Shown piece by piece: positions 1 to 38,753 of a stretch of 38,753 bases of DNA. The stretch comes from a virus: IMG/VR virus record IMGVR_UViG_3300048589_000274, positions 1 to 38,753 of that record. One strand, given 5' to 3'. The translations under genes and the position numbers were made by a program. The stretch's first letter is position 1. Each line of letters starts with the position of its first letter. The notes under the pieces were generated by a model. That model was not told the origin of the DNA. It did no database searches and was given only the letters and a program-made list of their open reading frames with translations.

Positions 1-1
1 C

Positions 2-721
2 CACGCCGTCAAGCCGAACCCCAACGCGAAGAATGACGACGGCACGCCGCGCGCCGATCCGCAGTACGAGATCACGATGCTCTGCCCACCCGGCGCGCAG
101 GAGCAGATCATGGCGTCGGTGTGGCCCGAGGTGTACCAGATGCTTCGCGCCGATTTCCCCGGCGACTTCGACGCCAGTGGCCAGCCGGTCGGGCTGCACA
201 TTCCGTGGCGCGATCAGCACACGAAGGCCCACAAGTACGCCGGGTACACGAGCGGCTTTCCGTTCCTGCGCGCGACGACGAAGTTCAAGCCGCAGATCGT
301 GGACCCTGCGAACAATCCGATCGTGGACGAGGGGCGCGTCTACGCTGGCGTGTGGGCGATCGTGTCGCTGAATTTCTACACGTTCGGCAAGAGCCCGCCG
401 CGCCCGAAGAAAGGCGTGTCGCTGTCGTTCTCGGGCATCATGATCGTCGCCGATGATCAGAAGTTGTCTGGCGGCGCCCCGGATGCGGCGACGATGTTCA
501 AGGGCGTGAATATCGATGCGCACTTCGACCCAAGCGCCGCCTTTGGCGCGGCGCCAGGTGTGCCGCCCACGCCAGGCTCCATCATGCCGCCGCCGACGCC
601 GGTTGCGCCAGGCTACGCGCCGCCGCCTCCCGCCTACGCGCCGCCGCCGCCTCCCGCCTACGCGCCGCCGCCACCTCCTGCCGCACCTCCCATGCCGTCC
701 ATCGCGGACATGCTGCGGTAA
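2..721 (+). CDS. ssDNA-binding protein, Enc34/DUF2815 type, 5' partial
   Basis: The reading frame is open from the first bases of the window, so the N-terminus is missing; the first ATG inside (77) is internal. The visible part matches my knowledge of the DUF2815/Enc34 family of phage single-stranded DNA-binding proteins, which protect ssDNA during replication. Family-like stretches are PQYEITMLCPPG near the start and GVWAIVSLNFYTFGK in the middle, an OB-fold-like core. After the core comes a long low-complexity tail made of repeats of PPPPPAYA, then a short end PSIADMLR. A disordered tail with a conserved tip is how many SSBs recruit partners, so the tip may be a protein-docking site (inference). 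It sits directly upstream of polymerase and primase-helicase genes, as this family usually does. Confidence 0.82.
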   Translation, partial: HAVKPNPNAKNDDGTPRADPQYEITMLCPPGAQEQIMASVWPEVYQMLRADFPGDFDASGQPVGLHIPWRDQHTKAHKYAGYTSGFPFLRATTKFKPQIVDPANNPIVDEGRVYAGVWAIVSLNFYTFGKSPPRPKKGVSLSFSGIMIVADDQKLSGGAPDAATMFKGVNIDAHFDPSAAFGAAPGVPPTPGSIMPPPTPVAPGYAPPPPAYAPPPPPAYAPPPPPAAPPMPSIADMLR

Positions 722-879
722 TGCCGCCGCTGGCGTCAGTCGTGTCGAGTGCAATTCCGATTGCACTCGCGCTTCTGATCCTGCTGGCCGCGACGCGCCA
801 GCCGGTTCTGTTCGTCACCGCCTGCAGCGTTGCACTGTGGGCCGCCATCGGGGCGTTCGTGTTTTCATTCGTGAGGTGA
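721..879 (+). CDS. small two-helix membrane protein (52 aa)
   Basis: The ATG overlaps the stop of the SSB gene (TAATG), which implies translational coupling. The 52-residue product is almost entirely hydrophobic. One segment (about residues 8-24, rich in A, L and I) and a second (about 29-50, ending FVFSFVR) are separated by a short polar ATRQP turn, so it is predicted to be a two-helix inner-membrane hairpin. The methyltransferase ribosome-binding site lies in its last codons. No family is recognised. A holin-like or replication-anchoring role is possible but unsupported. Confidence 0.55.
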   Translation: MPPLASVVSSAIPIALALLILLAATRQPVLFVTACSVALWAAIGAFVFSFVR

Positions 880-883
880 CACT

Positions 884-1540
884 GTGTTGCACGTTGGCGA
901 TTGTTTTCCGTGGCTTAAATCGCTGGCGTCTAACAGCGTTGACGCGCTGGTGACTGATCCGCCTTATGGCATTGGGTTTGGTTACGATCATCACGATGAC
1001 AATCCGGCAGGCTACATAGAGTGGCTGTGGCCGATCATCGAAGAATGCGAGCGCATCGTGAAACCCGGCGCCCCTTTGATTGTGTGGCAGTCTGGCACAA
1101 ACACAAGGCGCCTTTCTGAGTGGTTCCCGCGGGAGTGGCGTCTATTTGTGGCGGCTAAAAATTTTGTGCAAATGCGTAAAACCGTGATGCAGTATGCATA
1201 CGATCCAGTGCTTGTATGGTGGAAGCCGGGCGCGCCAGCTTGGTCAGCGGGCACATTGAGCCGCGATTTCCACGTCGCCGGCACTACACCACAGGAGCGC
1301 AAAAAGCACGGTGATATTGTGGTAGGGCATCCATGCCCTAGGCCACTGCACCAAGTGCGCCACATCATTGAACAGTGGGTGCCGCCCGGCGGCGTCGTGC
1401 TTGACCCGTTCCTAGGGTCCGGCACAACGGCTATCGCCTGCGAACAAAGCGGACGCCGCTGGCTCGGTGCAGAGATCAGCGCGGAGTATGCCAGTCTGAT
1501 AAATGATAGATGGCTGCGGCGGATGCTTGGAGATGCGTAA
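884..1540 (+). CDS. DNA methyltransferase, N6-adenine/N4-cytosine, beta class
   Basis: 218 residues, GTG start preceded by GAGGTG at about 6 bases. The catalytic motif IV TDPPYG is at residues 24-29. The S-adenosylmethionine-binding motif I LDPFLGSGTT comes later, at about 173-182, so the order is that of beta-class amino-methyltransferases. The DPPY tetrad supports adenine-N6 or cytosine-N4 methylation. No restriction endonuclease gene lies beside it, so it is probably an orphan methylase protecting phage DNA from host restriction or marking it for timing (inference). Its base composition is noticeably less GC-rich than the polymerase gene, suggesting recent acquisition. The last 8 bases overlap the preferred start of the polymerase gene. 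Confidence 0.88.
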   Translation: MLHVGDCFPWLKSLASNSVDALVTDPPYGIGFGYDHHDDNPAGYIEWLWPIIEECERIVKPGAPLIVWQSGTNTRRLSEWFPREWRLFVAAKNFVQMRKTVMQYAYDPVLVWWKPGAPAWSAGTLSRDFHVAGTTPQERKKHGDIVVGHPCPRPLHQVRHIIEQWVPPGGVVLDPFLGSGTTAIACEQSGRRWLGAEISAEYASLINDRWLRRMLGDA

Positions 1541-3749
1541 AGCTCACGCAGATTTCGAGACACGAAGCGCCCTCGATCTTCGTGAGTGCGGCGTGCACGC
1601 ACAGATGGAGCATGTCAGCTCGTCACCTTGGATGATGTCATGGTGGATCGAGGAAGATGTCAAGATCATTGCGCGTGGGCGTTGGCATCCTGGCGATCCT
1701 GACCCTGTCGCCCTTCTCGAACACGTCGCCAACGGTGGCATCTTCGCCGCGCATAATGCGATCTTCGAACGCACGGTATGGAACATCTGCATCCGCCAGC
1801 GCATCTGTCCGCACTGGCCGGTCCTACGCATCGAGCAAATGGATTGCACCATGTCGCGGTGTGCCGTTCTGGCTATCCCGCAGACATTGGAGATCGCAGC
1901 ACAGGTGCTAGGCGCCAAGGCGAAAAAGGATATGGAGGGCAACGCCCTCATGCGGAAGATGATGGTGCCGAGAGCGATCATCACCGAGCCTGACGGGCGC
2001 ACCACCTATCAATGGCATGATGATGCTAAGGATGTTGCGCGCCTCGGTGCGTATTGCGATCAGGACGTGGTGACGGAAGCCGAGATCGACAATCTCGCGC
2101 CGCCGCTGTCGCCGATGGAGCGCGAGATTTGGATGCTCGATCAGCGCATCAATGACCGCGGCGTGAAGCTCGACATCCCGACGATCGAGAAGATGCGCAT
2201 CATCCGCGACATGGCCAAAAAGCGCATGGACGCGCGCATGGCGGCGATCACCAATGGTGCGGTGACGAAGTGCAGCCAGAACGCGCGCCTTGTCGATTGG
2301 ATCGCAGCGCACGGCATCCCGTGCAAGAGCATCGCGAAGGATCAGAAGGAAGACATCATCACGTGGGCGGCGGCGTGGCACATTCCGCAGATACAGGAAG
2401 CCATAGAACTACGCACCGAGGCGGCCAAGACGAGCACGGCGAAGCTGGATGCCATGCTTGCGTCATCGTGCGCTGACGGCCGCTCGCGCGGCGCGCTGCA
2501 CTTCCACGGGACGAACACAGGCCGATGGGCCGGGCGCATATGGCAGCCGCATAACTTGTACCGCACGGATGCGAAGCGTGATGGCGCCGAGGTGGGCCGC
2601 ACGCTTGATTTCGCCATGCACCATCCGAGCACGGATGCGTTGGCGTTGATGGAGATGATCGACGGCAGACCGATGGTGTCGATGGCGAAGACCATGCGCT
2701 CCATGATCATCGCCGAGCGTGGGCACCTGTTGCGCGGCGCGGACTTGTCGAACATCGAGGGCCGCATCGGCGCATGGCTTCCCGATGAAACGTGGAAGCT
2801 GGACGCGTTCGCTGCATACGATGCAGGGCGCGGCCCTGATCTATACAAGGTTGCATATTCTAAATCGTTTGGTGTCGAGGTTGACGATGTTGATGAATGG
2901 GGAAGGCAACTTGGGAAGGTGGAAGAGCTCAGTTGCCAATATCAAGGCTCTGTCGGTTCGTTCATGTCGATGGGCCGCAACTACGGTATGAAGCCCGCCG
3001 GGCTCGTGGCGCCCGTGCAGGCCGTCGTTGACGCAGACACGTGGATCAGCACAGCGGCGCGCTACGGCCCTGCACAGGACAAGCGCGGGCTGCCAGCCGA
3101 TCAGTGGACCGCCATCAAGATCGTGGTCAATTCGTGGCGCGCCGCGCACCCGAAGCTCGTGCAAGGGTGGTGGGATTTGCAGGACGCGGCCGTTGAGGCT
3201 GTAGGCAGTCCCGGCCTGATGTCCACAGTGTTCAACGGCCGCGTGTCCTACCTGGCCGCCCGCGGGTTCCTGTGGTGCCGCCTGCCGAGCGGGCGCGTGC
3301 TGGCCTACAGCAACCCACGGCTCAAGGTGCGCGTCGAGCGGTGGGCCGAGATGCCCGATGGATCGCGTGTCGATCTGGAAGAAAACGAGGACGCGACGCG
3401 CTACATCCTGGCCGGCGCGAAGATCAAAGAGCGTGCCCGCAACGTCGTGCTCTATGACGGCTATGACGGCGAGCACAAGCGGTGGACGACGTTCTCGCTG
3501 TACGGCGGGATGCAGTTCAACCACATCGTACAGGGCACAGCACGCGATGTGCTGGCCGGCGGCATGCTGCGCCTGGAAGCGCGCGGCTACTGCATCATCC
3601 TGACGGTGCATGACGAGACGCTTACCGAGAATGCGATCGGCTTCGGCTCCGTGCGCGAAGTCGAGCAGTTAATGACACAGGGCGAACCGTGGCTGGCAGG
3701 TTGTCCGCTGGCGGCAAAGGGTTGGGAGGGGCCGCGCTATGGGAAGTGA
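1533..3749 (+). CDS. DNA polymerase, family A with 3'-5' exonuclease
   Basis: About 738 residues; this is the phage replicative polymerase. Exonuclease motifs are present: Exo I DFET at 7-10, Exo II AHNAIFE near 73-79 and Exo III YCDQD near 174-178. Polymerase motifs follow: TGRWAGRIWQPHNL (about 329), motif A ADLSNIEGRI (about 403), motif B RQLGKVEELSCQYQGS (about 458) and motif C VHDE (about 692). Motif B has the GKVxEL..YxGS form typical of phage members instead of the bacterial KxxxFGxxYG. I chose the ATG at 1533 because family members begin just before the DFET motif. An in-frame ATG at 1503 would add ten residues inside the methyltransferase gene. The stop overlaps the next gene by 11 bases. 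Confidence 0.93.
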   Translation: MRKAHADFETRSALDLRECGVHAQMEHVSSSPWMMSWWIEEDVKIIARGRWHPGDPDPVALLEHVANGGIFAAHNAIFERTVWNICIRQRICPHWPVLRIEQMDCTMSRCAVLAIPQTLEIAAQVLGAKAKKDMEGNALMRKMMVPRAIITEPDGRTTYQWHDDAKDVARLGAYCDQDVVTEAEIDNLAPPLSPMEREIWMLDQRINDRGVKLDIPTIEKMRIIRDMAKKRMDARMAAITNGAVTKCSQNARLVDWIAAHGIPCKSIAKDQKEDIITWAAAWHIPQIQEAIELRTEAAKTSTAKLDAMLASSCADGRSRGALHFHGTNTGRWAGRIWQPHNLYRTDAKRDGAEVGRTLDFAMHHPSTDALALMEMIDGRPMVSMAKTMRSMIIAERGHLLRGADLSNIEGRIGAWLPDETWKLDAFAAYDAGRGPDLYKVAYSKSFGVEVDDVDEWGRQLGKVEELSCQYQGSVGSFMSMGRNYGMKPAGLVAPVQAVVDADTWISTAARYGPAQDKRGLPADQWTAIKIVVNSWRAAHPKLVQGWWDLQDAAVEAVGSPGLMSTVFNGRVSYLAARGFLWCRLPSGRVLAYSNPRLKVRVERWAEMPDGSRVDLEENEDATRYILAGAKIKERARNVVLYDGYDGEHKRWTTFSLYGGMQFNHIVQGTARDVLAGGMLRLEARGYCIILTVHDETLTENAIGFGSVREVEQLMTQGEPWLAGCPLAAKGWEGPRYGK

Positions 3750-4065
3750 GCTGACAATCAGGCGCACGGTGCTACGGCACAGCCGCACGCCAGGCAGTGA
3801 GCGCAAGCGTGACATCGCGCACGAGTGGCCGCCACGCATGAAGGCGCTTTGGGGCATGCTGCGCAACCGGAACCGCGACGTGCCAATCAACCGGCTGTAC
3901 AAGCGGCTGGCGCTGCCAGAGACGAGCGACATGCGCTTGAAGCAACAGCGCCTCGGCGCGATCATCACGCGGATCAACAAAAAGATCGAAGTCACAGGGA
4001 GGGTCGTTCGGCCCGGCATCGCTCGGCACACGTATCGCAACTATCCGCTCTCTCTGTTTCAGTAG
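3739..4065 (+). CDS. small basic protein, possible winged-helix DNA-binding
   Basis: 108 residues, starting inside the last codons of the polymerase gene, so probably coupled to it. The protein is strongly basic. The second half (VPINRLYKRLALPE, then RLGAIITRINKKIE, then GRVVRPGIARHTYRNY) has the spacing of a winged helix: recognition helix followed by a beta wing ending in a TYR motif, as in OmpR-type output domains. This is pattern recognition only and no family is firmly recognised. Position between polymerase and primase-helicase suggests a replication accessory or local regulator. Confidence 0.6.
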   Translation: MGSELTIRRTVLRHSRTPGSERKRDIAHEWPPRMKALWGMLRNRNRDVPINRLYKRLALPETSDMRLKQQRLGAIITRINKKIEVTGRVVRPGIARHTYRNYPLSLFQ

Positions 4066-4071
4066 CGCGCC

Positions 4072-4533
4072 ATGGGCGCCCGCGGATTGAAGCCGACGCC
4101 TTTTGAGGTGCGTTGGCGCCAAAAAGTTTTGCCTGCGGACGAGCGCGGGTGCTGGCCGTGGAACGGGAGAAAAAATAACAAAGGGTACGGCATGCTCATG
4201 ATCGTGATAGCGCCGGGCGTGCACAAAATGAAACTAGCGCACCGCCTTAGCTTTGAAATTCACAAATGGGCGCCCCCCTCGACAGCGTTGGTGTGCCACT
4301 CGTGCGACAACCCAGGCTGCGTAAACCCTGCGCACCTATTTCTCGGTTCATACAGCGACAATACTGTTGATTGCGTGCGAAAAGGGCGATGGGCGTGCGG
4401 CCCTCGGCCTGCACCTACGCACTGCCCTTTCGGTCACGAATACGGCGCTAGGCGCCCGAATGGCAGCCTCGTGTGCGCTGAATGTCATCGATCAAGAGAG
4501 CGAAATAGGCGCAGCCGTCATGTCGCTACGTGA
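4072..4533 (+). CDS. HNH endonuclease, HNH_3 (homing-type)
   Basis: 153 residues. The HNH_3 core is clear: AHRLSFEIHKW at about residues 57-67, then VCHSCDNPGCVNPAHLFLG at about 75-93, then DNTVDCVRKGRW. H and N of the nuclease fold and the zinc-binding cysteines are all present. A second zinc-finger-like cluster (CPFGHEY...C..C) lies near the C-terminus. Free-standing HNH genes of this kind are usually selfish homing endonucleases. It lies between two replication genes, is more AT-rich than they are (runs of A around 4170-4180), and its end overlaps the next start by 14 bases. Start ATG at 4072; no strong ribosome-binding site. Confidence 0.87.
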   Translation: MGARGLKPTPFEVRWRQKVLPADERGCWPWNGRKNNKGYGMLMIVIAPGVHKMKLAHRLSFEIHKWAPPSTALVCHSCDNPGCVNPAHLFLGSYSDNTVDCVRKGRWACGPRPAPTHCPFGHEYGARRPNGSLVCAECHRSRERNRRSRHVAT

Positions 4534-6499
4534 CGCGGCTTTAGCTTGGGCGGCAAGGGGCTTTAGGGTTTTCCCGCTGCAGCCAAATGGCCGCCGCCCT
4601 ACGCATGAGGGGTGGCACGAGTGGGCGTCGAACGATCCGGCAACCGTCGCCGGGTGGTGGAACGGCAGCCCTGACGCGAACATAGGCGTGCTGACCACGG
4701 GGCTACTCGTAGCCGATCTCGACTGCAAGGAAGGCAGGCGCGGGCTCGACACATGGATGTCGCTGCATGGCGGGTTCGACACGCTGACCGTGCGCACACC
4801 GTCGGGCGGCCTGCATCTGTACTATTCGGGCGCGGAGGTAGCGAACAGCCAGGGCGAGCATGGCGGCCTTGGGCCGGGGCTCGATGTGCGCGGGCACCAT
4901 GGGTACGTCATCGCCCCCGGCAGCGTCGTGGACGGGCGTGCGTACCGCATCGAGATCGACAGGCCGATGGCGCCTGCGCCGCGCTCGATCGTCGCGCTGT
5001 GCCGGCCGCCGGGGTTCCGTGCGGAGAACGCATCCGTCGCCTTGGTCGCGGCCGACAATCCGCAAGCTATCGCCCTCGCGACTGACGCCATCGCGCGCTT
5101 CCCTGCGGCTGCGCAAGGCGAGCAATCGATCGCAGTGTACAAGCTCGCCGCGGCCGTCAGGGATTACGGTGTCAGCGAGTTGATGGCTGCCGCCCTGATG
5201 GCTCAGTGGGCAGCTCGGTGCGCCCCACCTATCCCACATGATGATGTCAGCAGGATCGTCGCCAACGCCTATCTCTATGCTCAGAACCCCGCTGGCGCGA
5301 AGCACCCCGAAGCAATGTTCGGCAAGGTCGATTTGCCGCCGCTGCCTGTCGTCCATGAGCCCATCAACGGTCACACTGTCGCCGGGTTGCACTTCGGAAA
5401 CGCCATCCCTGCCGCGGATCAGCAGCCTCGCGATTGGCTGCGCTATCGCTTCCTGATGCGAGGGCACGTGACGATGCTCGTGGCGCCAGGCGGTGTCGGC
5501 AAATCGCTCGTGCAGCTCACGACTGCGGCGTGCCTGGCCAATGGCGCGGACGTGTTCGACTTCCGCGCACCGCACCCCGGCCAGTGGCACAAGTCTGTCG
5601 TCTATAACGCCGAGGACACATTGGAGGAAATGTCGATGCGCCTCGTGGCGATCTGCGCCACGCTCGGCTTCGACTATCCGACGACAGTTGGCCGCATCCT
5701 GCTGATCAGCGGCAAGACGCACGGCCGCGTGCGCATTATCAATGGTGGCAAAGAGATCGCTGTCAACGAGGACGCGCTCAAGATGCTGATGCAATGGGCA
5801 ATGGACCCCGAGGTTGCGATGCTGGCCATGGACCCGCTGGCCAAGCTGCACACGGCGCAGGAGATCGACAACATGGCGATGACGTTCGTCATGGACGTGA
5901 TGGAGATGATGGCAGAGAAGGCGCACGTCGCTGTCCTGCTGTCACACCACACCAGCAAGCAGTCGATGTCGAGCAGCGTGCGCTTCGCCGGCAACGCTGA
6001 CAGCAGCCGCGGCGCTGGCTCCATCATCAACGGGCCGCGCTTCACCTTCACGCTGTCGTCGATGACGGAGGAAGACGCGGCGCACTATGCGATCACCGAA
6101 AGCGAGCGGCCGTGGTTCCTGCGCCTCGACGATGGCAAGATGAATTACGGGGTGAAGTCCGAGAAGGCGCTATGGCTGCAGCGCGTATCTTACAAGCTGT
6201 GGTGTGGCGAGGATGTCGGTGCGCTGCAGAAGGCCGACATGCACGTGCGCACAGAAGGGCTGCGGCAGAACATCGCCTCCATCATCGACGACGCCATGAT
6301 GGGCTTGAAGCACACGGCCGCGCTCAAGGTGACAGATGCCGTCGCGATGCTGCGACAAGACCCGATGTTCGGAAAGCTGCCGGTCAATGTGGCGAAACAG
6401 CGCATGTTGTCCGCACTTGCCGATCCTGTTACACTGCCAAACGGGCACGTCATAAAGGTCGTTGAGCAAGCCGGCTCGGTCATGATAGTGATGGCTTAA
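4520..6499 (+). CDS. bifunctional primase-polymerase / RepA-type helicase
   Basis: 659 residues from the ATG at 4520, chosen because the prim-pol fold begins immediately (LAWAARGFRVFPL); the upstream open frame is inside the HNH gene. N-terminal prim-pol domain (about 5-165): the metal-binding DLD at 66-68, SGGLH at 95-99, and a GLDVRGHHGYVIAPGS segment near 120-135. C-terminal RecA-like helicase: Walker A APGGVGKS at 322-329, Walker B AMLAMDP near 433-439, and LLSHHTSK further on, as in hexameric RepA/AAA_25 helicases. It would unwind the origin or fork and make primers for the family A polymerase upstream. Such fusions are common in phages and plasmids with iteron-type origins. Confidence 0.9.
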   Translation: MSLRDAALAWAARGFRVFPLQPNGRRPTHEGWHEWASNDPATVAGWWNGSPDANIGVLTTGLLVADLDCKEGRRGLDTWMSLHGGFDTLTVRTPSGGLHLYYSGAEVANSQGEHGGLGPGLDVRGHHGYVIAPGSVVDGRAYRIEIDRPMAPAPRSIVALCRPPGFRAENASVALVAADNPQAIALATDAIARFPAAAQGEQSIAVYKLAAAVRDYGVSELMAAALMAQWAARCAPPIPHDDVSRIVANAYLYAQNPAGAKHPEAMFGKVDLPPLPVVHEPINGHTVAGLHFGNAIPAADQQPRDWLRYRFLMRGHVTMLVAPGGVGKSLVQLTTAACLANGADVFDFRAPHPGQWHKSVVYNAEDTLEEMSMRLVAICATLGFDYPTTVGRILLISGKTHGRVRIINGGKEIAVNEDALKMLMQWAMDPEVAMLAMDPLAKLHTAQEIDNMAMTFVMDVMEMMAEKAHVAVLLSHHTSKQSMSSSVRFAGNADSSRGAGSIINGPRFTFTLSSMTEEDAAHYAITESERPWFLRLDDGKMNYGVKSEKALWLQRVSYKLWCGEDVGALQKADMHVRTEGLRQNIASIIDDAMMGLKHTAALKVTDAVAMLRQDPMFGKLPVNVAKQRMLSALADPVTLPNGHVIKVVEQAGSVMIVMA

Positions 6500-6521
6500 C
6501 ACGTTCCCATAGGAGGGGCAC

Positions 6522-6968
6522 ATGCTGCGTCGATCATTCGTTGCCGGACTGACCGCCTTGATCGCGGCTCCTTCGCTGGCGCGATCCGAGAGCCTGATGG
6601 TCTCGCCTCGTCGGCCGTTCATGCACCCGTGGCGCGACGACACTGCGCTGCTCCAGGCCATGATGGATCAGGCCGCCGCCACCGGCGCCTCGATCGTGGT
6701 GCCGCCGCGCTGGTATCGTGTGGACGGCGTGCTGGTTCCGCCGTCCGGCACGCGCATGATCGGATACGGGTCCTCGTTCAACCGCTTGGCCACCGTGGAC
6801 GATCCGATGATGCTTCTCGAAGGAAGCGGCCCGCGGACGTTTGAAGGGCTGCACCTCGTCAACCGCGCATCGCGCGCCGTGTGCGTGGAGTTCAATTTCA
6901 GCTACGGTGATCGTGTCGATTTTTTGGATAGGCGAGACAAATTCCATGTGAACGTGATCAGCGATTAG
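6522..6968 (+). CDS. signal-peptide protein with pectate-lyase-like beta-helix start
   Basis: 148 residues with a strong ribosome-binding site (AGGAGG at 6511-6516). The N-terminus LRRSFVAGLTALIAAPSLA looks like a secretion signal with a twin-arginine-like RR. It is followed by a segment typical of the first coils of a pectate-lyase/Pgu1-type right-handed beta-helix: DDTALLQAMMDQAAATGA, VVPPRWYRVDG, then GTRMIGYG. The helix stops after only a few coils at a TAG, so the protein is either a truncated depolymerase or a short secreted capping domain. A secretion signal is unusual for a phage tail spike. It is the last gene of the plus block; its stop is one base from the stop of the convergent spanin gene. 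Confidence 0.65.
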   Translation: MLRRSFVAGLTALIAAPSLARSESLMVSPRRPFMHPWRDDTALLQAMMDQAAATGASIVVPPRWYRVDGVLVPPSGTRMIGYGSSFNRLATVDDPMMLLEGSGPRTFEGLHLVNRASRAVCVEFNFSYGDRVDFLDRRDKFHVNVISD

Positions 6969-6969
6969 T

Positions 6970-7170
6970 TCACCTGAGAGCTTTCCAGCACGAGCGCAGC
7001 ACGCCGTACTCATTGTGCGCGACGATGCTGCGCTCCGTGTCCTGGGTCAGCACGTCCTCGCGCGACAGGGTGATCATCTGCCACCCGGCACACCCGTCAG
7101 TCCCGCGTCCACCTTTCTCGCAGGACGGGAGCGCGAGCAGGATCAGCAAGCAGGCTGCGATCAACTTCAC
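6970..7170 (-). CDS. o-spanin-like lipoprotein (Rz1 analogue)
   Basis: 66 residues from a GTG with GGGAG 7 bases upstream. The N-terminus is a lipoprotein signal: a K, then a hydrophobic stretch ending in LPSC, so Cys17 would be lipidated and anchor the mature protein in the outer membrane. The body GCAGWQMITLSREDVLTQ...HNEYG resembles short proteins found after Rz-like genes in many phages. The first 74 bases overlap the end of the Rz-like gene in another frame, the arrangement seen for two-component spanins. Together they would fuse inner and outer membranes at the end of lysis. Confidence 0.68.
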   Translation of the reverse strand: MKLIAACLLILLALPSCEKGGRGTDGCAGWQMITLSREDVLTQDTERSIVAHNEYGVLRSCWKALR

Positions 7171-7336
7171 TTCGCGTCTCCCTGTTCTCTTTGTCCTCGA
7201 CGACAGCCTGGCGCTCCTGCTGCACCGCCTCGTCGCTGCGGCCGCGCAGGTACAGCCACGCGCCGGCGCCTAGGGCGGCCAGCACGACGCCCGCGATCAG
7301 CAGCGCCTTGGGCGAGATCGAGAAGGGCAGGATCAT
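7097..7336 (-). CDS. i-spanin-like protein (Rz analogue)
   Basis: 79 residues. One N-terminal membrane helix (about residues 11-30, ALLIAGVVLAALGAGAWLYL) is followed by a charged, helical periplasmic segment rich in Q, E, R and D. This is the N-in, C-out layout of an inner-membrane spanin, though shorter than lambda Rz. The start is coupled to the gene before it (ATGA at 7333-7336) and the 3' end overlaps the lipoprotein gene. Its place in the lysis cassette and the overlapping lipoprotein are the main evidence. Confidence 0.65.
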   Translation of the reverse strand: MILPFSISPKALLIAGVVLAALGAGAWLYLRGRSDEAVQQERQAVVEDKENRETRSEVDRSLLADPARAPVLRERWTRD

Positions 7337-7536
7337 CTGTGCGTACCACCGTTTCGACGGGTGTCTATGTACATGGTGTCAATAGTCGCAAGCAAGCGTG
7401 AGTACGCATCTGTGTTCCTGCGCACAGCGGTGATCTCCAGCAGTTCCCTCCATCGCGGGTCCGCATGCGCGTGCTTTTTCACGGAAAAATAACGACGAAA
7501 GGCGCAGCGCATCCATGACGGGAGGATCGCGCACAT
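7333..7536 (-). CDS. small basic lysis-cassette protein, unknown
   Basis: 67 residues, rich in R and H, with no membrane helix or recognised family. It fills the gap exactly between the holin-like gene (3 bases upstream) and the Rz-like gene (4-base ATGA overlap), so translation is probably coupled across all three. No good ribosome-binding site is seen ahead of its ATG, consistent with re-initiation after the upstream stop. Function unknown; it may be a lysis regulator. Confidence 0.5.
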   Translation of the reverse strand: MCAILPSWMRCAFRRYFSVKKHAHADPRWRELLEITAVRRNTDAYSRLLATIDTMYIDTRRNGGTHR

Positions 7537-7539
7537 CGG

Positions 7540-7794
7540 TCAGGGCCGCTGCTTGTTGTCGGCGATGGCATCGGCCAGCCGATCAGTGGCGGCCGTGCTG
7601 TTGTTGATGGCTGTCATCATCCGCTCGCTCATGGCGACGTACCGATCCATGTGTGCCTGGTCTTTGAGAGCGAACGCTTCCTCGCGCCGCTCCATGCGGC
7701 GCCATAATGCCAGAACGACGATGCAGGGCAGTGCGATAAGTAACGCCAGGACCGGATGAAGGTTCCCCAATGCCGCGCCAACCGAAGTCTCCAT
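7540..7794 (-). CDS. holin-like single-helix membrane protein
   Basis: 84 residues. One hydrophobic helix (about 13-31, LHPVLALLIALPCIVVLAL) is flanked by a WRRMERR basic stop-transfer segment. The C-terminal half is soluble and amphipathic with S/T/N/A heptads (MMTAINNSTAATDRLADAI). Size, single membrane segment and position just upstream of the spanin pair suggest a holin or pinholin. No endolysin lies in the cassette; the likely muramidase is at 32,516-33,082. It could instead be a generic small membrane protein. Confidence 0.55.
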   Translation of the reverse strand: METSVGAALGNLHPVLALLIALPCIVVLALWRRMERREEAFALKDQAHMDRYVAMSERMMTAINNSTAATDRLADAIADNKQRP

Positions 7795-7812
7795 ATCGAG
7801 CTGCCCCGCCGA

Positions 7813-9777
7813 TCAGGAAATGATCGCTCTATCTGTCACACGTCTCCAATTTGTGCCATCCGAAAACGCCGGCACAGCGCCGCCGCTTTCGTTCGACACA
7901 TAGATAAGAAAGAACGAAAATGACGCTGCAGACGGCACCCCGGCCACGGTGAAGGCCGGGAGCTGAAGGCCCGGATTGTAGCCTCGGCACCCGTTCACCA
8001 CAGCGACAGCGCCCGCGGCCGTGACGACGGTGTTGAAGCCGCGCGTCACGTTGCCCGATAGATCGGCACCCGCGATGGTCAGGCCAGCAGTGGCAGCCGA
8101 GTTGACATTGACGCCGTACCGCTGCCGCTGAATGCCGGGGTGCAGCGCGTACCCACCGCCGCCGTACCGGCCGCCGCTGATCGTCAGGTTGTTGAAGCCG
8201 TCGATGAGCACCCCGTCATACACGTCAACACCTGCTTGACTGTTACCGCTGGAGACACAGCCAACCATGGTAGCCGACGAGTTGTTTGAGCCGGTCGGGT
8301 AAAAATAGAAACCGTATTGCTGGTTGTTGATCGCTTTGCAGCCGATGAACTCAAACTGCCCTGTGTCGTCCTCCCCAATTTCCCAACCAGAACCGGCGTT
8401 GCTGAGCGTGACCTGACAATCCACGCATGTGATGCGCGTGCCGCTGCGTATTTTCCAGCCGACGCCGTTCAACTCCAGCTTGCAATTATGCCACGACCAA
8501 AACTCGGGCCAGGTAGCGCCAGTGCTTCGCATCTGCATTTCGATACCAACGTTCCACGTCGTCACAGCCACCTGCGCCAGATCGAGCGTTGACCCGCCGA
8601 ACGCTCGAATGCCGTAAGCGTTTGCCGGTGGGTTGAACCCGACTGAGTATAGGCCGCGGAAGTTCACGTTTTGGCATTGCCGCCCCGCCGCATCGGTCAG
8701 CAGGACGCCGTGTGCGTCTATTGACCCATCGCTGGTGCATTGATTTATCGTGATGTTTTCGAACTTTCCGCTGAACACCCCATCAAGCACGAGAAAATCA
8801 TGGCCAAACAGCATAAGCACGTCTCGCATGACAAAATTGGTCGCTCGCGTAACTCGAATGAGCGCGTTAGCAACGCTCGTCAACGTAGATGCTCCAGGCC
8901 CGTTTACTGCCATGTCAATCATGCCGCAGTAGAAAAATTCTCCAAACTGAAACCCGTCGTGGTTCCCGCTCGTGACCACCTGCGATCCGATTGCGTTATT
9001 CTGCCCGCGACCGCAACCTTGCACAATTACGCCGTGCCTGTTGATGACGATAGGGCCGCTCGTCTTGTAGCGGCCCGGCGGGAAGTAGAGTACGCCGCCG
9101 ATCGCCGACGTGATCGCGTTCTGCGCGGCCTGGATCGCGGCCGTGTCGTCGGTGACGCCGTCGCCTACAGCACCGAAGTCCTTGACGTTGCGCCACTCGG
9201 CAAAGCGGTCCTGCAGCGAGCGCGGCGTCGTCGAGCCGGTTGACACGATGAAGTCGGAAGGAACGCCGCCGCCGCCGAAGAACGCCGGGTAGAGCATCGG
9301 CAAACCGGCGGCGTCAAAGCCGAGAAGTTGACTGGCGCGCTGCGCGGCCGGCGGCAGTGCAGGCCCGATCGACGTCTCCGTGATCGCGCCGAGGATCGCG
9401 CGATCGGCCTGCTCGCGAAGCTGCTGAATGGTGAACATGATGTTGTCGAGGCCACCCTCGACCGCTTCCGGGTAGTAGCCGCCCTGGTTGATCAGGTTTG
9501 TTGTCTGCTGTTCGGGCACGTCGCGCAGCAGCGTCAGGCGCCAGCCTGTCGCCAGTGGTGCCGCGCCGCTTGCGGGGTAGGTGAACGTGCCGCCCGTTGG
9601 GCTGCCGGCGCCCGTCATCGACCACGACGCTGCGGGCACGGCGGTCGTGATGCCGGCCGGGCTCGTCATCTGCAACGTCGCCTGCGCCTTCACGGGAATT
9701 TCGAAATTGTAGTTGAACGTGGTCTGCACCCCGTTCCCCAACACAGTGACCTTGGCGGTGATGGTGCTGATCGTCAT
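7813..9777 (-). CDS. tail spike 1: T7-type fibre N-domain plus pectate-lyase beta-helix
   Basis: 654 residues, ribosome-binding site GGAG 9 bases before the ATG. The N-terminus (about 1-150) has the pattern of the T7 gp17 anchoring domain: VLGNGVQTTFNYNFEIPV, then GWRLTLLRDVPEQQ, then a conserved helix LDNIMFTIQQLREQADRAI. After a Gly/Pro linker, the segment near 200 (DFGAVGDGVTDDTAAIQAA, then FPPGRYKTSG) is the classic start of a pectate-lyase-3-type right-handed beta-helix. The rest is a long series of short N/G-rich coils. The protein probably binds the tail tip by its N-domain and binds or degrades host surface polysaccharide by its helix. It is the first gene after the ejection proteins, as in T7. 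Confidence 0.85.
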   Translation of the reverse strand: MTISTITAKVTVLGNGVQTTFNYNFEIPVKAQATLQMTSPAGITTAVPAASWSMTGAGSPTGGTFTYPASGAAPLATGWRLTLLRDVPEQQTTNLINQGGYYPEAVEGGLDNIMFTIQQLREQADRAILGAITETSIGPALPPAAQRASQLLGFDAAGLPMLYPAFFGGGGVPSDFIVSTGSTTPRSLQDRFAEWRNVKDFGAVGDGVTDDTAAIQAAQNAITSAIGGVLYFPPGRYKTSGPIVINRHGVIVQGCGRGQNNAIGSQVVTSGNHDGFQFGEFFYCGMIDMAVNGPGASTLTSVANALIRVTRATNFVMRDVLMLFGHDFLVLDGVFSGKFENITINQCTSDGSIDAHGVLLTDAAGRQCQNVNFRGLYSVGFNPPANAYGIRAFGGSTLDLAQVAVTTWNVGIEMQMRSTGATWPEFWSWHNCKLELNGVGWKIRSGTRITCVDCQVTLSNAGSGWEIGEDDTGQFEFIGCKAINNQQYGFYFYPTGSNNSSATMVGCVSSGNSQAGVDVYDGVLIDGFNNLTISGGRYGGGGYALHPGIQRQRYGVNVNSAATAGLTIAGADLSGNVTRGFNTVVTAAGAVAVVNGCRGYNPGLQLPAFTVAGVPSAASFSFFLIYVSNESGGAVPAFSDGTNWRRVTDRAIIS

Positions 9778-9791
9778 TGATCTGGCTCCAG

Positions 9792-12272
9792 TTAGCGTTG
9801 GGGTAGGATGTTAGGCATACGCATCTCGCCGGTAGCCGGCGACAGCCAGAATGTTTGGTTCTGCTCGCGCTCGACGCGCTGCTCATACCGCGACAGATAG
9901 CCAGGGTTCATGGCTTCCTGCAGGCGGTAGAAAATAATCTGATCCATCGCAGTGCGCAGATAGAACAGGTTCAAGAATGGGGCGTTGTTTTTCACCAAGC
10001 CAAGCGCGCCAGCGAGCGCGTCGTTGCCTGCGCGTCGGTCGCCTTCCGTCGCCCACTGGCGAAACTGTTGGAAGGTCTGCGCCAGCTCGTCGGCAGTGCT
10101 GATCGTCGGGCCGAGCAGCGACACAACAGGTCCACCACCTGTGCGGCTTGCCGCACCGAACAGGAAGTCGCCATAGAGCCCGGCGCCGCCGCCCTGCACC
10201 ATGGCCGCGGCGACGATCTTCGCGTAATCGCCACCGTCCTCGGCCTTGCTCAAGCGGGTGTCGCGCCCACGCGCCAGGTTCTTCATCTCCATCGCTGCAT
10301 ATCCGAGCAGCGTGGTGGCGACGAAGATGTGCGCGAGCCCCGCGACATCGACACCATCGCCGCGATTGACTTCCCGGTTGAGGGTGCGGTTCACGAAGGT
10401 GATCGGGTACGTCTTGAACTGCATGATCAGGCGCGCTGCGACACCAGCAGGCGTGCCCGCCTGAGTACCCCATGTCGTGATGGCGCGCGTGCCGGCATCC
10501 GGCATCGTCATGCCTTCGCGCACTTGATCCTGCACATAGGTTGCGTACTTGGTGCGCAGCGCACTGTTCTCGATCGCTGGCGGCAGGATGTGCATGCGGC
10601 CGTCAGCGGCCTTCGCTGCTGTGGCGCGCATGGCATCCCAATCGGCGGCGTCGATGTTGTACCTGCCGAGCGTTGTGCGCAGGCGCGCGGGCAGTGCAGA
10701 GAACTGCTTGGCCGCGCTGCGGCCGAGATTGTGCGTGAGCATGGTGGACAAGCCGCGCTCCATGCTCTGCGTCCACCACTCCAGCCCGTTGAGCTTGTGG
10801 AAAAGGTCCACGAGGCGCGACGCTGTGCCAGGCGCGCCATCCGCCGCCTGGAAGCGCGATGCCACGTCACCAAGCACCCCGTCAATACCGGCCCCGGCCA
10901 GCTCGGCTACCTCACGCTGCGCAGTGCCCTTCATCCACGACGGGATCGCTGCCCGCAATTGGTTACCGTAGGCTTCGAACAGCGGCACGCCGTTGTGCCG
11001 CAGAAGCGATGCGCTGACGGCGAGATCGGGGATCGATGACAGCACCACGCCGCCGAGCTTCGACAGCGTGGCGAGTGCAGTCAGCGCATTCGACCACCAC
11101 GCCCACGTCTCGTTGCCGGGAATGTTCGCCTTGCCTGTCACCACGTCGAGGATGCGGCTGTTCCATTCCTTCTGCAGCGCATCGCTCGCGCCCAAATCGC
11201 CACGATCGACTGCGCGCTTGATGGCGCGATCGTTGATGGTCTTGAACATCGCTTCGGGGTTCGTGCCCAAGACGCGCATCAGTGCCGTGTTTCGCGCGCC
11301 TGTCTCGATGCCGGCGCGCACGTTGGCCCACAGGTTGCCGTCGCCAAATTCCTGCGCGTAGTCCATCCACGCATCAGCGTCGCGGAAGTGCAGTTTGCGC
11401 TCTGCGCTCGCACGCTTGGCGATGCTGGCGGACCCCGTCGTGGGGGAGAACAAATCGGCGCCCCGCGCCGTCATGTGAACGCCGGACGATATGCTGCGGT
11501 ACACAGCCTGCATGTAGTCGCGCACTGCATCAGGCGTCGGCTCTGGCAGATTGTCGAACGTGCGATCATCGAGCTTCGGCAGGATCGAGGCGAACCACTT
11601 GTCGAAACCTGCTTTGCGCACCTTGCGCATGCTGTGCGTCTGGCGCGTGACGTAGTGATCCAGCTTGCCGATCCACGCGCCCGCAGCGTTCTGCAGGTTC
11701 CGCGTGCGCTCCTGTGCAGCGTTGATCACTTCGGCCACTTCACGCGCCAGCTTGTTCTTGGTGGCGCTTCCGCCGCCGGCTTCGATCGACCACAGTTCGC
11801 GGGCAATGTCGCGATCGAAAGCCGGATCACCGCGCTTCAGCGCCTTGATCACGCCGAGCTTGCGCAGTGGCGCCGCGAGCAGCGGGCCAAGGATGTCGCG
11901 CTGGATTGCATGCACCATGGCGTCCACGCTGTACGCATCACCCACGCGCGAGCCCTCGCGGCCGGTCATGATCGCCTTGATGTCGGCGGCTTCCTTTCCG
12001 TCGCGAATGCGTGTCTCTAGTTCTGTCAGGCGGGCGTAATTGACGGCGTCAACGCGCTTTTTAATTTCACCGGCCAGGCGCATCCGATCGCCCATCTCCT
12101 GCCCGGCGCGCACGGCCGCTTCGCGCGGCGTCATTCCTTCGGCGGTGTAGCGCCTGATGCGCCCCTGGATCGCGCCGAACACCTCGAGCAGTTCGCTCTC
12201 TGACACCTCGCGCCCCGCGGCCGTCTCGACCGCTGTGACGCACTGGTGAAAGCCTGCCATGCTGCCGGACAT
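9792..12272 (-). CDS. internal virion / ejection protein (826 aa)
   Basis: A large mostly helical protein of about 826 residues. I place the start at the ATG 12,272 because AAGGAG lies 6 bases upstream; an adjoining GTG at 12,275 would add one residue. The start touches the upstream stop (TGATG). The first 110 residues form a charged helical bundle (VFGAIQGRIRRYTAEGMTPRE). The middle has alanine-rich amphipathic stretches (ALTALATLSKLGGVVLSSIP), and the C-terminus ends LPQR. No enzymatic motif is seen. Position between other large virion proteins and the fibre gene implies a role like T7 gp15/gp16, entering the host envelope during DNA delivery. Confidence 0.7.
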   Translation of the reverse strand: MSGSMAGFHQCVTAVETAAGREVSESELLEVFGAIQGRIRRYTAEGMTPREAAVRAGQEMGDRMRLAGEIKKRVDAVNYARLTELETRIRDGKEAADIKAIMTGREGSRVGDAYSVDAMVHAIQRDILGPLLAAPLRKLGVIKALKRGDPAFDRDIARELWSIEAGGGSATKNKLAREVAEVINAAQERTRNLQNAAGAWIGKLDHYVTRQTHSMRKVRKAGFDKWFASILPKLDDRTFDNLPEPTPDAVRDYMQAVYRSISSGVHMTARGADLFSPTTGSASIAKRASAERKLHFRDADAWMDYAQEFGDGNLWANVRAGIETGARNTALMRVLGTNPEAMFKTINDRAIKRAVDRGDLGASDALQKEWNSRILDVVTGKANIPGNETWAWWSNALTALATLSKLGGVVLSSIPDLAVSASLLRHNGVPLFEAYGNQLRAAIPSWMKGTAQREVAELAGAGIDGVLGDVASRFQAADGAPGTASRLVDLFHKLNGLEWWTQSMERGLSTMLTHNLGRSAAKQFSALPARLRTTLGRYNIDAADWDAMRATAAKAADGRMHILPPAIENSALRTKYATYVQDQVREGMTMPDAGTRAITTWGTQAGTPAGVAARLIMQFKTYPITFVNRTLNREVNRGDGVDVAGLAHIFVATTLLGYAAMEMKNLARGRDTRLSKAEDGGDYAKIVAAAMVQGGGAGLYGDFLFGAASRTGGGPVVSLLGPTISTADELAQTFQQFRQWATEGDRRAGNDALAGALGLVKNNAPFLNLFYLRTAMDQIIFYRLQEAMNPGYLSRYEQRVEREQNQTFWLSPATGEMRMPNILPQR

Positions 12273-14215
12273 CACACGCTCCTTACCATGCAGGCCGCTG
12301 CCGCTTCGTACATCCTGGCATCGCTTTCCGCTATGCGCGTCACCTCGTTGATCCGGTCCAACTCGGCCGAAGCGGCTGGCGCTTCCTTGCCTTCGGCGCG
12401 CGCCATTTCGGCGCGGTCGCGCTCGATCGCTTGCATCAGCTTCGTGTTGTCCTCTTTGATCGCTGCCAGTTCGTCGGCCACGGGGCCGCCTTCGACCGGA
12501 GGCGCGGTTTCTGCCACGGCGGCCGTCGCTCGATCTTCCGACAAGTCCTGTGCCGTGGGCTCGTCACGCAGGTTGGCGCGCAGCTTTTCGGCTGCTCGTT
12601 CCTCGGCCGCCGCGGCGCGCCGTACCGCGCGGGCAAAGTGGCCGTTGGCAAGCTGCACATCGCCACCATCGCGGCCTTCCTGCGCAAGCTGCGCGACGGT
12701 GCTGCGCTCGCGCTTGGCCAGGTTAGCGAGCACGTCATCCAGCACACGGCCGGCGTCGGCAGGCTGCGCGCGCAGGATGCGGCTAGCCATTTCGGCAAGC
12801 TCCTGCGGCGGCACCGTGACGCCCATCGCCGCGGCCGTGCGGCGTAGGGTGCGCTCCGTCAGCGCGGCCGTGATGGCTTCGCGGGCGGTCAGCTTCTCGG
12901 ATGCGATGGACAGGGCGCGCTCGGCCTGCTGCACGCGGCGATCGACGCGCCTCACCGTCGCATCCGCCAAGGCGCTGACACGCTCGACACGGGCGGCAGC
13001 CGTCTCCAGCCCTTGCACCTCCTGCGCAATGCTTGGATCGGTCGGCCAGTCCGCGCCCTCGCGGAGCATCGTGCGCTCCTGTTCTAGCGCGGCGCGCCGG
13101 GCGCGCGGCAGGGTGCGGCTTAGCTCGGCGTCGATCTCGGTGATGCGCGACGCCGTGGCATCGTCATCCACATAGTCGAGCCGGCCGCGCGCTTCCGCCG
13201 CCTCGGCGCGCAGCTTGGCCGCTTCGTCCTGCAGCCCGGCAAGTCGCTCTTGCGCGGTCGCGCGGGCGTTCGTGGCGCTGTCGGCGCGCGACAAGGCTTC
13301 GTCGGCTTCCTGCGACACACGCTGCTGCGCCTGATACCAATCGGTAATCTCTTGACGCACCTGGCGCGCGGCCGTGTATTCCATCGCCTCGGCCGCCAGC
13401 ACCGGGCGGCCTTCTGCGACAGCCGCGACAGATTGGCGAATTGCGCCCTCGTGCATCTCGGGCGACCACGGCGGAAGCTGGCCGCGGCGTCGATCCGCAA
13501 TGGCGCCGACGCCGCCGCCCAAAGCCCCGCCGAGGATGGTGCCAAAGGCGAGGTTCGTGATGGTGTCGCCCATCGTGTAGTCGTCTTTGTCTCGCTGCGC
13601 GAGCCAGTACGCTGTAGGCTCCAGCAGTGCCGTGCTTATAAACCCCTGGCCGCCGCCCTCGATGCCTCGTACCAGTGCGCGCCCGCCGACGCCGCGGGCG
13701 GCATTTCCAGCTAAAGACGCGATGCGCGCGGCCGGTGCAAACGGCACGAAGGCCGAGGCGATATTGATTGGGTCCAACAGCGAAGCGACCAAGCCCACAA
13801 CAAACCTGGCTGCACCTCCTGTAAGGACGCCGCCCTCTCGGCGGGCGATGATGTCCTCTCTCGCGATGCTGGCGCGGTGGTGCTCGTTGAGATCGCGTGC
13901 GACCGCTTCATGAGTTGGCTCCGTAAATGCCAAGCGCCCTTGGATACCGAAGCGAGCGTTCGCTTCCTCGGCGGTCAAATTGGCCTCGCGCTGCGGCACG
14001 ACATTGCCGGCTTCATCCGCGCCAAGCCCGATGAACCCTTGCTGCTCCGCGCGCGCCTGCCGGTATGTCTTGACAATCTGACTATTCGCGATTGTGGCGC
14101 CAGCGACAGCGGATTGCACTTCGCCCGCGGTGGACGGAATGGCATCCGTACCAAGCCGCTCAACCGCAGCGTCGCCTAGGCTGCCTGTCGTGTAGAAGCC
14201 CGCTGACCCGCTCAC
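12272..14215 (-). CDS. internal virion / ejection protein, membrane-active (647 aa)
   Basis: 647 residues. Residues about 155-260 contain several hydrophobic, glycine-rich stretches (FVVGLVASLLDPINIASAF, LAFGTILGGALGGGVGAI) that could insert into membrane. The following 300 residues are long, alanine/arginine/glutamate-rich coiled coil. The N-terminus has the segment GFIGLGADEAGN. This membrane-plus-coil layout fits an ejection protein that helps build a channel across the envelope. Its stop overlaps the next gene and its start overlaps the stop of the 1,031-residue protein, so the group is co-translated. No named family is claimed. Confidence 0.68.
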   Translation of the reverse strand: MSGSAGFYTTGSLGDAAVERLGTDAIPSTAGEVQSAVAGATIANSQIVKTYRQARAEQQGFIGLGADEAGNVVPQREANLTAEEANARFGIQGRLAFTEPTHEAVARDLNEHHRASIAREDIIARREGGVLTGGAARFVVGLVASLLDPINIASAFVPFAPAARIASLAGNAARGVGGRALVRGIEGGGQGFISTALLEPTAYWLAQRDKDDYTMGDTITNLAFGTILGGALGGGVGAIADRRRGQLPPWSPEMHEGAIRQSVAAVAEGRPVLAAEAMEYTAARQVRQEITDWYQAQQRVSQEADEALSRADSATNARATAQERLAGLQDEAAKLRAEAAEARGRLDYVDDDATASRITEIDAELSRTLPRARRAALEQERTMLREGADWPTDPSIAQEVQGLETAAARVERVSALADATVRRVDRRVQQAERALSIASEKLTAREAITAALTERTLRRTAAAMGVTVPPQELAEMASRILRAQPADAGRVLDDVLANLAKRERSTVAQLAQEGRDGGDVQLANGHFARAVRRAAAAEERAAEKLRANLRDEPTAQDLSEDRATAAVAETAPPVEGGPVADELAAIKEDNTKLMQAIERDRAEMARAEGKEAPAASAELDRINEVTRIAESDARMYEAAAACMVRSV

Positions 14216-17200
14216 TGTGCGTTCTCCCCGCGCCAGCGTTGCGCGCCGCGCGGTGCGGCGCCTCGCGGCTCAGTGCCGGGCTGCGGCCGTGGGCCAACGG
14301 GCGGCGAGGCGCCAGGAGATACAGCCCCGCCGCCCGCGCCGCCCGCCGAGCCCGCTGGAGCACCGGGCCGGGCAGGAGCTTGGAACATATCCGACCGTGT
14401 CTGCGGTGCGTAGATGCCGGACGCCCGGCCCGGCTGGCGCGCATAGGTGCCGGTCGCCGCGCCGGGCGTCTGCTCATAGACGCGGCCGGCTGTGCCAACG
14501 GCAGTGTCCTCGCCCGGCTGTGGCAAGGCGTTGTAGCGCAATTCGACCATTTGGCCGTCTTGGCGACGCACGGGCAGCACTGCGCCGTTCGCACGTGTCG
14601 CCATGAGCACGAGCCCGTCGTCGCTTTGGTTCGGCACCCAAAAGCCGTTCTGTGCTGATTGCGCGTAAATCTCGCGCCGCCGCTCTGGCGTGAGTTGCGG
14701 GTTGCCGCCGGGGTCGGGCAGCGTGTCGGGTGTCAGGCCGCGCATGACGATCGCCTGCGCACGAGACACCGGGCCGATGCCGAGTGGCGACCCGTCAGGC
14801 AGGGTGCGCGGCACGCGCATTGTGCCGAGGATTTCGTACCTGTCATTGATGATGCGATCGGTTGCCGTCTGCAACGCGGTTGCGGCGCTCTGGCCCTGCA
14901 TGACATAGAAGTGCGCCATGTTGTTGACGGCTTCGCGCACCATGGACGCAAGCTGGAAGCCGCCTGTGGATTGCCCGGCAACGGCTGTGCGAATGAACGG
15001 CTCAACGTACCCGTCCACATCGCGCGTGATCTGCGTGCGCTCCACGGGGTTGACTGAGTTGCGCATCTTGTCCATGCCGCCGAGCTGGCGTGCTGCCATC
15101 ATCATGCGCTGATAGTCGTTCTGCCCAACCGGACTCGGAATGGCCGCAAGCACGCGATAGTCGTCAGGTAGGCGGCCGTCGCGCACGAGATCGCCGAACA
15201 CGCGCGGCCAGTGCTCGCCGTACTGCCGGGACAGCCCTTGCAGCTGCGCGCCAACCGTCGTTGCGTCGTCAGCCGGATCAGCGCGCATCAAGCGTGCGGC
15301 GATGTCCTGCGACACACTTTTGGACAGCACGCGCCGATCTTCCTCGGGCAGCCCCATGCGCTCCTGCGCCGCCAACGTGGCGGTGACATAGCCTTGCAAC
15401 GTGGTCGGGTCATTCGGCGCTACCTGCTGCGCGGCGGCTGCGGCGCGCACGCCAGGGTCTTCCGCTACGAACTGCGCGGGATCGGCGCGCAGGTTTTCGT
15501 TGCGCACCCTGACGCGCTCCGCGAACTGCACGCGCAAGGCTTCGCGGATCGCGACGTCCTCGCCGCGGTCCTCCGGTATCACCTGCCCATCTGCGTCCAT
15601 GCGGATGCCGCGCCGCTGGCGAAGGGTTTGTGAGAAAGGCCCGCTGCCAGTCGCAATGTCCTGCTGCATCGCCGCGATCTCTTGCGGCGGGGCGTAGCGG
15701 ATTGCGGTGTACATCTGGCCCGAGACCTGCTGCGTGTACAGCGTGTCGAGCATGCGATTGGCTTGCTCGGGCGGGAAGGTGGCACGAATTTGCGCCGCCG
15801 GGATCGGCACGTCAGCCCCGATCTCCAGGGCCGCGCCCGTGGTCTGCGCCGTTTGCGCCAGGGCGGCGCGCTCCTGCGCGTGGATTTGGTCCTGTTGGCT
15901 GTAGTAGGTGGCGAGTTGCGACATGGCGACGGCGCGGAGCTGCGGATCGTCGGCCGTGCGGTCCATGATCTGCTGCATGGCCTGTGCGCGCGGCACGACG
16001 GGGCCGGCGGCCGGGCCAACGCGCGACTGCACGGCGTCGAGCACTTGCCCGACAGTCATGCCATTTTCGAGCAGGCGCGGGTTCTGGCGGAACGCCTGCG
16101 CGGCAGTGTCGGCCCCGGCGGCGGCCGTGTACACGGCGCGCGCATCGGCATCGCGCGGCGCATTCAGGAACGCCTTGGCACCGCTGATGCCGAGGAACCA
16201 CGCGGCATACTGCTCGCCATCCGTCAGTGGGCGGCCGATCTCGCGCTGCGCATCGCGCTGGTATTCATCAAAGATGCGCTCGTGCGCTGCGCGGTCATTG
16301 CGCTGTGCGGCGGTCAGGCCAAGGCGTTCGGCGTAGCGGTTCCACGTGCCGTCCGTGATCTGGCCTGGCCCGCTGGCGCTGCTGCCCATCGCGTTGCGCC
16401 GGCTGTCGCCCGCGGCATTCTCGGCGCGGAAAATGCGATCGCGCGCTGATGGGCGCGGCGGCCCGACGATTTCGGCCACCATGTCGGAAGCGACACGCAG
16501 GCGCACAGGGCCTTCAAGCCGCTGCGCGATCTGCACGGCGGCTGTCGCATCCATGCTGTTGCGGTTCTCGCGGAACAGTGCCGCGGCGCGCAGCGGGTCC
16601 GTCTCGGCGATCGTGGCGATGACGCGCGAGAAGGCTTCACCGCGGTACTCCTGTAGCCGCTGGTTGAGCACTTCGACGGAGCCGCCGCTTACCTCGACTT
16701 CGTCGCGGATGCTCGCTTCACCCGTGCGGATCGCCGCCAGCAAGTCGGCCGGGTTGTCACGCGCCTGGACGGCGTTGTTCACCTGCAGCGCCGCCGCAGC
16801 GCGGCTGGACGCTACGCTCGCCACCCGCGCCTGCTGCGCGCGCCACTGGATTGCGCCGCGCTCGACCTGCGCCATCTGCGGCACGAGGCTTCGCTCCAGC
16901 AGGCGCCGCTCGGCCGAGTTGCGCGCCTGGTTCAAGGCGCGCTCGCGAATGCCAGACAGGTTCTCCTGAAAAGCGCCGAAGCCCGCTGTTGCCGCGCCGC
17001 CCTGCAACTGCGAATAGGCCGCCCACGCTTCGTTCGCTTCGGTGCCGGCGGCGGTCAGGGTGTTGCGGGCGTTCGTCTCGTTCTCCAAGGCTTGCTCTTG
17101 GATCAGCATGTCGGACAGCACATTGCCCGAGCGCACGAACGCATCGCCGGCGCCGCTGATCGCGCGGCCTACTTCCCCCTCCGCGCGTGCGGCGCCGGCA

Positions 17201-17307
17201 CCAAAAGCCTCGCCCGTGATGCCATCGATCCGCTGTGGCGTCAGGTTGCCCTGTTGCGGCGCGGCCGGGCCGACGTCAGGGTTGATGATCTGCGGAGAGC
17301 GGGCCAT
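14212..17307 (-). CDS. internal virion protein with lytic-transglycosylase-like domain (1,031 aa)
   Basis: The open frame continues much further upstream, but that part is the antisense of codon use in the neighbouring gene. The real start is the ATG at 17,307, which shares one base with the upstream stop (TGATG), giving 1,031 residues. Residues about 290-330 carry a lytic-transglycosylase signature: a catalytic-type glutamate in FRAENAAG, then GSSASGPGQITDGTWNRY, as in SLT domains. T7 gp16 also carries such a domain and cuts peptidoglycan during ejection. The rest is helical and alanine/glutamine-rich. The last 60 residues are a disordered Gly/Pro/Ala/Arg tail. Likely role: local wall digestion and part of the ejection tube. 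Confidence 0.78.
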   Translation of the reverse strand: MARSPQIINPDVGPAAPQQGNLTPQRIDGITGEAFGAGAARAEGEVGRAISGAGDAFVRSGNVLSDMLIQEQALENETNARNTLTAAGTEANEAWAAYSQLQGGAATAGFGAFQENLSGIRERALNQARNSAERRLLERSLVPQMAQVERGAIQWRAQQARVASVASSRAAAALQVNNAVQARDNPADLLAAIRTGEASIRDEVEVSGGSVEVLNQRLQEYRGEAFSRVIATIAETDPLRAAALFRENRNSMDATAAVQIAQRLEGPVRLRVASDMVAEIVGPPRPSARDRIFRAENAAGDSRRNAMGSSASGPGQITDGTWNRYAERLGLTAAQRNDRAAHERIFDEYQRDAQREIGRPLTDGEQYAAWFLGISGAKAFLNAPRDADARAVYTAAAGADTAAQAFRQNPRLLENGMTVGQVLDAVQSRVGPAAGPVVPRAQAMQQIMDRTADDPQLRAVAMSQLATYYSQQDQIHAQERAALAQTAQTTGAALEIGADVPIPAAQIRATFPPEQANRMLDTLYTQQVSGQMYTAIRYAPPQEIAAMQQDIATGSGPFSQTLRQRRGIRMDADGQVIPEDRGEDVAIREALRVQFAERVRVRNENLRADPAQFVAEDPGVRAAAAAQQVAPNDPTTLQGYVTATLAAQERMGLPEEDRRVLSKSVSQDIAARLMRADPADDATTVGAQLQGLSRQYGEHWPRVFGDLVRDGRLPDDYRVLAAIPSPVGQNDYQRMMMAARQLGGMDKMRNSVNPVERTQITRDVDGYVEPFIRTAVAGQSTGGFQLASMVREAVNNMAHFYVMQGQSAATALQTATDRIINDRYEILGTMRVPRTLPDGSPLGIGPVSRAQAIVMRGLTPDTLPDPGGNPQLTPERRREIYAQSAQNGFWVPNQSDDGLVLMATRANGAVLPVRRQDGQMVELRYNALPQPGEDTAVGTAGRVYEQTPGAATGTYARQPGRASGIYAPQTRSDMFQAPARPGAPAGSAGGAGGGAVSPGASPPVGPRPQPGTEPRGAAPRGAQRWRGENAQ

Positions 17308-17960
17308 CAGACAGTCACCGGGACCGTAGTGCCGGCCGTCGTGCCGAACGGTACGCCGGTTCGCATCATGTCCGTGTACTGGCTTGCCGCGCGCCCGGCG
17401 CCCGTCAGGATCGTGCTGCCTGCGTTGATGTAGCCTGCCGTCTGCGCGGCGCTTCCTGCATTGGCTGCGTCCTCGCCACGGGCCAGCGACAGGGATGCCG
17501 AGGTGCTCTGGTTCATTGCCTCGTTCTCGTAGTTGAGCCCTTGGATGCGGAACCCGGCGGCGCGGCGCGCTGCGGTGTCGGTGATGTTTGCGACGCTCTC
17601 GCGGCCAAGGTCCGCGCTGCTCGATGTCAGATCGAGCGCCGAGCCTGAATTGACATCGAGCCCGCGGGACGCCGCTGACACACGCTGCTGCCCGATCAGG
17701 GCGCGCGTGCGCCGGGCCTGCGCGGTCACATCCTGGCTGCCCGCAGTTTCGGCCTGGCGTGCGCTCTGCTCGGAAAGGCGCGCGTTGCGCAGAGCGATGG
17801 CAGCGTTGTTCTGCTGCACGGCCGCCTGGTAGGCCGCGGCCTGCTGCTGCGCCCGCCCCGCCTGCTTGGCGGCCTGGCCCTGCTGGATGGCGCCATACGC
17901 GGCGACGCCCGTGCCGATGACGGTTGCCGCGACGGCGATGAACGGAAGTGCCGGTGCCAT
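17307..17960 (-). CDS. internal virion protein, T7 gp14-like (217 aa)
   Basis: About 217 residues. I prefer the second of two adjacent ATGs (17,960) because AGGAG lies 6 bases before it; the first (17,963) is only 3 bases away. The N-terminus is a hydrophobic helix (PFIAVAATVIGTGVAAYGAI). A long Q/A-rich coiled coil (QAAKQAGRAQQQAAAYQAA) and S/A/G-rich segments follow. This membrane helix plus coil layout is typical of gp14-like internal core proteins of podoviruses, which go into the outer membrane at infection. Its neighbours on both sides are ejection proteins. Confidence 0.75.
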   Translation of the reverse strand: MAPALPFIAVAATVIGTGVAAYGAIQQGQAAKQAGRAQQQAAAYQAAVQQNNAAIALRNARLSEQSARQAETAGSQDVTAQARRTRALIGQQRVSAASRGLDVNSGSALDLTSSSADLGRESVANITDTAARRAAGFRIQGLNYENEAMNQSTSASLSLARGEDAANAGSAAQTAGYINAGSTILTGAGRAASQYTDMMRTGVPFGTTAGTTVPVTV

Positions 17961-18403
17961 CATGTTCTCCTGTAGATGGCGTAAATCGTGGCGGGTGCCA
18001 GCACGCGCCTAACCTCCCGGAACCCCATCCACTCAACCCACGCGCACCCGGTATGGTATCTGAGATCGGTGACACATTCCAGCACCGGGTATCTGGCGTG
18101 CATCCGCTCTACAAAACGGCGCGCGGCCTTGCACACAGCGATCGGATGGGCCTTTAGCGCATCAGTCCCAAGCATCCAGACAGTGGCCTGGGTGCCGATC
18201 AGGGATGCCGGGTTCACGCCCCATACTGCCATCGGCACGCCATCGCGCTCGGCCATTTCCGCTACCGCCGCGCCCCCCACTGACCACCGCAGCGCATCGA
18301 GCGCGGTCATGGCGGCCCCTTCGCACTCCTCGCGGTGCTCGCGTTGCATGTGCGCCGCTACGTACTCGACACCCTCGCGCGTGGGCGGCCCTATCGTGAT
18401 CAT
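17960..18403 (-). CDS. internal virion protein, GNAT-fold, T7 gp13-like (147 aa)
   Basis: 147 residues from the ATG at 18,403, which has AGGAG 7 bases upstream and a 4-base ATGA overlap with the tail-tube gene; longer open frame upstream lies inside that gene. The sequence has the outline of a small acetyltransferase fold: start MITIGPPTREGVEYVAAHM, middle PMAVWGVNPASLIGTQATVWML, end GCAWVEWMGFREVRRV. T7 gp13-type virion proteins (DUF2833) have this look and order, between tail tube B and gp14. It is not expected to be a working acetyltransferase. In T7 the protein is needed for assembly of infectious particles. Confidence 0.7.
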   Translation of the reverse strand: MITIGPPTREGVEYVAAHMQREHREECEGAAMTALDALRWSVGGAAVAEMAERDGVPMAVWGVNPASLIGTQATVWMLGTDALKAHPIAVCKAARRFVERMHARYPVLECVTDLRYHTGCAWVEWMGFREVRRVLAPATIYAIYRRT

Positions 18404-21400
18404 CCGTCGTCTCCTACGGTCACGTTCGGGATGATAGCCAGCACGGTAGCCGGCAGCGGATACGCCTGCTGAATACACACGATGCCTTCCTCACTCCATA
18501 GGGCGCGCATGTTCACTTCGCTGTCCCTGTAGAATAGCGGCGCTTTCGCGGAAGGTGCAGAAGGCATCGGCGGATCGAGCAGTTCGCCGCCAAGTTCGAA
18601 CGGCGTCTGCTGCCCCATCGGGTCCGCGACGTTGCGATCCGCAATCTCGACAAGGTCGGTCCACGACGAACCGATTTGGACGCCGCGGCACTCCGTTCGG
18701 CGCATCGTCACGCCAGACAGCAGCTTTCGGTCGCCTTGCACCGTAGCGGCGCCGGGCACAGCGGCGTCGAGCCGCGGCGTCTGCAGCAGCGCAGAGAAGC
18801 CCTGCCCTACGATGATCGCCGTGGCAGCGGCGTCGAGCGTGATGCACCCATCGACGACGGTCTTTGGCGCCTGCACCGACCCGTCAGCAAGCACCTGCAC
18901 GACGCCGCCATTCAGATGCTCCAGGCCGCCGATCGTGGTGACGGGTGCCGTCAGCGACCATGCGCCAGGCGGCTGCTCTGCGATGACGATGTTGTTCGGG
19001 TCCGGCAGGTTCGGAACGCCGACAGGCATGCGCTGCATGTCGCACCGTAGCGACGAACCTGTTGGCGCACTAAGCACGACGCCGCGGCCACCGAGGAAGC
19101 GGACTGTCTTTCCGACATCTGCGCCTGAGAACAAGGCAGCGTCAAAATTCAGCGTGAGTGGGTCAATCACGGCCGCGCTGATCATCGCGCCATTGCCGCC
19201 GAGCACGTTGATCTGCGGGCGCACATAGGCCGCGCCTGGATTGACCAGCGTCACGCCAGTGACCACGCCGGCCGTGGTGGTCACGGTCACGACGGCGCCA
19301 AAGCCTGGTCCGTCGAGATCGACCACTTGCACGATCGGCACCGCCGGATAGTCGGCGCCGCCTGCGTCGATCGACAGGTTGGCTAGTTGGCCGCCGTTCT
19401 CGTTGCTGACGCTCGTCAGCGTGGCGTTCGGTGTGGTCAGCGGGTACTGCGCGCCGCCATCGACACACCACGACAGTTCGGGGCTGGCCGGGATGCCGGC
19501 TGCAGGGTTTGCGCCGAAATTGCGCGACGCCATGCGCTCGACGGCATAGGTCAGACCAAGCACCTGTGTGTAGCGGCGCACCACGAGATAGACAGCGTCC
19601 TCGCGCCCTTCCGGGATCACGCACACCGACACGACAAAGCCCGCCGTGTCGTGCCGCGCCCACCCATACACGTCCTGCTCTTTTAGGTACGTCAATGAGA
19701 GCAGAATGCCGTCGTCGCGAACCGCCCACACGAGCTTGAACGGTTCCTCGGCGAACCCCCATTGCGTGATGGTGCGGTTCTCCAGCAGATGCGCCGACAT
19801 CACCGACACGTCCTGGCCGGTGAAGTTGTTGGTGTAGATGTTGAAGGCCAGATCGCGCACTGCGCTGCCCCGCGACTGCAGGTACAGCACGTTGTTGCCG
19901 ACGCGCAGCGGTGCGAGATCGGCAGCACCGGAGAAGATTTGCGGATTGGCCTGTACGGTGCCAGGTGTCACGGTGCTGTTCTGGCCGCCGCCGCTGATCA
20001 GGTACGCGCCTCCCGAGGTGAGCGCGATCAGTCCGTTCGTGACAGGCGTCAGCGACGAAATGATGTTCACCTCATTGGCAGACAGCGTTCCGGTGATCGC
20101 GTCGTCGTCCTGCGGCGGATCGCTGGTATCAAAATTATTGTACTGACCAGGGCGTGACATCCAGAACGTTGATGGAGCCCCATCGTTTCCGGCATACACC
20201 TTGCGCTGATCTAGAAAGCTGACGCACTTCGCACTCGATGCGGGGCCGGCCGAGAGTGACACGGTAGCGCCTGACGCTGGCGTGTCTGTTCCGATCGTAG
20301 AGAAGGTGATCGTGTCGGCCGCGCCCGTCGTGGAAAGGCCTGTGCCGGGCGCGCCGAACACGCTCCATGAGATCGCCGTTACGATGCCGCCGACCACCTG
20401 CGTGACATCAACCGCCAGCGACTTGCCGCCAACCGGAGAGCCCGCCAGGCCGGCGATGTAGGAGACATAGGAAGCCTGGTGGTAGTTGCTGCCGCCGGCC
20501 GCGATCGTGATGCTGCCGGGCGCAGGGATGAACCCCGATATGCTGTCCGGCACCCAATTTCCGTCGAACGCCAGCGTGAGGCCGCTGCCGAGCGGCGCCG
20601 CATCGAACACCGCGCCTGTCGGGATCGAGTAGTTGGTGCCTCGTGTTGTGATGGTGGCGCCATTCAATTCACCATAGGGAGACGCGGACAGCGACGTGTC
20701 GGATGACAGCGACACTTGGCCGCCGGCTCCGGTACTGTCGCTGATGACGACGAAAGGCGCGATGTACCCCTGGCCTGGGTTGGTGATCGCCACTGCAATA
20801 AGGCCTCGATCCGAAAGCGGGTTGCTCGCGATCGGCGGCGACACCGAAAAGTCGGGCGCATAATTCACATCGACAAACACGTTCTCGAATGTCGATGCGA
20901 GGATACCATAGGTGTATGGGCCGCCGCCTTGCGTGCCGGCGGGCACCGGGAATGCTTTGTACACGCGGTACTGCACTGCGCCTGGCACGGCATCCCACGT
21001 GATGCGGTTGACTACGGCATTCACCTGATCGAGCCCGCTGTTCTCCGTGAAGGCGAAGCCTGACGCGTTGCTCTCCCGACCGTTCGCATCCACTGACGTG
21101 ATCGCATAGATGTACACGTACTGCGGATCGCCGGTCACATTGTTGATCGGCGTCACCGTGACGACGCCAGGCGGCGTGATCGTGGCACCAAAGGTGACGG
21201 CGGCGATCTGCCAGTTGGTGATGCCAAGGCGCCGAATATCGTAGATCGCATAAAGCGGGTGCACGACGGTCAGCACGTCCGCGCTCTGTGCGAAATTCAG
21301 TTCGAACAGATCGGCGCCGGTCCACGGTGTCGCGATGTCGTATATGCGCGCCAGCGTGCCGCCGCTGACCCAGGGCGTCCACGTGGCGGCGCTGACGCCG

Positions 21401-21915
21401 GCATAGGTCAGCGTGTACTGCCCGAGCGTCAGATCATCACCAGCGATGGCCATGATGCGGAAGGTGCGGCCATTCATGCCAGAGATGCCGTTGGCGCGCA
21501 CGAGCCCGACGAACCCATTGTCAGCAGTGACAAAGTCACCCACCGACCATCCGTGTGCCGGCACTGTCACCACGAGCGGGTTGGCAGCCGACGCCGCGGT
21601 GATCGCCTGCGGCGCCTCCAGCACGTAGGCGCCATTGTCGATTACGCGCATCCGATCGTTGTTCAATTCGAGCACATACGCCTGTTCGGTGGAGAACACG
21701 AACGGGATCAGCCGCGGCTTTGGGTTGCCAGTGATGCGTTCGCACAGCCCAACGTGCTGCGTGCCGGCGCGCGAACTGGCGCCACCTCGATAGTCCACGA
21801 AGAAATTGCGCATCGTGGCCGCCCCGACTTTGTACTTGTCGAGATCGACGCGGCCCATCAGCGTCGGTGACAGCTCGCCGCCGGCAAAGCTCGTCTTGGG
21901 GATCGGGAAGGTCAT
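18400..21915 (-). CDS. tail tubular protein B-like nozzle (1,171 aa)
   Basis: The N-terminus FAGGELSPTLMGRVDLDKY, followed by RNFFVDYRGGASSRAGTQHV, is a conserved signature of podoviral tail nozzle (tubular B) proteins. The protein forms the distal tube through which DNA leaves the particle. At 1,171 residues it is longer than T7 gp12 (about 790). The extra length appears to come from several copies of a short beta motif with GxxY, e.g. ITNPGQGYIAPFVVI, TTRGTNYSIPTG, IDAGGADYPAVPIV and LVNPGAAYVRPQINV. These look like surface domains used for carbohydrate contact or fibre attachment (inference). It follows tubular A with a 9-base gap. Confidence 0.85.
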   Translation of the reverse strand: MTFPIPKTSFAGGELSPTLMGRVDLDKYKVGAATMRNFFVDYRGGASSRAGTQHVGLCERITGNPKPRLIPFVFSTEQAYVLELNNDRMRVIDNGAYVLEAPQAITAASAANPLVVTVPAHGWSVGDFVTADNGFVGLVRANGISGMNGRTFRIMAIAGDDLTLGQYTLTYAGVSAATWTPWVSGGTLARIYDIATPWTGADLFELNFAQSADVLTVVHPLYAIYDIRRLGITNWQIAAVTFGATITPPGVVTVTPINNVTGDPQYVYIYAITSVDANGRESNASGFAFTENSGLDQVNAVVNRITWDAVPGAVQYRVYKAFPVPAGTQGGGPYTYGILASTFENVFVDVNYAPDFSVSPPIASNPLSDRGLIAVAITNPGQGYIAPFVVISDSTGAGGQVSLSSDTSLSASPYGELNGATITTRGTNYSIPTGAVFDAAPLGSGLTLAFDGNWVPDSISGFIPAPGSITIAAGGSNYHQASYVSYIAGLAGSPVGGKSLAVDVTQVVGGIVTAISWSVFGAPGTGLSTTGAADTITFSTIGTDTPASGATVSLSAGPASSAKCVSFLDQRKVYAGNDGAPSTFWMSRPGQYNNFDTSDPPQDDDAITGTLSANEVNIISSLTPVTNGLIALTSGGAYLISGGGQNSTVTPGTVQANPQIFSGAADLAPLRVGNNVLYLQSRGSAVRDLAFNIYTNNFTGQDVSVMSAHLLENRTITQWGFAEEPFKLVWAVRDDGILLSLTYLKEQDVYGWARHDTAGFVVSVCVIPEGREDAVYLVVRRYTQVLGLTYAVERMASRNFGANPAAGIPASPELSWCVDGGAQYPLTTPNATLTSVSNENGGQLANLSIDAGGADYPAVPIVQVVDLDGPGFGAVVTVTTTAGVVTGVTLVNPGAAYVRPQINVLGGNGAMISAAVIDPLTLNFDAALFSGADVGKTVRFLGGRGVVLSAPTGSSLRCDMQRMPVGVPNLPDPNNIVIAEQPPGAWSLTAPVTTIGGLEHLNGGVVQVLADGSVQAPKTVVDGCITLDAAATAIIVGQGFSALLQTPRLDAAVPGAATVQGDRKLLSGVTMRRTECRGVQIGSSWTDLVEIADRNVADPMGQQTPFELGGELLDPPMPSAPSAKAPLFYRDSEVNMRALWSEEGIVCIQQAYPLPATVLAIIPNVTVGDDG

Positions 21916-21924
21916 GCGATGCCC

Positions 21925-22722
21925 CTAGAACACGAGGAAGGACGGCGTCCACCATCCCTGATTTGACGCACCAACGCCATCGTCGCCGAGGATCGCGCCG
22001 CTGTAGCCGCGCACCGCGATCCAATCAGGCGTGAAGTCCGTCGATGTGGTGCCTTCGTTGCCGTCCCGGCTGCGTGCGGTCTGGATTGCGTTCATGGCGC
22101 TCTGCGCCCGCGCCCGCGCGATGTCCTGCTTTCCCGAGATCGGCATGGCGAACCGCGTGGCCAAGGCTTGCACCATGGCTTCCTGAAACAGCGGGTCCCA
22201 CAGGTCTTCGATCTCGATGCGCTGCGTGTAGAGGCACAGCGCGCTCGCGCGGTTCGTCAAAACCACCTTCACCTGATTGCCGCTATTGTCCGTGTCGGCC
22301 GCGACGGCGAAGCGCGAAGGGACGATAGCGCCGGGCGCGAAGCCGGCCGGCAGTGCCACCGAGAACATCGGCTGATCGAACCCAGGCTGCGCAACAAGAG
22401 ACGTGATCATGCGCACCTGTACGCAGTCATTCGGGTACGCATAGGAGTAGAACCACGGAGGCGGCGGCATCGTTGCCGGATCATAGACGTTCGGCGTTCC
22501 GGTCGGGTTCTCTGGCGTGCCCGGAGCGGCCTTGAGCAACGCGAGCTGCACCATCTTGCGCGCGAAGTTCCACGGGGCCGCCCGCAGTAATTCATCGCGC
22601 GTCGGATCGTACAGCAAGCGCGCCTGCTCCGCTTCCGTGCTTCGCTCGTTGAGGTTCACCAGCGACGAGCGCGCGGCGATCGCAGAGAGCGCACGGTTCA
22701 CGATGTCGGTGCGAGTTGTCAT
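21925..22722 (-). CDS. tail tubular protein A-like adaptor (265 aa)
   Basis: 265 residues. The start TTRTDIVNRALSAIAARS and the following RLLYDPTRDELLRAAPWNFA are the typical signature of podoviral tail tubular A/gp11-like adaptors, which join the portal to the nozzle. The middle segment (WFYSYAYPNDCVQVRMI) and the C-terminal helices (ATRFAMPISGKQDIARARAQ) also fit the family, which is usually 190-270 residues. Gene order A then B in transcription is as in T7. One base separates its start from the stop of spike 2. The C-terminal tail GWWTPSFLVF is hydrophobic and may pack into the nozzle. Confidence 0.87.
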   Translation of the reverse strand: MTTRTDIVNRALSAIAARSSLVNLNERSTEAEQARLLYDPTRDELLRAAPWNFARKMVQLALLKAAPGTPENPTGTPNVYDPATMPPPPWFYSYAYPNDCVQVRMITSLVAQPGFDQPMFSVALPAGFAPGAIVPSRFAVAADTDNSGNQVKVVLTNRASALCLYTQRIEIEDLWDPLFQEAMVQALATRFAMPISGKQDIARARAQSAMNAIQTARSRDGNEGTTSTDFTPDWIAVRGYSGAILGDDGVGASNQGWWTPSFLVF

Positions 22723-22723
22723 G

Positions 22724-24310
22724 CTACACCATTGTCATAGCGGTGGCGTACCTGTGCTCTGCGTCAACTTCGGCACGGAGCACCGTAGGGCCGGTCGCGC
22801 TGGGCGCAACATGCGTCACCGTGATTGTCAACGTGGCCACTTGGTCGCCCGCGCCGCCGACGACGCTCCATGCAGCCGCGGCCGAAATGCCAGAGCCGGC
22901 TGACGAATTTTCATCGCGCACTACGGCGTGGCTCCCGGTGATAGCGGAGCCTGTTCTACGATAAAAAGCAGCATCAACTATGCCCGTGTAGGTTTCCACG
23001 TCTGCAAAAGCGTTTTGCACCGTAAGTACGCTCAGCTTCACCCTAAGCGCGCTGCCGGAATATTGGCTTGTCGGAAGTGCCAGCGTTATGACTACGTCCG
23101 TCGTCGTTCCGGCCGTCAAATTTTTGGCCACAGAAGTAGGAGTGTTGCATGCCGTAGCCCCTACGAACGTGTTTGGCATCGGCCACAGGCGGCCATTTAG
23201 AAACCCATTAGCGGCCTTGCTCCAGTGACCAGATGCGATAACAGTTCCCGTAGGCGCAGCAGAAACCCACCTGACCGGGTTTACATCTTCTGATGATCCC
23301 CCCTCCAAAAACACTACGCGCTCTGGCGAATTAAAATTGTGCAGAACGCGAGCGTTTACGCCTTGAAAACGACAATCCACTATAGACAAAAATACAGGAG
23401 AACCAGCGCCTCCTAGTGTGCAAATTAGTTCGTGATCTTTGATCGTGTTACCCGGGCCAAACTGACAATTTTGGTTTGTCCCGTCGAGCGTGGCAATCTC
23501 TACAGGCCCGTCAAAAATGCATCCCGATATATTTGTGCTGAACCCATACCGCCCAAACCTGGCGCCGCCATTTGGTCCGTTCGTATAGGTTGTAAAAAGA
23601 GACATTTGTAACCCGGCAGATGAGGCAAAGTCTAAGTCATACAAACCATTAAAATATGAATTTCCGCCATAAATTTGATAGTCCGTTACAAGATCGGAAA
23701 CGCCAAGCCCTGTCCCGAGGTTTCTGTCGAAAATGCATTGGATAAATGCGTTATCGACAACGCTTGGGCAGTTTGTTACGCCATCAATAGTGGTTTCAGT
23801 AAGATAGCAGCCGTACAAATTGGCTCCGGTAAAGCGGCAATTTATAATACGGCTATTGATGGTGCTAAGGGCTAAACCAATGTCTTTTGTGCCGCCTGCA
23901 TCTATTACAATATTCTCCATATTTAGCGCCCACGTGACAAACGTAAGATTATTCGCGTATGAATTTGACGCCAACAAGTAGTTACTATCGCCGATACCGC
24001 TCGATTTGATAGTGGCAATACCAAGGCTTTTGATGCCTACGCCTCGATTGTTTCGTGTCGGGTGGATCAAGTTGTCAACCAAATACGTAGCGCCATCGCG
24101 CAGCATCAGCACGCCGCCTTCGGGGAGTGCATTCAGTGCTGTTTGGAAAGGGCTTGTGTCATTGGTGACACCGTCGCCTTTGGCGCCGAACTGCTCCGGT
24201 GTCAGGTATGGGCCGCTGACAACAGGGATCAGAACGCCGTCGCCGGGATCGAGGGCGCGCAGCTTGGCCCACATGCCGTTCGGCTGCTGCACGAGAAGGT
24301 TATCGGCCAT
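22724..24310 (-). CDS. tail spike 2: repeat-module anchor plus pectate-lyase beta-helix
   Basis: 528 residues with a strong AGGAGG ribosome-binding site. The first 30 residues (LLVQQPNGMWAKLRALDPG, then DGVLIPVV) are one copy of a module that also makes up the two small proteins upstream. A beta-helix start follows (EQFGAKGDGVTNDTSPFQTA), then N/G-rich coils to about residue 370 and a C-terminal beta-rich domain (about 380-528) with T/S/V repeats. Most of the coil region (about 23,300-24,060) is clearly more AT-rich than the rest of the window. This suggests the receptor-binding part was exchanged by recombination. Likely role: a second polysaccharide-binding or -cleaving spike, held on the virion by its N-terminal module. 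Confidence 0.8.
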   Translation of the reverse strand: MADNLLVQQPNGMWAKLRALDPGDGVLIPVVSGPYLTPEQFGAKGDGVTNDTSPFQTALNALPEGGVLMLRDGATYLVDNLIHPTRNNRGVGIKSLGIATIKSSGIGDSNYLLASNSYANNLTFVTWALNMENIVIDAGGTKDIGLALSTINSRIINCRFTGANLYGCYLTETTIDGVTNCPSVVDNAFIQCIFDRNLGTGLGVSDLVTDYQIYGGNSYFNGLYDLDFASSAGLQMSLFTTYTNGPNGGARFGRYGFSTNISGCIFDGPVEIATLDGTNQNCQFGPGNTIKDHELICTLGGAGSPVFLSIVDCRFQGVNARVLHNFNSPERVVFLEGGSSEDVNPVRWVSAAPTGTVIASGHWSKAANGFLNGRLWPMPNTFVGATACNTPTSVAKNLTAGTTTDVVITLALPTSQYSGSALRVKLSVLTVQNAFADVETYTGIVDAAFYRRTGSAITGSHAVVRDENSSAGSGISAAAAWSVVGGAGDQVATLTITVTHVAPSATGPTVLRAEVDAEHRYATAMTMV

Positions 24311-24622
24311 CTATGCCTCCTGTACACAGAGCACGAGCACGCCGGCGCTGACCACAGCGCCTATCCTGGCCCACCCGCCGTTCGGCTGTTGCAGATTGAA
24401 AAAAGTCGTGGCGGTGTCAGTGGAGGTCAGCAGGCGCACCGTGTCGGCATCTGCCTCGGTGGCGATCTGCGCCCACTCGCCTTCTGCGCTGATGACGACA
24501 AGGGCGCCGTCCGCGGCGGCACCTAGCACAGGCACCAGCACGCCGTCGCCGACGTCATTTGCGCGAATGCGTGCCCACACCCCGTTCGCTTGTTCGATCA
24601 GGAAATCGTCGGGCACGCGCAC
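24311..24622 (-). CDS. small W-repeat protein, three copies (103 aa)
   Basis: 103 residues from a GTG with GGGAG 5 bases upstream. It is made of three copies of a roughly 27-residue unit centred on NG.W or EG.W: residues about 9-33 (EQANGVWARIRANDVGDG), about 41-66 (ISAEGEWAQIATEADAD) and about 75-100 (LQQPNGGWARIGAVVSAG). The first copy is closest to the N-terminus of spike 2. The second and third align with the 63-residue protein encoded upstream. The protein probably decorates the virion or sits between spike and tail (inference). Its stop touches the spike 2 start with no bases between. Confidence 0.72.
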   Translation of the reverse strand: MRVPDDFLIEQANGVWARIRANDVGDGVLVPVLGAAADGALVVISAEGEWAQIATEADADTVRLLTSTDTATTFFNLQQPNGGWARIGAVVSAGVLVLCVQEA

Positions 24623-24637
24623 TGCACTCCCTGCTGA

Positions 24638-24829
24638 TCAGGCCACGCAGAGAGTGAGCACCCCTGCGCTTTCCACCGCGCCGAGCTTGGCCCATTCGCC
24701 GTTCGGCTGCTGGAAATTGAAGTACGTCGTCGGCGGCAGGTTCGTCACCACGATGGTTTCAACCCCGTCGTCGGTTGTCGTGGCCAGCTGCTTCCACGTG
24801 CCGTCAGCACTGAGAACAAGGATGGCCAC
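24638..24829 (-). CDS. small W-repeat protein, two copies (63 aa)
   Basis: 63 residues from a GTG with GGAAG about 8 bases upstream. It contains two units of the repeat: LVLSADGTWKQLATTTDDG (about residues 4-22) and NFQQPNGEWAKLGAVESAG (about 38-56), each ending in a hydrophobic beta strand (LTLCVA at the C-terminus). It is clearly related to the last two-thirds of the next protein, so the pair arose by tandem duplication. Function unknown; likely a small virion or head-fibre protein, from its place among structural genes. Confidence 0.68.
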   Translation of the reverse strand: MAILVLSADGTWKQLATTTDDGVETIVVTNLPPTTYFNFQQPNGEWAKLGAVESAGVLTLCVA

Positions 24830-24835
24830 GACAGA

Positions 24836-25261
24836 TCACTTCCGCACCGCGGGCGGCGGGGGCGGCGGCGGTGCGGCCGCAACCGGCGGCACCGGCACGA
24901 GGCGCGCCAGCAGCGGCGCCAGGGCTTCGGCCAGCGCCTTCGCGATGACGACACCGAGACGCTCCATCTGCACGTCGTCCTCGCCGGGCGTCGTCAGCGG
25001 GATGTGACGCGTGAAGTCCATCACCTGCCCGGTCGGTGCGCACGCCTTGGCCGCCCGCGCGACATCGTCGAGCGGCTCCATGTGCGGGCCGGGCATGCCG
25101 GCGAAATACACCTCGGCGCCGATCTCCAGCAGCTCGGGCTCGCCGCCGGGCTGCTTCGGGAGGTGCGACTTCGCGGAAAGCCGATACCGGCCCGGCGTCA
25201 CCACCTCGATCGGGGTGGATGCCGGAACCGGGATCGGGTTCACCTGTACTGCTTCGCTCAT
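24836..25261 (-). CDS. hypothetical structural-block protein with proline-rich tail
   Basis: 141 residues with GGAG 8 bases ahead of the ATG. The N-terminal half has alternating beta-like segments (TPIEVVTPGRYRLSAKSHL, then LLEIGAEVYFAGMPGPHME). It is followed by a helix of A/L (VIAKALAEALAPLLARL) and a polyproline end. No family recognised. Its place between cement and spike modules suggests a virion component or chaperone; the proline-rich tail suggests a docking role. Confidence 0.62.
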   Translation of the reverse strand: MSEAVQVNPIPVPASTPIEVVTPGRYRLSAKSHLPKQPGGEPELLEIGAEVYFAGMPGPHMEPLDDVARAAKACAPTGQVMDFTRHIPLTTPGEDDVQMERLGVVIAKALAEALAPLLARLVPVPPVAAAPPPPPPPAVRK

Positions 25262-25291
25262 GGCTTCTGCTCCAGTGCTTCTGCCGGTTGA

Positions 25292-25768
25292 TCAGACGTA
25301 CTGCGTCGAGAAGCCGGACGGGTAGTACACCACGTCGTCGCGGTTGATCAGCATGTACGCCTGCAGGGTGCCGACCGCCATGGTGCCGACCACGACATAG
25401 TTGAGCCGCAGGAAGCGGGGCCGCGTGGTGGTCAGATTGTCGATCGTGCGCGGCGCCCGCGGCACCGTCACCGGGAAGGCGTAGCCCCCGAGGTTCCAAT
25501 CGACGAGGGCGATGGCCGGCGTCTCGGCATAGGTGACATAGGTGCCGGGCAGGCCGCTGCCGTTGTCGGGCGCGCCCTGGAACTGCACCTGCGCCGACGT
25601 GCCGGTGGTGAAGTCGGTCGTGGGCAGCACGAAGATGTTGAGTGGCACGCCTTCGTGGCCGATGCCGATGTCACGCGCCTGCAGCAGGTCGATGATGTTC
25701 GTGCTGGCGCGCGTGACGGTAAGTGCGGACCCCGCAGGGTCGAAGCACAGATTGCTGTCGAGGATCAT
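25292..25768 (-). CDS. capsid cement protein, Bbp16 family
   Basis: 158 residues, ribosome-binding site AAGGAC. The start MILDSNLCFDPAGSALTVT, followed by RASTNIIDLLQARDIGIG, matches what I know of the Bbp16 family, the capsid-stabilising cement protein first described in Bordetella phage BPP-1. Later segments (SAQVQFQGAPDNG, RFLRLNYVVVGTMAVGT) also fit; they form a jelly-roll-like beta fold. It would sit on the outside of the expanded capsid at three-fold positions. It is encoded two genes after the major capsid protein, as expected. Confidence 0.82.
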   Translation of the reverse strand: MILDSNLCFDPAGSALTVTRASTNIIDLLQARDIGIGHEGVPLNIFVLPTTDFTTGTSAQVQFQGAPDNGSGLPGTYVTYAETPAIALVDWNLGGYAFPVTVPRAPRTIDNLTTTRPRFLRLNYVVVGTMAVGTLQAYMLINRDDVVYYPSGFSTQYV

Positions 25769-25781
25769 GGCCGGGGTCCTT

Positions 25782-26108
25782 TCAGGTGTACGCGAGGGCG
25801 GTGATCGTGCCCGCGCCCGGCGTGATTGCGATGCCCGCGTAGTACGGCATGTTCACGTTGTACACCGTTCCGATCGGCGCACTGGCGGGAATGACGAACA
25901 TGAGCGTCGCCGCGGTGCGATCGGCGAGCACACCGGCATCATAGATCGATGTGGCCACGGCCGCATCATCGATCACCACGATGGAGACGAGCCATCCCGA
26001 GCCAACCGTCACCATCTGGCCGACGCCGTTGATGTTGAGGTTCCGGCGGATGGCGGGGCGCGACAGCACGATGCCGGCGGTGTCGGCCAGGAGGCGAGAG
26101 CCACTCAT
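25782..26108 (-). CDS. small beta-rich structural protein (108 aa)
   Basis: 108 residues with a strong AAAGGAAC ribosome-binding site. The sequence is all beta-like and small-residue-rich: LADTAGIVLSRPAIRRNLN, then VSIVVIDDAAVATSIYDAG, then NMPYYAGIAITPGAGTI. Such proteins commonly follow capsid genes in phages of this type and are often found in virions. Position between major capsid and cement genes supports a head decoration role. Exact family not recognised. Confidence 0.7.
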   Translation of the reverse strand: MSGSRLLADTAGIVLSRPAIRRNLNINGVGQMVTVGSGWLVSIVVIDDAAVATSIYDAGVLADRTAATLMFVIPASAPIGTVYNVNMPYYAGIAITPGAGTITALAYT

Positions 26109-26132
26109 TGGGGTGTTCCTTTCCTGGCCTGA

Positions 26133-27170
26133 TCAGACGACGCGGGCTTCGGTGGACAGGATGCTGTCCACCACGCGAACGGGCACGCCGCGGAACGTGG
26201 TGATGGGGTGCCCATCCCATTCCGTCATCTGCAGCAGCACGTTCGACTTGTTCATCGCCTGGCGGTCGAGCGCCGCAGCGACGGGGCGGTTGCAGTAGAT
26301 CGCGAACCGGCTGGCGCCGACTTCGCCGCTCGGCGCCGTGACCGGCGTGGCGATGCGGGTGGAGGTGGGCGCGGTCGGGAAGCGGTAGAACGCCGACGCC
26401 AGGGCGTTGACGAGGTTCGCCGCCGACACACCGTTGAGCAGCGTCACGTCGATGTTGCACAGGCGCACGACATAGCGCCAATCGCGCACGGCGAGGCCGC
26501 TCTCCCACTTGAAGTGCGAGCGGTAGATTTGGTACTGCGAGCCATCGGTCAGGACGAGGGTATCCTCGCCGAGATCGCGATGCTGCAGCCCGGCGATCTT
26601 GCCCTTCGGGAAGATGCCGCACACCGAGTTCGGGCCCCATCCGACGATCCACACCGAGGTGTTGGTCGAGCCGGTGCCGCCCATGTCGATGACGTTCGCG
26701 CCCGAGGCCGCGCCGGTCAGCGAGTTGTAGCGGGGCGTGAAGCCCATGATCTGCGCGGGCGTCGAGAGCGCATTCGAATAGATGAACGCGCTCTGCATCT
26801 GCTGCGTGATGCCTTCGAAGAACGCGGCGTCCTCCGACATGCGGAAGGCGGCGGTGTTGCCGTTGAGATCGGCCAAATCCTTGTCGATCTGGCTGTAGCC
26901 TTCCAGATTGCCGCACGCCTCGACGATCTGCGCCGTGGTGCTCTTGGTGGGCTGCACGCCCTGGTAGAGCTGGCGCCACGTGCCCTGCGGCAGGCCGGTG
27001 CGCACGGTCGTCTTGTGGCCGGTGGTGAGGTTGCCCTCGATCCACAGCATGTCCTGCACCATCGCATTCGACTGCGACAGCAGATCGATGATGATGGGGA
27101 TGTTGCCGTTCTGATCGGTGCGCTTGGCCCAATCAGCCAGGGTGAGCGCCGTGGCGCCAAGGGTGGCCAT
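26133..27170 (-). CDS. major capsid protein (BPP-1-like)
   Basis: 345 residues, AAGGAT ribosome-binding site. The N-terminus (TALTLADWAKRTDQNGN, then IIDLLSQSNAMVQDMLW) and the segment GYSQIDKDLADLNGNTAAFR are typical of the major capsid proteins of BPP-1-like podoviruses (HK97 fold). Further family features are RGVPVRVVDSIL near the C-terminus and DGSQYQIYRSHFKWESGL in the middle. It follows the scaffold gene directly and precedes decoration and cement genes. No protease gene is seen, and the scaffold is a separate gene, so the shell is probably assembled on that scaffold. Confidence 0.9.
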   Translation of the reverse strand: MATLGATALTLADWAKRTDQNGNIPIIIDLLSQSNAMVQDMLWIEGNLTTGHKTTVRTGLPQGTWRQLYQGVQPTKSTTAQIVEACGNLEGYSQIDKDLADLNGNTAAFRMSEDAAFFEGITQQMQSAFIYSNALSTPAQIMGFTPRYNSLTGAASGANVIDMGGTGSTNTSVWIVGWGPNSVCGIFPKGKIAGLQHRDLGEDTLVLTDGSQYQIYRSHFKWESGLAVRDWRYVVRLCNIDVTLLNGVSAANLVNALASAFYRFPTAPTSTRIATPVTAPSGEVGASRFAIYCNRPVAAALDRQAMNKSNVLLQMTEWDGHPITTFRGVPVRVVDSILSTEARVV

Positions 27171-27185
27171 CTAGATTGATCCTTC

Positions 27186-27905
27186 TCAGTTCGCGCCAGC
27201 GCGGTGTGACGGGTACATGCGTTCGGCGAAAGACAGCGCCGACTTGCCCGCGTCGCCCGAGACGTGGCCACCTTCGGTGACGCGCGCCGCGAAGCGGTGC
27301 AAGGCGCGAACGACGGCCGGATGGTTGCCGGCGCCGGTCGTTTCCAGGGCCTCGTGAAGCTGCCCAAGCTCCTGCGGCGTCATGACTTGCGTCAGGCCGG
27401 CGGTGATCGTGGATAGCGTCTTGTCGAGGTTGGCACCGCCGAGCTGCGTGTCCATCTTCACCTGATTGGCCCACGCGGCATTCATGTCCTGCCAGGCGCG
27501 CTGCGGCGCCATGAGCTGCTCTTGCAGCTTCGGGCCGAGTTCGCTGATGACGGCCTGGACGCTGTCCTTGTCCATGCCGCCCTTGGCAGCGCCGCTGATG
27601 AACGCCTGCACGAGCGGATCGTCCTGCTGGACACCTTCCGGCAGGTCGAAGGTGCCGTAGTCCTCGGCCTTCATGTCCGGCGCGGGCGGCTCGCCCGGCT
27701 TGGGCTGCTCGGCCAGGGTGCTCGGCTCGGTCGGCTCGGCAGGAGCAGCGGCGGCTACTGCGTCGGCGTTGGTGGCGGCGCCGAGAACCGAACCCCCTTC
27801 CAGGCCGGTCGTGATCGCCGCCGGGGCGTCACCTGCGGGCGCGGCATCGCCGCCGCCATCGACCGCGCCTGAAAACACCGCACTCGGCAGAAATTGTCGA
27901 AACAT
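27186..27905 (-). CDS. scaffolding protein (239 aa)
   Basis: About 239 residues. I prefer the ATG at 27,905 because AGGGG lies 6 bases upstream; a GTG two codons earlier is possible. Composition is typical of a scaffold: acidic and Ala/Pro/Glu-rich first half (PTEPSTLAEQPKPGEPPAPD), then helical segments (DPLVQAFISGAAKGGMDKDS, LMAPQRAWQDMNAAWANQV), ending in a conserved-looking helix (ERMYPSHRAGAN) that may bind the capsid protein. Position between a Bbp19-like gene and the capsid gene strongly supports the call. No protease motif seen. Confidence 0.78.
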   Translation of the reverse strand: MFRQFLPSAVFSGAVDGGGDAAPAGDAPAAITTGLEGGSVLGAATNADAVAAAAPAEPTEPSTLAEQPKPGEPPAPDMKAEDYGTFDLPEGVQQDDPLVQAFISGAAKGGMDKDSVQAVISELGPKLQEQLMAPQRAWQDMNAAWANQVKMDTQLGGANLDKTLSTITAGLTQVMTPQELGQLHEALETTGAGNHPAVVRALHRFAARVTEGGHVSGDAGKSALSFAERMYPSHRAGAN

Positions 27906-27913
27906 GAGCACCC

Positions 27914-28249
27914 CTACATCTTGTGGGCGTTTTCAGAGAGCATAACCATATACAGGTCAGGTGCTTCCTGCAACGCAGATTTCTGCAAAGTCAAGCCAAT
28001 AGCGCGCGCGCCCTCCCGGATGAGGGTAAAATGCGGATTGGCGTCACCGGCAAGCGACGTCCGCAGCAAGCCGCATTCCTCCAGCATCACCCACGACAGC
28101 CATTCTCGCCCGGCCGTCGAAGCCATCAAGCTGCGCAGCACATTTTTGCGCTGCACCATGAGTTGCCGATGGTTGAGCTTGCGCTGATCGACAACCTCGG
28201 GGTTCGCCGCGTTGTCGGGCGTCTCGCGCTCGCTGCTTTCGTCAGACAT
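27914..28249 (-). CDS. Bbp19-like phage protein (111 aa)
   Basis: 111 residues. The segment REWLSWVMLEECGLLRTSL followed by EGARAIGLTLQKSA matches the Bbp19-type family, short proteins encoded between portal and scaffold genes in BPP-1-like phages. Function is not established; conservation of position suggests a minor head or assembly role. The start overlaps the stop of the preceding gene by 8 bases, so translation is coupled. Confidence 0.72.
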   Translation of the reverse strand: MSDESSERETPDNAANPEVVDQRKLNHRQLMVQRKNVLRSLMASTAGREWLSWVMLEECGLLRTSLAGDANPHFTLIREGARAIGLTLQKSALQEAPDLYMVMLSENAHKM

Positions 28250-28475
28250 TCAGATGGGCTCGAAACGGGTCGTAGTCGGACATGACGCCAGGCGCCGCGC
28301 GCACCTCCATATCCTTGTGCTTTTCGACGATATATGTGCCGTGCAGCGACGGGATCGTTTGCGCATATCCGCGCGCATCGTCATCGGTGCGAAACTGCAG
28401 CGCAGCGTCGCGGTTCGCCTTCCAGCCGTACATCGTCATGTATTCCAGCTTGTCAGCGTGCTTGATCAGGTACAT
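28242..28475 (-). CDS. small hypothetical protein after portal (77 aa)
   Basis: 77 residues with GGAG 7 bases ahead of the ATG, starting 2 bases after the portal stop and overlapping the next gene by 8 bases. The sequence (KHADKLEYMTMYGWKANRD, TDDDARGYAQTIPSLHGTY, IVEKHKD) looks like a small alpha/beta protein. No family recognised. Its tight fit between two conserved head genes supports real translation. Confidence 0.62.
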   Translation of the reverse strand: MYLIKHADKLEYMTMYGWKANRDAALQFRTDDDARGYAQTIPSLHGTYIVEKHKDMEVRAAPGVMSDYDPFRAHLNV

Positions 28476-28477
28476 GG

Positions 28478-30235
28478 CTACACTCCGTTGATCATCGCCG
28501 ACAGAGCATTCTGGCCGCCGCCGACATCGGTTTCGGATAGCACCTTGCCGGCCTGCACCGCCTCGGCGCCAACCTGCATCCCCGCCGCGGCCTGCTGTTC
28601 CTCGCTGCGCTGCGCACGGATCGCATCCTTGTCCTGCTTCGTCGCCAGGATTTGCGGCGGCACACGCAGCAGATCGGCGTAGGCAGCGATCGTCTCGTCA
28701 GGATCGAGGTTGTCGAGGATCGACGGAATGGCCGCGGCGATGTTGCCGGCGAAAGCCCACACGCGCTCGATGCCGGATGTGGCGCTGGCGCTCTGCACAT
28801 CGGCGAGCAGCGAGATCAGGTCAACCTTGACCGGATAGCCGCGCATCGCTTCGGGCGGCGGCGGCAAAAGGCCGCGGCGCGCCATGATCTGGAAGATGCG
28901 GTTGATGTCGGGGTACAACCCTTCGACCTTGTTCCGATCGATCACCGGGCCGAGCATCACCAGCTTTTCTTCGCGGCGCGCGTCGATCTCGGTCGCCGTG
29001 CGCACGGTGTCGAGTTGGCTGATCATCAGAAACAGGTCGTTGAAAAACACATCCTTGATGCGCGCCTCAACCTTGGCGATGTCATCCTTCAATTCGCCGA
29101 CGCCAGGGTTCACCTGATAGATCGGTCGCATGCCGACGCGCGCCCCGTCCATCGGCGCATAATTCACCGCGCCCGGCAGCAGCGACGCAGGCTCGTTCTT
29201 CATCGACGGATCGGCCACCATCGGCGGGTTCACCATCTTGTCGATCGCCTGCGCCTTGCGCTTTTCCTCCAACTGGAGCTGCTTCACATCGGGGAGCGCG
29301 TCCATGCCGGGGCTGCGCCCATAGGCGTCATTGCCAAGCGTATCCCATCGCGGACAGGAGAACGGCGCCTCCATGAAGCCCTTGTAGCGCAGACACTTCT
29401 CAGTCTCGGAAGAACCCCACTCCCAATAGACTTCGCGGAACGAGAAGTGCCGCGGCAGGCCGCCTTTGCCCACGCGCATTGGTGCTTCCATGTTGTCCGT
29501 CTTGGCGTATTCGGGGTTCGGCTCGATGGCGTGACAGACGATGATTTCGGTGTCCACATTGGAGCCGCGGCCGGCTCCCATCTGCTGCGAATAGAGAGCC
29601 TTGACGTTTTCGGTGCAATTCTCGATGCCGAACTCGGTGACGATCTGGCTGACCGTCATCGTGAACTTGCGATAGAACGACTGCACCGTGTTCGACGGCC
29701 CGACAGCAGCGTAGTACTCGCCGGCGCACGGATTGAAGCACCTGATGATCTGATCGCGGTCCTCGTAAATCAGCATAGGTGCCGTGCCGAAGATGACGAG
29801 ATCGAGGTATTGCACCGCCTTGGCCATATAGTAGTTGCTGCCGCCCATCACGCGCAGCATGCGATTGGTGACTTCCTCGCACCACCGCTGCACGTCCACG
29901 TCCTGCATGATCAGCGGATCGGGTACCGCCATGCGGAACCACGGCCGGGCCGGGCTCGACACGCCGGACATGATGCCGGATGCGCAGTTGCGCGCGGCCA
30001 GGGTGGCGGTCGAGTTGAGAATGCGCCCGTTGATCGGGCTGCCGCGGTTCCATTGGTTCGCCGTGATCAGCCACCGATAGCGCCGCGGCAGGATGTATTC
30101 CGCCAGCTCGCGCCAGTGCGTCCACCACGACATGCGCTGCGCATCCAGCGTCACCATGCGGGCATCGAGATAGCGACGAATTTGCTCCATGTCGGCGGCG
30201 TTCAAGCTGTCGCGCTTCGCGTCCATCGTCGCCAT
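28478..30235 (-). CDS. portal (head-tail connector) protein
   Basis: 585 residues. The N-terminus (MSWWTHWRELAEYILPRRYR, then RILNSTATLAARNCASGIMS) and the following SPARPWFRMAVPD are the classic signature of podoviral portal proteins. Further family features are GTAPMLIYEDRDQIIRCFNP and the long C-terminal helix region (FFNDLFLMISQLDTVRTATE, RREEKLVMLGPVIDRN). The protein forms the dodecameric ring through which DNA enters and leaves the head and on which tail tubular A docks. It lies downstream of TerL and upstream of the scaffold gene, as expected. Confidence 0.92.
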   Translation of the reverse strand: MATMDAKRDSLNAADMEQIRRYLDARMVTLDAQRMSWWTHWRELAEYILPRRYRWLITANQWNRGSPINGRILNSTATLAARNCASGIMSGVSSPARPWFRMAVPDPLIMQDVDVQRWCEEVTNRMLRVMGGSNYYMAKAVQYLDLVIFGTAPMLIYEDRDQIIRCFNPCAGEYYAAVGPSNTVQSFYRKFTMTVSQIVTEFGIENCTENVKALYSQQMGAGRGSNVDTEIIVCHAIEPNPEYAKTDNMEAPMRVGKGGLPRHFSFREVYWEWGSSETEKCLRYKGFMEAPFSCPRWDTLGNDAYGRSPGMDALPDVKQLQLEEKRKAQAIDKMVNPPMVADPSMKNEPASLLPGAVNYAPMDGARVGMRPIYQVNPGVGELKDDIAKVEARIKDVFFNDLFLMISQLDTVRTATEIDARREEKLVMLGPVIDRNKVEGLYPDINRIFQIMARRGLLPPPPEAMRGYPVKVDLISLLADVQSASATSGIERVWAFAGNIAAAIPSILDNLDPDETIAAYADLLRVPPQILATKQDKDAIRAQRSEEQQAAAGMQVGAEAVQAGKVLSETDVGGGQNALSAMINGV

Positions 30236-30239
30236 GGTG

Positions 30240-30506
30240 TCAGGCCCCTAGCAGCGTCTTGCGCCGACGCGAATTGTCGTCCTGGCCAACCAAGCCGCCG
30301 GGCGCCGTCAGGATCGTACCGGCCTGGCCGCCCCCGCGAGCCGCCGCGGCCGTCGTGCGCGATCCGCCGGATTGCGACCACGGGCTGTCCTGCATGGCGG
30401 CCGGCGGCAGTGCGCGCGTGGGCACATTCGCCGCCCCGGTGTCATCCGTCGCGACCGGGGTCGGCATCTGGATCGGCGCTGGCGCCGGAGCTTTTCCGAA
30501 ACCCAT
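30240..30506 (-). CDS. disordered LLGA-tail protein, paralogue 2 (88 aa)
   Basis: 88 residues with AGGAGG 5 bases ahead of the ATG. Nearly all A, P, G, T, S and R, so probably disordered. It shares with the neighbouring 102-residue protein the start MGFGK (MGWGK there), a central TRALPPAAMQDSPW, a TILT segment and the C-terminal RRRKTLLGA. Short proteins ending in K-T-LLG are frequent beside portal genes in phages of this type. A structural or portal-associated linear-motif role is plausible, but function is unknown. Confidence 0.68.
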   Translation of the reverse strand: MGFGKAPAPAPIQMPTPVATDDTGAANVPTRALPPAAMQDSPWSQSGGSRTTAAAARGGGQAGTILTAPGGLVGQDDNSRRRKTLLGA

Positions 30507-30515
30507 AACGGCCTC

Positions 30516-30824
30516 CTACGCCCCGAGCAGTTGCTTGCGCCGGGAGCCGGGCGCGCCGTCCGTGGGCACGCCGCCGCCGGACGTCAGGATGGTGCTGTCC
30601 GTGCCGCTGCTCGATCGGCGGCTCGCGCCAGCCCACGGCGAAGACTGCATGGCAGCCGGCGGCAGCGCGCGGGTGGCCGACAGCGCGGGATCGGCAGCCG
30701 GCGTGCCGGCAGAAGGCTTGTTGAACGGCTCGTTGAAATCACGAACCTCGCCGCCTTTCGTCCAGCTCTCGACGTGCGCCCTTCGGTTGGCTTCCGGCGT
30801 GCCCGGCGTCTTTCCCCATCCCAT
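30516..30824 (-). CDS. disordered LLGA-tail protein, paralogue 1 (102 aa)
   Basis: 102 residues from the ATG at 30,824, chosen because GGAG lies 6 bases upstream and because MGWGK then lines up with MGFGK of the paralogue. Shared elements in order: TRALPPAAMQSSPW, TILTSGG and the C-terminal RRKQLLGA. The extra N-terminal part (EANRRAHVESWTKGGEVRDF) is more ordered. It is the first gene after the TerL terminator, about 190 bases from the TerL stop. Confidence 0.68.
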   Translation of the reverse strand: MGWGKTPGTPEANRRAHVESWTKGGEVRDFNEPFNKPSAGTPAADPALSATRALPPAAMQSSPWAGASRRSSSGTDSTILTSGGGVPTDGAPGSRRKQLLGA

Positions 30825-30874
30825 GACGATCTCCAGCATTGGTGTCTGCGCGTGCGATCACACACTATGGCTGG

Positions 30875-30880
30875 TGTCAA
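30875..30880 (-). promoter_or_regulatory. possible leftward -35 element (TTGACA)
   Basis: A perfect TTGACA on the minus strand lies just downstream of the TerL terminator and about 50 bases before the next gene. No convincing -10 follows at 16-18 bases, so this is only a candidate promoter for the head and tail genes. Confidence 0.25.
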
Positions 30881-30895
30881 GGAAATTGACCACAC

Positions 30896-30932
30896 AAAAG
30901 AAAGGCCCCGCGCCAGTGAAGGCAGCGGAGCC
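30896..30932 (-). terminator. intrinsic terminator after TerL
   Basis: On the minus strand, GGCTCCGC pairs with GCGGGGCC (one G-T pair). Inside it GCC pairs with GGC around a TTCACT loop, and TTTCTTTT follows directly. This is a typical Rho-independent terminator, 88 bases after the TerL stop. It would separate packaging genes from the head and tail genes or make them partly dependent on another promoter or antitermination. Confidence 0.72.
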
Positions 30933-31019
30933 AGTTTGGGAGAAAATCCGGGAGTTCACGAGGTTGCCATGGCACGACCCAAGCCAACGAACACATCTTG
31001 CTGCACAAGTTCCCGCGTG

Positions 31020-32516
31020 TCAAGCGTGCAGATCGTATTCCATCTTCGCCATGTTCCTGTCGCGATGCTGCTCGGCCGAGCCGCCCGCGCTGGCGCGCGG
31101 CAAGACGGGATAGGCGTAGGTCAGCGCCAATGCGTCGGCCCGATCAGGGCTTGGCATGCCGCGGGCCTTCATGTGCTCTTTCTTCTCCAGCAGGATTTCC
31201 ATGTCGCCCTTGTAGCCGTAGAGCACCGACGTGAGCTGGTCCTGCAACTTCTGATCGTCTGGCAGCGCGGTGCCTGGCATGGCCTCTTTCATGATGCCCC
31301 ACATCTCCGCACGCTTGTTCGCGAACCGCGTGGCGACGATCGAAAGCTGCGCGCGATCTGGTTTACCACCGAACTGCACTTCTCGCACGTTTGGCACGCC
31401 GGCCGCGCGAAGCTGATCGATCACACCACCCCCGACGCCGCCCCCGTCGATGTGGATTGCGTCAGGCTTGTACTGTTCGTTGACCGCCATGACGGCCTGC
31501 GTGATGGCGACGGTGTTCTGCCCTTGCAGATAGACCCATGGCATGAGCCGCGCGTCGCGCCCCTTGCGCAGCGCAAGCACGCTCTCGTCCTGGCCGAAGC
31601 GGGCGACATCGACGCCGAGAATAAGCGGGTCAGTCAGCGCCGTGGCGACTTCGCGCTTGCGCGCCTCCAGCACCATATCCTGGCCGATGAACTGCATATC
31701 CGACACGCGCGGGAAAAGGCCGCGGATCAGCGTTCGCACAAGGTCGCTATCCTCGCCGTAGTCCTCGACGTACTCGGCAAGATTTTCCTTGTCGGTGATC
31801 GGCACGTCACGGCTGTCGATGTGCTTGATCTTCCACCGATGCGCCCGGCTTTCGAAGCACTCGCGGAAGAACCCGTCGCCGCGCGTCGGGTTTCCGTACA
31901 TCGCCCACAGCACTTCGGTGTCGGCGTCGGTAAAGATGCCGGTGTCCGTCGTCTCGCAAATGCTGTCGGCGATCTGCGATGCTTCGTCGAAAATGACGAC
32001 GATGCGCTTGCCTTGGTTGTGCAGGCCGGCGAACGCCTCGGGGTTCTTCTCGTTCCACGGGATCGCATCGAGGCGCCACGTCTTCTCGTGGTCGGGATCG
32101 GTGGACGCCAGGGAGGTGTTCGTCCAGTTGAACCAATGGCGGCAGATGCACATGCGATACCACTTGGCAACTTCCGGCATCAGCTTCGTGCGAAGCTGCG
32201 GCTCGGTGCCGGCGGTAAGAAGCACCTTCGTGTCAGGGAAGGTGGCAAGCGCCCACAGCGCGCCCATGGCGATCGTGCACGACTTGCCAATGCCCTTCCC
32301 TGATGCCGTCGCATGGCGCCCTTTCTTGCTGGCGCTGCGCACGGTGTTGCCCCACGCAATCAGTTCTTCTGCCTGCCACTGCATCGGGCCGATCTGATGC
32401 GCGAGTGGGCCATCCTTGACGCCCCACGGAAACGCGAACTGCACGAAGCCGAGCGGATCGTGACGGAAGCCAGCGATCGTCTGGCGCAGTTCGTCTTCTA
32501 GTTCCTGGCCGCGCAT
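31020..32516 (-). CDS. terminase large subunit
   Basis: 498 residues. ATPase: Walker A-like ASGKGIGKS at 71-79 and Walker B VVIFDEAS at 173-180. Nuclease: acidic motif I GVDVARFGQDES at 301-312, motif II IHIDGGGVGGGV at about 354-365, motif III PDRADALALTY around 458-467. All catalytic parts of the packaging motor are therefore visible. The GVDVARFGxD form is common in T4-like/BPP-1-like terminases. The start shares one base with the stop of the muramidase-like gene (TGATG). The enzyme cuts and pumps DNA through the portal. Confidence 0.94.
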   Translation of the reverse strand: MRGQELEDELRQTIAGFRHDPLGFVQFAFPWGVKDGPLAHQIGPMQWQAEELIAWGNTVRSASKKGRHATASGKGIGKSCTIAMGALWALATFPDTKVLLTAGTEPQLRTKLMPEVAKWYRMCICRHWFNWTNTSLASTDPDHEKTWRLDAIPWNEKNPEAFAGLHNQGKRIVVIFDEASQIADSICETTDTGIFTDADTEVLWAMYGNPTRGDGFFRECFESRAHRWKIKHIDSRDVPITDKENLAEYVEDYGEDSDLVRTLIRGLFPRVSDMQFIGQDMVLEARKREVATALTDPLILGVDVARFGQDESVLALRKGRDARLMPWVYLQGQNTVAITQAVMAVNEQYKPDAIHIDGGGVGGGVIDQLRAAGVPNVREVQFGGKPDRAQLSIVATRFANKRAEMWGIMKEAMPGTALPDDQKLQDQLTSVLYGYKGDMEILLEKKEHMKARGMPSPDRADALALTYAYPVLPRASAGGSAEQHRDRNMAKMEYDLHA

Positions 32517-33082
32517 CAGGCCATCGGCCCTTCCGCATCCATCGCACGCTCAGAGCGATCCCACGCAACGTGCCATGCATCCTCGATCTTGCGGCGCCCC
32601 TCCCGCGTGCCGTTCGCCCACGCGCCAGGCCGCCACACGGCGAGGTATTGTTGGAAAGCGCCTTCGCCGTCGTGCAGTTCGGGCAGTGGCGCCTTGTGGT
32701 TCCACAGGTTGAGGCGGGCGAAGATCGCAGCGAGCCGATCATCCTGCGCAAGCGCCTCGTGAACGGTGATGATCGTCTGATGGTTCATGCTGGTCTTGGC
32801 GTTGTAGGTGTACGGCAGGCGGCGATCGCCAAGCGCAAACATCGCCTGCGCCGTCGTGTTCGGCCGCGTCATCACGTCGAGCACGGCGATCCGTTCGAAC
32901 TGCCACAGGCCGCGGGCCGGACCGCCGCCGTGCTGATAGCGCGCCTCCAATTCGGGGCCGGCTTCCTTCTGCGCAATCGTGAGCAGCATCTTGCGCGCCT
33001 TGTCGGAAGGCTTGATGCCGTGCAGTTCCAACTCTTTCAGCGCAGGATTGATGATCTCGTGCAGCAGCGTGACGGGGTCCAT
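32516..33082 (-). CDS. lysozyme/transglycosylase-like protein, candidate endolysin
   Basis: 188 residues with AGGAGA ahead of the ATG. The segment MLLTIAQKEAGPELEARYQ, followed by GPARGLWQFE, has the layout of a goose-lysozyme/SLT-like fold: a glutamate at the end of a helix, then G.ARG.WQFE. I recognise it as a common phage family often annotated only as hypothetical. It may be the endolysin, or a virion-associated wall enzyme. It has no signal peptide, and lies between the two terminase genes, far from the holin and spanin genes, which is unusual. Confidence 0.62.
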   Translation of the reverse strand: MDPVTLLHEIINPALKELELHGIKPSDKARKMLLTIAQKEAGPELEARYQHGGGPARGLWQFERIAVLDVMTRPNTTAQAMFALGDRRLPYTYNAKTSMNHQTIITVHEALAQDDRLAAIFARLNLWNHKAPLPELHDGEGAFQQYLAVWRPGAWANGTREGRRKIEDAWHVAWDRSERAMDAEGPMA

Positions 33083-33091
33083 GGTTTTCTC

Positions 33092-33889
33092 CTATCTGAG
33101 CATGTCGTCAAGGGAGGGATGGTCCGGCTCGGCTTCACCTTCGATCAGGCGCGGCTGGCCTTCGTGCGCTTCGTTCTCGTCAACCATTTCGTACTCGGCG
33201 TCTGGTACTGCCGCCAGGGCCGCGGCTTCGTCACCCTCGCTCGGGCGTGCGCGACCAGTGCGACGGTACGCTTCGTTGAGGCGGTCGGCGAGTGACGATG
33301 TGAAATTGATGTCGAGCTTGTCGTTGTTCATCCCGAGGTGGCGCATCAGCGAATTGAGCGGCCCCATCTTGCTGACGAGCTTCACTTCCTGAATTTCGAC
33401 GGGCACCATGCGCTGCTTGCCGGTTTCGGGATCAATGGCGACTTCGACGATGCGCCGCGTCTTGATGCCCTCGATCATCGCACCGTCATCAGAGTTGTAC
33501 TCGGTGGGGGCCTTGAGGCTGCCGTCTTCGCGGAACATGACGCGAGGATCACCGAAGGCCAAACGTCCAAGCTCCTGCAGGACGCGATCCTGCGATATGC
33601 CGACGCGCGCTGACCGCTCTGCCATGGCGCGGGCGACAGCGTTTGCCACCTTGCCGCCCGTCTTCATCCATGCGGCGGCGATGGCGCTCGCTGTCGCAGG
33701 AGACGCCCCGGCCCGAATGGCCGCGGCAGTCTGGTTGAGATCAACAAGGTACTCCAGCACGAACGCCGCCTGGATCGGCGTCAGCCCCTCGGCGTTCTTT
33801 CGGCGCATGCTGCCGCCAATCCGAGGTTTTGGTAGCTGCTCGGCGGCCAAGTCGATGAAGGTGTTACGGTCGTGTACTTCGTCGGACAT
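33092..33889 (-). CDS. terminase small subunit
   Basis: 265 residues with CAGGAGAG ahead of the ATG. After a basic start, residues about 35-75 (GLTPIQAAFVLEYLVDLNQT, then AAIRAGASPATASAIAA) form the terminase_2-type helix-turn-helix that binds the packaging site. An acidic middle and C-terminus (DVMFRE-type segments, EGEAEPDHPSLDDMLR at the end) follow. The end DDMLR may contact TerL. Length is somewhat above the family's usual 150-200. It is encoded two genes before TerL. Confidence 0.85.
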   Translation of the reverse strand: MSDEVHDRNTFIDLAAEQLPKPRIGGSMRRKNAEGLTPIQAAFVLEYLVDLNQTAAAIRAGASPATASAIAAAWMKTGGKVANAVARAMAERSARVGISQDRVLQELGRLAFGDPRVMFREDGSLKAPTEYNSDDGAMIEGIKTRRIVEVAIDPETGKQRMVPVEIQEVKLVSKMGPLNSLMRHLGMNNDKLDINFTSSLADRLNEAYRRTGRARPSEGDEAAALAAVPDAEYEMVDENEAHEGQPRLIEGEAEPDHPSLDDMLR

Positions 33890-33927
33890 AGGGCTCTCCT
33901 GACGCTATAATGGCGCCTCGGGTATGG

Positions 33928-34077
33928 CTATGTCCACCACCGCGCCGTGGCGATCAAGGCCGAAACCGCCCCGGCGATGTAGCCTTTCAGAAACACGGTG
34001 CCGAAGTTGTGGACGGCGTCCCGGTAGCCGGCGTGCCACCACCGCTTTTCGTCATTTGTGACGGGCGCGCTACTCAT
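33928..34077 (-). CDS. small membrane protein (49 aa)
   Basis: An ATG at 34,077 overlaps the stop of the preceding gene by 8 bases, suggesting coupling. The product starts MSSAPVTNDEKRWWHAG and then has one predicted membrane helix (FLKGYIAGAVSALIATA) ending in RWWT. No family recognised. It could be a packaging-module or superinfection-related membrane peptide; nothing in the sequence decides this. Confidence 0.5.
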   Translation of the reverse strand: MSSAPVTNDEKRWWHAGYRDAVHNFGTVFLKGYIAGAVSALIATARWWT

Positions 34078-34519
34078 TGCCTTCATCCGGCTTCTCGCTC
34101 GCATGCGCCACCAACGCCGCGCGCAGCATGTCGATCGCGCGCTCCGAACCGTTGGTGTTGATAAAGGGGAGTGCGCCGCGGATCACCGCCGCAAGATCGG
34201 AAGGCGTGGCGTTGAGCTTGACGGGCGCGGCCTTCGGCACGGCGTCACTCGCCGTGACGATGCGATCCACCTTGTGCAGGATGTACGTCTGCATCCACAT
34301 GGCCGCCGGCTTGAGGGCGTCCTTGCTCGGCGCACTCGACGCACACACGACATCATGCGCGTGGTACTGCGGGTGCACGGCCAGCAGGGTGAACACGTAG
34401 CCGGGCTTGAACCGTGGTGCCAGGTAGCCGAACACCTGCGACGCGAGCTGTTGCACCTCGGCCTTGGACATCCCTGCCTTCAAGGCGGCGTCGAGGACAG
34501 GATCATTCATCGCAGTCAT
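34070..34519 (-). CDS. hypothetical protein (149 aa)
   Basis: 149 residues, coupled to the preceding gene by an ATGA overlap, with AAGG just upstream. The N-terminal part is helical (LDAALKAGMSKAEVQQLASQ), the middle is beta-like (PGYVFTLLAVHPQYHAHDVV), and the C-terminus is helical (GSERAIDMLRAALVAHASE). No family recognised. It belongs to the small gene cluster between the control region and TerS, so an early or packaging-related role is possible. Confidence 0.6.
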   Translation of the reverse strand: MTAMNDPVLDAALKAGMSKAEVQQLASQVFGYLAPRFKPGYVFTLLAVHPQYHAHDVVCASSAPSKDALKPAAMWMQTYILHKVDRIVTASDAVPKAAPVKLNATPSDLAAVIRGALPFINTNGSERAIDMLRAALVAHASEKPDEGNE

Positions 34520-34770
34520 GACACCTTCTCCGCAGCGACCGCTGCCTTGATGGCCTTGTTGAGCGCCAGACGCGCTTCGCTTTCCGCAGCCTCCAGATCA
34601 TCCTGCCGCTTGCGCGCCGCCTGATGGCCGCTCCACGTCTGCTCCGTGACCGCTGTCGCTTCGATGCGCAGCTTCATCGCGACCTTGAGGTTCTCCAGCG
34701 CGGCGAGCACATCGCTCTCTGCCGCCGCCGCGATAGACGCCTGCTCGATCGTCATCGTCTTACCACTCAT
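34516..34770 (-). CDS. small helical protein (84 aa)
   Basis: 84 residues from the ATG at 34,770, which has AAGGAG 7 bases upstream and an ATGA overlap with the stop of the preceding gene. The longer open frame upstream is in the wrong frame inside that gene. The sequence is almost wholly Ala/Glu/Lys helix (MTIEQASIAAAAESDVLAAL, DDLEAAESEARLALNKAI), a likely coiled coil. No family recognised. Confidence 0.66.
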   Translation of the reverse strand: MSGKTMTIEQASIAAAAESDVLAALENLKVAMKLRIEATAVTEQTWSGHQAARKRQDDLEAAESEARLALNKAIKAAVAAEKVS

Positions 34771-35036
34771 CTGAAAATCTCCTTCGCTGCGGCAATGCCG
34801 CCGGTTGTCAGCATGAACGTCATGCACCGCATGTCCGTCTTGTGCGGAAGGCGAATACCATAGCCCTTCGCCTCGATCGCATCCAAGGCCCTCACGATGC
34901 ACGGTCTCTGCACGCCCATCATCGCCGCCAACGTGCGAACCTCGTTCGCTTCGCCAGTGTGGATCAGGTACAGGACACGCAACTCGCGAAGCGTCGAAAA
35001 GCCGCAGTCCTCCGCGGCGCGATAGTCGATCTTCAC
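34767..35036 (-). CDS. winged-helix (MarR-like) DNA-binding protein (89 aa)
   Basis: 89 residues from the GTG at 35,036, which has GGAGG 6 bases upstream and a GTGA overlap with the upstream stop. The sequence reads as a small winged helix of the MarR type: helix LRELRVLYLIHTGEANEVRT, recognition helix LAAMMGVQRPCIVRALDAIE, wing KGYGIRLPHKTDMRCMTFML, and a last helix. It is a good candidate for an early or late gene regulator acting at the nearby control region. It is not a full-length MarR (about 140). Confidence 0.7.
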   Translation of the reverse strand: MKIDYRAAEDCGFSTLRELRVLYLIHTGEANEVRTLAAMMGVQRPCIVRALDAIEAKGYGIRLPHKTDMRCMTFMLTTGGIAAAKEIFR

Positions 35037-35483
35037 GGCTTGCCTCCAAGGTAAAATTGCACGCACTTCAGATCATTGATGACGTCTCCAAGCCATAGCG
35101 GCATTCCGCTACTTTCTGCCCTGTTACGGAGCTTGTCGCGTGCGCGCTCTGCCGCCGCCAGCGCCGCGCCAACATCGGCGCGTGGCGCAGGGTCCACGAC
35201 GAGCCCGCTCCGCGGATCATTGGTCGCCGTACATCCAACAAAGGTCGGACCATCGCTCGCCGCTCCCGATTTTGCATCGACCACTATCGGCCCAAGGCTC
35301 TCGATCGCATCCATGACTTGATCGAAAGTCTCAGTGACGTACACATCGTCATTCTCAACATCGAGAATGCAGCACTTCGCCCCCTTCCGGCATGTTGTCA
35401 ACGCCGTCAGACACGAGCTTGATGTCGCCAAACCTCATCGCAAGGCGCTTCCCGTTCACCACCTGCGTCACCACCACAAACAT
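35033..35483 (-). CDS. first gene of the leftward block, apparently split by a frameshift
   Basis: A 42-codon frame starts at the ATG 35,483, with GGAGG 7 bases upstream (MFVVVTQVVNGKRLAMRFGD...), and stops at 35,355. A second frame, open from about 35,431 to 35,033, has no credible start in the overlap. Deleting one base in the G5 run (plus-strand C at 35,380-35,384) joins them into one smooth protein: ...VDNMPEGAKCCILDVENDDV then YVTETFDQVMDAIES. The joined product (about 149 residues) looks like a small beta-rich domain followed by an Ala-rich helix. Either a real mutation, a sequencing error at the homopolymer, or +1 slippage would explain it. No family name is claimed. Confidence 0.6.
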
Positions 35484-35508
35484 CTCTCTGTCCTCCATCC
35501 TCTCCCAA

Positions 35509-35537
35509 ACCATCCCGCATCCAATTCAATCTGTCAA
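35509..35537 (-). promoter_or_regulatory. candidate leftward promoter for the late block
   Basis: On the minus strand TTGACA (35,532-35,537) is followed after 17 bases by GATGGT, directly before TTGGG. Transcription would begin about 20 bases before the first start codon, with GGAGG in between. The -35 is perfect and the -10 weak. The same TTGACA with GGTTTGGG about 20 bases later occurs at 37,374 on the plus strand. Confidence 0.45.
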
Positions 35538-35690
35538 CAACCCAATCGCGCGCATTCTGCTTTGATGGCAAATAGGCCGCGGCCGGGGCTTAACGTGAGG
35601 GCTTGTCGAAATTTTATAAATATAAGCAAGATAGTATGTTTGTTCGATTTGGTGGGGTGTGGGGCGGCTAGGACTTTTTGCGCGAATAAG

Positions 35691-35814
35691 ACAAATTGCT
35701 CGTGGAGACAAATTGAGCGTGTAGTGGGGGTGGGGGCGAAAATTGTACAAATTGTGCGCATAGACAAATTGCGCACCACAACAAATTGCACTCGTAGCAA
35801 AAATGCACACGCCG
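35691..35814 (+). repeat. 17-bp iteron-like direct repeats
   Basis: ACAAATTG begins at 35,691, 35,708, 35,747, 35,764 and 35,781, so four of the five neighbouring distances fit a 17-base register (17, 39, 17, 17). The unit reads roughly ACAAATTGNGCNNNNAG. A degenerate sixth unit (CAAAAATGCACACG) starts at 35,798, and a related TAAATTGCTCGCC occurs at 35,982. A 22-base G-rich stretch interrupts the array. The length and spacing are those of plasmid iterons; operators for a phage regulator are the alternative. Confidence 0.8.
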
Positions 35815-36135
35815 TATGTCTTACCCCTGGGAGAGACAAGGCGGGCAGGCATCGGCGGGGCCACCCCTCCCTGCGCTGCGGCGTCGAGGGGGTGGGGGTC
35901 CAGGCATGCCGAGCTGGCGCCGAGCCCGAGCCGAGCACCTCGGCACCTAGCCAAGTGATCGACCGCATAAGAACCATTATGTAAATTGCTCGCCTAAACC
36001 ATTGATAAGGCTAGGTATTCTCGTGCGCACTGCGCAGAGTAACCTTGCGTGCAACCCACTCTTGTTGTGTGGAACAACGAATGGGCCGCGCCGCGCATTC
36101 GTGGTGCGGCTGTGAGCGCGCTCGGTAGAGCTGCG

Positions 36136-36164
36136 TTAGGTGTGCGCCTGGCCAGTGTTATGAT
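36136..36164 (+). promoter_or_regulatory. possible rightward promoter with extended -10
   Basis: TGTTATGAT (36,156-36,164) has the extended -10 form TGnTATGAT. The -35 at 17 bases (TTAGGT) is poor. The -10 lies inside the first palindrome, so a bound repressor would block it. Candidate only. Confidence 0.35.
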
Positions 36165-36191
36165 ATAACATCTCGTTGGTTATGTTATAAC
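36156..36191. promoter_or_regulatory. twin operator-like palindromes GTTAT-N3-ATAAC
   Basis: TGTTATGATATAACA (36,156-36,170) and GTTATGTTATAAC (36,179-36,191) share perfectly symmetric half-sites GTTAT/ATAAC around three bases. Their centres are 22 bases apart, about two turns of DNA, allowing cooperative binding of two dimers on one face. They are good candidates for a repressor site. Confidence 0.6.
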
Positions 36192-36379
36192 GTGGCTCAT
36201 CGGCGCATCGGCTCGTTACCGAGTGAGCATAGGTGCAATGCGGGACTATGAGTGCAGAGTGTAGCAATCCGCACAAATCTCACTCTCTGCACCACAGCCG
36301 TACTATGCGTCCCATGAGCAAAACTCATGCTTCTAGCCCTATCCATAAATCCTCAATATGAGTACCAAGAGTTGAAAGA

Positions 36380-36413
36380 GGGTGCCGAGTGCCCGCAGGC
36401 ACCCGCTTTCGGC
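36380..36413 (+). other. compact inverted repeat with alternative pairings
   Basis: GGGTGCC (36,380-36,386) can pair with GGCACCC (36,398-36,404). Alternatively GTGCC-CGCA-GGCAC forms a tight hairpin enclosed by GCCGA/TCGGC. No T-run follows, only CTTTGC. It could be a leader structure or weak terminator. Confidence 0.35.
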
Positions 36414-36473
36414 CTTTGCAATCATAGCAGGATCGCATCTTGCCCCTTCCCTATCTGTGCCTTTGGTATGTAT

Positions 36474-36519
36474 AGACAGACAGAGAGAGGGACACTTCGT
36501 GCCCTCTCTCTGTCTGTCT
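36474..36519 (+). other. long near-perfect hairpin in early leader
   Basis: An 18-base purine-rich arm (36,474-36,491) pairs perfectly with 36,502-36,519. After one bulged A, three more pairs close a TTC loop, giving 21 pairs in all. No T-run follows at once, so it is not a standard terminator. In a rightward leader it would be an RNase III-type substrate or block upstream translation. Confidence 0.6.
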
Positions 36520-36597
36520 TACTACCACTACGTGTCTTTTAGTCCCTCAACCCTCAATCCCGCGCACGCTCGCGAGGCAGCGAAAAAGGCAAAGATC

Positions 36598-37353
36598 ATG
36601 GAATGGCTAAATGCATCAGACAGTGCATGGCTAGGTGAACAAGACAGCGCGGCGGTGCTGTCATCTGCTCACTTGGCTGTCATGCTTGGCGAATGGGATG
36701 GGAGAGGATATGCGCGTTTTAGACTAAGTGACGGTAGGGCTGCATGGGTGCGCACTGCGGCGCACCACCGAGACAAAGTTTACGCGGCATACATTGCGCC
36801 ATGGGATAGCTTGTTCAATCGCGCTGTCGTGCCAGACAGAGACATGATCTTGACGGTAAAGCCCGAAGGCTGGCGCACAAAAGGTCTAGATGGCATTCAA
36901 GTGTATACGGTGCCGTCTGAAGCAGAGCGCGCGGCCCGCAAGGCTGCAACAGATGCTAGGCGTGCCGAAGCTGTAGCCGCGCGCAGAGCCATTGCAGACG
37001 CAAAGCGCGCCGAGGCTGCCGCAGAGCGTGAAAGGCGGGCCAGTGAGCGCCACGTTGCGGCTAATGGTCGGTTTGAAGCCGGCACGCTTGCCGCAATAGA
37101 GGCAACGACTGGAGGCACCGCTATGTGCCTCGTTGTGGCGCTTGGCGAGGATAGGCTACCGAGCCTTGTGCGCATGTCTGACACTGGCCTTGGTTTGACG
37201 CGCAACAGCCTTAGCGCAGAGTTTCCACAAGGCTACAGGTGGCGCTCTCTGTCCAAATGGCCAAACGGTGCTGACAAGGTTTGGCGATCCGGCCGCACCA
37301 CGACGAAAACCTATTGGGCTTTGACGTGTAAGCTAGGCGCGGCGGAAAAGTGA
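36598..37353 (+). CDS. early-region protein, unknown (251 aa)
   Basis: 251 residues from the ATG at 36,598. The frame is open further upstream to 36,382, but that part crosses the long hairpin and has unlikely composition, so I reject it. AAAAAGG lies about 9 bases before the chosen ATG. The N-terminal third (LSSAHLAVMLGEWDGRGYAR, LSDGRAAWVRTAAHHRDKVY) is alpha/beta; the middle (about 105-155) is an Ala/Arg/Glu coiled coil (AERAARKAATDARRAEAVAA); the C-terminal third is compact again and ends with W/T/K-rich segments. No family recognised. First gene after the control region, so probably an early host-takeover or regulatory protein. Confidence 0.6.
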   Translation: MEWLNASDSAWLGEQDSAAVLSSAHLAVMLGEWDGRGYARFRLSDGRAAWVRTAAHHRDKVYAAYIAPWDSLFNRAVVPDRDMILTVKPEGWRTKGLDGIQVYTVPSEAERAARKAATDARRAEAVAARRAIADAKRAEAAAERERRASERHVAANGRFEAGTLAAIEATTGGTAMCLVVALGEDRLPSLVRMSDTGLGLTRNSLSAEFPQGYRWRSLSKWPNGADKVWRSGRTTTKTYWALTCKLGAAEK

Positions 37354-37373
37354 TAGGGTTGCTAAAAAGGTTG

Positions 37374-37430
37374 TTGACATGGTTACGCCGTGCTCCTAGG
37401 TTTGGGTTATCGAAACCGCCAAGCCTAGGA
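37374..37430 (+). promoter_or_regulatory. candidate promoter overlapping a hairpin, before the 85-aa gene
   Basis: TTGACA at 37,374-37,379 is followed 17 bases later by TAGGTT and GGG. The inverted repeat GCTCCTAGG / CCTAGGAGC (about 37,392 to 37,430), with an inner GTTT/AAAC, covers the -10. It may be an operator or an RNA leader hairpin. The next start codon is at 37,442. Confidence 0.4.
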
Positions 37431-37441
37431 GCCAGGCATCC

Positions 37442-37699
37442 ATGCAAACAATAAGCCGCCAGGAAGATATTGATACGCGAGCAAACCCTCCGCGGCCGGT
37501 GCGCGTGCTTCTATGCACGAAGCATGACTATCTCACTTTCGCCGGCGAGTGCGACTGCCGCGACGCAAGCGCGGTGCGCGAACGTTACGCGGTAGCGGGC
37601 ACGGATTATGGATGGCTGCACAATTCCTCTGGAGACATTCGATTTTGGAGCAGCGCCAGCGGCGCCCGGCGTGCCGCAAAATCTTATCGCAGCCTGTGA
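37442..37699 (+). CDS. early-region protein, unknown (85 aa)
   Basis: 85 residues. The sequence has a beta-like centre (VRVLLCTKHDYLTFAGECDC) with four cysteines or histidines close together, then a Ser/Arg-rich end (FWSSASGARRAAKSYRSL). The C.KH...C.C pattern might bind metal, but no known finger is matched. It is preceded by a promoter-and-hairpin structure and followed by the first copy of the repeated hairpin element. Confidence 0.55.
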   Translation: MQTISRQEDIDTRANPPRPVRVLLCTKHDYLTFAGECDCRDASAVRERYAVAGTDYGWLHNSSGDIRFWSSASGARRAAKSYRSL

Positions 37700-37703
37700 T
37701 TTA

Positions 37704-37746
37704 CTGACACTCTATCGCCTAGCCTTCACGGGCTAGGCGCCATGAG
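37704..37746 (+). repeat. TGACnnTCTATCGC-hairpin element, copy A
   Basis: TGACACTCTATCGC leads into CGCCTAGCC (37,716-37,724), a TTCACG loop and GGCTAGGCG (37,731-37,739), then CCATGA. Copy B at 38,084 has the same flanks but another stem sequence that still pairs. The ATG at its end opens an 11-codon leader (MSARQRKENPP) whose stop overlaps the start codon of the next gene. Confidence 0.55.
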
Positions 37747-37773
37747 CGCCAGACAACGAAAGGAAAACCCGCC

Positions 37774-38010
37774 ATGACAGACAAATCGCCCAAAGCCGCA
37801 CTGCTTCGCTTGTTAGCGGCCGCGCAGGACCAGCAGGCTTGCGACGATCTGGCGATTGTCGTGCACGCTTTCGAAAAACTGAAACTGGCCGCGGCCGATA
37901 TGCTTGCGTTGGTGGACAACATCACATCGGCCGATTTCGCCCTTGGTGGCGACAAGGTGGAGCGCGATGCACTCCGCGATGTGCTCGCACAGATGAACGA
38001 CGATGCTTGA
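37774..38010 (+). CDS. small helical early protein (78 aa)
   Basis: 78 residues, AAAGGA ahead of the ATG; the codon lies in the overlap with the stop of an 11-codon leader. The product is mostly helix (KAALLRLLAAAQDQQACDDL, VHAFEKLKLAAADMLALVDN) with an acidic end. No family recognised. Its size and position in the early region suggest a small interaction protein. Its stop overlaps an ATG for a 25-residue membrane peptide. Confidence 0.58.
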   Translation: MTDKSPKAALLRLLAAAQDQQACDDLAIVVHAFEKLKLAAADMLALVDNITSADFALGGDKVERDALRDVLAQMNDDA

Positions 38011-38080
38011 TCTACTGCCCGACCTGATCGGCTTCTCAATCGCTTTCGCAATCGCTTCACTCATGTGGGGCTTGGTTTAG
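38003..38080 (+). CDS. tiny membrane peptide (25 aa)
   Basis: The ATG overlaps the stop of the 78-residue gene by 8 bases, giving coupling without its own ribosome-binding site. The product is one hydrophobic helix (DLIGFSIAFAIASLMWGL). No known family; peptides of this size are easily missed and may regulate a host membrane protein, but coding is unproven. Confidence 0.38.
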   Translation: MLDLLPDLIGFSIAFAIASLMWGLV

Positions 38081-38083
38081 AGT

Positions 38084-38126
38084 GACGGTCTATCGCGCAG
38101 CGCCTTAGCGTGCTGCGCGCCATGAC
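38084..38126 (+). repeat. TGACnnTCTATCGC-hairpin element, copy B
   Basis: TGACGGTCTATCGC is followed by CGCGCAGC (38,094-38,101), a ten-base loop and GCTGCGCG (38,112-38,119), then CCATGA. Compared with copy A, flanks are the same but both stem arms have changed together. That points to selection on RNA or DNA structure. Confidence 0.55.
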
Positions 38127-38163
38127 TGCCACAGTGGCAGCGCAAACCGGAGAGGATAGAACG

Positions 38164-38415
38164 ATGCCCCGCATGGACAAGATTTCCAACTACCGCACCA
38201 CGGTGACGTGCACGCGCGGCCTGATCAGTGTCGTATATGTCGAGACGCTGATTGTGGAAGCGAAGCACGACACGATCACGCTCGACATGGGCGGCTATGA
38301 CACGGTGACGACGCGCCGCAAGATGAACCAAGCCGCCAATCAGTTTGGCTTGCCCTATCGCGTCTATCGCCGAGACTTTCAGACCTATGTGCGCTCGACG
38401 CTGGATGGCGAATAA
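38164..38415 (+). CDS. small basic early protein (83 aa)
   Basis: 83 residues from the ATG at 38,164, chosen because GGAGAGGA lies 7 bases upstream; the in-frame ATGs before it are inside the hairpin element. The N-terminal part is beta-like (TTVTCTRGLISVVYVETLIV, then TITLDMGGYDTVTTRRK), the C-terminal part helical (KMNQAANQFGLPYRVYRRDF). No family recognised. Probably a cytosolic early protein. Confidence 0.6.
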   Translation: MPRMDKISNYRTTVTCTRGLISVVYVETLIVEAKHDTITLDMGGYDTVTTRRKMNQAANQFGLPYRVYRRDFQTYVRSTLDGE

Positions 38416-38481
38416 CGCGAGCTGAATGCACGCGGGCTCGTCACCGTGCCGCGCCGCGTGATGGCTGTCTGACCTTTTGGC

Positions 38482-38505
38482 GATGCGCGCCACCGTGTGC
38501 GCATC
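38482..38505 (+). other. hairpin before last gene
   Basis: GATGCGC (38,482-38,488) pairs with GCGCATC (38,499-38,505). It is preceded by TGACCTTTTGGCG, a loose match to the start of copies A and B. It may be a diverged third copy. Confidence 0.3.
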
Positions 38506-38549
38506 ATCAAATGGCCAGGCAATTCCGCCGGTCTAGACTGGAGACGATC

Positions 38550-38753
38550 ATGAGCAAGAAATACGAATTTACCGGAGAGACGCGCGACGGGTTGCGCCAA
38601 ATTCGCAGGCTGTCAGACAGTGTCATCGGCGGCTGGATTGAGAAAGAGGATAATCTTTCTCACGATGGCGATGCGTGGGTGTACGGCAATGCGCGGGTGT
38701 CCGGCGATGCGCAGGTGTCCGGCAATGCGTGGGTGTACGGCAATGCGCAGGTG
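38550..38753 (+). CDS. hexapeptide-repeat protein, 3' partial
   Basis: The ATG at 38,550 has GGAG 6 bases upstream and the frame runs off the window after 68 codons. The first 38 residues form an ordinary start (KKYEFTGETRDGLRQIRRL, then GGWIEKEDNLSHDG). From about residue 40 a six-residue unit repeats: GDAWVY-GNARVS-GDAQVS then GNAWVY-GNAQV. At DNA level the period is 18 bases from 38,667. Repeats of the form G[ND]A.V. form left-handed beta-helices; phage members of unknown role exist. The total length cannot be seen. Confidence 0.72.
   Translation, partial: MSKKYEFTGETRDGLRQIRRLSDSVIGGWIEKEDNLSHDGDAWVYGNARVSGDAQVSGNAWVYGNAQV

What the first reader, a model, noticed from the sequence alone, without database searches (positions are those of the whole stretch)
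22724..24829. Six copies of a W-centred repeat shared by two tiny proteins and a spike N-terminus
A unit of about 27 residues with [NDE]G.W[AK].[LI] and a trailing hydrophobic strand occurs twice in the 63-residue protein, three times in the 103-residue protein and once at the start of spike 2. The middle gene is a bridge: its front matches the spike, its rear matches the 63-residue protein. A shared module suggests a docking unit through which small decoration proteins and the spike co-assemble, and a way to swap spikes.
Basis: partly seen in the sequence, partly recalled or inferred. Interest (0 to 1): 0.66.

Follow-up and report, generated by a model that had tools for sequence, protein, structure and literature searches.

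The report
Repeat docking tag on phage spikes
A short-tailed phage carries a ~30-residue tryptophan-centred module at the front of a sugar-cutting spike and repeated two and three times in two tiny neighbouring proteins; comparison with a sister phage suggests it is a plug-and-socket tag for mounting interchangeable host-binding proteins on the virus, a new version of a known modular design.

Summary
Six copies of a ~30-residue unit ([QE]Q[PA]NGxWA[KR][LI] core in four, SA[DE]GxW in two) occur in three adjacent genes: two in the 63-aa protein, three in the 103-aa protein (probably 101 aa, starting at 24616) and one at the start of spike 2. Models built from one protein recover the others; shuffles do not. 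The window is a BPP-1/epsilon15-like podophage. One sister phage in IMG/VR (capsid 100% identical) is decisive. There the 63-aa gene is 97% identical at DNA level, but the next two genes are swapped. In place of the 103-aa gene is a 229-aa protein with the same N-terminal unit on an unrelated body, followed by a spike 52% identical overall but about 80% in its first 47 residues. So the unit is an N-terminal tag carrying at least three different bodies, and the 63-aa two-unit protein sits on the constant side. Best reading: a docking module for secondary receptor-binding proteins, with the 63-aa protein as socket. Docking itself is inferred: AlphaFold gave no confident fold, and no virion data exist. 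Functionally it resembles the KP32-type conserved-peptide systems but is not demonstrably homologous to them. New variant of a known kind.

The parts
24731..24829 (-). unit 63a (residues 1-33 of the 63-aa protein, SADGTW subtype)
24641..24730 (-). unit 63b (residues 34-63, QQPNGEW subtype)
24638..24829 (-). 63-aa two-unit protein; 97.4% DNA identity to the sister phage, i.e. on the constant (backbone) side; proposed socket/adaptor
24518..24616 (-). unit 103a (N-terminal, homologous to the N-termini of spike 2 and of the sister's 229-aa protein)
24413..24508 (-). unit 103b (SAEGEW subtype, matches 63a)
24314..24409 (-). unit 103c (QQPNGGW subtype, matches 63b; 77% DNA identity over 92 nt)
24212..24310 (-). 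unit at the N-terminus of spike 2 (residues 1-33)
22724..24310 (-). spike 2: unit followed directly by a right-handed beta-helix (pectate-lyase type) body; relatives of the body begin mostly at residue 33-41
24836..25261 (-). 141-aa protein (phrog_590-like), upstream edge of the variable cargo slot
21925..22722 (-). tail adaptor/connector (phrog_394; PDB 8ck1 connector), downstream edge of the slot
18400..21915 (-). tail nozzle (PDB 8ck1 tail nozzle)
7813..9777 (-). spike 1: primary tailspike with its own anchor domain (residues 1-132 match PDB 8ck1 tail fibers) and beta-helix body; carries no unit

Best explanation
The unit is an N-terminal docking tag ('plug') of secondary receptor-binding proteins, and the 63-aa two-unit protein is the constant adaptor ('socket') through which they are mounted on the tail, independently of spike 1, which has its own anchor. 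Shown: the homology of the six units, the mosaic structure of the cassette, and the conservation of the unit and of the 63-aa gene while the bodies are exchanged. Inferred: each unit forms a short three-stranded beta-meander that associates with other units; the 63-aa protein links spike 2 (and the sister's 229-aa protein) to the connector/nozzle; and the 103-aa protein is a cargo-less tag fused to a copy of the socket-like tandem, which lengthens or caps the dock or keeps it occupied.
For: Same N-terminal unit on three different bodies: beta-helix spike, 229-aa protein, two-unit tandem. Between the two phages, DNA identity is 95-100% from the capsid gene through the 63-aa gene, falls to 69% in the unit of 103/229, is 79% in spike codons 1-47 and 38-63% over most of the spike body, and returns to 92% in the connector gene: a swapped cassette next to a constant 63-aa gene. 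Purifying selection on the 103 tandem relative to the 63-aa gene (dN/dS about 0.25) argues against debris. Spike 1 matches the tail-fiber anchor of 8ck1 in residues 1-132 while spike 2 lacks any such domain. The position between the phrog_590 protein and the connector is a variable cargo slot in many related contigs. The three genes are tightly packed, with the spike's AGGAGG site inside the end of 103. Known precedent: about 29 conserved N-terminal residues dock the second spike of KP32 phages, and natural 61-69-aa truncated versions occur (PMC6872550; PMC13082707).
Against: Only two genomes carry the unit, and the strongest argument rests on comparing them. No confident fold. No direct evidence of binding or of presence in virions. 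No branching domain was found in spike 1, so the receiving site is a guess.
Confidence: 0.55

Rival explanations
1. The unit is only a trimerisation or folding cap at the N-terminus of the spike and of the 229-aa protein; the 63-aa and 103-aa proteins are assembly factors or chaperones that contact the cap during folding and are not in the virion.
For: The unit is placed directly before the beta-helix; low monomer confidence would also fit an obligate oligomer.
Against: Beta-helix spikes have many unrelated short N-terminal stretches (14 of 73 have fewer than 75 residues before the helix, nearly all different from one another and none like the unit), so a special cap with two helper genes is not generally needed. 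No known chaperone family matched.
Confidence: 0.17
2. Head decoration: the 63-aa and 103-aa proteins sit on the capsid, and spike 2 is a head-mounted depolymerase docked on them.
For: The block lies beside capsid accessory genes (Bbp16-like, 108-aa and 141-aa proteins). In related contigs the same slot holds PF21628 Gp10-like proteins and a GH5-like enzyme that matches phrog_9703 'head decoration'.
Against: The slot also borders the tail connector and holds beta-helix spikes or tail-fiber-like proteins in other contigs; there is no sequence link to any decoration protein.
Confidence: 0.15
3. The 103-aa gene is recombination debris: the stub of a 229-like gene fused to a duplicate of the 63-aa gene, without function; only the spike unit matters.
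For: Unit-by-unit matches show exactly this fusion. Truncated second spikes in KP32/KP34 phages were read as retrograde evolution.
Against: Intact frame, intact units, dN/dS about 0.25 for the tandem against the 63-aa gene, and it carries the spike's ribosome-binding site.
Confidence: 0.13

Closest known systems
KP32/KP34-type branched receptor-binding systems (RBP2 with a short N-terminal 'conserved peptide', PMC6872550)
   Same: About 30 conserved N-terminal residues followed directly by a beta-helix depolymerase body; a second spike beside a separately anchored first spike; short 61-69-aa versions without cargo exist.
   Different: There the socket is a T4gp10-like branching domain of RBP1; here no such domain was detected in spike 1, and a separate two-unit protein with the same repeat is the candidate socket. 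No significant sequence similarity between the tags. The cargo-less version here has three units.
Tail of PDB 8ck1 (connector, nozzle, tail fibers Dpo36)
   Same: Homologous connector, nozzle and spike 1 anchor domain.
   Different: Nothing like the unit was found in the PDB by sequence.
BPP-1/epsilon15/phiV10 podophages (Rauchvirus, Uetakevirus)
   Same: Capsid 46-51% identical and the same order of capsid, Bbp16-like, small protein, tail connector and nozzle genes.
   Different: No unit-bearing genes in the loci examined, and no annotated spike gene at this position in the six annotated relatives examined.

Membership tests
KP32-type conserved-peptide RBP2 | short conserved N-terminal stretch followed by a beta-helix (depolymerase-type) body | tested here: met
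   (fold only; enzymatic activity untested)
KP32-type conserved-peptide RBP2 | sequence similarity of the tag to the conserved peptide | tested here: not met
   best z 3.6 (p 0.0055) among 15 comparisons, most far lower
KP32-type conserved-peptide RBP2 | T4gp10-like branching domain in the first spike | tested here: not met
   no such Pfam match in spike 1 up to E 1; only about 60 residues between anchor and helix
Right-handed beta-helix phage tailspikes | pectate-lyase-like beta-helix body | tested here: met
   PF12708 above cut-off in the sister homologue and 3.7e-5 here; model of the helix and Foldseek hits to Geobacillus virus E2 ORF18 and KP32gp38
Right-handed beta-helix phage tailspikes | homotrimer on the virion | not testable with these tools
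   no multimer prediction, no virions
Capsid decoration/cement proteins (Bbp16, Gp10-like PF21628) | sequence match of the 63/103-aa proteins | tested here: not met
   no match of the 63/103-aa proteins to these families

The most novel reading that the evidence does not exclude
A self-complementary repeat acts as both plug and socket: single units on interchangeable receptor-binding proteins dock onto a dedicated two-unit adaptor (and a three-unit extender), giving a building-block system for mounting spikes without a branching domain.
Probability: 0.33. Interest if true: 0.66.

Novelty: new variant of a known kind. Interest (0 to 1): 0.45.

Why it matters
Modular spikes are known, but their sockets are usually domains of a larger tail protein. 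Here a tiny dedicated adaptor appears to share the repeat of the tag. If true, this is a minimal genetically encoded docking pair of 30 and 63 residues, it would explain how this phage group exchanges host-binding proteins at one locus, and it makes the evolution of multi-spike systems directly testable.

Tried and rejected
The unit was sought in annotated phages, IMG/VR and GTDB genomes: only the sister phage has it. The genome-contig hit (L041) and the DNA-pattern hits L042-L054 are chance. An apparent similarity to Klebsiella and Escherichia second-spike N-termini came from the FGAKGDG start of the beta-helix. The 229-aa protein's body has no recognisable relative; a look-alike in L016 was not significant. 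Foldseek on the low-confidence 103-aa model was meaningless. A first run of the cross-recovery test failed because of incompatible program options and was redone. Ideas of a beta-trefoil or beta-prism for the three-unit protein could not be tested.

Full report
What the window is. The window is a whole IMG/VR virus record of 38,753 bases; whether it is a complete genome is not known. It encodes a podophage of the BPP-1/epsilon15/phiV10/BcepC6B kind: its major capsid protein is 46-51% identical to theirs, and the order portal, scaffold, capsid, Bbp16-like, small proteins, tail connector, nozzle is shared. The connector and nozzle match chains of PDB 8ck1.

The observation. Three consecutive minus-strand genes carry six copies of a unit of about 30 residues. 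Every pair of copies scores above shuffled controls, though the weakest pairs only modestly (z 2.5-3.6). Models trained on one protein find the other proteins: the 63-aa model finds the 103-aa protein (4e-20) and spike 2 (1.7e-4), the spike/229 model finds the 103-aa (5e-22) and 63-aa (3e-8) proteins, and the 103b,c model finds the 63-aa protein (1.5e-18) but spike 2 only weakly (0.028); reversed or shuffled frames give nothing below 0.26. There are two subtypes: QQPNGxW-like (63b, 103a, 103c, spike) and SADGxW-like (63a, 103b). The 103-aa gene is indeed a bridge: its front is the spike-type unit and its rear is a copy of the whole 63-aa protein (51% identity; 77% DNA identity over the last 92 nt). 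Its likely start is the GTG at 24616, which aligns with the ATG of the corresponding gene in the sister phage.

The sister phage. IMGVR_UViG_3300048833_000105 (L012) has a 100% identical capsid protein. Its 63-aa gene is 97.4% identical at DNA level, like its neighbours (95-100%). The next two genes have been exchanged. Where the window has the 103-aa gene, the sister has a 229-aa protein with the same N-terminal unit and an unrelated body without known relatives. Its spike 2 is 52% identical overall, but about 80% in the first 47 residues. DNA identity is 69% in the 103/229 unit, 79% in spike codons 1-47, 38-63% over most of the spike body, and 92% again in the connector gene. Purifying selection acts on the tandem of the 103-aa protein (dN/dS about 0.25 against the 63-aa gene, with synonymous sites near saturation).

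The slot. In related contigs with homologous capsids, the stretch between the phrog_590-like protein and the connector is a variable cargo slot. It holds beta-helix or tail-fiber-like proteins (L024, L028), a GH5-like enzyme (L024), PF21628 Gp10-like proteins (shown for L013; near-identical in L015, similar in L016) and several unknown proteins. None of these carries the unit.

Spike 2. Its body is a right-handed beta-helix. The confident part of the model begins at about residue 31, directly after the unit. Relatives of the body elsewhere mostly begin to match at residue 33-41 and have other N-termini. Spike 1 (7813-9777) has a different anchor, matching residues 1-132 of the tail fibers in 8ck1, and lacks the unit.

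Mechanism. The best reading is a docking tag. Spike 1 is mounted by its own anchor. Spike 2, and in the sister also the 229-aa protein, are mounted through the unit; the constant 63-aa protein, made only of two units, is the natural candidate for the socket. The 103-aa protein would be a tag without cargo fused to a socket-like tandem. The homology and the exchange pattern are shown here; the binding, the beta-meander fold and the place on the tail are inferred. That the 229-aa protein binds a receptor is also an inference from its position and its tag. AlphaFold on three sequences gave pLDDT 39 for the 103-aa protein, with strands in the expected places but no reliable fold. Multimers could not be predicted.

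Comparison with known systems. The closest functional parallel is the KP32/KP34 family of Klebsiella phages. There a second depolymerase is attached by about 29 conserved N-terminal residues, and natural 61-69-aa truncated versions occur (PMC6872550; PMC13082707). Two defining features were tested and not met: similarity of the tag sequence and a detectable T4gp10-like branching domain in the first spike. It therefore works like that system but is not filed as a member. Within the searched collections the unit is restricted to two phages.

Verdict. A real and well-delimited module, most likely a new variant of modular spike docking. Its most novel reading, a repeat that is both plug and socket, is plausible but unproven.

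Noticed in passing
window 25782-26108: A 108-aa gene between the capsid and Bbp16-like genes was seen only in the window and the sister phage among the loci compared; it is 100% identical at DNA level (327 nt) although the flanking genes differ by 2-5%.
   Followed up: partly
window 24311-24622: The three-unit protein has a weak match (E 0.002, residues 18-70) to phrog_36232, a family of unknown function; it may be compositional.
   Followed up: no
L024 12123-13475: A GH5 cellulase-like protein (PF00150, 7e-16) that also matches phrog_9703 'head decoration' sits in the cargo slot of a related contig.
   Followed up: partly
L013 7518-7811; L015 3862-4230; L016 11194-11484: A PF21628 Gp10-like small protein (domain match run for L013 only; L015 near-identical, L016 similar by eye) lies directly before the connector gene; the window has spike 2 at that place instead.
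   Followed up: partly
window 18400-21915: The nozzle protein is about 340 residues longer than its 8ck1 homologue (1171 vs 830 aa); similarly long forms occur in L012, L013 and L015.
   Followed up: no
window 24311-24325: The ribosome-binding site AGGAGG of spike 2 is formed by the last codons of the three-unit gene, so the two are probably translationally coupled.
   Followed up: yes
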